Positions 1-38,955 of a stretch of DNA of 38,955 bases are shown here, one piece after another (the stretch's first letter is position 1; each line of letters opens with the position of its first letter). Below the pieces are notes generated by a model. It searched no databases, was not told where the DNA came from, and worked only from the letters and a program-made list of their open reading frames with translations. Position numbers and translations under genes: made by a program. The DNA is taken from positions 1 to 38,955 of the forward strand of contig JAJPIP010000032.1 in NCBI GenBank assembly GCA_021324655.1, read 5' to 3'. The stretch is from Pseudomonadota bacterium. Its GTDB lineage: Bacteria; Chloroflexota; UBA5177.

Positions 1-816
1 CAATACCTGACGTACGCCGGAGGCCTCTTGCACGGCAATTTCGGGTATTCCCTCTTTTCCCACCGCCCGGTGGCGAATGACCTCGCCGATTACCTGCCCG
101 CCACGTTTGAGCTGACGTTGACAAGCATCCTGCTGATCCTCGGCATCGGGATTCCGCTGGGCATCGTCGCTGCCGTGTGGCGCGGATCGGTCATCGATCA
201 TGCCGCTCGGGTCCTCTCGGCGACCGGGATCGCGATGCCTGCTTTCTGGCTGGGCTTGATGGTCCAGCTCGTCTTCTTTGACATCCTCGGCTGGTTCCCG
301 GCCGGCGGGCGCCTCGATGCAACCACAGCGCCACCGCCGCACGTGACCGGGCTCTATACCGTGGACAGCTTGCTGGCCGGCAACCTGTGGCTGTTCTGGC
401 AATCTGTCTGGCATCTCATCTTGCCGGCGACCGTGCTCGCGTATGGATCACTGGCCGTCATCACGCGGCAGATGCGGGGAAGTATGCGCGAGATCTTGCC
501 GCAGGACTACGTGCGAACGGCGCGGGCCAAGGGGCTCATGCCGCGCGTTGTCGTGCTGCGTCACGCCTTCAAGAACGCCCTGCTCCCGGTCATCACCATC
601 GCGGGTCTGCAGATCGGGATCTTGCTGGGCGGCGCGCTGCTGGTCGAGGATGTCTTCTTGTGGCCCGGCATCGGGCGCTACGCGACGCTCGCCACCATTA
701 ACCTCGACTACAACGCCATCCTGGCCGTCACGTTGGTGGCCGCGGTCATTTACGTCGTCGCCAACCTCATCGTCGACATTCTCTACATCGTCGTCGACCC
801 CACCGTGACGTACTGA
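1..816 (+). CDS. dppB: Dipeptide/oligopeptide ABC transporter permease, DppB type (5' partial)
   Basis: Inner-membrane permease of a peptide-type (or nickel or oligosaccharide) ABC importer. The reading frame is open to base 1, and its first residues (QYLTYAGGLLHGNFGYSL) are the conserved stretch after the first periplasmic loop of DppB/OppB proteins. The gene therefore starts upstream of the window, and the TTG at 28 is not the true start. About 271 of the usual 310-340 residues are visible. Several hydrophobic segments are followed by the cytoplasmic EAA loop (around visible residues 155-185, RTARAKGL...RHAFKNALLPV), which docks the ATPase, and by the family ending VEDVFLWPGIGRY. The DppC partner follows 20 bases later. 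Substrate cannot be told from the sequence. Confidence 0.9.
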   Translation, partial: QYLTYAGGLLHGNFGYSLFSHRPVANDLADYLPATFELTLTSILLILGIGIPLGIVAAVWRGSVIDHAARVLSATGIAMPAFWLGLMVQLVFFDILGWFPAGGRLDATTAPPPHVTGLYTVDSLLAGNLWLFWQSVWHLILPATVLAYGSLAVITRQMRGSMREILPQDYVRTARAKGLMPRVVVLRHAFKNALLPVITIAGLQIGILLGGALLVEDVFLWPGIGRYATLATINLDYNAILAVTLVAAVIYVVANLIVDILYIVVDPTVTY

Positions 817-836
817 AGGACAAAGGTGCGAGGAGG

Positions 837-1820
837 ATGGGAGACAGTGTGGTAGGACCGGGCGAGCCCATCATCCCCCAGGAAGGCCGCGGACTGCCGC
901 TCGACCCGACGCCGCCCCTGGCCGCTCCGCAAACCGAAAGCGGCGATGCTCTTGCGCGCGGCGGACTGTGGATCTCGACGCGGCGCAGTCTGCTGTTTCG
1001 ACACCTGGTGCTTGATCCGGGCAGTGCGCTGGGAACCTTCCTGGTGCTGGCCGCCGTGTTCGTGGCCGTCGCCGGGCCGCTGTTTGCTCCCTACTCGCCA
1101 ATCATCCCCGACTACAACAGCATGTCGGGCGCTCCTTCGGGGCCTCACCCCTTTGGGACCGATATCGTCGGCGACGACGTGCTGAGCCGCGTGCTGTACG
1201 GGGCGCGGCTGTCGATTGGGACGGCGGCAGAGCTTCTGACACTGGCCGGGATCATCGGTCTCACGCTGGGAGCCCTGGCCGGCTACTTCGGCCGCTGGAT
1301 CGACGAGGCCATCATGCGTCTCACCGACCTCTTCCTGGCATTTCCAGCGCTCATTCTGGCTCTCGCCGTCGCGTCGACCCTGGGGGCAGGGCTGCAGAGC
1401 GCCATGATCGCCCTCAGCATGGCGTTCTGGCCCACGTATGCCCGCCTGCTGCGAGCCCAGGTGCTGAGCTTGAAGGGCCGATCATTCGTCGAAGCGGCGC
1501 GCGTCGGCGGCGGGACCAACTTCACTATCATGCGGCGCCACATACTCCCGAACTCGATGAGCCCGATCATCATCCAGTTGAGCATGGATATGGGCTTCGC
1601 GATTCTGGCGACGTCGTCCCTTAGCTTCATCGGGGTTGGCGCCCAGCCCCCGAGTCCGGAGTGGGGCGCGATGATCGTCGCGGGCCAGGACTACCTGCGC
1701 ACCGACTGGTGGCTCGCCGCCTTCCCCGGCATCGCCCTGACCCTTACGGTCCTCGGCTTCAATTTGCTTGGCGACGGCCTCCGCGATGCCTTCGATCCGC
1801 GATCGAAGTTTGGGTCATAG
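837..1820 (+). CDS. dppC: Dipeptide/oligopeptide ABC transporter permease, DppC type
   Basis: Second permease of the same importer; pairs with the upstream DppB-like protein to form the membrane channel. It has 327 residues, with a long polar N-terminus (about 55 residues), a first membrane segment (GTFLVLAAVFVAVAGPLFAPYSP), the DppC mark HPFGTDIVGDDVLSR, four to five more membrane segments and an EAA loop (EAARVGGGTNFTIMRRHILPN). The family ending SFIGVGAQPPSPEWGAMI is intact. The start is uncertain: the AGGAGG at 831-836 touches the ATG at 837, so the in-frame GTG at 849, 12 bases downstream, is also possible. No ATPase or binding-protein gene follows on this strand, so they probably lie upstream. 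Confidence 0.9.
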   Translation: MGDSVVGPGEPIIPQEGRGLPLDPTPPLAAPQTESGDALARGGLWISTRRSLLFRHLVLDPGSALGTFLVLAAVFVAVAGPLFAPYSPIIPDYNSMSGAPSGPHPFGTDIVGDDVLSRVLYGARLSIGTAAELLTLAGIIGLTLGALAGYFGRWIDEAIMRLTDLFLAFPALILALAVASTLGAGLQSAMIALSMAFWPTYARLLRAQVLSLKGRSFVEAARVGGGTNFTIMRRHILPNSMSPIIIQLSMDMGFAILATSSLSFIGVGAQPPSPEWGAMIVAGQDYLRTDWWLAAFPGIALTLTVLGFNLLGDGLRDAFDPRSKFGS

Positions 1821-1840
1821 GTCGGCGCGCAGACGGACCA

Positions 1841-2245
1841 CTACTCCTGTTCCAGCGTGAGCTGCCAGGAGACCCCATACCGATCGGCGAGCCAGACAAA
1901 CTTCTCGCTGAATGGGTAGGTTCCCAGGGGCATGAGGACCTGCCCGCCCTCTGCCAGACGGGCATAGAGCCCGTCGATCTCTTCCTCGGATGAGCATGAC
2001 ACGTAGAGAGAGATCGCCGGCGTGAACGTCCACTCGTGCGCAATGGGACTGTCGATGCATGCGAACTCCTGCCCGCTCAACGAAAAGGTGGCGTGTATCA
2101 CTTTCCCTTCGGCCCCTCCCGCTTCCGGACCATACCGCTCGATGCTGAGGACCTCCGAGTGATCGAACAGGGAGACATAGAAGTTCATGGCCTCCTCGGC
2201 GGTGCCGAAGAAAGTCAGGAATGGAGTGATCTTTTGTGTTGACAT
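1841..2245 (-). CDS. VOC-family protein (PhnB / glyoxalase-like)
   Basis: Small cytoplasmic protein of 134 residues in the vicinal oxygen chelate superfamily, PhnB/3-demethylubiquinone methyltransferase-like branch. Visible marks are ITPFLTFFGTAEEAMNFY at the start (the usual opening, pairing with 'yL.F.gnaeEA..fY'), a central VIHATFSLSGQEFACID strand and a C-terminal FSEKFVWLADRYGVSWQL. Members bind small substrates or metals, but many have no known reaction, and none can be assigned here. I chose the ATG at 2245 because GAGGAG lies 7 bases upstream; a frame extension of five residues has no such site. It is convergent with dppC, with only 20 bases between the stops. Confidence 0.85.
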   Translation of the reverse strand: MSTQKITPFLTFFGTAEEAMNFYVSLFDHSEVLSIERYGPEAGGAEGKVIHATFSLSGQEFACIDSPIAHEWTFTPAISLYVSCSSEEEIDGLYARLAEGGQVLMPLGTYPFSEKFVWLADRYGVSWQLTLEQE

Positions 2246-2256
2246 GCCGAAACTCC

Positions 2257-2451
2257 TCACGGATGAAGCAGTCCAGACGCGTCGATACGATCCGGTTGGG
2301 ACGCGAGCACCAAATGCTCCACGATCCGGGCGAACTCGCCGGCTCCCTCGTCCGTCAGTGCCGGGCGCTCGTGTCGAATCCGACCGTTGCGTGCACGCGG
2401 TAAGTCATGGCCCACGTCGTTGCCCCAAACAGCAAAACCCCAAGGCGTCAC
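2257..2451 (-). other. Possible short ORF or gene remnant upstream of the VOC gene
   Basis: A 64-codon open frame (GTG start at 2451) whose TGA overlaps the GAGGAG ribosome site of the VOC gene, as a translationally coupled upstream gene would. The last 35 residues (RPALTDEGAGEFARIV...) look protein-like, but I recognise no family. The first part reads better in another frame (MTYRVHATVGFDT at 2397 downwards, minus strand), so this could be a frameshifted remnant. The 2246-2542 stretch holds nothing else that I can support. Confidence 0.2.
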
Positions 2452-2542
2452 CTGGCATAGTCTAAGCGAGCCGGGAAGAGATGAATGCGGCGCGTTTCAC
2501 GGTGTTCCTGAGTCGTCGTCACACCGGGAGGTACCCGGGGAC

Positions 2543-3295
2543 ATGAACCCTCCACAGGAGGTAGCGGACCTCCTTCGGGACTGTGCGGGAGCTCTGTTCA
2601 CCTGCCTCGGTGACTCGCTCGTGGGCGTCTATCTGTACGGCTCGGCCGTCTGGAATGCCTACGATCCGGAGACGAGTGACATCGACGTCATCGTTTTGCT
2701 GCGGGCTGCCTGCACGCCTGACCAGATCGATGCCCTCGCTACTCTCCACGACGATCTGGCCCGCCGGCATCCGCTCGCCGGAACCCTGGATATCAGCTAC
2801 GTGCCTTTGACCCTGGCGGCCCGGCACTCCGACTCCACCCTCCCGTACTACCGTGACGGTCATTTCGTTCGGCAGGGCAGCGGTGACGTCAATACCGTGA
2901 CGTGGCACACCCTCCACCAGCATGGCGTGCCGATCGTGGGACCGCCGGCCTCCGATGTCATCCCCCCGGTGAGCCCCGACGTCCTCCGCGAGACCATGTG
3001 GTACAACCTCGGCTTCCTGTCGGGCCGCATGCCGGCATACGTGGCACGTGGGATCGAGACGACCCTCTTCGGCGTCGTGTCGTTGTGCCGTGTGCTCCAC
3101 ACTCTGCGTACCGGCGAGATCGCGAGCAAGCGTGACGCTCTCGACTGGGCGCGGGCGCAGGTGGGAGAGGACTGGAAGCCCTACCTGCGCAACGTCCGTG
3201 CGCTCTTCGCGGGCGACCCCTGGGCATCGGCCGATGATGCTATGGACGGCGCCACCGCGTTTGCCGGACACATCCGCCGGCTTGCCGGCTCCTGA
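2543..3295 (+). CDS. AadA-like nucleotidyltransferase (aminoglycoside adenylyltransferase family)
   Basis: Predicted cytoplasmic enzyme transferring AMP from ATP to a hydroxyl, possibly of an aminoglycoside such as streptomycin or spectinomycin. It has 250 residues. The N-terminal nucleotidyltransferase fold shows GVYLYGSAVW followed by SDIDVIVLL, the G-S...D-x-D catalytic signature with two metal-binding aspartates. The C-terminal helical half (CRVLHTLRTGEIASKRDALDWA) matches the DUF4111 domain of AadA proteins. The start is ATG 2543, with GGGAGGT ending 10 bases upstream; an in-frame extension back to 2387 has no ribosome site. Resistance activity is inference: environmental homologues often have unknown substrates. 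A kinase-like remnant lies directly downstream. Confidence 0.8.
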   Translation: MNPPQEVADLLRDCAGALFTCLGDSLVGVYLYGSAVWNAYDPETSDIDVIVLLRAACTPDQIDALATLHDDLARRHPLAGTLDISYVPLTLAARHSDSTLPYYRDGHFVRQGSGDVNTVTWHTLHQHGVPIVGPPASDVIPPVSPDVLRETMWYNLGFLSGRMPAYVARGIETTLFGVVSLCRVLHTLRTGEIASKRDALDWARAQVGEDWKPYLRNVRALFAGDPWASADDAMDGATAFAGHIRRLAGS

Positions 3296-3297
3296 CT

Positions 3298-3462
3298 CGA
3301 GACGTGTATGTCGCCTATCGGGCGCTCTGCGAGCGCATCGTCGATAGCCTTGCCGTGCCGGTCCTCCGAGTCGATCGAGGTGGCGACTGGCAGGCGATGG
3401 ACCGCAGCGTGTCGGACGTCGTCGGCGTGCCCATCGTCAGCGATCGTGTTGCAGAGAGCTGA
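3298..3462 (+). pseudogene. Remnant of a P-loop kinase-like gene (C-terminal end only)
   Basis: An open frame with no start of its own directly follows the nucleotidyltransferase. It reads about 53 codons to the TGA at 3460-3462: RDVYVAYRALCERI, then VPVLRVDRGGDW and a final VVGVPIVSDRVAES. The pattern Y-x-x-x-R...ERI followed by VPVLRVDR-x-x-DW is typical of the C-terminus of small nucleoside or AAA-type kinases. I see no Walker A or N-terminal part, so this is probably the leftover of a deleted gene. It overlaps the 3' end of the convergent Nudix gene. The family call is tentative. Confidence 0.35.
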
Positions 3463-3895
3463 GCAGAGAGTCGAGAAACGCATTCTGCTCTGCGGCTAAA
3501 GATGGGACACCATCCGGCACGCGCGCCCAGAACAGTTCGAAGGTGAGCGGGGCGCTGCCGTCGGAGGGATCGCGTTCGACGTGGCGCCACGCCTCGGGCG
3601 GCTCCCCGTCACAACGCAGATGGTAGAAACGGCGCCGCTGCCATTCCGGCCCTCCTGCGCCCGACAGATCATGTGTCTGCTCGCCCAGGAACCGGACCAG
3701 AGCGAGGTCCGGCAACCCGGTCTCTTCAAGGGCCTCGCGCCGGACGGCGTCGGCCGGATCCTCTCCCGGCTCAACCGTTCCCGCCGGCACCTGGATTCCG
3801 GCCTCCAGGAAGTCGACATGACGGAAGACCAGGAGGCGCCGGCCGTGCGTGATGTAAGCGACGACCTTCTCCCGAATCGGACGTGTGGCGCTCAC
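3437..3895 (-). CDS. Nudix hydrolase
   Basis: Hydrolyses a nucleoside diphosphate linked to another group; the substrate is unknown. It has 152 residues. The complete Nudix box is at residues 39-61 (G-x5-E-x7-REALEETGL), including the metal-binding REAxEE core. After the box the protein has a WQRRRFYHLRCDG strand and an unusual ELFWARVPDG segment. It is the last gene of a three-gene unit; its ATG overlaps the stop of the phosphotransferase gene by four bases (ATGA), which suggests translational coupling. With an APH-type kinase and an HDAC-family deacetylase upstream, it may act in detoxification or salvage of a small modified metabolite (inference). Confidence 0.9.
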   Translation of the reverse strand: MSATRPIREKVVAYITHGRRLLVFRHVDFLEAGIQVPAGTVEPGEDPADAVRREALEETGLPDLALVRFLGEQTHDLSGAGGPEWQRRRFYHLRCDGEPPEAWRHVERDPSDGSAPLTFELFWARVPDGVPSLAAEQNAFLDSLLSSLQHDR

Positions 3896-4572
3896 GAGAC
3901 GGGAGGACCCGGCACCCCAATCTCCTGGGCTGCAAAGGGTTCGGTCAGATCAATCCAGACCTGACACAGGCGGGCGACTTCGGTCGCATCCACGCGCGGC
4001 CAGGTACCGACCTGCAGCACCCCCAGCGCGACCTCCTCCCCATGGCCGTTGAAGCCGCAGCTCCATACGGCCGATGCGATGTCGATCTCTCGATCGAACC
4101 TGCCGGCATAGCGCCAGTCGACGATACCGGTCAGACGTCCGGTCGCCGGATCGCCCAGGATGTTGGGCAGGCACATGTCGCCGTGCGTGACACCGGCACG
4201 CTGCAGCGAGCGCAGAGCTTCTCCGGCGATACGGATGACGTCATGCGGACGCTGCAGCCAGGTCGCGGCGACGTGGAGCGGGATACCGGGAAGCGCTTCC
4301 AGCAAGAGCCAGCCATTGCGGACATCAAGGACGCGGGGCGCCGGCACAAGACCCTGCGAGGCGAGCCGGCGCAGCAGAGGAGCGGATCCGTCGTCCGGAC
4401 GCAGGTAGGCGGCACCTCCCGAGGGATCGGACACGCGATAGACGCGCTCGGCCATCCCCACCTCGTCCCAGCCCATGAGGTTGGGCCAGAGACGGCGGGG
4501 ATCGGGAAGAGAATCGGGATGATCGTCCGGCGCCATGATCTTATGGTAAGTATCCGGCCGGGCGGACCTCAC
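3892..4572 (-). CDS. APH-family phosphotransferase
   Basis: Predicted small-molecule kinase with the aminoglycoside phosphotransferase/choline kinase fold, 226 residues. Seen: the catalytic loop THGDMCLPNIL (H130, D132, N137) and the second metal-binding Asp in GIVDWRYAG (D152), followed by DREIDIA. The usual ATP-anchoring lysine of 'YLK' aligns with an arginine (AAYLR, R58), so nucleotide binding may differ. The GTG start at 4572 overlaps the upstream TGA (GTGA), fitting coupling to the deacetylase gene. An ATG at 4536 is an alternative, but neither start has a strong ribosome site. The protein is short for the family (usually 250-300 residues), mainly in the N-lobe. Substrate is unknown. 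Confidence 0.8.
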   Translation of the reverse strand: MRSARPDTYHKIMAPDDHPDSLPDPRRLWPNLMGWDEVGMAERVYRVSDPSGGAAYLRPDDGSAPLLRRLASQGLVPAPRVLDVRNGWLLLEALPGIPLHVAATWLQRPHDVIRIAGEALRSLQRAGVTHGDMCLPNILGDPATGRLTGIVDWRYAGRFDREIDIASAVWSCGFNGHGEEVALGVLQVGTWPRVDATEVARLCQVWIDLTEPFAAQEIGVPGPPVS

Positions 4573-5684
4573 AGATCCCAGTAACGGCGCTGCACGGCGA
4601 TCACCTGATCGATGGCGGCGGTCTGTTGCGGCCGGTATTCCTCCACCGAGCGTTCCAGCTCCGAGGCGCCCTCGTGGGGATCACCCACGCTCGAGCGGCG
4701 ACCCATCAGTCCTTCGATGACGGCCAGCGTGCAGAACGGGACGTAGTCGGGACTGTAGCCACCCTCCTGCAGCACGGCCAGTCGTCCTCCGCTCACCTCG
4801 TCGGCCACGTCCCGCACCATCCCGGCCATGGACCGAAAGCCGTCCATGGTGACCATCATGCGGGCCAGGGGATCACGCATGCTCGGATCCTGACCGGCGG
4901 AGACCAGGATCAGATCGGGCCGGAATTGCCGGGCGATGGGAATGACGACACGCTCGAAGGCCTCGAGATAGCCCTTGTCCCCGGTGCCGGGAGGCAGCGG
5001 GATGTTGACCGTCTTCCCCTCGCCGGCTCCCTCCCCGACGTCCTCCACCTTGCCCCAGCCGATCGGGTACCAATCGTCCTGGTGCAGGGAGAGGAAGAGC
5101 ACGTTGGGATCGTCGTAAAAGGCGGCCTGGGTGCCGTTCCCGTGATGGACATCCCAGTCGATGACCATCACGCGCTCGGCACCGCGGCGCTGCGCGTGAC
5201 GGGCGGCAATGGCCACATTATTGAAGATGCAGAAGCCCATGGCCGCGGCGCGCATGGCGTGATGTCCCGGCGGACGCAGCAGGGCGTAGGCACGCCCCAC
5301 CCGGCCGTCGAGCACCGCATCAACGGAGGCCATGCCGCCGCCCACCGCCAGCAGTGCCGCATCCCATGATTCCGGCACCACCGGCGTGCTCTCACCGATT
5401 TCGGTACTGGCCTCCCCGCCACCTGTGGAGCACAGGTCCTGGATGCGCCGTATATAGGAACGATCGTGAATGAGCGCGAGGTCATCCTCCGTGGCAGGGG
5501 TGGTCTGCAACTGGGTGAGCTCATCCCAGAGATCGGAGGCGGCGATCAGGGCATGCGTGCGACGCGTGATGCGGGAGGACGAGGGATGCTCCACCGACTC
5601 GATTACGCCACCCGGCAGGAGGACATCGATCGTGCCGGTTTCGTGGTGCAGGAAGCGCTCGTCGAACAGGTAGCCGGTCGTCAT
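4569..5684 (-). CDS. HDAC-family deacetylase (histone deacetylase / acetylpolyamine amidohydrolase-like)
   Basis: Zinc amidohydrolase of the histone deacetylase superfamily, 371 residues. Bacterial members remove acetyl groups from polyamines, acetoin-related compounds or protein lysines. Seen: RPPGHHA (137-143), GFCIFNNVAIAA, IDWDVHHGNGTQ (zinc ligands D178 and H180), SLHQ, SAGQD (third ligand D266) and QEGGY with the catalytic-site Tyr310. The usual SAGFD is SAGQD here. The start ATG has GGAGGT 10 bases upstream. It is the first gene of the unit; the next gene starts inside its stop codon. Class II-like sequence marks are clear, but the natural substrate is not. Confidence 0.9.
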   Translation of the reverse strand: MTTGYLFDERFLHHETGTIDVLLPGGVIESVEHPSSSRITRRTHALIAASDLWDELTQLQTTPATEDDLALIHDRSYIRRIQDLCSTGGGEASTEIGESTPVVPESWDAALLAVGGGMASVDAVLDGRVGRAYALLRPPGHHAMRAAAMGFCIFNNVAIAARHAQRRGAERVMVIDWDVHHGNGTQAAFYDDPNVLFLSLHQDDWYPIGWGKVEDVGEGAGEGKTVNIPLPPGTGDKGYLEAFERVVIPIARQFRPDLILVSAGQDPSMRDPLARMMVTMDGFRSMAGMVRDVADEVSGGRLAVLQEGGYSPDYVPFCTLAVIEGLMGRRSSVGDPHEGASELERSVEEYRPQQTAAIDQVIAVQRRYWDL

Positions 5685-5840
5685 GGTGGATGAGACCTCC
5701 GAGATGTGAGGGCCGGATCATCGCCGCCTTCCGAGATGGTACGCCTGACGCTATAGTAGCTGCCGAACTCGCCGGATGAGCTCGCCCGCATTTCCACGCG
5801 CGGTTATCTCGACGCGGCCCCGCCTTCTCGCGGCCGTTCC

Positions 5841-6410
5841 CTACCCCTGACCCTCGGCAGTCATCTTATCCATGACGCCGGGATACGCCTTGGCCAGAGT
5901 GGCAATGATCTCGTTGAGACAGGTCTCCTGATCCTGTAGCTTCATGTCCTGGGCGGCGAGATGCGCCTGGATCTGCACCGCTTCGTGGAGCACCGCCTCG
6001 GCGTCGTTATACGTCTGCTGGGCTCGCTTGTCAGACGCTGCCCCCTGAATGTTCTGACCGACGATGATCACCGGCAACAAGATCAACTGCAGGAACGTCT
6101 GGGCGATCCAGCCGACGATGATGATGGTGTTGTGGCTCTGGATGGCGGAGGGCAGGCTGACCAGTGCCAGGACCGTGAAGATGTAGGCAGCCCACATCGA
6201 GCCCACGGCAATCGTGATGATGAGCGCCAGCCGCGAGTTGAGCCGAGCAAGAGGACTGCTCTTATCCAGTTGGTCGGCGACCTTGACCGGACCCTGCAAC
6301 TTACGGTGATGGATGTGGGGATGCGGCACATAGGTAAACAGGCCGGCATGATGATTCGGCTGTCCCTGATTCTCCGCCGCGGGAGCCGGCGTCGGCTGGT
6401 CGCTCGTCAT
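5841..6410 (-). CDS. DUF1003-like membrane protein
   Basis: Inner-membrane protein of unknown function, 189 residues. It has a polar His- and Pro-rich N-terminus (about residues 1-55, with several histidines that might bind metal), then two membrane segments (SRLALIITIAVGSMWAAYIF and IIIVGWIAQTFLQLILLP). After them come VGQNIQGAASDKRAQQ and a helical, coiled-coil-like tail. The two-helix core with a conserved QN and charged tail resembles DUF1003. The ATG has AGAGAGGA about 6 bases upstream. It is divergent from the Fur gene, sharing 136 bases of control region, so iron control is possible but unproven. Confidence 0.65.
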   Translation of the reverse strand: MTSDQPTPAPAAENQGQPNHHAGLFTYVPHPHIHHRKLQGPVKVADQLDKSSPLARLNSRLALIITIAVGSMWAAYIFTVLALVSLPSAIQSHNTIIIVGWIAQTFLQLILLPVIIVGQNIQGAASDKRAQQTYNDAEAVLHEAVQIQAHLAAQDMKLQDQETCLNEIIATLAKAYPGVMDKMTAEGQG

Positions 6411-6509
6411 TGTTGTCCTCTCTCTTGGGGTCCGGCACCTCTTTTGCTCAAGGAGAGTGGTGGCCGGCCTGTCGCACTCTAATGCGCCGGACGACGGGAT
6501 GCAAGAGAT

Positions 6510-6546
6510 AGAATGACTGCTAAATAAGAATGTATATTAGAACGTA
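6510..6546 (+). promoter_or_regulatory. AT-rich promoter region before the Fur gene
   Basis: A short AT-rich patch in otherwise GC-rich DNA. It holds an imperfect dyad at 6520-6540 (CTAA at one end, TTAG at the other, 6 of 10 pairs matching) and TATATT at 6533-6538, which is 8 bases before the ATG. No Shine-Dalgarno sequence is present. A plausible reading is a -10 element giving a leaderless or nearly leaderless message, with autorepression by the Fur protein at the dyad. Confidence 0.35.
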
Positions 6547-6969
6547 ATGCGGACGATTCCGGAACTGATTGAAAAGATCCACGCGCGCGGTGGCAAGGTG
6601 ACGCCGCAGCGTCTAGCGATCTATCAGGCGCTGGAGGCGGATACCACCCATCCCACCGCCGAGGCGATCTACGAGCGTATCCGCGAGACGATGCCGACGG
6701 TGTCGCTCGCGACCGTGTACAAAACGCTCAACGAGCTGGTGGCCATCGGGGAGCTACGCCGCTTCGATATTCACGGCGTCAGCCACTTCGACCCGCGGAC
6801 CGACCCGCACGCGGAGGTCGTCTGCCTGGGGTGCGACGTCATCATGGATGTTTTCTCCCCGGCGGCGGTCCCCGCGCCGAGCATCCCCGGCTTCCAGATC
6901 GTCGGTCAGACACAGACGTTCTACGGCTACTGTCCGAACTGCCAGAACGTGCAGCAGCCCCTGGACTAA
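6547..6969 (+). CDS. Fur/PerR-family transcriptional regulator
   Basis: Metal- or peroxide-responsive DNA-binding repressor, 140 residues, full family length. The winged helix covers residues 1-80, with recognition helix VSLATVYKTLNEL. The structural zinc site is two CxxC pairs (C93/C96 and C129/C132). Likely sensing ligands are H35, H80, H88 and D101; His spacing in PHAEVVC differs from the H-x-H of classical PerR. It sits directly upstream of a VIT-type iron exporter, 27 bases away, on the same strand, so it probably controls iron efflux and its own synthesis. It could be Fur, PerR or Mur by function; the sequence does not decide. No ribosome site is visible at the ATG. Confidence 0.9.
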   Translation: MRTIPELIEKIHARGGKVTPQRLAIYQALEADTTHPTAEAIYERIRETMPTVSLATVYKTLNELVAIGELRRFDIHGVSHFDPRTDPHAEVVCLGCDVIMDVFSPAAVPAPSIPGFQIVGQTQTFYGYCPNCQNVQQPLD

Positions 6970-6996
6970 CGATTTCCCTCTCAGGAGAGTGTATTT

Positions 6997-7536
6997 ATGG
7001 CGCAAGCGGCCGACGAGAATCGCGACGTCGAGAATTCGGCTGTTAATGAAAACGGGCACACCAAAGAGCAGCAATTTGTCCTGAAGGTCATCCAGCCCGG
7101 CCTCGCCGGCCTGATGGACGGGTCGGTCTCGACCCTGGCACCGCTCTTCGCCACCGCCTTCGCGACCCACAACACCCTCACCACCTTTCTCGTCGGCCTG
7201 GCCTCGGCAGTCGGCGCCGGTATCAGCATGGCCTTCTCCGAAGCGCTGTCCGACACGGGTGAGTTGACGGGGCGTGGCAACCCGGTCAAGCGCGGCGGCA
7301 TCACCGGCATCATGACCTTTATCGGCGGCGTGGGTCACACCCTGCCCTTCCTCCTCGGCAGCTATCACCTCGCCCTGACCGTGGCCTTCATCGTGGTCGG
7401 CGTGGAGCTAATCGCCATCGCCTACGTGCGGTACCGCTACTTCAGCATGAACTTCTTCATGAGTGCCCTTCAGGTGATCGTGGGCGGCCTGCTGGTCTTC
7501 GGCAGCGGTGTCTTGATCGGCAGCCGCGGCGGGTAA
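6997..7536 (+). CDS. VIT/CCC1-type iron (manganese) exporter, MbfA C-domain-like
   Basis: Membrane transporter predicted to move Fe2+ or Mn2+ out of the cytoplasm, 179 residues. The signature PGLAGLMDGSVSTLAPLFA (34-52) and GAGISMAFSEALSDTGELTGRG match the vacuolar-iron-transporter domain of the membrane ferritin MbfA. The ferritin-like erythrin domain that precedes it in MbfA is absent; instead there is a 28-residue polar N-terminus. Asp41, Met40, Met78 and Glu82 are the likely transport-path residues. About five membrane segments are visible. AGGAG at 6983-6987 supports ATG 6997. Co-transcription with the Fur gene is likely. Confidence 0.8.
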   Translation: MAQAADENRDVENSAVNENGHTKEQQFVLKVIQPGLAGLMDGSVSTLAPLFATAFATHNTLTTFLVGLASAVGAGISMAFSEALSDTGELTGRGNPVKRGGITGIMTFIGGVGHTLPFLLGSYHLALTVAFIVVGVELIAIAYVRYRYFSMNFFMSALQVIVGGLLVFGSGVLIGSRGG

Positions 7537-7665
7537 CCGGGGCCCGTTTTCGCACCGGTCGCCCACCGCGAAGCGACTCCAAGACATGATTCGAGGGGGA
7601 GCGGGCATGCCTGACTTGGCCCGCCGCCGGCGACTCTCTCAATTTGGGTCAGGACTGGCGCATGC

Positions 7666-8271
7666 TCACGAGAGGGCGGCGCAGATGTCCGTGCTATCGA
7701 TCACGTCCGTGCTACCGATTGCTGCGAGCACCTGGGAGTGATCTCCCTTGATCAGTTGTCCGGTGAAGTCGTTGAAGACACCCAGGCCGTCAACCTGCGC
7801 GACCACGCCGTAACCGGGCAACGTGACGTGCAGGACGCTCCCCGACTGGGCGCGAGTCACGGCCACGAGGTTCCCCGAGGAATCGTAGGTGAAGGTGAAA
7901 TTGTCGTTCTCGTCGCTGTTCATCACCGGTATCGTCGTGCCGGTCACAGAGTTGACCAGGGCGTTGTCCCTGTACTTGAAGTGGAACTCAAGTCCGACGA
8001 GCATTCCCGACTGGTTGAAATAGGCTGTCACGTCCTGGTACTGCGTCCACGTCAGCACGGCATCAAAAGCGCTCGTGCCACTCCCACAGGTAGTGAGAAC
8101 TGTTGATTGGTCATAGACCGTGAATTCTCCGTGGCAAACGCTTCCCGCGCCCGTACTCTGACAGGTAAACCCCTGGGGCGCCGATGAATCTGCGTAGGCC
8201 GGGCCGTGCGGTACGAGGGCCACGGCGCCGAACAGCGCAAGCAGAAGGCCACAGCGTCCGAAACGTGTCAT
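7666..8271 (-). CDS. Secreted hypothetical protein
   Basis: 201 residues with a clear Sec signal peptide (positive MTRFGR, hydrophobic LLLALFGAVALV, cleavage after AYA at about 27). The mature part is rich in Ser, Thr, Gly and Asp, predicted all-beta, with four cysteines visible (two near the N-terminus, one at CGSG and one near the end) that could form disulfides. I recognise no family. The start is well supported by GAGAGGAG 6 bases before the ATG. It is monocistronic on this strand, flanked by the convergent VIT gene and a divergent XRE-NHL gene. The C-terminus contains a small internal repeat (STDVIDSTDI). Confidence 0.65.
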   Translation of the reverse strand: MTRFGRCGLLLALFGAVALVPHGPAYADSSAPQGFTCQSTGAGSVCHGEFTVYDQSTVLTTCGSGTSAFDAVLTWTQYQDVTAYFNQSGMLVGLEFHFKYRDNALVNSVTGTTIPVMNSDENDNFTFTYDSSGNLVAVTRAQSGSVLHVTLPGYGVVAQVDGLGVFNDFTGQLIKGDHSQVLAAIGSTDVIDSTDICAALS

Positions 8272-8495
8272 CGTTTTCTCCTCTCTCGTCCAATAGCGTG
8301 TGGTCCACGCCGGTATGTCTGCAATCCCGTGTGTTCCTGGATCGGGTCCAGTTCGTATAACACCATCCGGGTTACGCCTCCTTTCCTGGTCCGTGACCCA
8401 CGCTCGCTTGCCTGCGGGTCATGGCTCACAGTCTGTGCCGTAAACCGGAAAGACACCACACAGGAACCCACATAACGCCCACACAATGGGGGTTG

Positions 8496-8524
8496 GTGAC
8501 AACACCTCACCGTGGTGCTATGAT
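8496..8524 (+). promoter_or_regulatory. Sigma-70-type promoter for the XRE-NHL gene
   Basis: GTGACA at 8496-8501 and TATGAT at 8519-8524, each 5 of 6 to consensus, separated by exactly 17 bases. Transcription would begin near 8531, giving a leader of about 38 bases with GAGGA at 8555-8559. The spacer holds a small dyad, CACC-GT-GGTG (8508-8517), in the position of a repressor operator; it could be bound by the XRE domain of the encoded protein itself. The rest of 8272-8495 shows nothing I can assign. Confidence 0.55.
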
Positions 8525-8568
8525 TCCCCTACGCAATCGTCAAGGGGCTGTGACGAGGACGGGGCGAC

Positions 8569-10728
8569 ATGGTCAGCCGAGAGCGAACTGCATTCGGACC
8601 GACACTGAGCCGTTTTCGCATGGCCGCCGGCCTCACCCAGGAGGAACTGGCGGAACGCGCCGGCCTGAGCGTCCGCGCCGTCAGTGATCTGGAGCGTGGT
8701 GTCAACCGAAGCCCGCGGGCGCACACCGCGCATCAACTCGCGGAAGCGCTCGGCCTTTCTCCGGAGGACCGAACAACTTTCGAGGAGGCCGCTCAGGAGG
8801 CGCGCACTGCCAAACGGACGGAGCACGGCAGCCGCCATAGAGTGGATGGGCAAAGGGGGTTACGGCCGGACAGGTCGCTCCTGGGACAGACGCCCGTCCG
8901 CGTGGTGGCCGTGATCGGTATCGCCGCACTAGCCGCTGCGCTCGTGGCGTCGCTGCCCCTCACCGCATCCCGGCACACGGCGCGTGCCCACGAACTCACC
9001 GGTACTGCCATTGCCGTGTGGGGAGTGGCGATTCCTCCCGGAGTCCACTTCAAGAATCCCATCATTCTGAGCTCGCCCGTGCGCGACTCCCTCTACGTGG
9101 CCGATGCCAACACCGGCGCTATCCTCCGCCTCTCTGCGGCGACCGGCAAGTTGCTGGCCGTCTTTGGTGGGTTCGGGACCACGCCCGGGGAGTTCCGTTC
9201 CATCAACGACATTGGGCTGGATCGTCAGGGCAACCTCTATATCCCCGACGAGATCAACGACCGGATCACCGAGTTCTCACCGGACGGCAAGCTACTTCGG
9301 TGGTTTGGGCATAAGGGCGTCAACGCCGGTCAGTACTACCATCCCACCGCTCTCACGGTTGGCGCCGGAGGCGACATCTATGTGGCCGATGCCTACAACG
9401 ACCGTATCCAGAAGGTCTCCTCCAGGGGACGACCCCTCCTCGTCTGGGGCTCCGCCGGCCACGCTCCCGATCAGGTTTTCGGACCGAACGCCATCCGGCT
9501 GGACGCCAGAGGTGACGTCTGGGTGACCGAGCATGCCAACCGTCGCCTCCACGAATTCTCGTCCTCCGGCAGATCACTGGCCCTCCTGCTGCGGCCAGGC
9601 ACGAAACGAGGGGAACTGACCGACCCGCAGGACCTGGCGTTCGATCGGGCCGGGAACGTCTACGTGCTGGAGGAGCAGCTGGAACGCGTGCAGAAGATCT
9701 CACCCGCCGGCGCGGTGCTGGCGGTGTGGTCGGCGCACGGCAATCACCCTGAGTTCAAAGACATTGCCAACATCAGCATCGACAGTCGGAACCGCGTCTT
9801 CATCTCTGATCCAGGCAACGACCAGGTCCATATCCTGAGCACCAGTGGCCACGTCCTGGCGGACTGGCACATTCGCGCCCTGTTGCATCCGCTCTTCCGA
9901 GAACCTGAAGACCTCGCGGTGGATTCACACGGAAACGTCTATATCACGGACCGCGGGCGCGATACGATCGAGAAACTCTCCCCGGCCGGCACGGTACTGA
10001 TGCGATTTGGCGCGCCCGGCAACGGACCAGGGGAACTCCGGGGACCTTCCGGCGTAGCGGTGGACGCAGCCGGTCATGTGTTCGTCGCGGACACGGGCAA
10101 CGGGACCATCGAGGAGTTCACGAGCACGGGGCGGTTTATGACGCACTGGCAGACGCGGCTCCCGGGCTCAGTCCACCCCGGGCAGCCGACGGGTCTGGCC
10201 GTTGACCGTCAGGGAGATCTCTATGTCAGTGACCCCGTCACCAATGAGATCGAAGAGTTCTCCCCCTCGCATCGGCTCGTTCTGCATTGGGGACATAGCG
10301 ACCGCAATCACCCGCTTTACTGGTTGCGGCATCCCACCGGTCTGGCCACCGACGGCCAGGGAAATGTCTATGTGGCCGATACCGGCAACCATCGCGTCCT
10401 GGAGTTCGCCCCGTCAAGCTTCAAGCCGCCGGCTATTCCTATTGGGAAGCCAATCCACTCGTGGGGCGGCGATGGGACTCGGGGAGAATTAGTCGATCCG
10501 GTCGGGGTTGTCGTCGACGCGCACGGGAACGTCTACGTCACCGATGCCACGACGTCGCGCATTCGAGTCTTCGCGCCGAGCGGCACTCTCATCGCTCACT
10601 GGGGCACACCAGGAAGCATGCCGGGAGACTTCCGGAAGCCCGCCGGGATTACCCTCGACCAGGGGGGCGATGTCTACGTGGCAGACAGCGGTAATCACCG
10701 CATCCAGAAATTCCGCCCCCTCGGTTGA
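8569..10728 (+). CDS. Membrane-anchored XRE regulator with 12 extracellular NHL repeats
   Basis: 719 residues, unusual architecture. An XRE helix-turn-helix (about 12-66; LTQEELAERAGLSVRAVSDLERG) is followed by a charged linker and one membrane helix (about 110-131). Then come twelve NHL-type repeats, each with D-x-x-G-[ND]-[VL]-Y-[VI]-x-D followed by [RT]-[IV]-x-[EK]-[FL]-[ST]. Twelve units suggest two six-bladed propellers. Positive residues before the helix put the HTH inside and the propellers outside. It may therefore be a one-protein surface sensor that binds DNA, but ligand and targets are unknown. The HTH is of the type found at the N-terminus of many Actinobacteria and Chloroflexota multidomain proteins. 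GAGGA lies 9 bases before the ATG. A molbindin gene follows 49 bases later. Confidence 0.85.
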   Translation: MVSRERTAFGPTLSRFRMAAGLTQEELAERAGLSVRAVSDLERGVNRSPRAHTAHQLAEALGLSPEDRTTFEEAAQEARTAKRTEHGSRHRVDGQRGLRPDRSLLGQTPVRVVAVIGIAALAAALVASLPLTASRHTARAHELTGTAIAVWGVAIPPGVHFKNPIILSSPVRDSLYVADANTGAILRLSAATGKLLAVFGGFGTTPGEFRSINDIGLDRQGNLYIPDEINDRITEFSPDGKLLRWFGHKGVNAGQYYHPTALTVGAGGDIYVADAYNDRIQKVSSRGRPLLVWGSAGHAPDQVFGPNAIRLDARGDVWVTEHANRRLHEFSSSGRSLALLLRPGTKRGELTDPQDLAFDRAGNVYVLEEQLERVQKISPAGAVLAVWSAHGNHPEFKDIANISIDSRNRVFISDPGNDQVHILSTSGHVLADWHIRALLHPLFREPEDLAVDSHGNVYITDRGRDTIEKLSPAGTVLMRFGAPGNGPGELRGPSGVAVDAAGHVFVADTGNGTIEEFTSTGRFMTHWQTRLPGSVHPGQPTGLAVDRQGDLYVSDPVTNEIEEFSPSHRLVLHWGHSDRNHPLYWLRHPTGLATDGQGNVYVADTGNHRVLEFAPSSFKPPAIPIGKPIHSWGGDGTRGELVDPVGVVVDAHGNVYVTDATTSRIRVFAPSGTLIAHWGTPGSMPGDFRKPAGITLDQGGDVYVADSGNHRIQKFRPLG

Positions 10729-10777
10729 ATGCAGTAGGGTTCAGGCACAGGGCCGCGGTCACACAGGAGGAAGCACA

Positions 10778-10996
10778 ATGAAGACCAGCGGGCGCAATCG
10801 ATTACCGGGTGTCGTGACGAAGGTCACGCTGGGCACGGTCATGGCTCAGGTGGAGATGCGCGTTGGCGAGAACCGTGTCGTGGCAGCTATTACGCGCGAG
10901 GCAGCCGAGGAGCTGGACCTGAAAGAGGGCGACCACGTCGTGGCGCTCGTCAAAGCGACCGATGTGATGGTCGGCAAGGACGAGCCGGCGAGTTGA
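10778..10996 (+). CDS. Molbindin-like protein (single Mop/TOBE domain)
   Basis: 72-residue cytoplasmic protein made of one Mop domain: RNRLPGVVTKVTLGTVMAQVEM, VVAAITREAAEELDLKEGDHVVALVKATDVMV. Such proteins assemble into rings that bind molybdate or tungstate, or the domain occurs in ModE and ModC. AGGAGG at 10765-10770 lies 7 bases before ATG 10778 and fixes the start; a longer in-frame extension overlapping the NHL gene is not real. No molybdate transporter or cofactor gene is in the window, so its role here is open. It may be co-transcribed with the XRE-NHL gene. Confidence 0.85.
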   Translation: MKTSGRNRLPGVVTKVTLGTVMAQVEMRVGENRVVAAITREAAEELDLKEGDHVVALVKATDVMVGKDEPAS

Positions 10997-11012
10997 CGCC
11001 GACCAGCCGGTA

Positions 11013-11882
11013 TCACTCGTCGTCGCGGAGCCCGGATCGCTGTTCCCGGTCCGTCAGGTTATAGGCGTTGACCGCACCCCAGAGATGGAGATCTGCCAGT
11101 TCGGCATTCAGCGCCGTGACGTCGTCCCGGGGATCATAGCCCAGGAGGGCGCGGGCGTCGGAGATGTCGAGGCGCTTGAAGCGGTTATTGCTGAGCCCGT
11201 TGACGATCGCGAACCGAATGTTCTCGACATCGATCGCCCGCTCGATCAACTGCAGGAGATCGCGCCGCGAGACGAAGGCATCGAGCATCGAGACGGCATC
11301 CGGTCCCCGCGCCGCGTTCACCGGCAGAAACCACCCGATGCGGATGCAGATCACCGATAACCCCTCCTGCTCCGCCAGATAGCGGCCGAGCGCCTCACCG
11401 AAGCACTTGCTGACACCGTAGAGATCGCCAGGATTGACCGGATCGCTCACCTTGACCTGCACGTCGGCCGGGTAGCCGGAGACGGCGTGGATCGACGAGG
11501 CGAAGATGAGGCGCCGGCAGCCTGCCGCACGCGCCGCTCTCATGATGTTGTAGGTGCCGATGATGTTGTTGGGAAGGAGAGAGTTCCAGGTCGCACTGGG
11601 GTCGGGATCCGCGGCCAGATGGAGGACGGTGTCGATACCGTCGCACAGATCACGCAACCGATCAGGCTGTCCCAGATCGGCGACCGCGACCTCGCCGAAC
11701 TCTCGCAGGCGCTCGGCCGCCTCATCCTGATCCTGCACCATCAGCCGCAGCGTGTATTTCTGCGCCGTGTGCTCGGTGAAGTAGGAGCCGATCCGTCCGG
11801 CGGCTCCCGTGACAAGGACGGAGCGTCGCCGCGGCGTAACGGGCGCGAGCGGGGGATGCGTGACGTCAAACCATTCCGGCAT
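11013..11882 (-). CDS. NAD-dependent SDR, uronate dehydrogenase-like
   Basis: Extended short-chain dehydrogenase, 289 residues. The Rossmann start SVLVTGAAGRIGSYF gives the GxxGxxG cofactor loop at 26-32; the catalytic pair is Y155 and K159 in LYGVSKCFGEALGRY, and the assisting serine is in FASSIHAVSGYP. These motifs, together with the later RIGWFLP and SRRDLLQLIERAI, resemble uronate dehydrogenase, which oxidises glucuronate or galacturonate to the aldarolactone. Other NDP-sugar epimerases remain possible. The ATG at 11882 is chosen because GAGGAGG lies 5 bases upstream; a 28-residue extension to 11966 has no ribosome site. It is convergent with the molbindin gene. Confidence 0.8.
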   Translation of the reverse strand: MPEWFDVTHPPLAPVTPRRRSVLVTGAAGRIGSYFTEHTAQKYTLRLMVQDQDEAAERLREFGEVAVADLGQPDRLRDLCDGIDTVLHLAADPDPSATWNSLLPNNIIGTYNIMRAARAAGCRRLIFASSIHAVSGYPADVQVKVSDPVNPGDLYGVSKCFGEALGRYLAEQEGLSVICIRIGWFLPVNAARGPDAVSMLDAFVSRRDLLQLIERAIDVENIRFAIVNGLSNNRFKRLDISDARALLGYDPRDDVTALNAELADLHLWGAVNAYNLTDREQRSGLRDDE

Positions 11883-12054
11883 GGTGCCCTCCTCTGCCGT
11901 GTCCCCTGCAAGGAGCCGGCCAGCGATGCGGTTTGCCGCGCCCTGGTCGCCCTGGTAGTAATGCAATAAAGCGTCGCCTGCGTCGAACCTGCCTCACCGG
12001 CACCGTACTTCCTCGCGGCGCACCCGCTGTCCGGTTCGGAAGGATCGAACCCGC

Positions 12055-12912
12055 ATGTCGCTCGCCTTTATCGGTGTCTACGTGCTCCTGGTCGGCATCG
12101 CATCCTTTGCCGAGAAACCGGTCTCGGGTCGGCTGGATGCGTATCAACTCACGGCGGCTCTCACGGCCGGGACGCTGGCCGCCGCGGTGCCGGCGTTGCT
12201 GCTGTTCGGCACCTGGAACTCCCTGGGCGTCCTCGCTCTGGGAGCAGGCATCGGGATCGGGATCATCAAAGGGATCGGCTCCGCTCTCTACTGCTTCGCG
12301 GTCGAGCGCGTCCCACTCTGGTTTGCGGCCAGCTTCTCCAACGCCTACGTGATCATCACTGCCGCCCTCGGCGTCATCGTCCTGCACGAGCCACTGACGA
12401 TCACCAAGGCAGCCGGCCTGCTGCTCACCATTGCCGGCATCGTGCTGCTTTCAGTTCGCGGCCGCTCCGGCCACGAGAATCCCCGCCATGCCCTCCGTCT
12501 CCGCCCGCCCATCTTCTGTCTGATCGGCTACGTGGCCATCGTGGGCGCAGGCACCTTTCTAGAGAAGCCGGCTCTCCATGTGCTCGCACCACTCCAGCTG
12601 AACGCGTTGGTGGCGGGCGGTGCGGTTGTGGCCGCGTTGGCTGCCTTTCTCGCGCTGGATCGTGCGGCGCCGGGCCGGCTGCCTTCGCTCGGCGGCGCAG
12701 GCGTGGGTGCTCTGGTCGGCATCGGCGGCGTCTTCTACTACCTGGCCCTTGCCCATCTCGCCGTGTCGGTTGCCGCCACGCTCAGCAACAGCTACGTCCT
12801 GGTGCCGGTGGTGCTCGGCATTCTCGTCCTCCACGAGGAGCCCACCCTCCTCAAGGGAATCGGCATGGCCCTCATGCTGACCGGCGTTATTCTGATGACA
12901 GTCCGGATCTAA
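12055..12912 (+). CDS. EamA/DMT-superfamily transporter
   Basis: Inner-membrane protein of 285 residues with ten predicted membrane helices in two homologous EamA halves (about 1-135 and 145-285). Each half ends with the family motif of a helix plus VIVLHEPLTITKAAGLLLTIAGIVLL-like sequence; the second has ILVLHEEPTLLKGIGMALMLTGVIL. DMT proteins export or import amino acids, sugars or other metabolites; the substrate is not predictable. GGAAGG ends 11 bases before the ATG. It is divergent from the SDR gene across a 172-base gap in which I see no clear regulatory element. Confidence 0.85.
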   Translation: MSLAFIGVYVLLVGIASFAEKPVSGRLDAYQLTAALTAGTLAAAVPALLLFGTWNSLGVLALGAGIGIGIIKGIGSALYCFAVERVPLWFAASFSNAYVIITAALGVIVLHEPLTITKAAGLLLTIAGIVLLSVRGRSGHENPRHALRLRPPIFCLIGYVAIVGAGTFLEKPALHVLAPLQLNALVAGGAVVAALAAFLALDRAAPGRLPSLGGAGVGALVGIGGVFYYLALAHLAVSVAATLSNSYVLVPVVLGILVLHEEPTLLKGIGMALMLTGVILMTVRI

Positions 12913-13041
12913 TGGCGCACGGACTGACTATACCCGGCAACCGCGCTCCAATTCTCCTGGCTATCGAGCCACGACCACCCTGTAACCTCTGTCCGGCGCG
13001 CCCAGCCGGCCGCCACCACCACACGGAGGAGACGCCAGAGC

Positions 13042-13818
13042 ATGGATAACGCCGATCTGCGTCAACACGAACGACGAAACCGCGCGATGTGGAACCGGCA
13101 GAGCGACGAGTACGAGAGCAAGCATGCGGCAACTCTGTCCGGCGAGCACGTGATGGCGTGGGGCTTATGGCGCATCCCCGAGGCGGAGCTCAACGTGCTG
13201 GGCGACGTGCGCGGCAAAGACATCCTCGAGCTGGGATGCGGCGCAGCGCGCTGGTCCATCGCCCTGGCCCAGGCGGGTGCTCGTCCCGTTGGCCTTGATC
13301 TCTCATCTCGACAACTCGACCATGCTCGCGCCCGTCAGTCCGAAGCGGGGGCTTCCTTTCCTCTGGTGGAGGCGAGTGCCGAGAACATCCCCCTCCCCGA
13401 TGCGTCGTTCGACATTGTCTTCTGCGACTGGGGCGCGATGACGTTCTCCGATCCCTACCGGACGGTGCCCGAAGTCGGCCGCGTCCTCCGTCCCGGTGGG
13501 CTCTTTGCCTTCAGCGGCGCGACCCCCATCAGCTTTATCTGCGAGAACGTGCCGGAGGATCGCCTCACGCGCACGCTGATCAACGACTACTTTGGCCTGC
13601 ACAGCATCGATTGGGGCGATGAGGTCGACTTCCAGATCCCCTACGGCGAGTGGATTCGCCTCTTCCGCCGGTCGGGTTTCATCGTCGAGGATCTCATCGA
13701 GACCCGGCCGGACGAGGGTCAGACCAGCAGCTATCGCGACGCGGAACAGAACGAGTGGGCCCGGCACTGGCCCATGGAGAGTATCTGGCGCGTCCGCAAA
13801 GCGGTCTCTACGCCGTGA
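13042..13818 (+). CDS. SAM-dependent methyltransferase, class I
   Basis: 258-residue cytoplasmic methyltransferase. Motif I is ILELGCGAARW (61-71), the acidic end of strand 2 is VGLDLS (83-88), followed by ASAENIPLPDASFDIVFCDWGAM and the VGRVLRPGGLFAFSG motif of the Methyltransf_11 group. The C-terminal part (PEDRLTRTLINDYFG, DFQIPYGEWIRLFRRSGFIVEDLIE) is shared with uncharacterised class I enzymes; the methyl acceptor is unknown. GGAGGAG at 13025-13031 supports ATG 13042. Its last 11 bases overlap the 3' end of the convergent cyclase gene. Confidence 0.9.
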   Translation: MDNADLRQHERRNRAMWNRQSDEYESKHAATLSGEHVMAWGLWRIPEAELNVLGDVRGKDILELGCGAARWSIALAQAGARPVGLDLSSRQLDHARARQSEAGASFPLVEASAENIPLPDASFDIVFCDWGAMTFSDPYRTVPEVGRVLRPGGLFAFSGATPISFICENVPEDRLTRTLINDYFGLHSIDWGDEVDFQIPYGEWIRLFRRSGFIVEDLIETRPDEGQTSSYRDAEQNEWARHWPMESIWRVRKAVSTP

Positions 13819-14896
13819 CCGGCACCTCATCCCGGCGGCGGTGCACGCTGTAGGCCTGCACCCATTCCTGCCGTCCCTTGACCCGCTGCATTCCGACGTC
13901 ACTGACATCCACCAGACCCTCGATCAGATCGTGAGTCGATCCGGTGATCAGGATCTGTCCCGGGCCGGCCTGATCGCGGAGATGCGAGGCCAGGTTGACA
14001 ACATCACCGACCGCCGTGAAATCGATGCGGCGATCCGACCCGATGTGCCCGACCACCGCCTCACCGGACGTGACACCGATGCCGACCGGCAGGCGGACAT
14101 GTGGCAAGCCGGGTGGTTCCAGGGACAGGGTATTCTGCTGGATGTCGAGCGCCGCCTGAACCGCCCGCCAGGCATGATCCTCGAAGGCGACCGGAGCCCC
14201 GAACAGCGACATCACGCCGTCACCCAGCAGCTGATTGACGGTCCCGCCGTAGCGCTGGATCTCGTCGATAAAGTGGGCGAGGTACGTATTGAGCACCGCC
14301 ATAGCGGCGGCCGGCTCCAGTTCCTCGGCCAGCCGGCTGTAGCCACGCAGGTCGGCAAAGAGAACGCTGATCACCCGACGCTCGCCACCCGGGCGCAGGT
14401 AGCGCTCGGGGTCTGACAGAATGCGTTCCGTGACGGCCTCCGAGACCGACCGCTGCAGCGCGTTGTAGAGCAGCCGGTTGCGTGCCTCGATCTCGTCGTG
14501 CAGCGCCTTGATGCGCATCAGAGAGCGCACGCGCACCAGCAGCTCCAGCTGATTGACCGGTTTGGTCAAAAAGTCATCGGCGCCCGCTTCCAGAGCATTC
14601 ACGCGGTCCTGCGCCGGGGAGCCCGTCACCATCACCACCGGCAGCACAGGGGAGTGCCCATAGGTCTCGACTTCCCACGCTCTGATTCCCCGGCATACCT
14701 CATAGCCGTCCATATCGGGCAGCAGGACATCGAGCAGGACGAGGTCGACCAACCCGGCCGCGATCAGCTGTAACGCATCCGATCCCCCACCGGCCGTGAG
14801 GACGCTAAATCCCTCCCCTTCCAGGCGCAAGCGAAGGAAGTACGCCTGGTCCGGACTATCTTCCACGACAAGAATGCGGCCTGCTGCCATCGCCAT
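13808..14896 (-). CDS. Response regulator with class III nucleotide cyclase output
   Basis: 362 residues: an N-terminal receiver (acidic pocket E12/D13, phospho-acceptor D56, K112), a helical linker (130-170) and a class III adenylate/guanylate cyclase domain (about 172-345). The metal aspartates are in FADLRGYS and GDGVMSLFG. The residue that normally selects adenine as Lys (GGT-x-x-K) is Gln here (GGTVNQ), and the transition-state Arg four residues after the Asn of VVNLASHL is His. That GGTVNQ variant is common in cyclases of some bacterial families, so activity or base choice should not be assumed. It follows the hybrid kinase gene after 5 bases and is probably phosphorylated by it. Confidence 0.85.
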   Translation of the reverse strand: MAMAAGRILVVEDSPDQAYFLRLRLEGEGFSVLTAGGGSDALQLIAAGLVDLVLLDVLLPDMDGYEVCRGIRAWEVETYGHSPVLPVVMVTGSPAQDRVNALEAGADDFLTKPVNQLELLVRVRSLMRIKALHDEIEARNRLLYNALQRSVSEAVTERILSDPERYLRPGGERRVISVLFADLRGYSRLAEELEPAAAMAVLNTYLAHFIDEIQRYGGTVNQLLGDGVMSLFGAPVAFEDHAWRAVQAALDIQQNTLSLEPPGLPHVRLPVGIGVTSGEAVVGHIGSDRRIDFTAVGDVVNLASHLRDQAGPGQILITGSTHDLIEGLVDVSDVGMQRVKGRQEWVQAYSVHRRRDEVPVTA

Positions 14897-14901
14897 CCGT
14901 C

Positions 14902-17655
14902 CTACCGCGTCACCGCTTCGATCGCCTCGAGGAGCCGCCCGATATCGATGGGCTTCGTCAGGTAATCATCGCATCCGCTGGCCCGGGCACGTTCCTCACT
15001 GACCGTGAGGGCATCGGCCGTCACCGCAATGATCGGTATGGCATGCGTCTCCACCCGCGCCTTGATGGAGGAGGCAACGGCGAAACCGTCGATTCCCGGC
15101 AGCTGCATGTCCAGCAGGATGACATCGGGACGGTTGTCGGCCAGCCACTCCAGGGCCTCTTCACCGCTCGTCGCGCTGTGCATCGTGTGCCCGCGCGCCG
15201 TAACGGCCAGACGCATGACGTCGAGGTGGGCCGGCGTGTCCTCGACAACCAGCACGGCGAGCCGCGACGGCCCGGCACCGTTGCTCACCGGCGCGGGCTC
15301 CATCGTCTCCTCTCCCTCGCTTCGGGGCGACGTGGGCGATAGCACACCAGGCAGAACGACATGAAACGTGGCGCCCTCCCCGACGGTGCTCTCCACCCAG
15401 ACGCGCCCAGCGTGCAGCTCAACCAACTGGCGAACAATGGCCAGCCCCAGTCCGGTTCCTTGACGCGAGGCGGAGCCATCGAGGCGCTGGAACGCCTGAA
15501 AGATCCGCTCGTGATGCTCGGCTGGAATACCGGGCCCCGTGTCGCGCACGGAGATGTGGAGGTCACGCTCGTTTTCCACAGTGGGACCAACGATGACGCG
15601 AATCCGGCCACCGGACGGCGTGAACTTGACCGCATTGGCGAGCAGATTCGTGAGGATACGCAGAAACTTGTCCTCGTCGGCGTCAATGGCCCTGACCCGA
15701 CCATCGACATCGATCGACAGGGCGATCTCCTTTCCTTCCTCGGCGATCAGGGCCTCGGCGGTGGACTGGAGGTAATGGAAGGCCACGTCGGCCGCGAACG
15801 GCGCGATCTGCAGCTGCACCTGCCCGGCCTCCAGGGCGGAGAGATCGAGAATGTTACCGATCATCGCGCCCAACACCTCGCCATTGTGGGCGATGAGCTG
15901 CAGCGTCTCGCGCTGCTTGTCGGGCTCCAGGGTTGGAGCCAGGGTCGGATCCACCAGCAGGCTGGAGAGCCCGATCATCACGTTGAGCGGGCCTCGTAGA
16001 TCGTGACTCATCTGCGCCAGGAAGTCGCTCTTGGCACGATTAGCCGCCGCCAGGCGGTCGTTGGCAGCGGCCAGCTGCTCGATCTTGGTGCGCAGCTCGT
16101 CCACCAATAGATCATGCAGGCCGGCCATGGACAGCATGGGATCGATCGTCAGGGACGAGCTGAGGCTCGACATCGCCTCATCGCGAAGCTGCGCCGTCTT
16201 GATGGCGATGGCGGCCTGATTGGCGAGCGCTTCGATAAAGCTCACCACGTCCTCGTCCTCGGGCCGGAAGCGCCCCTCTTCATATGATTCGACGTCGAGG
16301 AAGCCGATGACCTCGCGATCGTAGACGATCGGCGCGACCAACTCCGAGCAGACACGGCTGTTGAAGACGACGTAGCCGGGCTCGTCGGCGACATTCGGAA
16401 CGGCCCGCGCAGTGCCGCTCTCGACCACCGCGCCCGCGATGCCTTCTCCCACCATGATGCCGGGTAGTTCGGCCAGCGTGCTTCCCTGGTGGGCGATCAG
16501 ATGCAGCGTTCCATCCTCGTGGCGCAACCCCACCGCTCCCACCGGCGCATGCAGCACGCGCAATGCCACCTGCAGCACCTGCCGGCAGACCTCCGGTACC
16601 GAGAGGGGCTCGGTGATAGCGCGGCTGATCTCCTTGATGGCGGCCAGTTGGCGGTCGTTCTGGTGATACAGCTCGCTGCGATACAGGGTCACGGACAGGA
16701 GCCGGGCAAAGCGATCCAGCAGCGGCACGTGACTTTCCAGCGGATCGAACGCCGCGGGACGACGGGCGGCGAGGCGCAGCACGCCGAGCATGCGGCCGCC
16801 GAAAACGAGCGGATAGCAAAGCACCGCTGCCGGATCTGAGCCGTCCAGGCAGAACACCCGCCACAGACCGGCGACGCCGTCCGTCAGGGACTCATCGCTC
16901 GGGCGCCAGCCCTCCCCTTGATTCCTCAGCAGGAGGGGCCCGCGGAGCGCCTCGAGGTAGCGGGTCTGCGGGGCGGTGAGCCGGAGGGCCCGTCCCCGGC
17001 GCGTGCTGTCGACCAGCGTCTCCCCTTTACCGCGCTGCTGCACCAGTTTCTCCACACGCACCGTCAGCTGCGTCACTCCCGGCTGCATGGTCATCACCGA
17101 TGCCGCGGCATCGTAGCGGAGAAAGCGCCGCAGCTCGCGCAGCGCGTGCATGTACACGTCGATCGGCTTGGTCTTGCGGAGCAGCCCATCCAGCACATCA
17201 TCCAGCAGGAGGACGCGGCGCCGTTCCAGCTCGACGGCCAGCTTTTCCGCGACCGCCCGCAGCAATCGCCGATCGGAGGAGGCAAACGGCTCGGGGCGTG
17301 CAACGGCCAGCACTCCATAGACGCGCTTCTCGCCCAGGTCGCCGTCACTCCCCGGGCTGCCCGGCCAGATCACCGGCGCCGCCAGCACCTCTCCCACCGC
17401 GATGGTGCGCTCCTCGCGCACGGCGCCGGCCAGGGCCTCGAGATCCCAGACCATCCTCCCATGCGCCTGGTGCGCCGGCTCCAGAACCCCTGCCACCGGG
17501 TCGTAGAGGGCGAGGCAGGCCCGATCTACCTCGAAAGCGGCCGCCAGACGGTGGACGACCGAGCTGTAGATCGAGCGCAGATCGCGGGCTCCGGTGAGAG
17601 TGGCCTGGAGTGTTTCCAGAAACCCGGGGATATACAGGGAGGTGGCGGGCGACAA
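14902..17655 (-). CDS. Hybrid histidine kinase with three GAF-like domains
   Basis: 917-residue soluble sensor kinase with no membrane segment. Order: three GAF-like sensor regions (roughly 20-165, 185-340 and 355-495), HisKA with phospho-acceptor H551 (MSHDLRGPLNVMIG), HATPase (about 660-775; NLLANAVKFTPSGG, DTGPGIP, GTGLGLAIV) and a C-terminal receiver with D849 (ILLDMQLPGIDGF) and a TKP lysine near the end. The third GAF (EVIGFLDVES) is the best conserved. The start is TTG at 17655, supported by AGAAGGA 7 bases upstream; no ATG is near. With the cyclase regulator next to it, the pair probably links a cytoplasmic signal to cyclic nucleotide production. Confidence 0.9.
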   Translation of the reverse strand: MSPATSLYIPGFLETLQATLTGARDLRSIYSSVVHRLAAAFEVDRACLALYDPVAGVLEPAHQAHGRMVWDLEALAGAVREERTIAVGEVLAAPVIWPGSPGSDGDLGEKRVYGVLAVARPEPFASSDRRLLRAVAEKLAVELERRRVLLLDDVLDGLLRKTKPIDVYMHALRELRRFLRYDAAASVMTMQPGVTQLTVRVEKLVQQRGKGETLVDSTRRGRALRLTAPQTRYLEALRGPLLLRNQGEGWRPSDESLTDGVAGLWRVFCLDGSDPAAVLCYPLVFGGRMLGVLRLAARRPAAFDPLESHVPLLDRFARLLSVTLYRSELYHQNDRQLAAIKEISRAITEPLSVPEVCRQVLQVALRVLHAPVGAVGLRHEDGTLHLIAHQGSTLAELPGIMVGEGIAGAVVESGTARAVPNVADEPGYVVFNSRVCSELVAPIVYDREVIGFLDVESYEEGRFRPEDEDVVSFIEALANQAAIAIKTAQLRDEAMSSLSSSLTIDPMLSMAGLHDLLVDELRTKIEQLAAANDRLAAANRAKSDFLAQMSHDLRGPLNVMIGLSSLLVDPTLAPTLEPDKQRETLQLIAHNGEVLGAMIGNILDLSALEAGQVQLQIAPFAADVAFHYLQSTAEALIAEEGKEIALSIDVDGRVRAIDADEDKFLRILTNLLANAVKFTPSGGRIRVIVGPTVENERDLHISVRDTGPGIPAEHHERIFQAFQRLDGSASRQGTGLGLAIVRQLVELHAGRVWVESTVGEGATFHVVLPGVLSPTSPRSEGEETMEPAPVSNGAGPSRLAVLVVEDTPAHLDVMRLAVTARGHTMHSATSGEEALEWLADNRPDVILLDMQLPGIDGFAVASSIKARVETHAIPIIAVTADALTVSEERARASGCDDYLTKPIDIGRLLEAIEAVTR

Positions 17656-17757
17656 CAGGATGTCCTTCTAGAGCCGGCTGACCGGCCCGGGGCGTATCGG
17701 AGATTATAGGCCCCCTTTACGCGGAAGACGTGCCGCGCGAGGGGCGGAGGACCAACA

Positions 17758-18999
17758 CTACCCGACAGTGGAGAGAACCGTCACGACGTTGAAGGGGGGA
17801 ACGGTGATGTAGACGCGACGGGCCGGCTCGGCAATCATGGTCAGGCCCTGGTACGCGTGCCCCACGCTGATGCGCGTCACCGTTCGCCCGTGAATCGGGT
17901 CGATCACCAGCACGGAGTCACGGCAGTGCGCCGGCACGCCGGTGCAGGTCTGCTGCGGGATGTAAAGGAATCCGGTGCGGTCATCGACGGCACTGTTTGC
18001 CAGATTCCGGTAGAACGGAAGGGTCCGAATCACCCGGCCGGTCCCGGCGCTTACCACAGCAACCCGCCCTGATGCTGTTGCCCCTGCCAGGACAACACCC
18101 TGCAGCGTATCAACCACCGTGGGCTCAATCTGGGAGCAATTCAGACTCACCGTACTCACGGTGGCACCGGTTGCGGCGTCCAGGGTACGTAACTCTCCAG
18201 CCCGCTGTCCGTAGCAATCTCCCGTACTCGCCACAAAGACGTGCCCAGTGTGCTTATCGAGGGTAAGTGTCCGCTCAGCGGGCGGCAGCGTGATGCTCTG
18301 GACAATAGATCCGCTCCGTGCGTCCAGCACGGAAACGCCCTGCCGGGTGGGAATGAACACGCGGTTATCACGCACATCGATCGCTAGCGGTGCGTGGATG
18401 CCTCCCGGCCCGATGCCGGCGATCGGGACCGTCCTGAGGATGGCGCCCTGCTGGATGTCGAAGGTCATGACGGACTGATAGGTGACGAGGAACAGCCGGT
18501 GGGTCCGCCCGTCCGCTCCCGCCTGGTAGAGATCACCGGCTGACAAATCGATGGTGCGAGCACCCCGCGCGCCATGGCCATTGAGGTCGAAGATGTCGAG
18601 GTATCCCTCACTCACGTTCTTGTGACGAGGATCGTAGGCGCTGATGACGAACACGAACCCGTCGGTGTCATCCACGACCAGTCCCGCCGGCACTTCGCCC
18701 AACGCCCAACTCCCCAGGTACCGGCCGGAGCGTGCATCCAACGTCGTGAGGCTGGAACGGCAGACCATACGGCCGCCCTGATTCCGCTCTCCGACGTTGA
18801 TGATGAACACATGCCCTGCCTTCTTGCTGAGCCCGATCATGGTCGGCTGGAACCCGATGTGGAGGGAACCGGGCAGTGTTGGGGGAACGGGACCGGCGTG
18901 TCCACACAGGGTTGTGGGAGGAGCCGCAATCGACGAGGCTGGGACGAACAAGAACGACGAGCTCACCACCATGGCGAGCAGACGTGCCACGAGCTTCAC
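17758..18999 (-). CDS. Secreted YVTN-like beta-propeller protein
   Basis: 413 residues with a signal peptide (MKLVARLLAMVVSSSFLFVPASSIAA, cleavage near residue 26). The mature part has about seven repeated strands of the type GHVFIIN...TLDARSGRYLGS, VFIPTRQGVSVLDARSGSIV and DSVLVIDPIHGRTV. This is the YVTN/WD-like propeller pattern. It is probably extracytoplasmic and binds another protein or a ligand; there are no enzyme motifs. Six or more cysteines (TLCG, MVCR, DCYG, NCSQ, TCTG, HCRD) could form disulfides. The start is GTG, with AGGAGG 7 bases upstream. The 102 bases before the kinase gene show no clear terminator. Confidence 0.75.
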   Translation of the reverse strand: MKLVARLLAMVVSSSFLFVPASSIAAPPTTLCGHAGPVPPTLPGSLHIGFQPTMIGLSKKAGHVFIINVGERNQGGRMVCRSSLTTLDARSGRYLGSWALGEVPAGLVVDDTDGFVFVISAYDPRHKNVSEGYLDIFDLNGHGARGARTIDLSAGDLYQAGADGRTHRLFLVTYQSVMTFDIQQGAILRTVPIAGIGPGGIHAPLAIDVRDNRVFIPTRQGVSVLDARSGSIVQSITLPPAERTLTLDKHTGHVFVASTGDCYGQRAGELRTLDAATGATVSTVSLNCSQIEPTVVDTLQGVVLAGATASGRVAVVSAGTGRVIRTLPFYRNLANSAVDDRTGFLYIPQQTCTGVPAHCRDSVLVIDPIHGRTVTRISVGHAYQGLTMIAEPARRVYITVPPFNVVTVLSTVG

Positions 19000-19108
19000 C
19001 CGGCATCCTCCTTTCCACCTTTAGAGGGAGGAAACATAGTACAGCCTGGGAGTGGGATCAATGATACGCCGAGTGAGGAGAGATGTCATCCGCGCTGTTT
19101 CGAGCGCG

Positions 19109-20209
19109 CTAGATCTCGATCTGGCCGTCCCGGGAGAACAGTTGTCCGTCGACGGTCACTTCACCGCCCTGGCGCAGGTCGTACACCATATCCCAGTGAA
19201 TGGCGGAGATGTTCCGGCCGCCGGTTTCCGGGTAGGCGCGTCCGATCGCCATATGGCAGGTGCCGCCAATCTTTTCGTCAAAGAGGACATTCTTGGTGAA
19301 ACGCTGAATGCCCGCGTTGAGCCCGAAGGCGAACTCACCGAGGCAGCGGGCGCCTTCGTCGGTATCCAGCATCTCCCGCAGATAGTCCTCGTCTGAGGTG
19401 GCGCTCGCCTCGACGATACGGCCGCCCTCGAAGACCAGCCGCACGCCGGTGACCTCACGTCCCTGGTAATAGCCGGGGTAGTTGAACTGGATGGTGCCCT
19501 CCGTCTGGTCCTCAATGGGACCGGTGAAGACCTCACCGCCGGGGAAGTTGGCATGCCCGTCGTCATTGATCCAGGTGCGGCCGGCAATACCTACGGTCAG
19601 ATCGGTCCCCGGCCCGGTGATGTGCACCGTCTTCTTGTCGGCCAGCCAATCGGCAATACGCTGCTGCCGGTCACGGACCTCTTGCCAGGCCGCAACCGGA
19701 TCGGGCTGATCGAGCAGGCCCGCTCCGTAGACAAAGTCCTCGTACTCGCGCAGCGACATCGACGCATCCTGGGCTCCGGCCGGCGTTGGGTAGGCCGTCC
19801 CCGTCCAGCGCAGCGTGCCCTCGGCGGACCGCTGCATGTAGGTCCCCATCAGGGGCTCCATGGCGTTCGCCTGGAGGGCCATCTTGCCGGGATCGACTGC
19901 CGCCAGTGACCGCGTATTACGCGGGGCCAGAATAGCGATCGAGACGTCCATCTGCTCGATCGCGGTCCGCAGGAGTGGGTCAATGAATTTCAGCTGGTCA
20001 TCGTTCGCGCAGCGGAACGTCGTCTCACGGATCTCGTCGGAGAAGAGGATCGGCGTGGGATTGCCGCCCGCCTTCAGCACTTCGGCCACCACCGCATTGA
20101 CCAGCGGCTCTCCCAGGACCTCGCTCTGGATGACGACCCAATCATTGGGGCGCACGCCGACGCAGTAGTTAACGAGAACGGACGCGAGCTTCTCAACGCG
20201 GGGATCCAT
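19109..20209 (-). CDS. Aminopeptidase, M29 (AmpS/PepS thermophilic) family
   Basis: 366-residue cytoplasmic metalloaminopeptidase that trims N-terminal residues from peptides. The two-metal site is intact: NFPGGE (E226), GEFAFGLN (E292), DEKIGGTCHMAIG (E312 and H319) and SAIHWDMV (H338, D340). The N-terminal half (PNDWVVIQSE...LKAGGNP) is typical of the family, which usually runs 360-410 residues, so this is a full-length gene. GGGAGGAG 6 bases before the ATG fixes the start. A 6-base stem (19091-19108) lies just past the stop on this strand but lacks a U-tract, so it is a weak terminator candidate at best. Confidence 0.93.
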   Translation of the reverse strand: MDPRVEKLASVLVNYCVGVRPNDWVVIQSEVLGEPLVNAVVAEVLKAGGNPTPILFSDEIRETTFRCANDDQLKFIDPLLRTAIEQMDVSIAILAPRNTRSLAAVDPGKMALQANAMEPLMGTYMQRSAEGTLRWTGTAYPTPAGAQDASMSLREYEDFVYGAGLLDQPDPVAAWQEVRDRQQRIADWLADKKTVHITGPGTDLTVGIAGRTWINDDGHANFPGGEVFTGPIEDQTEGTIQFNYPGYYQGREVTGVRLVFEGGRIVEASATSDEDYLREMLDTDEGARCLGEFAFGLNAGIQRFTKNVLFDEKIGGTCHMAIGRAYPETGGRNISAIHWDMVYDLRQGGEVTVDGQLFSRDGQIEI

Positions 20210-20453
20210 GCCTCACTCCTCCCAGTCCCGGGAGGCATCCAAGCCGCCTGCGGGACATACCACCACGATTATGCGGCTGAGCAGTGAAACCTCCGTGCCG
20301 GTCCCGGGACGGAGGCCGGTCGAGGCCGTCGAGTCGCTTGGCTATCTATCGTCGTCGAGAGGCATTTCGATCTCGGCGTCATTCACCACGTTCAACGCAT
20401 ATCGGAGACCGGCGTGCTGTACCAGCCCTGTGCCGCGCGTGTTTGGCGTGTCC

Positions 20454-20843
20454 TCACGGGAGGTTCAGCTCGGCGGGGCGCTGCGAATACCGCTCACGGC
20501 ACTCTTCCTGGCGGCAGGTCAGGACGATCCCATGCTCCGGATTAACCTCACGGACCGCGCTGAGCGGAATGAAGAGATCGTGATCATTCTCCAGGCGCAT
20601 CTCACGTAGCGCCCTGACCTGCATGTAGCCGGCGGCCCCTTCGAACATCTGCTGATTACCGGACACCGGGCCATAGTCACCGATCGCGAACTGGGAAGCC
20701 GGTACATAGCCATGGGCCGGTGTCTCGGCCCACACTTCAGCAACCTGTCCCAGAGACTCACCATCCTGCGATTGGACAGGAGTCCCCAACGGAATCGATG
20801 CGGCGTCAATGCGGTGTTCTGAGCGTGGGGGAATCGTCATCAT
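20454..20843 (-). CDS. PRC-barrel-like domain protein
   Basis: 129 residues. The first third (IPLGTPVQSQDGESLGQVAEVWAE) is the PRC-barrel/DUF2171 pattern, a small beta domain found in ribosome-maturation and photosystem-assembly proteins and in many stress-related proteins. The rest (FIPLSAVREVNPEHGIVLTC) completes the barrel. Two cysteines near the end (TCRQEEC) might bind metal. GAGG lies 3 bases before the first ATG and 6 before the second (20840), so the second may be the real start. Function is unknown. The 244 bases between this gene and the M29 gene hold no convincing feature. Confidence 0.6.
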   Translation of the reverse strand: MMTIPPRSEHRIDAASIPLGTPVQSQDGESLGQVAEVWAETPAHGYVPASQFAIGDYGPVSGNQQMFEGAAGYMQVRALREMRLENDHDLFIPLSAVREVNPEHGIVLTCRQEECRERYSQRPAELNLP

Positions 20844-20964
20844 AAACCTCTGTTGCTCTGTCCCGGCCTCAACGGCAAGGGGATCGGGTTGATTGTGAGG
20901 GGTGGCAAGATGAGGGCCAGCGCGGGGAAACCGCGCGCCAGGACGGCCCCAACCGGCGAATGAC

Positions 20965-21000
20965 CATAAAGAAAGAGCCCTGCGTCGTCGGCAGGGCTCC
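20965..21000 (-). terminator. Rho-independent terminator after the SRPBCC gene
   Basis: On the minus strand a perfect 9-base stem, GAGCCCTGC / GCAGGGCTC, with a 7-base loop (20976-21000 on the plus strand) is followed by TTTCTTTATG. It lies 19 bases past the SRPBCC stop. This is the only canonical intrinsic terminator I found. Confidence 0.85.
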
Positions 21001-21018
21001 CTCCGGACGGCTGTTCGG

Positions 21019-21483
21019 CTACGACGTGTGGGTCTGGTTCACCTGACCCCGCCAGGCACCGGTCGGCGCGCCGCGCGCCTCAATGAACTCCTTGAAGTTC
21101 TTGAGATCCTGATCGACCTGGCGGTCGTCGAATCCGAGCATGCTGCCGATATTCTCGGTCACGCCCTCCGGCTGCCACTCAATCTGCAAGGTGACACGGG
21201 TCTCATCGGGACCCAGGCGGTTGAAAGTGACGACTCCCGAATTGGGCTGGCCGGAGATGCTCTTCCAGGCGATCTTCTCGTCCGGAATCTGCTCGGTGAT
21301 TTCCGCATCCCACTCCTGGGTCTTGCCGTTCACGTCGACGACCCAGTGCAGCCGCTTGTTGTCGAGCTGACGCACGCTCTTGACGCCCTCCATGAACTTC
21401 GGAAAAGACTCGAACTGCGTCCACTGATCGTACGCGGTTCGCACCGGCACGTTGACGTCGATCGACTTCGTAATATCTGCCAT
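21019..21483 (-). CDS. SRPBCC-family cyclase/dehydrase-like protein
   Basis: 154-residue cytoplasmic protein of the START/Bet v 1-like (SRPBCC, polyketide cyclase/dehydrase) superfamily, which makes a deep hydrophobic pocket. Seen: SIDVNVPVRTAYDQWTQFESFPKFMEGV at the N-terminus, WVVDVNGKTQEWDAEITEQIPDEKIAWKS and GVVTFNRLGPDETRVTLQIEW. This form, ending in a long helix (DLKNFKEFIEAR), is common next to stress and gas-vesicle genes but has no fixed role. ATG 21483 follows GAGAGGGG, whereas a 42-residue extension to 21609 has no support. A strong terminator follows the gene. The 260 bases upstream presumably hold its promoter, but I cannot point to one. Confidence 0.85.
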   Translation of the reverse strand: MADITKSIDVNVPVRTAYDQWTQFESFPKFMEGVKSVRQLDNKRLHWVVDVNGKTQEWDAEITEQIPDEKIAWKSISGQPNSGVVTFNRLGPDETRVTLQIEWQPEGVTENIGSMLGFDDRQVDQDLKNFKEFIEARGAPTGAWRGQVNQTHTS

Positions 21484-21743
21484 TACCTGGCCCCTCTCTG
21501 GTACCGCGTGACTCACTATTCGCGGCCCACCAATTCGGGTGCATGTTCCGTGCCCACCGCTCTTACGAGCGGGAAGCGCTTGTGCTGTTTTGGCACCTCG
21601 TCGATGCATCGCCGTCCGTCATCGTCCCCTTGCATGAGCCACCCCAGCCGGCATATCCGGCGGCGTCTGCGCCTCCGTCCTCATCGGTCACCAGGCGCAC
21701 CATAGCCCACTTTCGCGTGAGGCCGTCGGAGACACTGTCAGGT

Positions 21744-24700
21744 CTACGACGCAGAGACCGGATCATTCACGCCGGCCTCTCGCTCGATGACAAGAGCCGG
21801 CACTCCGCTCTGGGTTACGTGGTTGTTGAAGCGGACCACGTCCTCCTGGACGATCTGCCGGAATCTCTGGATCTGCTCGTCAATCCTCGCGGAGAGATTG
21901 TCGTACACGTCGTAGGCACCGGCGCTGGGGCGCGCGTCGGCGCTGTCGATGAAGTAGGAGAGCAGCGCCAGCTTCAGGTTCAGGCGATCCTGGCGCGCGT
22001 GCAGTGGGCTCTCGGGATCGGGATCGATGAGGGCATCCTCCACCGCCTTGAGCGCGTCTCTCGCCGCTTTCGCCAGGCGCTGACCTTCTTCGTCGCCGTG
22101 CCGCGTCAGCCGCGACTCCCATCCCTTGATCTGCTCCAGGAGATCGCGGATGGCATTGATGGTCCGGTGCGTCTCGGAGAGCTTGTCGCGCACCTTGAGG
22201 AGGAGATCGAACTGGGCCCGTAGATCCTCTGCAGTGGCCGGCACTCGCGGATCTTCGGTGATCTCGAAGCTCTGCGTCAGCGTCGTGCCGTCGACCGCGA
22301 GACGGACCTGGTAGCGACCCGGAAGGACCGCCGGACCGGCCAGCTGATCCTCGGTCGATTTGTCACCCGGCACCTTGACGGCATCCTGGAGACGCAGGTT
22401 CCAGACGAAGCGGTTCACGCCGGCGGCAACCGGCACCCGCGGCTCCTTCGTTTCCTCCTTCACCACGTTGAGTGGCTCCCCTTCCAGCCCTTCCTGTCCC
22501 TCGGCCAGCACCTGCTCGGTGACGGTCGGTTCGGACGGAGCCGGCTTCGCCTTGCTGGTGAAGCGGCGCAGTTCATTGCCGGCCTCGTCCAGGAAGGTCA
22601 GCGTCGCCTCGCCCTTCGGCTCCTCCGGCAGGTAGTAGCTGACGATGACGCCATTGGGCGGGTTCTGGCCGGCGTCGAGGAGCCGCTCCTCGGTCGTGCC
22701 GTCCGGCGCTTCCGCCTGGCGAAAGCCGACGACCAGCGTGCCGACGCGACGGTAAGAGACGCCCGGGAACGGCTTGCGGTCGTAGCCCTGGTAGGTCCGG
22801 AAACGCATGGTGGGGCGCGGCGCGTACAGCGTCGTCCCGTCCGGCCGGCCGCGCTCGGCGATCTGTCGCAGCGGCGTCACGTCGTCGAGGCTCCAGAAGG
22901 ATCGGCCGTGGGTGGCGGCAAGCAGGTCATCCCCTTTGAAGTGCAGGTCGTAGATGGGACAGACCGGGAGGTTGCCCTGCAGGCGCTGCCACTGGGCGCC
23001 GTCGTCGAAGGAGACGTAGACGCCTGTCTCGGTGCCGGCCACCAGCAGACCACGGCAGCCCGGGTCCTCGCGCACAACGCGCGTGAACTCACCCTCCGGA
23101 ATCCCGCCGGTGATCTTCTGCCACGTCTGACCGTAGTCCGCGGTCTTGTAAAGGTACGGTTTGGTGTCGTCCCACTTGTAGCGCGTGGCGGCGATATACG
23201 CGGTGCCCGGCTGGTGGCGAGAGACGTCGAGCGTGCTGATCAGGGCCCACTCGGGAAGGTCGGGCGGCGTGATGTTCTGCCAGCTCTTCCCGCCGTCGCG
23301 CGAAATCTGCACCAGCCCGTCGTCGGTCCCGACCCAGAACTCTCCCCGCTGATGCGGTGACTCGACAAAGGCGAAGATCGTCCCGTAGACCTCAGCGCCG
23401 GTGTTGTCCTTGGTGATCGGCCCGCCGGACGGCTGCTGCTTCGAGACGTCGTTGCGCGTCAGGTCGGGACTGATCTCCTCCCAGCTCATTCCACCGTTCG
23501 TGCTCTTGAGCAGCTGGTTCGAGCCGACGTACAGCACGTTGGGATCGAAGGGGGAGATCTCGACGGGAAACGTCCACTGGAAGCGGTAACGCAAGCCGGA
23601 GGCCGATTCCCCCATCCCCATGTCTTCCGGATAGACGGTGATGTTCTGCTCCTGGCCGGTGCGATGGTCGTACCGGTAGAGCAGGCCGTTGCCGAAGCCG
23701 CTGCCGATGGCGCCGCCGTAGACGATGTTGGGATCGTCCGGCTTGACGGCGATGTAGCCACTCTCGCCGCCGCCCGGCTCGTACCAATCCTCCATACTGA
23801 TCACGCCGTTGACGGAGCGGCTCTTGATACTGATCGCCGTGTTGTCCTGCTGTGACCCGTAGACGCGGTAGGGCAGTTGGTTGTCGGTGGTGACGTGATA
23901 CATCTGCGCGGTGGGCTGGTTGTACAGGGTCGACCAGGAGAGCCCTCCGTTGTAGGAGACGCAGGCACCACCGTCGTTCCCCTCGATCATCCGCAGTGGA
24001 TCCTGGGGATCGATCCACAGATCGTGATTGTCGCCGTGTGGCGTGGGCACCGGGTTAAAGGTCACGCCCCCGTCGATGGAGCGCCAGCACTGGATATTGA
24101 GCACCCAGAGCACGTCGGCATCCCGCGGATCGGCGTAGATATGCATGTAATACCAGGCCCGCTGGCGCAGATCCCCCTGCTCACTGAGGCGCTGCCAGGT
24201 TTCACCCCCGTCGTCGGAGCGGAAGAGAGCGCCATCCGTGGCTTCGACGAGGGCCCAGATCCGGCCCGGCTGCGAAGGGCTGACGGCGACGCCGATCTTC
24301 CCCTTGACCCCGGTGGGAAGACCCGGGCGCCCGGTCAGTTCCTCCCACGTGTCCCCGCCGTCGGTCGAACGGAAGAGGCCGCTCCCGGGACCACCGCTGA
24401 TCAGACTGAAGGGAGTGCGCTGCGCCTGCCAGAGGGAGGCATAGAGGATCCGGGGATTGGTGGGATCCATGACGAGATCGGCGGCGCCGGTGCGATCGTC
24501 GCGATAGAGGATCTTCTCCCACGATTTGCCCCCGTCGCGGCTGCGGAAGATGCCGCGCTCGTCATTCGGGCCCCAGGCATGCCCGAGAGCTGCCACGTAC
24601 AGGAGATCAGGGTTGGTGGGGTGGACGCGAATCTTGGCGATTTGCCGGGTGTCGGCCAGACCCACGTTGGCCCAGGTTTTTCCGCTGTCGGTCGACTTGT

Positions 24701-24998
24701 AGACGCCATCGCCGTGCGAGACGTTGCCGCGGATCGTCGTCTCCCCCGTTCCGGCATACAGCACCGCGGGATCGGACGGCGCCACGGCCAGGGCGCCGAT
24801 GGCGGCGGTGCGGATGTAACCGTCGGAGACGTTCTCCCAGTACGTGCCGCCGTCCGTGGTCTTCCAGACGCCGCCGGCGCAGGCACCAAAGTAGAAGACG
24901 TGCCGCTCGGTGGGATGACCGGCGACCGCCACGACGCGGCCGCCGCGATGCGGACCGATGAGGCGCCAGCGCATGGCGCCCTCGAGGGACGCGCCCAC
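21744..24998 (-). CDS. Large VPS10/BNR-repeat beta-propeller protein
   Basis: 1084 residues. The first 700 carry about eleven Asp-box (BNR) turns of the S-x-D-x-G-x-[TS]-W type (for example KSTDSGKTW, RSTDGGDTW, RSDDGGETW). This is the sortilin/VPS10-like or sialidase-like propeller family. The C-terminal third has Ig-like strands and a helical region with many charged residues (about 950-1060). Homologues are often called glycosyl hydrolases, but I see no sialidase catalytic set, so binding is as likely as catalysis. The GTG start (24998) touches the stop of a 45-codon ORF (TAAGTG); ATG at 24974 is an alternative. No signal peptide is visible, which is odd for this family. Confidence 0.8.
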   Translation of the reverse strand: MGASLEGAMRWRLIGPHRGGRVVAVAGHPTERHVFYFGACAGGVWKTTDGGTYWENVSDGYIRTAAIGALAVAPSDPAVLYAGTGETTIRGNVSHGDGVYKSTDSGKTWANVGLADTRQIAKIRVHPTNPDLLYVAALGHAWGPNDERGIFRSRDGGKSWEKILYRDDRTGAADLVMDPTNPRILYASLWQAQRTPFSLISGGPGSGLFRSTDGGDTWEELTGRPGLPTGVKGKIGVAVSPSQPGRIWALVEATDGALFRSDDGGETWQRLSEQGDLRQRAWYYMHIYADPRDADVLWVLNIQCWRSIDGGVTFNPVPTPHGDNHDLWIDPQDPLRMIEGNDGGACVSYNGGLSWSTLYNQPTAQMYHVTTDNQLPYRVYGSQQDNTAISIKSRSVNGVISMEDWYEPGGGESGYIAVKPDDPNIVYGGAIGSGFGNGLLYRYDHRTGQEQNITVYPEDMGMGESASGLRYRFQWTFPVEISPFDPNVLYVGSNQLLKSTNGGMSWEEISPDLTRNDVSKQQPSGGPITKDNTGAEVYGTIFAFVESPHQRGEFWVGTDDGLVQISRDGGKSWQNITPPDLPEWALISTLDVSRHQPGTAYIAATRYKWDDTKPYLYKTADYGQTWQKITGGIPEGEFTRVVREDPGCRGLLVAGTETGVYVSFDDGAQWQRLQGNLPVCPIYDLHFKGDDLLAATHGRSFWSLDDVTPLRQIAERGRPDGTTLYAPRPTMRFRTYQGYDRKPFPGVSYRRVGTLVVGFRQAEAPDGTTEERLLDAGQNPPNGVIVSYYLPEEPKGEATLTFLDEAGNELRRFTSKAKPAPSEPTVTEQVLAEGQEGLEGEPLNVVKEETKEPRVPVAAGVNRFVWNLRLQDAVKVPGDKSTEDQLAGPAVLPGRYQVRLAVDGTTLTQSFEITEDPRVPATAEDLRAQFDLLLKVRDKLSETHRTINAIRDLLEQIKGWESRLTRHGDEEGQRLAKAARDALKAVEDALIDPDPESPLHARQDRLNLKLALLSYFIDSADARPSAGAYDVYDNLSARIDEQIQRFRQIVQEDVVRFNNHVTQSGVPALVIEREAGVNDPVSAS

Positions 24999-25136
24999 TT
25001 ACGAGGTCTGGCGGGACTCGCGCTCCATGTAGCGATGGAACGCGGCGCGGACCAACGACTTCAGCGTCAACCACCCCTCGACGGTGGCGATGATCACCGG
25101 TACCAGAAGCCAGGGTTGTTGCTCAAAGAGTCCCAT
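24999..25136 (-). CDS. Small membrane protein, 45 residues, coupled to the VPS10/BNR gene
   Basis: Short ORF with ideal translation signals: AGGAGG 5 bases before the ATG (25136) and a TAA immediately followed by the GTG of the next gene. The product begins MGLFEQQPWLLVPVIIATVEG, has one hydrophobic stretch (about residues 9-20, possibly extending to 28) and a basic/acidic tail (FHRYMERESRQTS). It has no recognised family. The tight coupling suggests that it is made with the large propeller protein and may tether it or help it reach the membrane (inference). Confidence 0.6.
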   Translation of the reverse strand: MGLFEQQPWLLVPVIIATVEGWLTLKSLVRAAFHRYMERESRQTS

Positions 25137-25215
25137 TGGTTCCTCCTGCTAGTCCATCTATCGCCATTCTATGCACAGGCCCGTGTCGGCCCCACGGACG
25201 CGAGAGGCGGCAACG

Positions 25216-25635
25216 TTACGACAAATCACCGGGGAGAAGCCGAAAGGGCTTCTCTTCCGGACCCAGGACAGCCCGGAAGTGACGCTCGTCGAGCGTGAGC
25301 ACATCCTGACAGTCATAACGATGCGCGAGCACGATGATGGAGGCATCGGCGAGTCCAAGTCGGAGATCAGCGTACCGCTCGATGAGCTTGCCGGCGGCAG
25401 CCACCTCGTCGGCAGCGAACGACTGAAGCTCGTAGACACCGCGGGCCACATCGTCCAGCACGACGATCTCGGCACGCTGCCCACCGACGCGAGCGACCAG
25501 GTAGTCCAACTCGGCGAGGACGAACGGGGAGAGGATGAGCCGTTCCGGACGGGTAAGGATTGAGGCGACGGCGGCGTGGTGCCGGTCGCCTCGGTCATAG
25601 TTGGCGAGCAGCGCGCTCGTGTCGACGAGAATCAC
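25216..25635 (-). CDS. vapC: PIN-domain toxin, VapC family
   Basis: 139-residue predicted Mg-dependent ribonuclease, the toxin of a type II toxin-antitoxin pair. The PIN acidic residues are all present: D5 (VDTSALL), E42 (LAELDYL), D97 (LADASIIVLA) and D116 (TLDERHF). VapC enzymes typically cut tRNA or rRNA. It overlaps its antitoxin gene by four bases (ATGA), the standard arrangement. The site is catalytically intact, so the module is likely functional or recently so. Confidence 0.9.
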   Translation of the reverse strand: MILVDTSALLANYDRGDRHHAAVASILTRPERLILSPFVLAELDYLVARVGGQRAEIVVLDDVARGVYELQSFAADEVAAAGKLIERYADLRLGLADASIIVLAHRYDCQDVLTLDERHFRAVLGPEEKPFRLLPGDLS

Positions 25636-25856
25636 AACCGGCCGAAGCCGTCAGAAAGCAGTTCGTCAACGCGCTCCGAGAGGTCCGGCTCCCCGCTGTC
25701 AAAGATGCCGCTACGTGGCGACGGGTGACTCTGCCGCAGGACAAGCCGGAGCCCCTCCCGAATGATGTCGGACTCCGTCCGCTGCATCTCCGCCGCGACA
25801 CGCTCCAGCGCCGCTTTCAACTCAGCGGGCAGGTAGATCGTTGTCTTCTGCATCAT
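25632..25856 (-). CDS. vapB: Ribbon-helix-helix antitoxin, VapB-like
   Basis: 74 residues. The N-terminal RHH fold (QKTTIYLPAELKAALERVA, then RTESDIIREGLRLVL) binds the operator; the acidic C-terminus (DSGEPDLSERVDELL) would wrap the toxin. It would bind VapC and repress its own promoter. The gene starts with two tandem ATGs and has no Shine-Dalgarno site; TACAAT lies on the minus strand (plus coordinates 25863-25868), 6 bases before the first ATG, suggesting a leaderless message. Confidence 0.85.
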   Translation of the reverse strand: MMQKTTIYLPAELKAALERVAAEMQRTESDIIREGLRLVLRQSHPSPRSGIFDSGEPDLSERVDELLSDGFGRL

Positions 25857-25936
25857 GCCGTCATTGTAGGATCGATGCCATACAGGGCGCCATACGTAGC
25901 TCCGGTCCCGTGGTGCCGTGCCGCATCTCGTCCGGC

Positions 25937-27208
25937 TTACTCGCGCAGGAACAGCTCGATCACGGGCACGGCGACCGGAGGGGGTTGGACGGGCAACTCG
26001 AGGGTGAGAGTGCCGGGCGCAATGTTGCCGATCGTCATGTTCTGGACGTCCTGATCGGGCGGGATGACCTGGCGTCTGATCTCCGAGGCGTCGTTGAGCA
26101 GCTGCGCGTACTCGACCCGGCCGGCCAGTCCGGGGAGGTGGACATGCCGGAACGGCCAGGAGAACAGGTGGAGGTAGAGGCGATTGCCGCGCTGCGTGTA
26201 CCGGGCGTCGGGCGGCGGACTATAGTTACTGGCGGTGCAGCCGTCAATGGAGCGGCCATGAAGCCGCATCCAGCGGCCGATCTCCCGCAATCGCTCGACG
26301 GCCCGCGGCTCGAACTCGCCCCGCCCGTTAGGACCCACATTGAGCAGCAGGTTGCCACCCTTGGAGACGCTGTCGATCAGGAGGCGGATCAGCATGCCGG
26401 CCGGCTTCCAGTCGAGGTTGTCCCGGTCGTAGCCCCAGCTGCCGTTGAGCGTCTGGCAGCCTTCCCAGACGACGCGCTTGCCGCCGACCTCGACCCACCC
26501 CACCGGCTGGTACTGCTCCGGCGTTTTGATGTCTCCGCCGATCTCCAGGCGGTCGTTGATCAGGATATCCGGCTGCAGCGCGCGCACCAGCGCGGCGAGG
26601 TCCTCCGACCGCCAATCGTCTTTGCCCTTGCCGCGCGACCAGCCGAAGTCCAGATGGGAATACGAGAAGTCGAACCACATCAGATCGATGCGCCCAAACC
26701 CGGTGAGCAGCTCGCGCACCTGGCCATAGAGGTAACGGCGGTACGTCTCCATCTCACGTCCCGCCTGGGCTGTTCGGTAGGGGACATCCGCGGCACGCGG
26801 ATGCAGGCCGTCGATCGGGAACTCCGGATGGTGCCAGTCGATGAGGGAGTGATAGAAGCCGATGCGCAGTCCCGCGCCACGGAAGGCCTCCACCAGCGGC
26901 CCCAGCACCCCTTTGCCCCACGGCGTGTGGGCCGCCGTGTAGTCGGTGAGCGCCGAGTCCCAGAGGCAGAAGCCGTCGTGGTGCTTGGTCGTCACCACCA
27001 TGTAGCGCATGCCGGCGTCGCGCGCTTCCTGCGCCCAGATCTCCGGATCGAATAGATCCGGATAGAAGTGATCGAAATACGGCTGGTACGCCTCGTCCGT
27101 CATCCGCTCCCGCTGTCTCACCCACTCGTGTCGCGCGGCCAGGGAGTAGATCCCCCAGTGGATGAAGAGGCCGAAGCGATCCTGGATGAACCAACCTGGG
27201 TCGGTCAC
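25937..27208 (-). CDS. Alpha-L-fucosidase, GH29
   Basis: 423-residue glycoside hydrolase family 29 enzyme that releases alpha-linked L-fucose. Seen: FGLFIHWGIYS (12-22), the substrate-binding TKHHDGFCLWDS (74-85), the nucleophile Asp180 in DLMWFD and NLLLNVGPNGRGEF, all typical of GH29. A C-terminal beta domain (residues 340-423) is present. No signal peptide is found, so the enzyme is probably cytoplasmic. The start is GTG 27208, with GGAGG about 10 bases upstream. An MFS gene lies 75 bases upstream on the same strand and could bring in the substrate, but that link is speculative. Confidence 0.92.
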   Translation of the reverse strand: MTDPGWFIQDRFGLFIHWGIYSLAARHEWVRQRERMTDEAYQPYFDHFYPDLFDPEIWAQEARDAGMRYMVVTTKHHDGFCLWDSALTDYTAAHTPWGKGVLGPLVEAFRGAGLRIGFYHSLIDWHHPEFPIDGLHPRAADVPYRTAQAGREMETYRRYLYGQVRELLTGFGRIDLMWFDFSYSHLDFGWSRGKGKDDWRSEDLAALVRALQPDILINDRLEIGGDIKTPEQYQPVGWVEVGGKRVVWEGCQTLNGSWGYDRDNLDWKPAGMLIRLLIDSVSKGGNLLLNVGPNGRGEFEPRAVERLREIGRWMRLHGRSIDGCTASNYSPPPDARYTQRGNRLYLHLFSWPFRHVHLPGLAGRVEYAQLLNDASEIRRQVIPPDQDVQNMTIGNIAPGTLTLELPVQPPPVAVPVIELFLRE

Positions 27209-27283
27209 CGCTTCTTCCCTCCCCCGCGGGTCATGCTGGGACTCCCTCTACCGCGCCGCTCCTCTGTATAGCACCCGCCCGGA

Positions 27284-28492
27284 TCAGCGGCGCGCCGCGT
27301 GTTGCCGGCTGAGCACCACCGTGAGAGCAGAGGCCAGCAAGACGGCTGCCGAGGCGGCGATCAGCGCCGGACGGAAGTCGTGGGTGGGCCCGGCCGTGAG
27401 TCCGGCCAACGGTGGAGCGACGATCTGCCCGACACCGAACCCGACGGTGAGCAGTCCAATAACGGCCGCAGACCGCGCGGGGAAGAGACGCGCGGCCAGC
27501 GACAGGGTCAGGGCAGCCACCGCGAGAAACGTCCCACCGAAGAGGATCGCCGCGATGAATGCGGCCGGCGCGCCACCGGCAAATGCCGGCAGCAGGATGC
27601 CGCAGGCCTGCGTCAGGTACACCAGAGACAGCACAGGAGCGGACCCCAGCCGCCCGGACGCGGCGGACCAGATAACGGTGGAAGGCACGGCCGCGAGCCC
27701 GACGACGACCCAGACGGCCCAGCCCACCCCCGACAGGCCGGGCGCACGATCCACGATGGCGACCAGGAATGTGCCGGTAACGATATATCCGGCGCCTTCC
27801 AGGGTGTAGGCAGCGAGCAGGAGACCGAGCGCTGTCCTCACCGGTGGCATCGCACCCGCCTCGGCATGCCGGTCGGTCTCACCGATGCGAAAGGCAGCGG
27901 ACAGCGAGGACCAGGCCGGGTAGGCGATGATCGCGGCTAGGACGGCAACCGCGATCCATCCCTGCTGCCATCCCGCTGCCCCCGCCGCCATATGCACGAT
28001 CACACCGGACGCAGCGATACCCAGTCCCACACCGCTGTACAGCCAGCCGGCGAGCGATGCGTGTCCTGTCCGGCGCAGCACGGCAAGCACGGCGTCCGAG
28101 GCGAGGATGAACACGGCAGCGCTGGCGATCCCGGAGGCAAAGCGGATGGCGCTCCAGGCGGAAAAGTTCGTCGTCGTCGCCATCAGCGCCGTGGTGACGG
28201 CAACCAGAGCGAGGGCAACCCCGACGGTCAGATGGCGCCTGACACCCAGTGTTACCAGGGTGAACAGGAGGGCACCGGCCAGATAGCCGGCATAGTTGGC
28301 GGATGCCAGAAGGCCTGCCGGCCCGGTGCCGAGATGGGTGGCTCGCTCCATTGCCGGTAAGAGCGGAGTGTAGACAAAGCGTCCCACGCCCATCGCGGCG
28401 GCCAGTGCGAGGACCCCGCCCAGCAGGACGCGCACGGGAACCGGGCGATCCGGGGAAGATCCCGCCGCGGCCCGCTCACCGGCCGCATCCAT
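27284..28492 (-). CDS. MFS transporter, YbfB/YjiJ family
   Basis: 402-residue major facilitator with 12 predicted membrane helices. The mark GVGRFVYTPLLPAME right after helix 1 is the YbfB/YjiJ family signature. The substrate is unknown. ATG 28492, 7 bases after AGGA, is preferred to the longer frame starting at 28570, because the latter begins inside a perfect stem-loop (28530-28565) and has no ribosome site. It lies in the same direction as the ABC genes upstream and the fucosidase downstream. Confidence 0.85.
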   Translation of the reverse strand: MDAAGERAAAGSSPDRPVPVRVLLGGVLALAAAMGVGRFVYTPLLPAMERATHLGTGPAGLLASANYAGYLAGALLFTLVTLGVRRHLTVGVALALVAVTTALMATTTNFSAWSAIRFASGIASAAVFILASDAVLAVLRRTGHASLAGWLYSGVGLGIAASGVIVHMAAGAAGWQQGWIAVAVLAAIIAYPAWSSLSAAFRIGETDRHAEAGAMPPVRTALGLLLAAYTLEGAGYIVTGTFLVAIVDRAPGLSGVGWAVWVVVGLAAVPSTVIWSAASGRLGSAPVLSLVYLTQACGILLPAFAGGAPAAFIAAILFGGTFLAVAALTLSLAARLFPARSAAVIGLLTVGFGVGQIVAPPLAGLTAGPTHDFRPALIAASAAVLLASALTVVLSRQHAARR

Positions 28493-28529
28493 CCTGCCGT
28501 CCTGTGAAGAGCGCACCCTCGATGATATG

Positions 28530-28565
28530 GGCGTCCCCGACACACCGGAGCATGTCGGGGACGCC
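28530..28565. repeat. Perfect 13-base inverted repeat between FtsX and MFS genes
   Basis: Arms GGCGTCCCCGACA (28530-28542) and TGTCGGGGACGCC (28553-28565) are exact reverse complements with a 10-base loop. The element starts 9 bases past the FtsX stop on the minus strand. No U-tract follows, so it is not a canonical terminator; a 3' end stabiliser, a pause or attenuation hairpin, or a repeated extragenic palindrome would all fit. Confidence 0.75.
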
Positions 28566-28573
28566 GTCATCTG

Positions 28574-31500
28574 CTACTCGTAGCGCAGCGCCTCCGCTGG
28601 GTAGATGCGGGACGCCTGCCAGGCGGGAAGGGAGGTCATGAGCATGGCAGCGAGGTAGGCGCCGAGGGCGATCAAGCCGATCTGTCCCCAGATGACCGAG
28701 AAGGTGAGACCCGGCTCGGTCTTCGCGATGTAGCTGATGAGTTGGTACGAGAAGAGCAGGCCGAGCGCGACCCCGAGTCCGATGCCGGCCAGTGCCACGA
28801 AACTCGCCTCCAGCAGGAAAGACAGCTGGACCATCCGCCGCCGGAACCCGATGGCGCGCAGCACGCCGATGTGCTGGCGACGCTCGACCACCGAGCGGGT
28901 GGCAATGACACCCAGCGCGGCAACGCCGACGATGAGCCCCAGCGCCATGAAAGCGGCCAGCAGGCTATAGAAGCCCTGCGAGAGCGACTGATTCTGCGTG
29001 AAGACCACCCCCGTTTCGGACACATCCAGGCCGTAGGGGACGAAGGCGGAGCCGATGGCCAGCGCTGTTTTGTGAACGTTTCGGCCGGGCGGCACATGGA
29101 AGAAGTAGGTGGTCGGAGTAAGCGGCCGATCCCCGGCTGCCGCCAGAGTGGCCGCGCCGACATACGTCCCACCTGTTTCACCCAGGTTCGTCGAGCCGTA
29201 GTCGAGCAGACCCACGATGGTGAGATTCATGACGATCCCGGTCCGGGGATCGCGCATCTGCACGTGCACCGGCGTGAAGCTCCCGCTGCCGTACTGCAAG
29301 CCATGGAGCGAGAAGCTGCCGCCGGCAGAGCTGCCCGCCAGCGCCGGGGAGGCGACGGCGTCACCGGGGTGCGTGCGCAGGGCCTGCCACACCTGGGCAT
29401 CCGACGCAAAGCCGGCGGCCCGCGCCTTGAGGGTGAAGCGCGTGTGCGCCAGGTAACTATCGTCCGCGATGTTGACGATCGTCGCATTCCAGCGATTCCG
29501 GTCGTTGCCGTGCTGCCGGAGGTCGACCATCATTTGTGCCGTCCCGCCGCCGGTGATGCCGTCTCTCCGGAGTATGGGATTGGCATCGATCTGCCGCTGC
29601 AGGTGCGGAATCCCGGATGACACCGACACCCGTCCGAAGACGGCGAAGCCGCCGGCATCCCGATTGAGGTTGAGGGTGCCGCTGGTGAAGCTGCCGTTGA
29701 AGGCGATCTCGACCACCAGCGCAAACACCACCAGCGAGAACATGAAGAGGGTCAGTCCGGTGCGAAGCCGGTGGAGCAGCGGGTAGGTCACGGCCATGCG
29801 CAGGGCGGGCGCAATGCGGCTCGCCACGCTCATGAGACGCAGCGCGACGGCAACGAGCAGGTCGACGTTGTACATCACCGTCCAGACGCCGCCCATGATC
29901 ATCATGATGCCGTACAGGAAGAACATCTCCGGCCCGTAGTAGAGATCGGAGCGGAAGAAGTCGAACGGGAGCGACCAGAACACGACCAGCGAGATCCCGG
30001 CCAGGGAGAACCCGATGCGATTCCGCAGGCTCTCCCGCACATGGATGGCGGCCAGCAGCCAGCGCAGAGCCATGGCGAGGCCGATCAGGGTCAGAGAGAG
30101 ACCGAAATCGAACAGAAACGCCTGCTTGCCCCGGTTGCCGATCTCGAACAGGGCAAGCCCGCCGGCGATCAGCAGTGGCCCGCGTATGATCAGGGTGCGG
30201 TTCGCCGTCAGGAGGTGCCAGGGAGCAGCCGCCAGGGCAGCCAGACCGGTGCGCAGGCGGCGGCGGCGCAGGCGGCGCCAGGCCAGGGCGAGATCGGAGA
30301 TGGGCCGGCGGTAGGCGGCACGGACGCTGGTGTCGATCTGTGTCTCGTCCGGCAGGTCGCGCAAGGCGGCCACGATGTTCAGCTTGCTCACCCACCAGCA
30401 CGACCCGGCCACGGCCAGGAAGGTGGCGAGGGCGCCGAGCGAGAAGGCCACCACGATGCTCCGCGGCTCGACATGCCCCTGGATCTGCACCATGCCGTCG
30501 CTTCCGGAGGAGAAGAGGTTGGCGAGGCCGCCCACCAGGCCAAGGCCGACGGCGACACCGATCACCACGCCGACGCCCGCCGCCACCAGATCGTACGCAT
30601 ATCCCTCGAAGAGGAACTGCTGGATCAGATGACGCCGTTTGGTCCCAATCGCCCGCTCGATGCCCATCTCCACCCGCCGCTCGGCGGCGAGCATGACGAA
30701 GAGCAGGAAGATGAGAAGGATGCCGGCTGCCATCGAGAAGAGGCCGAAGGCAACAAAGCCGGAGGTGAAGGCCGTGCCCAGCCGGTTCGCTTCCGTCAGG
30801 GCCTTCTGCTTGACGGGCTCGAGATGGTAGCCGCCGGGAGCGCCCGGTACCGGCTGCAAGACGCCCGCCGTTCGAAGCGCCGTCGTCACCGCCGCGGTGC
30901 GCGACGCCCCACCAAGAACATCGCCCTGGTTGGAGATCAGGACATGCGTGATCGCGCCGGGCCGGCCGTCGAGCGCTTGTAAACGTCCCAGCGGCATGAC
31001 GATCTCCGGGTCCGTGAACTGCTGGGCGGCCAGGCCGCCCGATGCCAGTCCCTCATCGCGAAGGATTCCCGCGACGCGCACTGCAACCGGACGGCTGCCG
31101 TCGACATAGAAGACAAGACGATCCCCCGCGCGTGCACCGAGGCCGTATGCGGCCTGGTGGTTGATGTAGACCTCGCCGGGCGTGAGATCCGCCGGCGTCA
31201 CGGTGTGGCCGTTCATCGTGGTCAGCGGGCCAAAGGCGGAGGGGTAGCGCGCCGGCACCGCCAGGACATCGGCGGCTGCCTTCGATTGGCGGGTCGTCAG
31301 GTCGCGGACCGGTGCCGGCAGCGCAATGACCGGCATGACACCGTCCACTGCCCGGTTGCCATGCAATGCCCGGCCGACGCGTGCCGCTTCTGCCGAGCTG
31401 ATGAAGGGAGGGGTCGACATTATGGCTTCTCGCAGCCTCTTGTTAAGGGGCGGGGTACCGGTCACTGTTTCGTCGACAAACCCGTAGGCCTGGGCGCCGT

Positions 31501-31747
31501 AGCTCCGCACGGTGAAGCTCATCGTGTCCCCGGCCGTGAAGGCACTGGTCAGAATGACCGTGGCCAGCATCAGTCCGACGACGATCAGCACGGTTTGCCC
31601 GGGACGTCGGGGAATGTTGCGCCATCCCAGCTTGAGGAGCAGGCGGTTGCGCAGCGCGAAGAGCGCCAACATCACGGTGACCGCGATCAGAGCGCCCACC
31701 GCGACCTGCATGATCGTCTGCATCGAGATGCCGAAGAGGGTCGTCAT
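28574..31747 (-). CDS. ABC transporter permease, giant FtsX/MacB-like protein
   Basis: 1057 residues. Two N-terminal membrane helices (about 12-32 and 45-66), an extracytoplasmic region (70-320) and a first FtsX core (about 325-460, with [23 protein letters not shown]). Several middle helices (about 510-715), a second extracytoplasmic region and a second FtsX core (about 925-1050, [22 protein letters not shown]) follow. MacB/LolCE-type transporters drive lipoprotein, peptide or lipid movement by mechanotransmission rather than channel transport. Its ATG overlaps the stop of the ATPase gene (ATGA). The divergent two-component system probably regulates it. Confidence 0.9.
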
Positions 31748-32493
31748 GGATGAACCATCCTTTCCCGGTTCTCGTCCGGCGCATATGCTCCCGCATAGGC
31801 AACGCCGGAACCCTCGATGCGGCCGTCTCGCATGCGAACGATGCGGTTCGCCCGCTCGCCGACCTCCAGGGCATGCGTGACCATCACGACCGTCTGACCG
31901 CGATCCTCATTGAGCTCGCAGAGCAGGTCCATGATGTCGTCCGCTGCCGCCGAGTCAAGGGCGCCGGTGGGCTCATCGGCGAAGACAATTTCCGGATTAT
32001 TGATGAGGGCGCGCGCCACGGCGACTCTCTGCCGCTGTCCCCCGGACATCTCGGCCGGCCGGTGGCGCGCCCATTCGGCCAGCCCAACGGCGTCGAGGGC
32101 GGCCAGCGCTCGCTTGCGGGCGGCGCCGGTTCGCACGCCGCTGACCAGCAGGGGAAGCTCGACGTTCTCGGCGGCGCTCAGCACGGGCAGAAGGTTGTAT
32201 ACCTGAAAGACGAAGCCCATGTGCCGGGCGCGATACTCGGTGCGCTCGTTGTCGCTCATGTCGCGGAGGGGGGTCCCCGCGATCCTCACCTCTCCGGCGT
32301 CGAACTCGTCGAGCCCGGAGAGACAGTTCAGAAGGGTCGTCTTCCCGCAGCCGCTCGGGCCCATGATGGCGACCATCTCTCCTCGAGACACCGCAAAGTC
32401 CACACCCCGCAGGGCAGCCACCTGGGCCGACCCGGTCGCGTAGGTCTTGCGCAGTCCCACCGCTTCGATTGCGATGTCCAATCTCATAGCCAT
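31744..32493 (-). CDS. ABC transporter ATP-binding protein, LolD/MacB type
   Basis: 249-residue ATPase: Walker A GPSGCGKT (45-52), Q-loop Q97, signature MSGGQ (149-153), Walker B FADE with catalytic E174 and GALDS D-loop. The LolD/MacB branch is indicated by [21 protein letters not shown] and by the partner permease of FtsX type. AGGAAGGA lies a few bases before two possible ATGs (32493 and 32487). It is the first gene of the minus-strand unit and is divergent from the OmpR-family regulator, with 168 bases between them. Confidence 0.95.
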
Positions 32494-32562
32494 GCCACAT
32501 CCTTCCTGTGTTGGAGTTCAGGGCCAGCGTAGTCGGGCGATATTGCACTGGAATGGCCGATC

Positions 32563-32635
32563 TGTGTCGGTGGTTGAGCAAAAGTGTGACGAATGTGTGA
32601 CATACCGACCATTCGGCCGTATGAAGCCGTATGAT
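32563..32635 (+). promoter_or_regulatory. Phased direct repeats and promoter for the response regulator operon
   Basis: GTGTGAC occurs at 32584-32590 and again at 32595-32601, exactly 11 bases apart; a similar TGTGTCG sits two turns further up (32563-32569). OmpR-type regulators bind such tandem sites. GCCGTATGA is also repeated at 32616-32624 and 32626-32634. TATGAT at 32630-32635 could be a -10; the -35 region (near 32607) is poor, fitting an activator bound to the repeats. The intergenic sequence also serves the divergent ABC genes. Confidence 0.5.
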
Positions 32636-32661
32636 GAGAACCGATTCGGGACGAGATCGAG

Positions 32662-33357
32662 ATGGCGCGGATTCTGGTGGTCGAGGACGAGGAGCAGCTG
32701 GCGAATCTGGTGGCGAGGCAGCTCGGGACCGGCGGCCACGCTGTGACGATCGCCCGCGACGGCAACGCGGCGCTCGAAATGCTCGCCAGGCAGCCGGTCG
32801 ATCTCGTCATCCTGGACTGGATGCTTCCCGGTCTGGACGGCCTCGAGGTCTGCCGCCGCATTCGGGCGCAGAGCATCACGCCGATTCTGATGCTGACGGC
32901 GCGCGCGGCCGAGCTCGACCGGGTGCTGGGCCTCGAAGTCGGCGCCGACGACTACCTCACCAAGCCTTTCAGCATGGCCGAGTTACAAGCGCGCACCCGC
33001 GCCCTCCTGCGGCGCGTTGATCTGATGAAGCAGTCGGCAGGCAGGGGTGAGAGCCGAAGGGACATCCTGGAGGTCGCCGGCCTCTGCATCGATGTCGCCG
33101 GCCGCACCGTGCGGCGCGGCGAGATCCCCATCGACCTGACGCCCAAGGAGTTCGACCTGCTCAGTCTGCTGGCCGAGCAGCCCGGGCGTGCCTACAGCCG
33201 CGAGTACCTTCTGCAGCGCATCTGGGGCGATGAATACGTCGGGTTCGACCGCACGGTGGACACCCACGTGGTCCGCCTGCGCAAGAAGCTGGGGGACGGC
33301 GGGCCGCGGATTGCCACCGTCTGGGGCGTCGGCTATAAGTTGCAGGTCGATCCGTGA
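32662..33357 (+). CDS. OmpR/PhoB-family response regulator
   Basis: 231 residues: receiver with E8/D9, phospho-acceptor D52 (VILDWMLPGLDG) and the TKP lysine, then a winged-helix DNA-binding domain (about 130-230) with DLTPKEFDLLSLLAEQPGRAYSREYLLQRIWG and the DTHVVRLRKKLG recognition helix. It ends in GTGA shared with the kinase start. It is a DNA-binding activator or repressor of the adjacent operons, most likely of its own and of the divergent ABC genes, as the phased repeats imply. The ribosome site is weak. Confidence 0.95.
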   Translation: MARILVVEDEEQLANLVARQLGTGGHAVTIARDGNAALEMLARQPVDLVILDWMLPGLDGLEVCRRIRAQSITPILMLTARAAELDRVLGLEVGADDYLTKPFSMAELQARTRALLRRVDLMKQSAGRGESRRDILEVAGLCIDVAGRTVRRGEIPIDLTPKEFDLLSLLAEQPGRAYSREYLLQRIWGDEYVGFDRTVDTHVVRLRKKLGDGGPRIATVWGVGYKLQVDP

Positions 33358-35426
33358 GCGGGCGAGCCCGTCTGCAGCCGCTGCACAGCTCTCCGTTCCA
33401 GGCAGTCGCGGAGGCGGTGGCGGCATATGCCATCCTTCTGTTCCTGGGCGCCGCGCTCAACGGCTTCGCGCTCTGGGCTGGTGCCGTGCTTTCCGGGCTG
33501 CTGATCGCGTTCGGCTGGATCGTGCTCTGCGTCTGGCCCGCCTGGCGCACGCGTCCCGTGCGGACCGGACCCTGGTGGTCCCGCCTGGGACGAGGGATCG
33601 GGCGCGCCGTCCTCATCATCCTGGCGCTCGCCCTCTCGACCGTCATCCTGACCTGGCTGAGTTCTCACATTGCACCGTTCTGGCCGCTGGCCGGCTTCAC
33701 TGTCGCCAGGTCCCCTGCGATTCTCGTGGTTCTCGGCGTGGGTTTTGCCCTGGCACGGGTAGCGGTCCTGGCCGGAGCGTGGGGCCTCGCCCACACGCGG
33801 CGTCACCTGCGATGGCAGTTGATGACCTCGCACGTCGCGGTCATCGTTCTGACCTTTGCCGCTCTCACCGCGCTGGGCAGCGTTGTCGCCATCGGGGTCG
33901 CACTGCATGCGGTGCAGCCGAACAGCATCGAGATGGCGCGATCGATCCGGGAGCAACTGCAGTTGACCGGACGGCCACTGGATCCACAGCGCGCGCAGCG
34001 TGTCTTCCTGGCCATCGACAGCGGCACATTGCCGCAGCGGGGGCAGCCTCCGCTCTCCTTCCTGGTCGGCAGCCTGGCCGTCCCGCAGGGCCTCGGACTT
34101 CTCGCGCCCAACGGACGGGTCCTGGCGGCAACGGAGAGGGGCCAGGGTGTGCTCCCGGCACATCGCTGGTCCCAGCTACCCGGCATCACGGCGTCAATCT
34201 GGCAGCCGCTACGCACCGCCGCCCTGCGAGGCCAGGCGACATCTCTCCGCATCCACTTCCCCGGCACGGGAGCGGCTGAGCGATCGGACCTGGCCGAGGT
34301 GCCGATCCGGACCGCACCGGGTCGCACGGCCGCCATCCTTCTCGTCGCCGCCGGAGGGCCGACGGCAACGACCACGCAGTTCTTCCAGGCGGTGGTCGTT
34401 CTCTTCGGCGCGACCACCATCGCTCTGATCGGGATCGCCGGACTTCCCCTCCTGGCCGTGTCTTTTCTGTTCTCCTACTTCGTGGCTCGCGGCCTGACGC
34501 GGCGGTTGGAGGCAGTGTCGCGGGTGGCGACGGCCGTCGCGGCCGGAAACTTCGCCGAGCGAGCGCCGATCCGCTCACAGGACGAAGTTGGGCAGCTGGC
34601 GGAGGACGTCAATCGCATGGCGGGACGCCTGGAGCGGCTGGTCGCCGAGCTCACGCAAGCGCGATCACAGGCGGAGGACGCGCTCCGTACCCGTCAACAA
34701 CTGGTGGCCAATGTCTCGCATGAGCTGCGCACCCCGCTCGCCGTCCTCCACGCCCACCTCGAATCGGTCGCGGCCCGCGACGCAGTGCCGGCCGGCGGGA
34801 CGGACCATGCTGAGGTCAGCGTTCCGGCCAGCACCATTGACACACTGCGCGGTGAAACGTTTCGGCTGGCGGCGATGATCGACGATCTCTTTGCGCTGTC
34901 CCGCGCCGAGACCGGCAGTCTTGCCCTGGACCGGCGGCCGGTCGACGTGGGTGCGGTGATCGACGAGGTCGTCCGTTTCATGCGGCCGCTGGCCCAGCGG
35001 GAGAGCGCGGTCACCCTGACCTCGGACGTTTCACCCGGGCTGCCGCCGGTACCGGCCGATCCGGGGCGCCTGCACCAGATCCTCTCCAATCTGGTGCGGA
35101 ATGCGGTCCGCCACACACCGGAAGGGGGCATCGTGGTCCTCGCCGCCCATCGGGAAGGAGAGGATATCGCCCTTGCCGTGTCCGACACGGGCGAGGGGAT
35201 CGCGGCGGACGATCTTCCGCACGTGTTCGAGCGCTTCTACCGTGCCGACCCGTCGCGCACCCGGGAGACGGGAGGGGCCGGTCTGGGCCTGGCCATCGTC
35301 CGCGAGCTTGTCGAGCTGATGGGCGGACGTGTCAGGGTTGCCAGTGTTCCCGGCTCCGGATCGACCTTTACCGTCTACCTGCCCACGGCCTCGACTGCAC
35401 CGGAATCGTTAGCGAAGGAGGACTGA
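33354..35426 (+). CDS. Membrane sensor histidine kinase (HAMP, HisKA, HATPase)
   Basis: 690 residues. Five N-terminal membrane segments (about 21-41, 43-63, 84-104, 122-142 and 158-180), an extracytoplasmic region (about 185-345) and a further helix (about 345-380) precede HAMP (about 378-430), HisKA with H456 (VSHELRTPLAVLHAH) and HATPase (about 545-685; NLVRNAVRHTPEGG, DTGEGI, GAGLGLAIV). The start is GTG, overlapping the regulator stop; the end TGA overlaps the next ATG (TGATG). Several N-terminal helices before the sensor region make this an atypical kinase. The partner regulator is certainly the upstream gene; the signal is unknown, possibly envelope stress or an antimicrobial. Confidence 0.92.
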   Translation: MSGRARLQPLHSSPFQAVAEAVAAYAILLFLGAALNGFALWAGAVLSGLLIAFGWIVLCVWPAWRTRPVRTGPWWSRLGRGIGRAVLIILALALSTVILTWLSSHIAPFWPLAGFTVARSPAILVVLGVGFALARVAVLAGAWGLAHTRRHLRWQLMTSHVAVIVLTFAALTALGSVVAIGVALHAVQPNSIEMARSIREQLQLTGRPLDPQRAQRVFLAIDSGTLPQRGQPPLSFLVGSLAVPQGLGLLAPNGRVLAATERGQGVLPAHRWSQLPGITASIWQPLRTAALRGQATSLRIHFPGTGAAERSDLAEVPIRTAPGRTAAILLVAAGGPTATTTQFFQAVVVLFGATTIALIGIAGLPLLAVSFLFSYFVARGLTRRLEAVSRVATAVAAGNFAERAPIRSQDEVGQLAEDVNRMAGRLERLVAELTQARSQAEDALRTRQQLVANVSHELRTPLAVLHAHLESVAARDAVPAGGTDHAEVSVPASTIDTLRGETFRLAAMIDDLFALSRAETGSLALDRRPVDVGAVIDEVVRFMRPLAQRESAVTLTSDVSPGLPPVPADPGRLHQILSNLVRNAVRHTPEGGIVVLAAHREGEDIALAVSDTGEGIAADDLPHVFERFYRADPSRTRETGGAGLGLAIVRELVELMGGRVRVASVPGSGSTFTVYLPTASTAPESLAKED

Positions 35427-35794
35427 TGACCGACCTGGAGCTGACCCCAACCGATCTCATCGTCCATGTGCGTGGCATGGATAAGCTCTGGTCGCTGGCC
35501 AGCCGGCTGACCATTCCGCTGGCCCACATTTCGCAGGCCGCCGTCGATCCGGAGATCGCGCGGGCCGGCCCGCACGGCTTACGCGTCGGCACGTCGCTCC
35601 CGGGCGTCATCACCGCGGGCTCGTTCTACTCGCGTGACGGGCGCGTCTTCTGGGATGTCCACAACCCGGATCAGGCGATCGTGATCTTCCTGCACGACGA
35701 CCAGTATTCCGGGCTGGTGATTCAGGTAGACGATCCGCCGGCCGCCGTGCGGGCCATCAACGAGGCAATCGACGCGCATGGCCCCGATATATAG
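35426..35794 (+). CDS. PH-like domain protein, third gene of the two-component operon
   Basis: 122-residue cytoplasmic protein. The pattern (LIVHVRGMDKLWSLASRLTIPLAHI, later GVITAGSFY-SRDGRVFWDV and AIVIFLHDDQYSGLVIQVDDP-AAVRAINEAI) matches bacterial PH-like proteins, which have a beta-sandwich plus a helix. Its function is unknown. The ATG overlaps the kinase stop (TGATG) and AAGGAGG lies just upstream, so it is translated together with the two-component genes. A role in signalling is inference. Confidence 0.7.
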   Translation: MTDLELTPTDLIVHVRGMDKLWSLASRLTIPLAHISQAAVDPEIARAGPHGLRVGTSLPGVITAGSFYSRDGRVFWDVHNPDQAIVIFLHDDQYSGLVIQVDDPPAAVRAINEAIDAHGPDI

Positions 35795-35909
35795 GATTTG
35801 AGTATTGCGTCGTGGGGAGTTCGGCGGTACGGTGGACTACGCGCACATGCGACGGGGGCACAACTGAATAGGGGGACGGATCAGCACGCAACGCACCCTA
35901 CCCCACCGC

Positions 35910-35954
35910 GTGACCGCTGAGACCTCACGCTCGGCGGTCACCCCGTTAAAGGGG
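35910..35954. repeat. Two adjacent hairpins between convergent genes
   Basis: GTGACCGCTGAG (35910-35921) pairs with CTCGGCGGTCAC (35930-35941), 11 pairs plus one G-T wobble, with an 8-base loop. Next to it CCCC-GTTAAA-GGGG (35941-35954) forms a 4-base stem. They lie between the PH-like gene and the convergent DUF664 gene and could end both transcripts; neither strand shows a U-tract. Confidence 0.4.
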
Positions 35955-35965
35955 TCTCCCTCCGC

Positions 35966-36505
35966 TTACTCGCCGGTCAGCCCGTCCACCGACTCGCGAA
36001 GGAGATCGGCATGGCCGTTGTGGCGGGCATACTCCTCGATCATGTGGCAAATGATCCAGCGCAGGCTGGGCGCTCGCCCATCGGGCCAGGTCCGCCGGGC
36101 CGGCTGGTCCAGCCCCCCACGTGCCAGAGCCTCCGCCACGGAGGCGCGAGAACGGTTTACCGCATCCTGCCAGAGCGCGAAAAGCTGCTCCGGGGAGTCG
36201 TCGGCGGCCGAGTGCCACTCCCAGTCCGGGTCTGACTCCCAATCCACCGCATCCCAGGGAGGTCCGTGCTCCTGTCCCTGGAGCGACCGGGAGAACCATC
36301 CCTCCTCGACGAGGGCCAGGTGCTTCATCATCCCACCCAGGGTCATCGTCGAGGCGCCGACCGTTGCTCCCAGGCCGGCCGCGTCCAGCCCTCCCACTTT
36401 CCAGGCGAAGGTCGCTCGCTGAAAGTCCAGAAAGCCCAGGAGCGTGGACGTCTCATCCCCGGTGAGAGGAGGTTCCGGCCGGCCCTGCTCGTCAATGTCC
36501 GTCAT
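35966..36505 (-). CDS. DUF664/DinB-superfamily protein
   Basis: 179-residue protein of the DinB/DUF664 (mycothiol-dependent transferase-like) family. Seen: helices around ETSTLLGFLDFQRATFAWKV, KHLALVEEGWF and the late motif ICHMIEEYARHNGHADLLRE, with conserved histidines (KHL, CHM, RHNGH) forming a likely metal site. DUF664 members are four-helix bundles; some use bacillithiol or mycothiol, but most are uncharacterised. The ATG at 36505 follows GGAGGG; a much longer frame upstream is not real. It is divergent from the XRE gene. Confidence 0.85.
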   Translation of the reverse strand: MTDIDEQGRPEPPLTGDETSTLLGFLDFQRATFAWKVGGLDAAGLGATVGASTMTLGGMMKHLALVEEGWFSRSLQGQEHGPPWDAVDWESDPDWEWHSAADDSPEQLFALWQDAVNRSRASVAEALARGGLDQPARRTWPDGRAPSLRWIICHMIEEYARHNGHADLLRESVDGLTGE

Positions 36506-36741
36506 GAGCGCAATCCCTCCGCTTTGATCTGGTCTTTCGGCCGGCTGGCCCCACATCGACGTGGCGCGTCCCCGTACGGTGTTCCGGGGATACCCCATCG
36601 TCCCGGAAGGGGCCGGCGCGGCCTTGATCGTCACCAGCGTACCAGTAGCCGTAAACTGACATCCGACAAACGCGGGTTTGACCGTGCGACGGCGGACGCC
36701 GTCAGCCGGCTGGAGGATGTCCAACCGGAAGGAGACACAGA

Positions 36742-37053
36742 ATGAAGCTGTCTGAGATGAAGAGTGCCGAGCACGTCCTCGCCGAGCAGCTAAAGGACCC
36801 CGCCTTCCGCGAGGAGTGGGAGCGGACCGCCCTGGCGCGGGCCGTGGCCGCGCGGGTGGTCGCATACCGCACCCGGGAGGGGCTGTCGCAGGCGGCCCTG
36901 GCCCGCAAGATGGGTGTGAGCCAGCCGCTCATCGCCCGTCTCGAGTTGGGCGAGCACGAACCAACGCTCACTACACTCACGCGGCTCTCGCGGTGCCTCG
37001 GGCTGGAGTTTCATATCGATATCGCGCCGAACTCGTTGCAGATCACGGCATAA
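36742..37053 (+). CDS. XRE-family antitoxin-like regulator (solitary)
   Basis: 103 residues. The N-terminal helical segment (AEQLKDPAFREEWERTALARAVAARVVAYR) and XRE helix-turn-helix (about 48-90; LSQAALARKMGVSQPLIARLELGEHEPTLTTL) are typical of antitoxins of HigA/RelB-like loci. AAGGAG lies 7 bases before the ATG. The usual neighbour, a RelE/HigB toxin of about 90-110 residues, is not seen upstream or downstream in the window. It may be a lone regulator or the leftover of a degraded pair. Confidence 0.85.
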   Translation: MKLSEMKSAEHVLAEQLKDPAFREEWERTALARAVAARVVAYRTREGLSQAALARKMGVSQPLIARLELGEHEPTLTTLTRLSRCLGLEFHIDIAPNSLQITA

Positions 37054-37295
37054 CCACTGAGCCTGCTCCCGTTAGCGCGCCTTCCCGGGTGCAGGAGTCT
37101 GGCCGGCGTTACGCGTTCCGGGCGCGAGGTCACGTGCAGTCCCTAAGTGGCCGCCCAGGCAGGAGATTGCGCGTCAGCTGCGGGTCTGGTGGATCGATCC
37201 GACCGATCGTGTCAAGATCCCGATGCGATGCGTTATCGGAAGAGGTCCCTACGCCCTTGCTGACGGCCGAGGCGAAGCGCTTACTGTGATCAACG
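37054..37295. other. Gene-free stretch downstream of the XRE gene
   Basis: Open frames exist on both strands (for example, plus 37076-37321 has no usable start), but none shows a recognisable motif or a ribosome site. I see no tRNA, promoter or terminator I would defend. The sequence adjoins the Rhs remnants and may be decayed Rhs or toxin DNA. Confidence 0.3.
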
Positions 37296-37476
37296 TCATC
37301 CCGTACGGTGGGACGGGGTAATGCTCGTCGTCTGTTCCGCCGCGTTGTATTTGAGGTTGTACCCCGAGCTGGTCCCCGTCTCGTTCCCGTTCCCAATCGT
37401 GGCTAGACGTGTTGCTGTTCGAGAGTGTCATCTCGTTCGCGTTGTTGTACGTGAGACTGGCGGAGGCGCCAGTCTC
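37296..37476 (-). pseudogene. Frameshifted Rhs/YD-repeat fragment
   Basis: Translating the minus strand in one frame gives ETGASASLTYNNANEMTLSN; after a one-base shift, another frame gives IGNGNETGTSSGYNLKYN and then AAEQTTSITPS before a stop at 37296-37298. Y-N-N-A-N, N-G-N-E-T and Y-N-A-A-E-Q-T are characteristic YD-repeat phrases. It is far shorter than a working Rhs protein and broken by an apparent single-base indel near GATTGGGAACGGG. Its first bases overlap the end of the zinc-ribbon gene. Confidence 0.55.
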
Positions 37477-37480
37477 ACGT
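37449..37480. repeat. Perfect 14-base hairpin at the zinc-ribbon / Rhs-fragment junction
   Basis: ACGTGAGACTGGCG (37449-37462) and CGCCAGTCTCACGT (37467-37480) are exact reverse complements with a 4-base loop. The stop of the zinc-ribbon gene (37475-37477) lies inside one arm. No U-tract follows on either strand, so it is not a textbook terminator. Confidence 0.75.
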
Positions 37481-37753
37481 GCGCTCCTTGCTCAGGATGC
37501 TTCTCCACCACCACACGGGGATGCTCGTTACTGCAAAGAGTGCAGCGAACGCGGTGACCCCTGCGTACGGGCTGCCTGTTACCTCCGCGACCAGCACGGC
37601 GGCAATATTTGACAATCCGAATCGGACCCACCATCGCCTCGCGCTCCGGCGTCGTCCCATCGCCGTTGGTTTCTCAAACCAGACCCCACATCGCGGACAC
37701 GGGTTGCCCGTCGTCTCGCGTCCGCATCCCGGACAGAACCAGTCGCTGCCCAT
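37475..37753 (-). CDS. Small zinc-ribbon membrane protein (possible immunity protein)
   Basis: 92 residues. A zinc ribbon, CPGC...CPRC, opens the protein (residues 6-24); after a basic linker (MGRRRSARRWW) there are two membrane helices (FGLSNIAAVLVAEVTG and VTAFAALFAVTSIPVWWW). AGGAG is 10 bases before ATG 37753. It sits 41 bases after a truncated Rhs gene on the same strand, where an immunity gene would be, but the sequence alone does not prove that role. It could also be a generic zinc-ribbon membrane protein. Confidence 0.6.
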   Translation of the reverse strand: MGSDWFCPGCGRETTGNPCPRCGVWFEKPTAMGRRRSARRWWVRFGLSNIAAVLVAEVTGSPYAGVTAFAALFAVTSIPVWWWRSILSKERT

Positions 37754-37794
37754 GCTCTCACCGCTCCTCTCGCCTTCGACCGGTCCCTCAGCTT

Positions 37795-38238
37795 CTACGG
37801 ATGCGCCGATAGGCGGTTCCAGTCGATCATGGTGCCGTAAGGGAGAATTACCGCCCGGCCGAATGCGTGGCGTACGGTGAACTTGGTGCAGAAGGTCTTC
37901 CATGCGAACGCGAAAGTAAGCTCGAAGTACGCAAGCGCCACCGCCGCCACCATCGCGGCCCGGTCGTCCTTATGCATCTCCTCCAGGGAGTCTGCCTTGC
38001 CCCAGCATACGGCGGAGCGGCTGCCGCCGAGATGCATGCCGTAGCCATATCCCGATGGATCCGTTGCGTTGACCGGATCATCCCCTTCGTACGAATAGCT
38101 AGTTCCGCCAGACACGCAGGTGGCCGGATCGGTCTGCGTGAAACTCCCGATCGCGGAGCGGTAGTACCTCGCTCCCAGCTTGTACCAGCCGGTGAAGCTG
38201 TCGTACACCCCGCTGATCCACTCGTACGGGTTGGGCAC
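37795..38238 (-). CDS. 5'-truncated Rhs core with unknown C-terminal tip
   Basis: The frame opens at a stop just before 38292 and contains VPNPYEWISGVYDSFTGWY-KLGARYYRSAIGSFTQTDPAT and YSYEGDDPVNATDPSG, the Rhs repeat-associated core that marks the end of a full Rhs/YD protein. After it comes a tip of about 80 residues (YGMHLGGSRSAVCWGKAD...TKFTVRHAFGRAVILPYGTMIDWNRLSAHP) with no family I recognise. In complete proteins the tip is a toxin released from the Rhs cage. Here the long shell is missing and the GTG at 38238 has a poor ribosome site, so this is an orphan cassette or pseudogene. Confidence 0.75.
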   Translation of the reverse strand: MPNPYEWISGVYDSFTGWYKLGARYYRSAIGSFTQTDPATCVSGGTSYSYEGDDPVNATDPSGYGYGMHLGGSRSAVCWGKADSLEEMHKDDRAAMVAAVALAYFELTFAFAWKTFCTKFTVRHAFGRAVILPYGTMIDWNRLSAHP

Positions 38239-38292
38239 ACTCCCGGTCTGGCTTGGCTTGTCACGTATCGGCCCACGAGCTCTTAATGTGCG

Positions 38293-38757
38293 TCAGCGTC
38301 CACGCCCTTCGAGAGCGCGGATCCGGCGCGCCGACAGCAGCAAATCTGTACCCATGGTGAGAAGGATCAAGGTCACGATGCTGATGCCCGGCACGATTCC
38401 CAGTCCAGCTAGCACCGTCCATACGGCCGCGAACGCCACGGGGACCCAGATCAAGACCCAGGTCCAGAGCGTAGCCGATCTGCGGTAGAGGTCGCCGTGA
38501 TCAGTGGGGTGGGCGCTACCAAGGCGGCGCCTCCAGATGGGCCAGCCAAGCCACGCGAGCACGCTCCCCAGCGCTACGGCTACAACAGACTCTCCAATCC
38601 CGAAGTAAAAGGCCGCAGACGGGACCGAGAGCCAGTTGTGGCGAGCCACCGCGACCGCAACATCCACCACACCGCAGACGACGAACGCTCGTCCGGCCAC
38701 CGTGGCCTGGATCCGCTCTCGCCCAGCGCGAGAGGACGTGAAGCTTCCGTCGTCCAC
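38293..38757 (-). CDS. Multi-pass membrane protein (hypothetical)
   Basis: 154 residues with about four membrane helices (near 20-36, 48-70, 96-120 and 122-142), basic loops (WRRRLG) and a basic tail (SARRIRALEGRGR). I recognise no family. The start is GTG with GAGG about 9 bases upstream. Its stop coincides with the point where the Rhs frame begins. It follows another truncated ORF tail on the same strand, so it has the position of an immunity gene, but this is only positional. Confidence 0.55.
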   Translation of the reverse strand: MDDGSFTSSRAGRERIQATVAGRAFVVCGVVDVAVAVARHNWLSVPSAAFYFGIGESVVAVALGSVLAWLGWPIWRRRLGSAHPTDHGDLYRRSATLWTWVLIWVPVAFAAVWTVLAGLGIVPGISIVTLILLTMGTDLLLSARRIRALEGRGR

Positions 38758-38763
38758 GGTCCC

Positions 38764-38847
38764 CTACCCTCCCCTCGGACAGTAGCCCTTAAGGCTGCAC
38801 ACGCGGTGGATGATGGTGTCCGAGTAGTAAGAGTCCCAGAGGTACAT
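38764..38847 (-). pseudogene. Tail of a truncated ORF next to the IS630 element
   Basis: A 27-codon tail beginning at ATG 38847 (MYLWDSYYSDTIIHRVCSLK...GYCPRGG) ends 6 bases before the membrane-protein GTG. It is protein-like (YLWDSYYSDTIIHRV) but far too short to be a gene. It is most simply read as the end of a longer protein, perhaps an Rhs tip, cut off by the transposon on the other side. Confidence 0.35.
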
Positions 38848-38871
38848 GGCTAGTATACTGTTACTCCTGAT

Positions 38872-38900
38872 TTGACCGTTTGGAGCGAGGTCGGTATGCT
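38872..38900 (+). promoter_or_regulatory. Promoter of the IS630-type transposase
   Basis: TTGACC (38872-38877) and TATGCT (38895-38900) are separated by 17 bases. The expected start of transcription is at 38907-38908, the A of the ATG, so the message would be leaderless. The upstream ATG at 38896 lies inside the -10 and is not used in this reading. Confidence 0.5.
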
Positions 38901-38907
38901 GGGCATT

Positions 38908-38955
38908 ATGCACAAGAAGTATCCTGTTACCCTGACCGACACCGAACGAGACCAG
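38908..38955 (+). mobile_element. IS630-type transposase, 3' partial (start of element)
   Basis: MHKKYPVTLTDTERDQ and then the window ends. The opening M-x-K-K-Y-x-V-T-L-T-D-x-E-R is the N-terminus of IS630-family transposases. Only the first 16 residues are visible, so catalytic residues and the other end of the element cannot be checked. The left end of the element should lie in 38767-38871, but I could not place its terminal repeat. Confidence 0.65.

What the first reader, a model, noticed from the sequence alone, without database searches (positions are those of the whole stretch)
37296..38895. Decayed Rhs region carrying orphan tips and candidate immunity genes
On the minus strand the order is: tail of a truncated ORF, four-helix protein, 5'-truncated Rhs core plus unknown tip, zinc-ribbon two-helix protein, then a frameshifted YD-repeat piece. 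Orphan tip-plus-immunity arrays are known for Rhs loci; here two small membrane proteins each follow a truncated toxin-like end. The tip (about 80 residues after DPSG) matches no family I know.
Basis: partly seen in the sequence, partly recalled or inferred. Interest (0 to 1): 0.65.

Follow-up and report, generated by a model that had tools for sequence, protein, structure and literature searches.

The report
Orphan Rhs toxin-tip module beside IS630
A broken-off end of a bacterial competition toxin, with a small probable protector gene behind it, sits next to a mobile element; this is a known kind of storage arrangement, but the toxin end and the candidate protector genes resemble nothing in the databases searched.

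Summary
On the minus strand there is a four-helix protein, a headless Rhs core (TIGR03696, E=2e-14) with an unmatched 84-residue tip, a zinc-ribbon protein with two weakly hydrophobic helices, and a frameshifted YD-repeat piece. Core and YD piece match one complete, probably secreted Rhs in the same genome (contig C30, 1532 aa): core 88% DNA identity, YD piece 71%. One element was misread. The "truncated ORF tail" is half the end of an IS630-type insertion sequence: the last 106 bases recur at the ends of three other contigs, and C30's left end is the IS's opposite end. The region is therefore probably a piece of C30's orphan array, cut by an IS and an assembly break. Three further core-tip modules follow the complete Rhs on contig C2, each with a small membrane-protein ORF behind the tip, so the arrangement is usual here. 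Most likely: an orphan Rhs-CT/immunity module with a short hydrophobic, perhaps membrane-acting, tip. No relatives of the tip or of either membrane protein were found (Pfam, NCBIfam, PHROGs, PADLOC, PDB, 460 genomes, plasmids), so the pairings stay inferences. Known kind, new sequences. A phylum-wide link between Rhs tips and membrane-protein neighbours did not replicate.

The parts
38850..38955 (.). End of an IS630-type insertion sequence (outward terminus TCAGGAGTAACAGTATACTAG), also the contig end
   Evidence: 106 bp identical at the ends of contigs C82 and C33, 99% at C27; sequences diverge right after ...ACTAG; opposite end carried by C30, C59, C7, C104, C38 with the same terminal motif; that end encodes a transposase C-terminus whose full-length relative scores NF033545 transpos_IS630 E=2.4e-40
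38764..38849 (-). About 28 codons of an open frame coming out of the IS; possible 3' remnant of an interrupted small ORF (weak)
   Evidence: open frame ending 38764; weak codon score -0.11 but best of the frames
38293..38757 (-). 154-aa four-helix membrane protein, candidate immunity protein
   Evidence: four hydrophobic segments KD 1.8-2.2; four helices in low-confidence AF2 model; coding signal; no family or homologue
38050..38286 (-). Headless Rhs core stub ending in DPSG
   Evidence: TIGR03696 E=2.3e-14; 88% nt identity over 144 nt to C30 Rhs; 74% aa over C30 residues 1367-1436
37798..38049 (-). 84-aa variable tip (candidate toxin), one hydrophobic helix
   Evidence: coding signal; KD 1.85 at residues 31-49; long helix 22-62 in low-confidence model; no homologue
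37475..37753 (-). 92-aa zinc-ribbon plus two weakly hydrophobic helices, candidate immunity protein, 41 bp after the tip
   Evidence: DZR E=0.013, sub-threshold; position; helices KD 1.3, best window 1.55
37449..37480 (.). Perfect 14-nt inverted repeat with 4-nt loop over the stop of the zinc-ribbon gene, terminator-like stem without a T run
37303..37470 (-). Frameshifted YD-repeat fragment of the C30-type Rhs (residues 1217-1275)
   Evidence: tblastn in two frames; 71% nt over window 37321-37460

Best explanation
This is a piece of an orphan rhs-CT/immunity array belonging to the genome's C30-type Rhs protein. Shown: a headless copy of that Rhs's core, joined in frame to an unrelated coding tip, is followed 41 bp later by a small candidate immunity gene, and further downstream by a decayed YD-repeat stub of the same Rhs; an IS630-type element sits at the upstream edge, where the assembly breaks. 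Inferred: the complete Rhs on C30 lay just upstream before the IS insertion, the 154-aa protein is the immunity gene of the ORF cut by the IS, and the zinc-ribbon protein is the immunity of the 84-aa tip. Working model: the orphan tip is silent or little expressed, the immunity genes can protect against siblings that use these tips, and recombination in the shared core can load the tip onto the complete Rhs, which is exported by a signal peptide. Its hydrophobic helix suggests the tip acts at the membrane; this step is the weakest.
For: Core and YD stub match C30's Rhs better than any other locus (core 72% aa against 47% next best; 88% and 71% nt; residues 1367-1436 and 1217-1275). Homology falls off at the DPSG boundary while coding signal continues. 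Contig C2 carries a complete 1838-aa Rhs followed by three more core-tip modules, each tip followed by a small TM-protein ORF. In the own genome 6 of 8 other Rhs tips are followed by a TM ORF against 44 of 152 control genes (p=0.012). C30's left end is the opposite end of the same IS. C30 Rhs has a hydrophobic N-terminal leader, DNRLRE, YD repeats and core, and its tip is followed by a HEAT-repeat gene (PF13646 E=4e-40), Imm-HEAT being a known immunity class (PMC3482391). The window tip is short (84 aa) and hydrophobic; in other genomes short hydrophobic tips are followed by a TM ORF in 9 of 11 cases against 44 of 152 controls (p=0.0008; 55 of 130 among other tips, p=0.023).
Against: No homologue of the tip or of either candidate immunity protein was found, so pairing cannot be tested by co-occurrence. 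The general excess of TM genes after Rhs tips seen in the relatives (47/78 against 44/152) did not replicate in an independent sample of the phylum (17/64). The 11 short-tip cases come from only five genomes, eight of them from two (G026, G299) of one family. The zinc-ribbon protein's helices and codon signal are weak. Five contigs carry the opposite IS end, so C30 is not the only possible neighbour. AF2 models are low confidence (pTM 0.32 and 0.34).
Confidence: 0.7

Rival explanations
1. Plain decay: the core stub and YD stub are debris of an inactivated second Rhs gene; the tip is a degraded C-terminus and the small membrane proteins are unrelated genes that happen to lie between them.
For: Frameshifted YD stub, IS insertion at the edge, weak codon signal of the zinc-ribbon gene, no homologues of the small proteins.
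Against: Core, tip and four-helix protein have intact frames and, for tip and four-helix protein, real coding signal; the YD stub lies downstream of the core that it should precede, which fits repeated modules better than one decaying gene; the same layout recurs intact on C2.
Confidence: 0.2
2. Same orphan module, but the tip is a soluble enzyme-type toxin (for example a nuclease) and the zinc-ribbon protein binds it through the ribbon; the hydrophobic helix is a buried core or a membrane-entry segment.
For: Many Rhs tips are enzymes; the tip has a polar C-terminal part with short strands in the model; three of the four C2 tips lack a strongly hydrophobic segment yet have TM neighbours.
Against: No enzymatic family match; the tip is short and half of it is one long helix, hydrophobic at residues 31-49.
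Confidence: 0.3
3. The window piece and C30 are two separate Rhs loci; the IS630 copies at their contig ends belong to different insertions.
For: Nine contig ends carry this IS (four of one end, five of the other), and the target CTAG gives no distinguishing duplication.
Against: C30 carries the best-matching Rhs of the genome and has the needed opposite IS end 250 bp behind the HEAT gene.
Confidence: 0.3

Closest known systems
Orphan rhs-CT/rhsI modules (Poole et al. 2011, PMC3150448)
   Same: Headless core fragment ending at the DPxG motif, unrelated tip, small gene behind it, several per locus; IS-interrupted orphan modules are described there for cdiA-CT
   Different: Tip and candidate immunity genes have no known relatives; the complete Rhs and the orphan lie on different contigs, so adjacency is inferred
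WapA-type secreted YD-repeat proteins
   Same: C30 Rhs: leader-like N-terminus, DNRLRE domain, YD repeats, Rhs core, polymorphic tip, following immunity-like gene
   Different: Tip and HEAT gene pairing not matched to a described WapA pair; the WapA comparison is from general knowledge
Membrane-depolarising tips with membrane immunity: Tse5/Tsi5, EsxX/ExiCD (PMC12744356), CDI ionophores (PMC11630599)
   Same: Short hydrophobic helical tip, small membrane protein next door
   Different: Not compared directly, no family match; the published ionophore tips are predicted five-helix bundles, here one long helix at low confidence; activity unknown
IS630 family insertion sequences
   Same: Transposase C-terminus with full-length relative scoring NF033545, inverted terminal motif, CTAG/TA target
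   Different: Interior of this copy is missing from the assembly

Membership tests
Orphan rhs-CT/immunity module | Core stub homologous to a complete Rhs of the same genome | tested here: met
   88% nt, 74% aa to C30 residues 1367-1436
Orphan rhs-CT/immunity module | Homology stops at the DPxG boundary, unrelated coding tip follows | tested here: met
Orphan rhs-CT/immunity module | No own translation start | tested here: inconclusive
   Frame opens right behind the upstream gene; first listed candidate start lies inside the core (GTG 38238)
Orphan rhs-CT/immunity module | Small gene directly downstream of the tip | tested here: met
   92-aa ORF 41 bp after the stop
Orphan rhs-CT/immunity module | Lies downstream of a complete Rhs gene | tested here: inconclusive
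   Contig break in an IS; C30 carries the other IS end, but so do four other contigs
Orphan rhs-CT/immunity module | Tip is toxic and the neighbour protects | not testable with these tools
   needs expression assays
Membrane-depolarising (ionophore) tip | Hydrophobic membrane-spanning helix in a short tip | tested here: met
   KD 1.85 at tip residues 31-49; a hydropathy prediction only
Membrane-depolarising (ionophore) tip | Sequence or fold match to Tse5, EsxX or CDI ionophore tips | not tested
   Not compared directly; no Pfam, NCBIfam or PDB sequence match and the model was too poor for a fold search
IS630 insertion sequence (window end) | IS630 transposase | tested here: met
   C-terminal peptide matches a relative (76% identity) that scores NF033545 E=2.4e-40 and DDE_3
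IS630 insertion sequence (window end) | Inverted terminal repeats and TA target inside CTAG | tested here: met
   nine ends share TCAGGAGTAACAGT(AT or GC)ACTAG; the TA duplication itself is inferred

The most novel reading that the evidence does not exclude
In this lineage some Rhs proteins carry very short (74-99 aa), hydrophobic, bacteriocin-like pore-forming tips stored as orphan modules with dedicated small membrane immunity proteins; the window holds one or two unseen pairs, one of them with a zinc-ribbon membrane immunity protein.
Probability: 0.3. Interest if true: 0.5.

Novelty: new member of a known kind. Interest (0 to 1): 0.3.

Why it matters
It adds an unmatched toxin tip and two unmatched candidate immunity proteins to the polymorphic-toxin repertoire of a little-studied phylum, shows IS630 insertion at an orphan array, and points to a small group of short hydrophobic Rhs tips with membrane-protein neighbours. 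The architecture itself is known.

Tried and rejected
Tip homologues: a 43% hit in G001 lies antisense to a UvrD-like helicase frame and was discarded as chance; other hits had E>0.05 in relatives. Genome contigs, viral contigs and plasmid searches found nothing. Hits of the four-helix protein to the middle of 650-aa proteins (E=0.001-0.004) were treated as composition. The zinc ribbon's weak hits to TFIID and Nop10 were treated as generic. Glycine-zipper motif: present in 37 of 67 long tips and 6 of 9 short hydrophobic ones by the loose pattern, so it does not discriminate and is not used as evidence. A general rule 'gene after an Rhs tip is a membrane protein': significant in the relatives, not in an independent sample of the phylum, so rejected as a general rule. 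Rfam: nothing. Direct overlap of C30 and C106 ends: none. Foldseek not run, because both models were too poor.

Full report
WHAT IS THERE. The window is contig C106 of a 3.8 Mb, 114-contig assembly, and the feature lies at the contig's right end. On the minus strand, from 38955 downwards: an IS end (38955-38850), a short open frame (to 38764), a 154-aa four-helix protein (38757-38293), an Rhs core stub without its head (38286-38050), an 84-aa tip (to 37798), a 92-aa zinc-ribbon protein (37753-37475), a perfect hairpin (37480-37449) and a frameshifted YD-repeat stub (37470-37303).

CORE AND TIP. The stub scores TIGR03696 at E=2.3e-14. It aligns with residues 1367-1436 of a 1532-aa Rhs on contig C30 at 74% aa identity and 88% at the DNA level over 144 nt; the next best Rhs in the genome is 47% aa. 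Behind DPSG the sequence is unrelated to C30's tip but still codes: codon score 0.16 in frame against -0.38 and -0.68 in the other forward frames, where true genes of this window have a 5th percentile of 0.12 and off-frame stretches a 95th percentile of -0.39. The tip has one hydrophobic helix (residues 31-49, KD 1.85), inside a long helix in a low-confidence model (pLDDT 61). No match in Pfam or NCBIfam; the only PHROGs hit over the tip is insignificant (E=0.16), PADLOC has none, and the best PDB hit is E=0.54. No relative in 60 near genomes, 400 genomes of the phylum, the species collection or plasmids.

THE TWO SMALL PROTEINS. The 154-aa protein has four hydrophobic segments and a real coding signal. 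The 92-aa protein has a CPGC/CPRC ribbon (DZR E=0.013, below the curated cut-off), two weakly hydrophobic helices and a weak codon signal. Neither has an accepted homologue.

THE MISREAD PIECE. The last 106 bases recur at the ends of contigs C27, C82 and C33 and diverge right after ...ACTAG. C30's left end is a second repeat, shared with C59, C7, C104 and C38, which ends in the same terminal motif and encodes a peptide matching the C-terminus of IS630 transposases. So both contigs end in the two ends of one kind of IS. Because the target is the palindrome CTAG, no target duplication tells which contigs pair. On the C30 side a frame is open right up to the IS, and on the C106 side a frame is open right from it.

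IS IT AN ORPHAN ARRAY? The same genome carries on C2 a complete 1838-aa Rhs followed by three core-tip modules, each tip with a small TM ORF behind it. Six of the eight other tips of this genome are followed by a TM ORF, against 44 of 152 control genes (p=0.012). Rhs cores occur in 151 of 400 genomes of the phylum, often many per locus. The YD stub downstream of the core corresponds to Rhs residues 1217-1275, which should precede the core; repeated modules explain that better than one decaying gene. Poole et al. 2011 (PMC3150448) describe orphan CT/immunity arrays downstream of cdiA and rhs genes, with varying amounts of upstream sequence, and IS-disrupted orphan cdiA-CT genes.

WHAT DOES THE TIP DO? 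Across 141 other tips, short ones (40-100 aa) with a hydrophobic segment are followed by a TM ORF in 9 of 11 cases (p=0.0008 against control genes, p=0.023 against other tips), but these come from five genomes, eight of the eleven from two genomes of one family. A broader claim, that any gene after an Rhs tip tends to be a membrane protein, held in the relatives (47/78) and failed in the independent sample (17/64). A membrane-acting tip is therefore a reasonable but unproven guess, by analogy with Tse5/Tsi5, EsxX/ExiCD (PMC12744356) and CDI ionophores (PMC11630599).

VERDICT. An ordinary orphan Rhs-CT/immunity module with unmatched sequences, at the edge of an IS630 insertion and an assembly gap. 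The phylum is not named by the tools.

Noticed in passing
window 38850-38955; contigs C27, C82, C33 / C30, C59, C7, C104, C38: IS630-type element present in several copies, its interior not found in the assembly, explaining at least nine contig ends
   Followed up: yes
L030 2213-12024 (G000:C2): Complete Rhs followed by three orphan core-tip modules, each with a small TM-protein ORF
   Followed up: partly
L028 358-5919 (G000:C30): Probably secreted WapA-like Rhs with DNRLRE domain; its tip is followed by a 314-aa HEAT-repeat gene, a plausible immunity gene
   Followed up: partly
G021:C38, G026:C32/C144/C23, G003:C96, G299:C1 (surveyed loci): Very short (74-99 aa), glycine-rich hydrophobic Rhs tips, most with a small 1-3 TM ORF downstream, resembling bacteriocin and immunity pairs
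   Followed up: partly
window 36742-37053 (+): XRE-type HTH regulator (HTH_3 E=2.7e-13) facing the orphan region
   Followed up: no
G327:C2 1346-1422 kb, G123:C2 562-619 kb, G207:C1: Large clusters of up to ten or so Rhs cores in single genomes of the phylum
   Followed up: no
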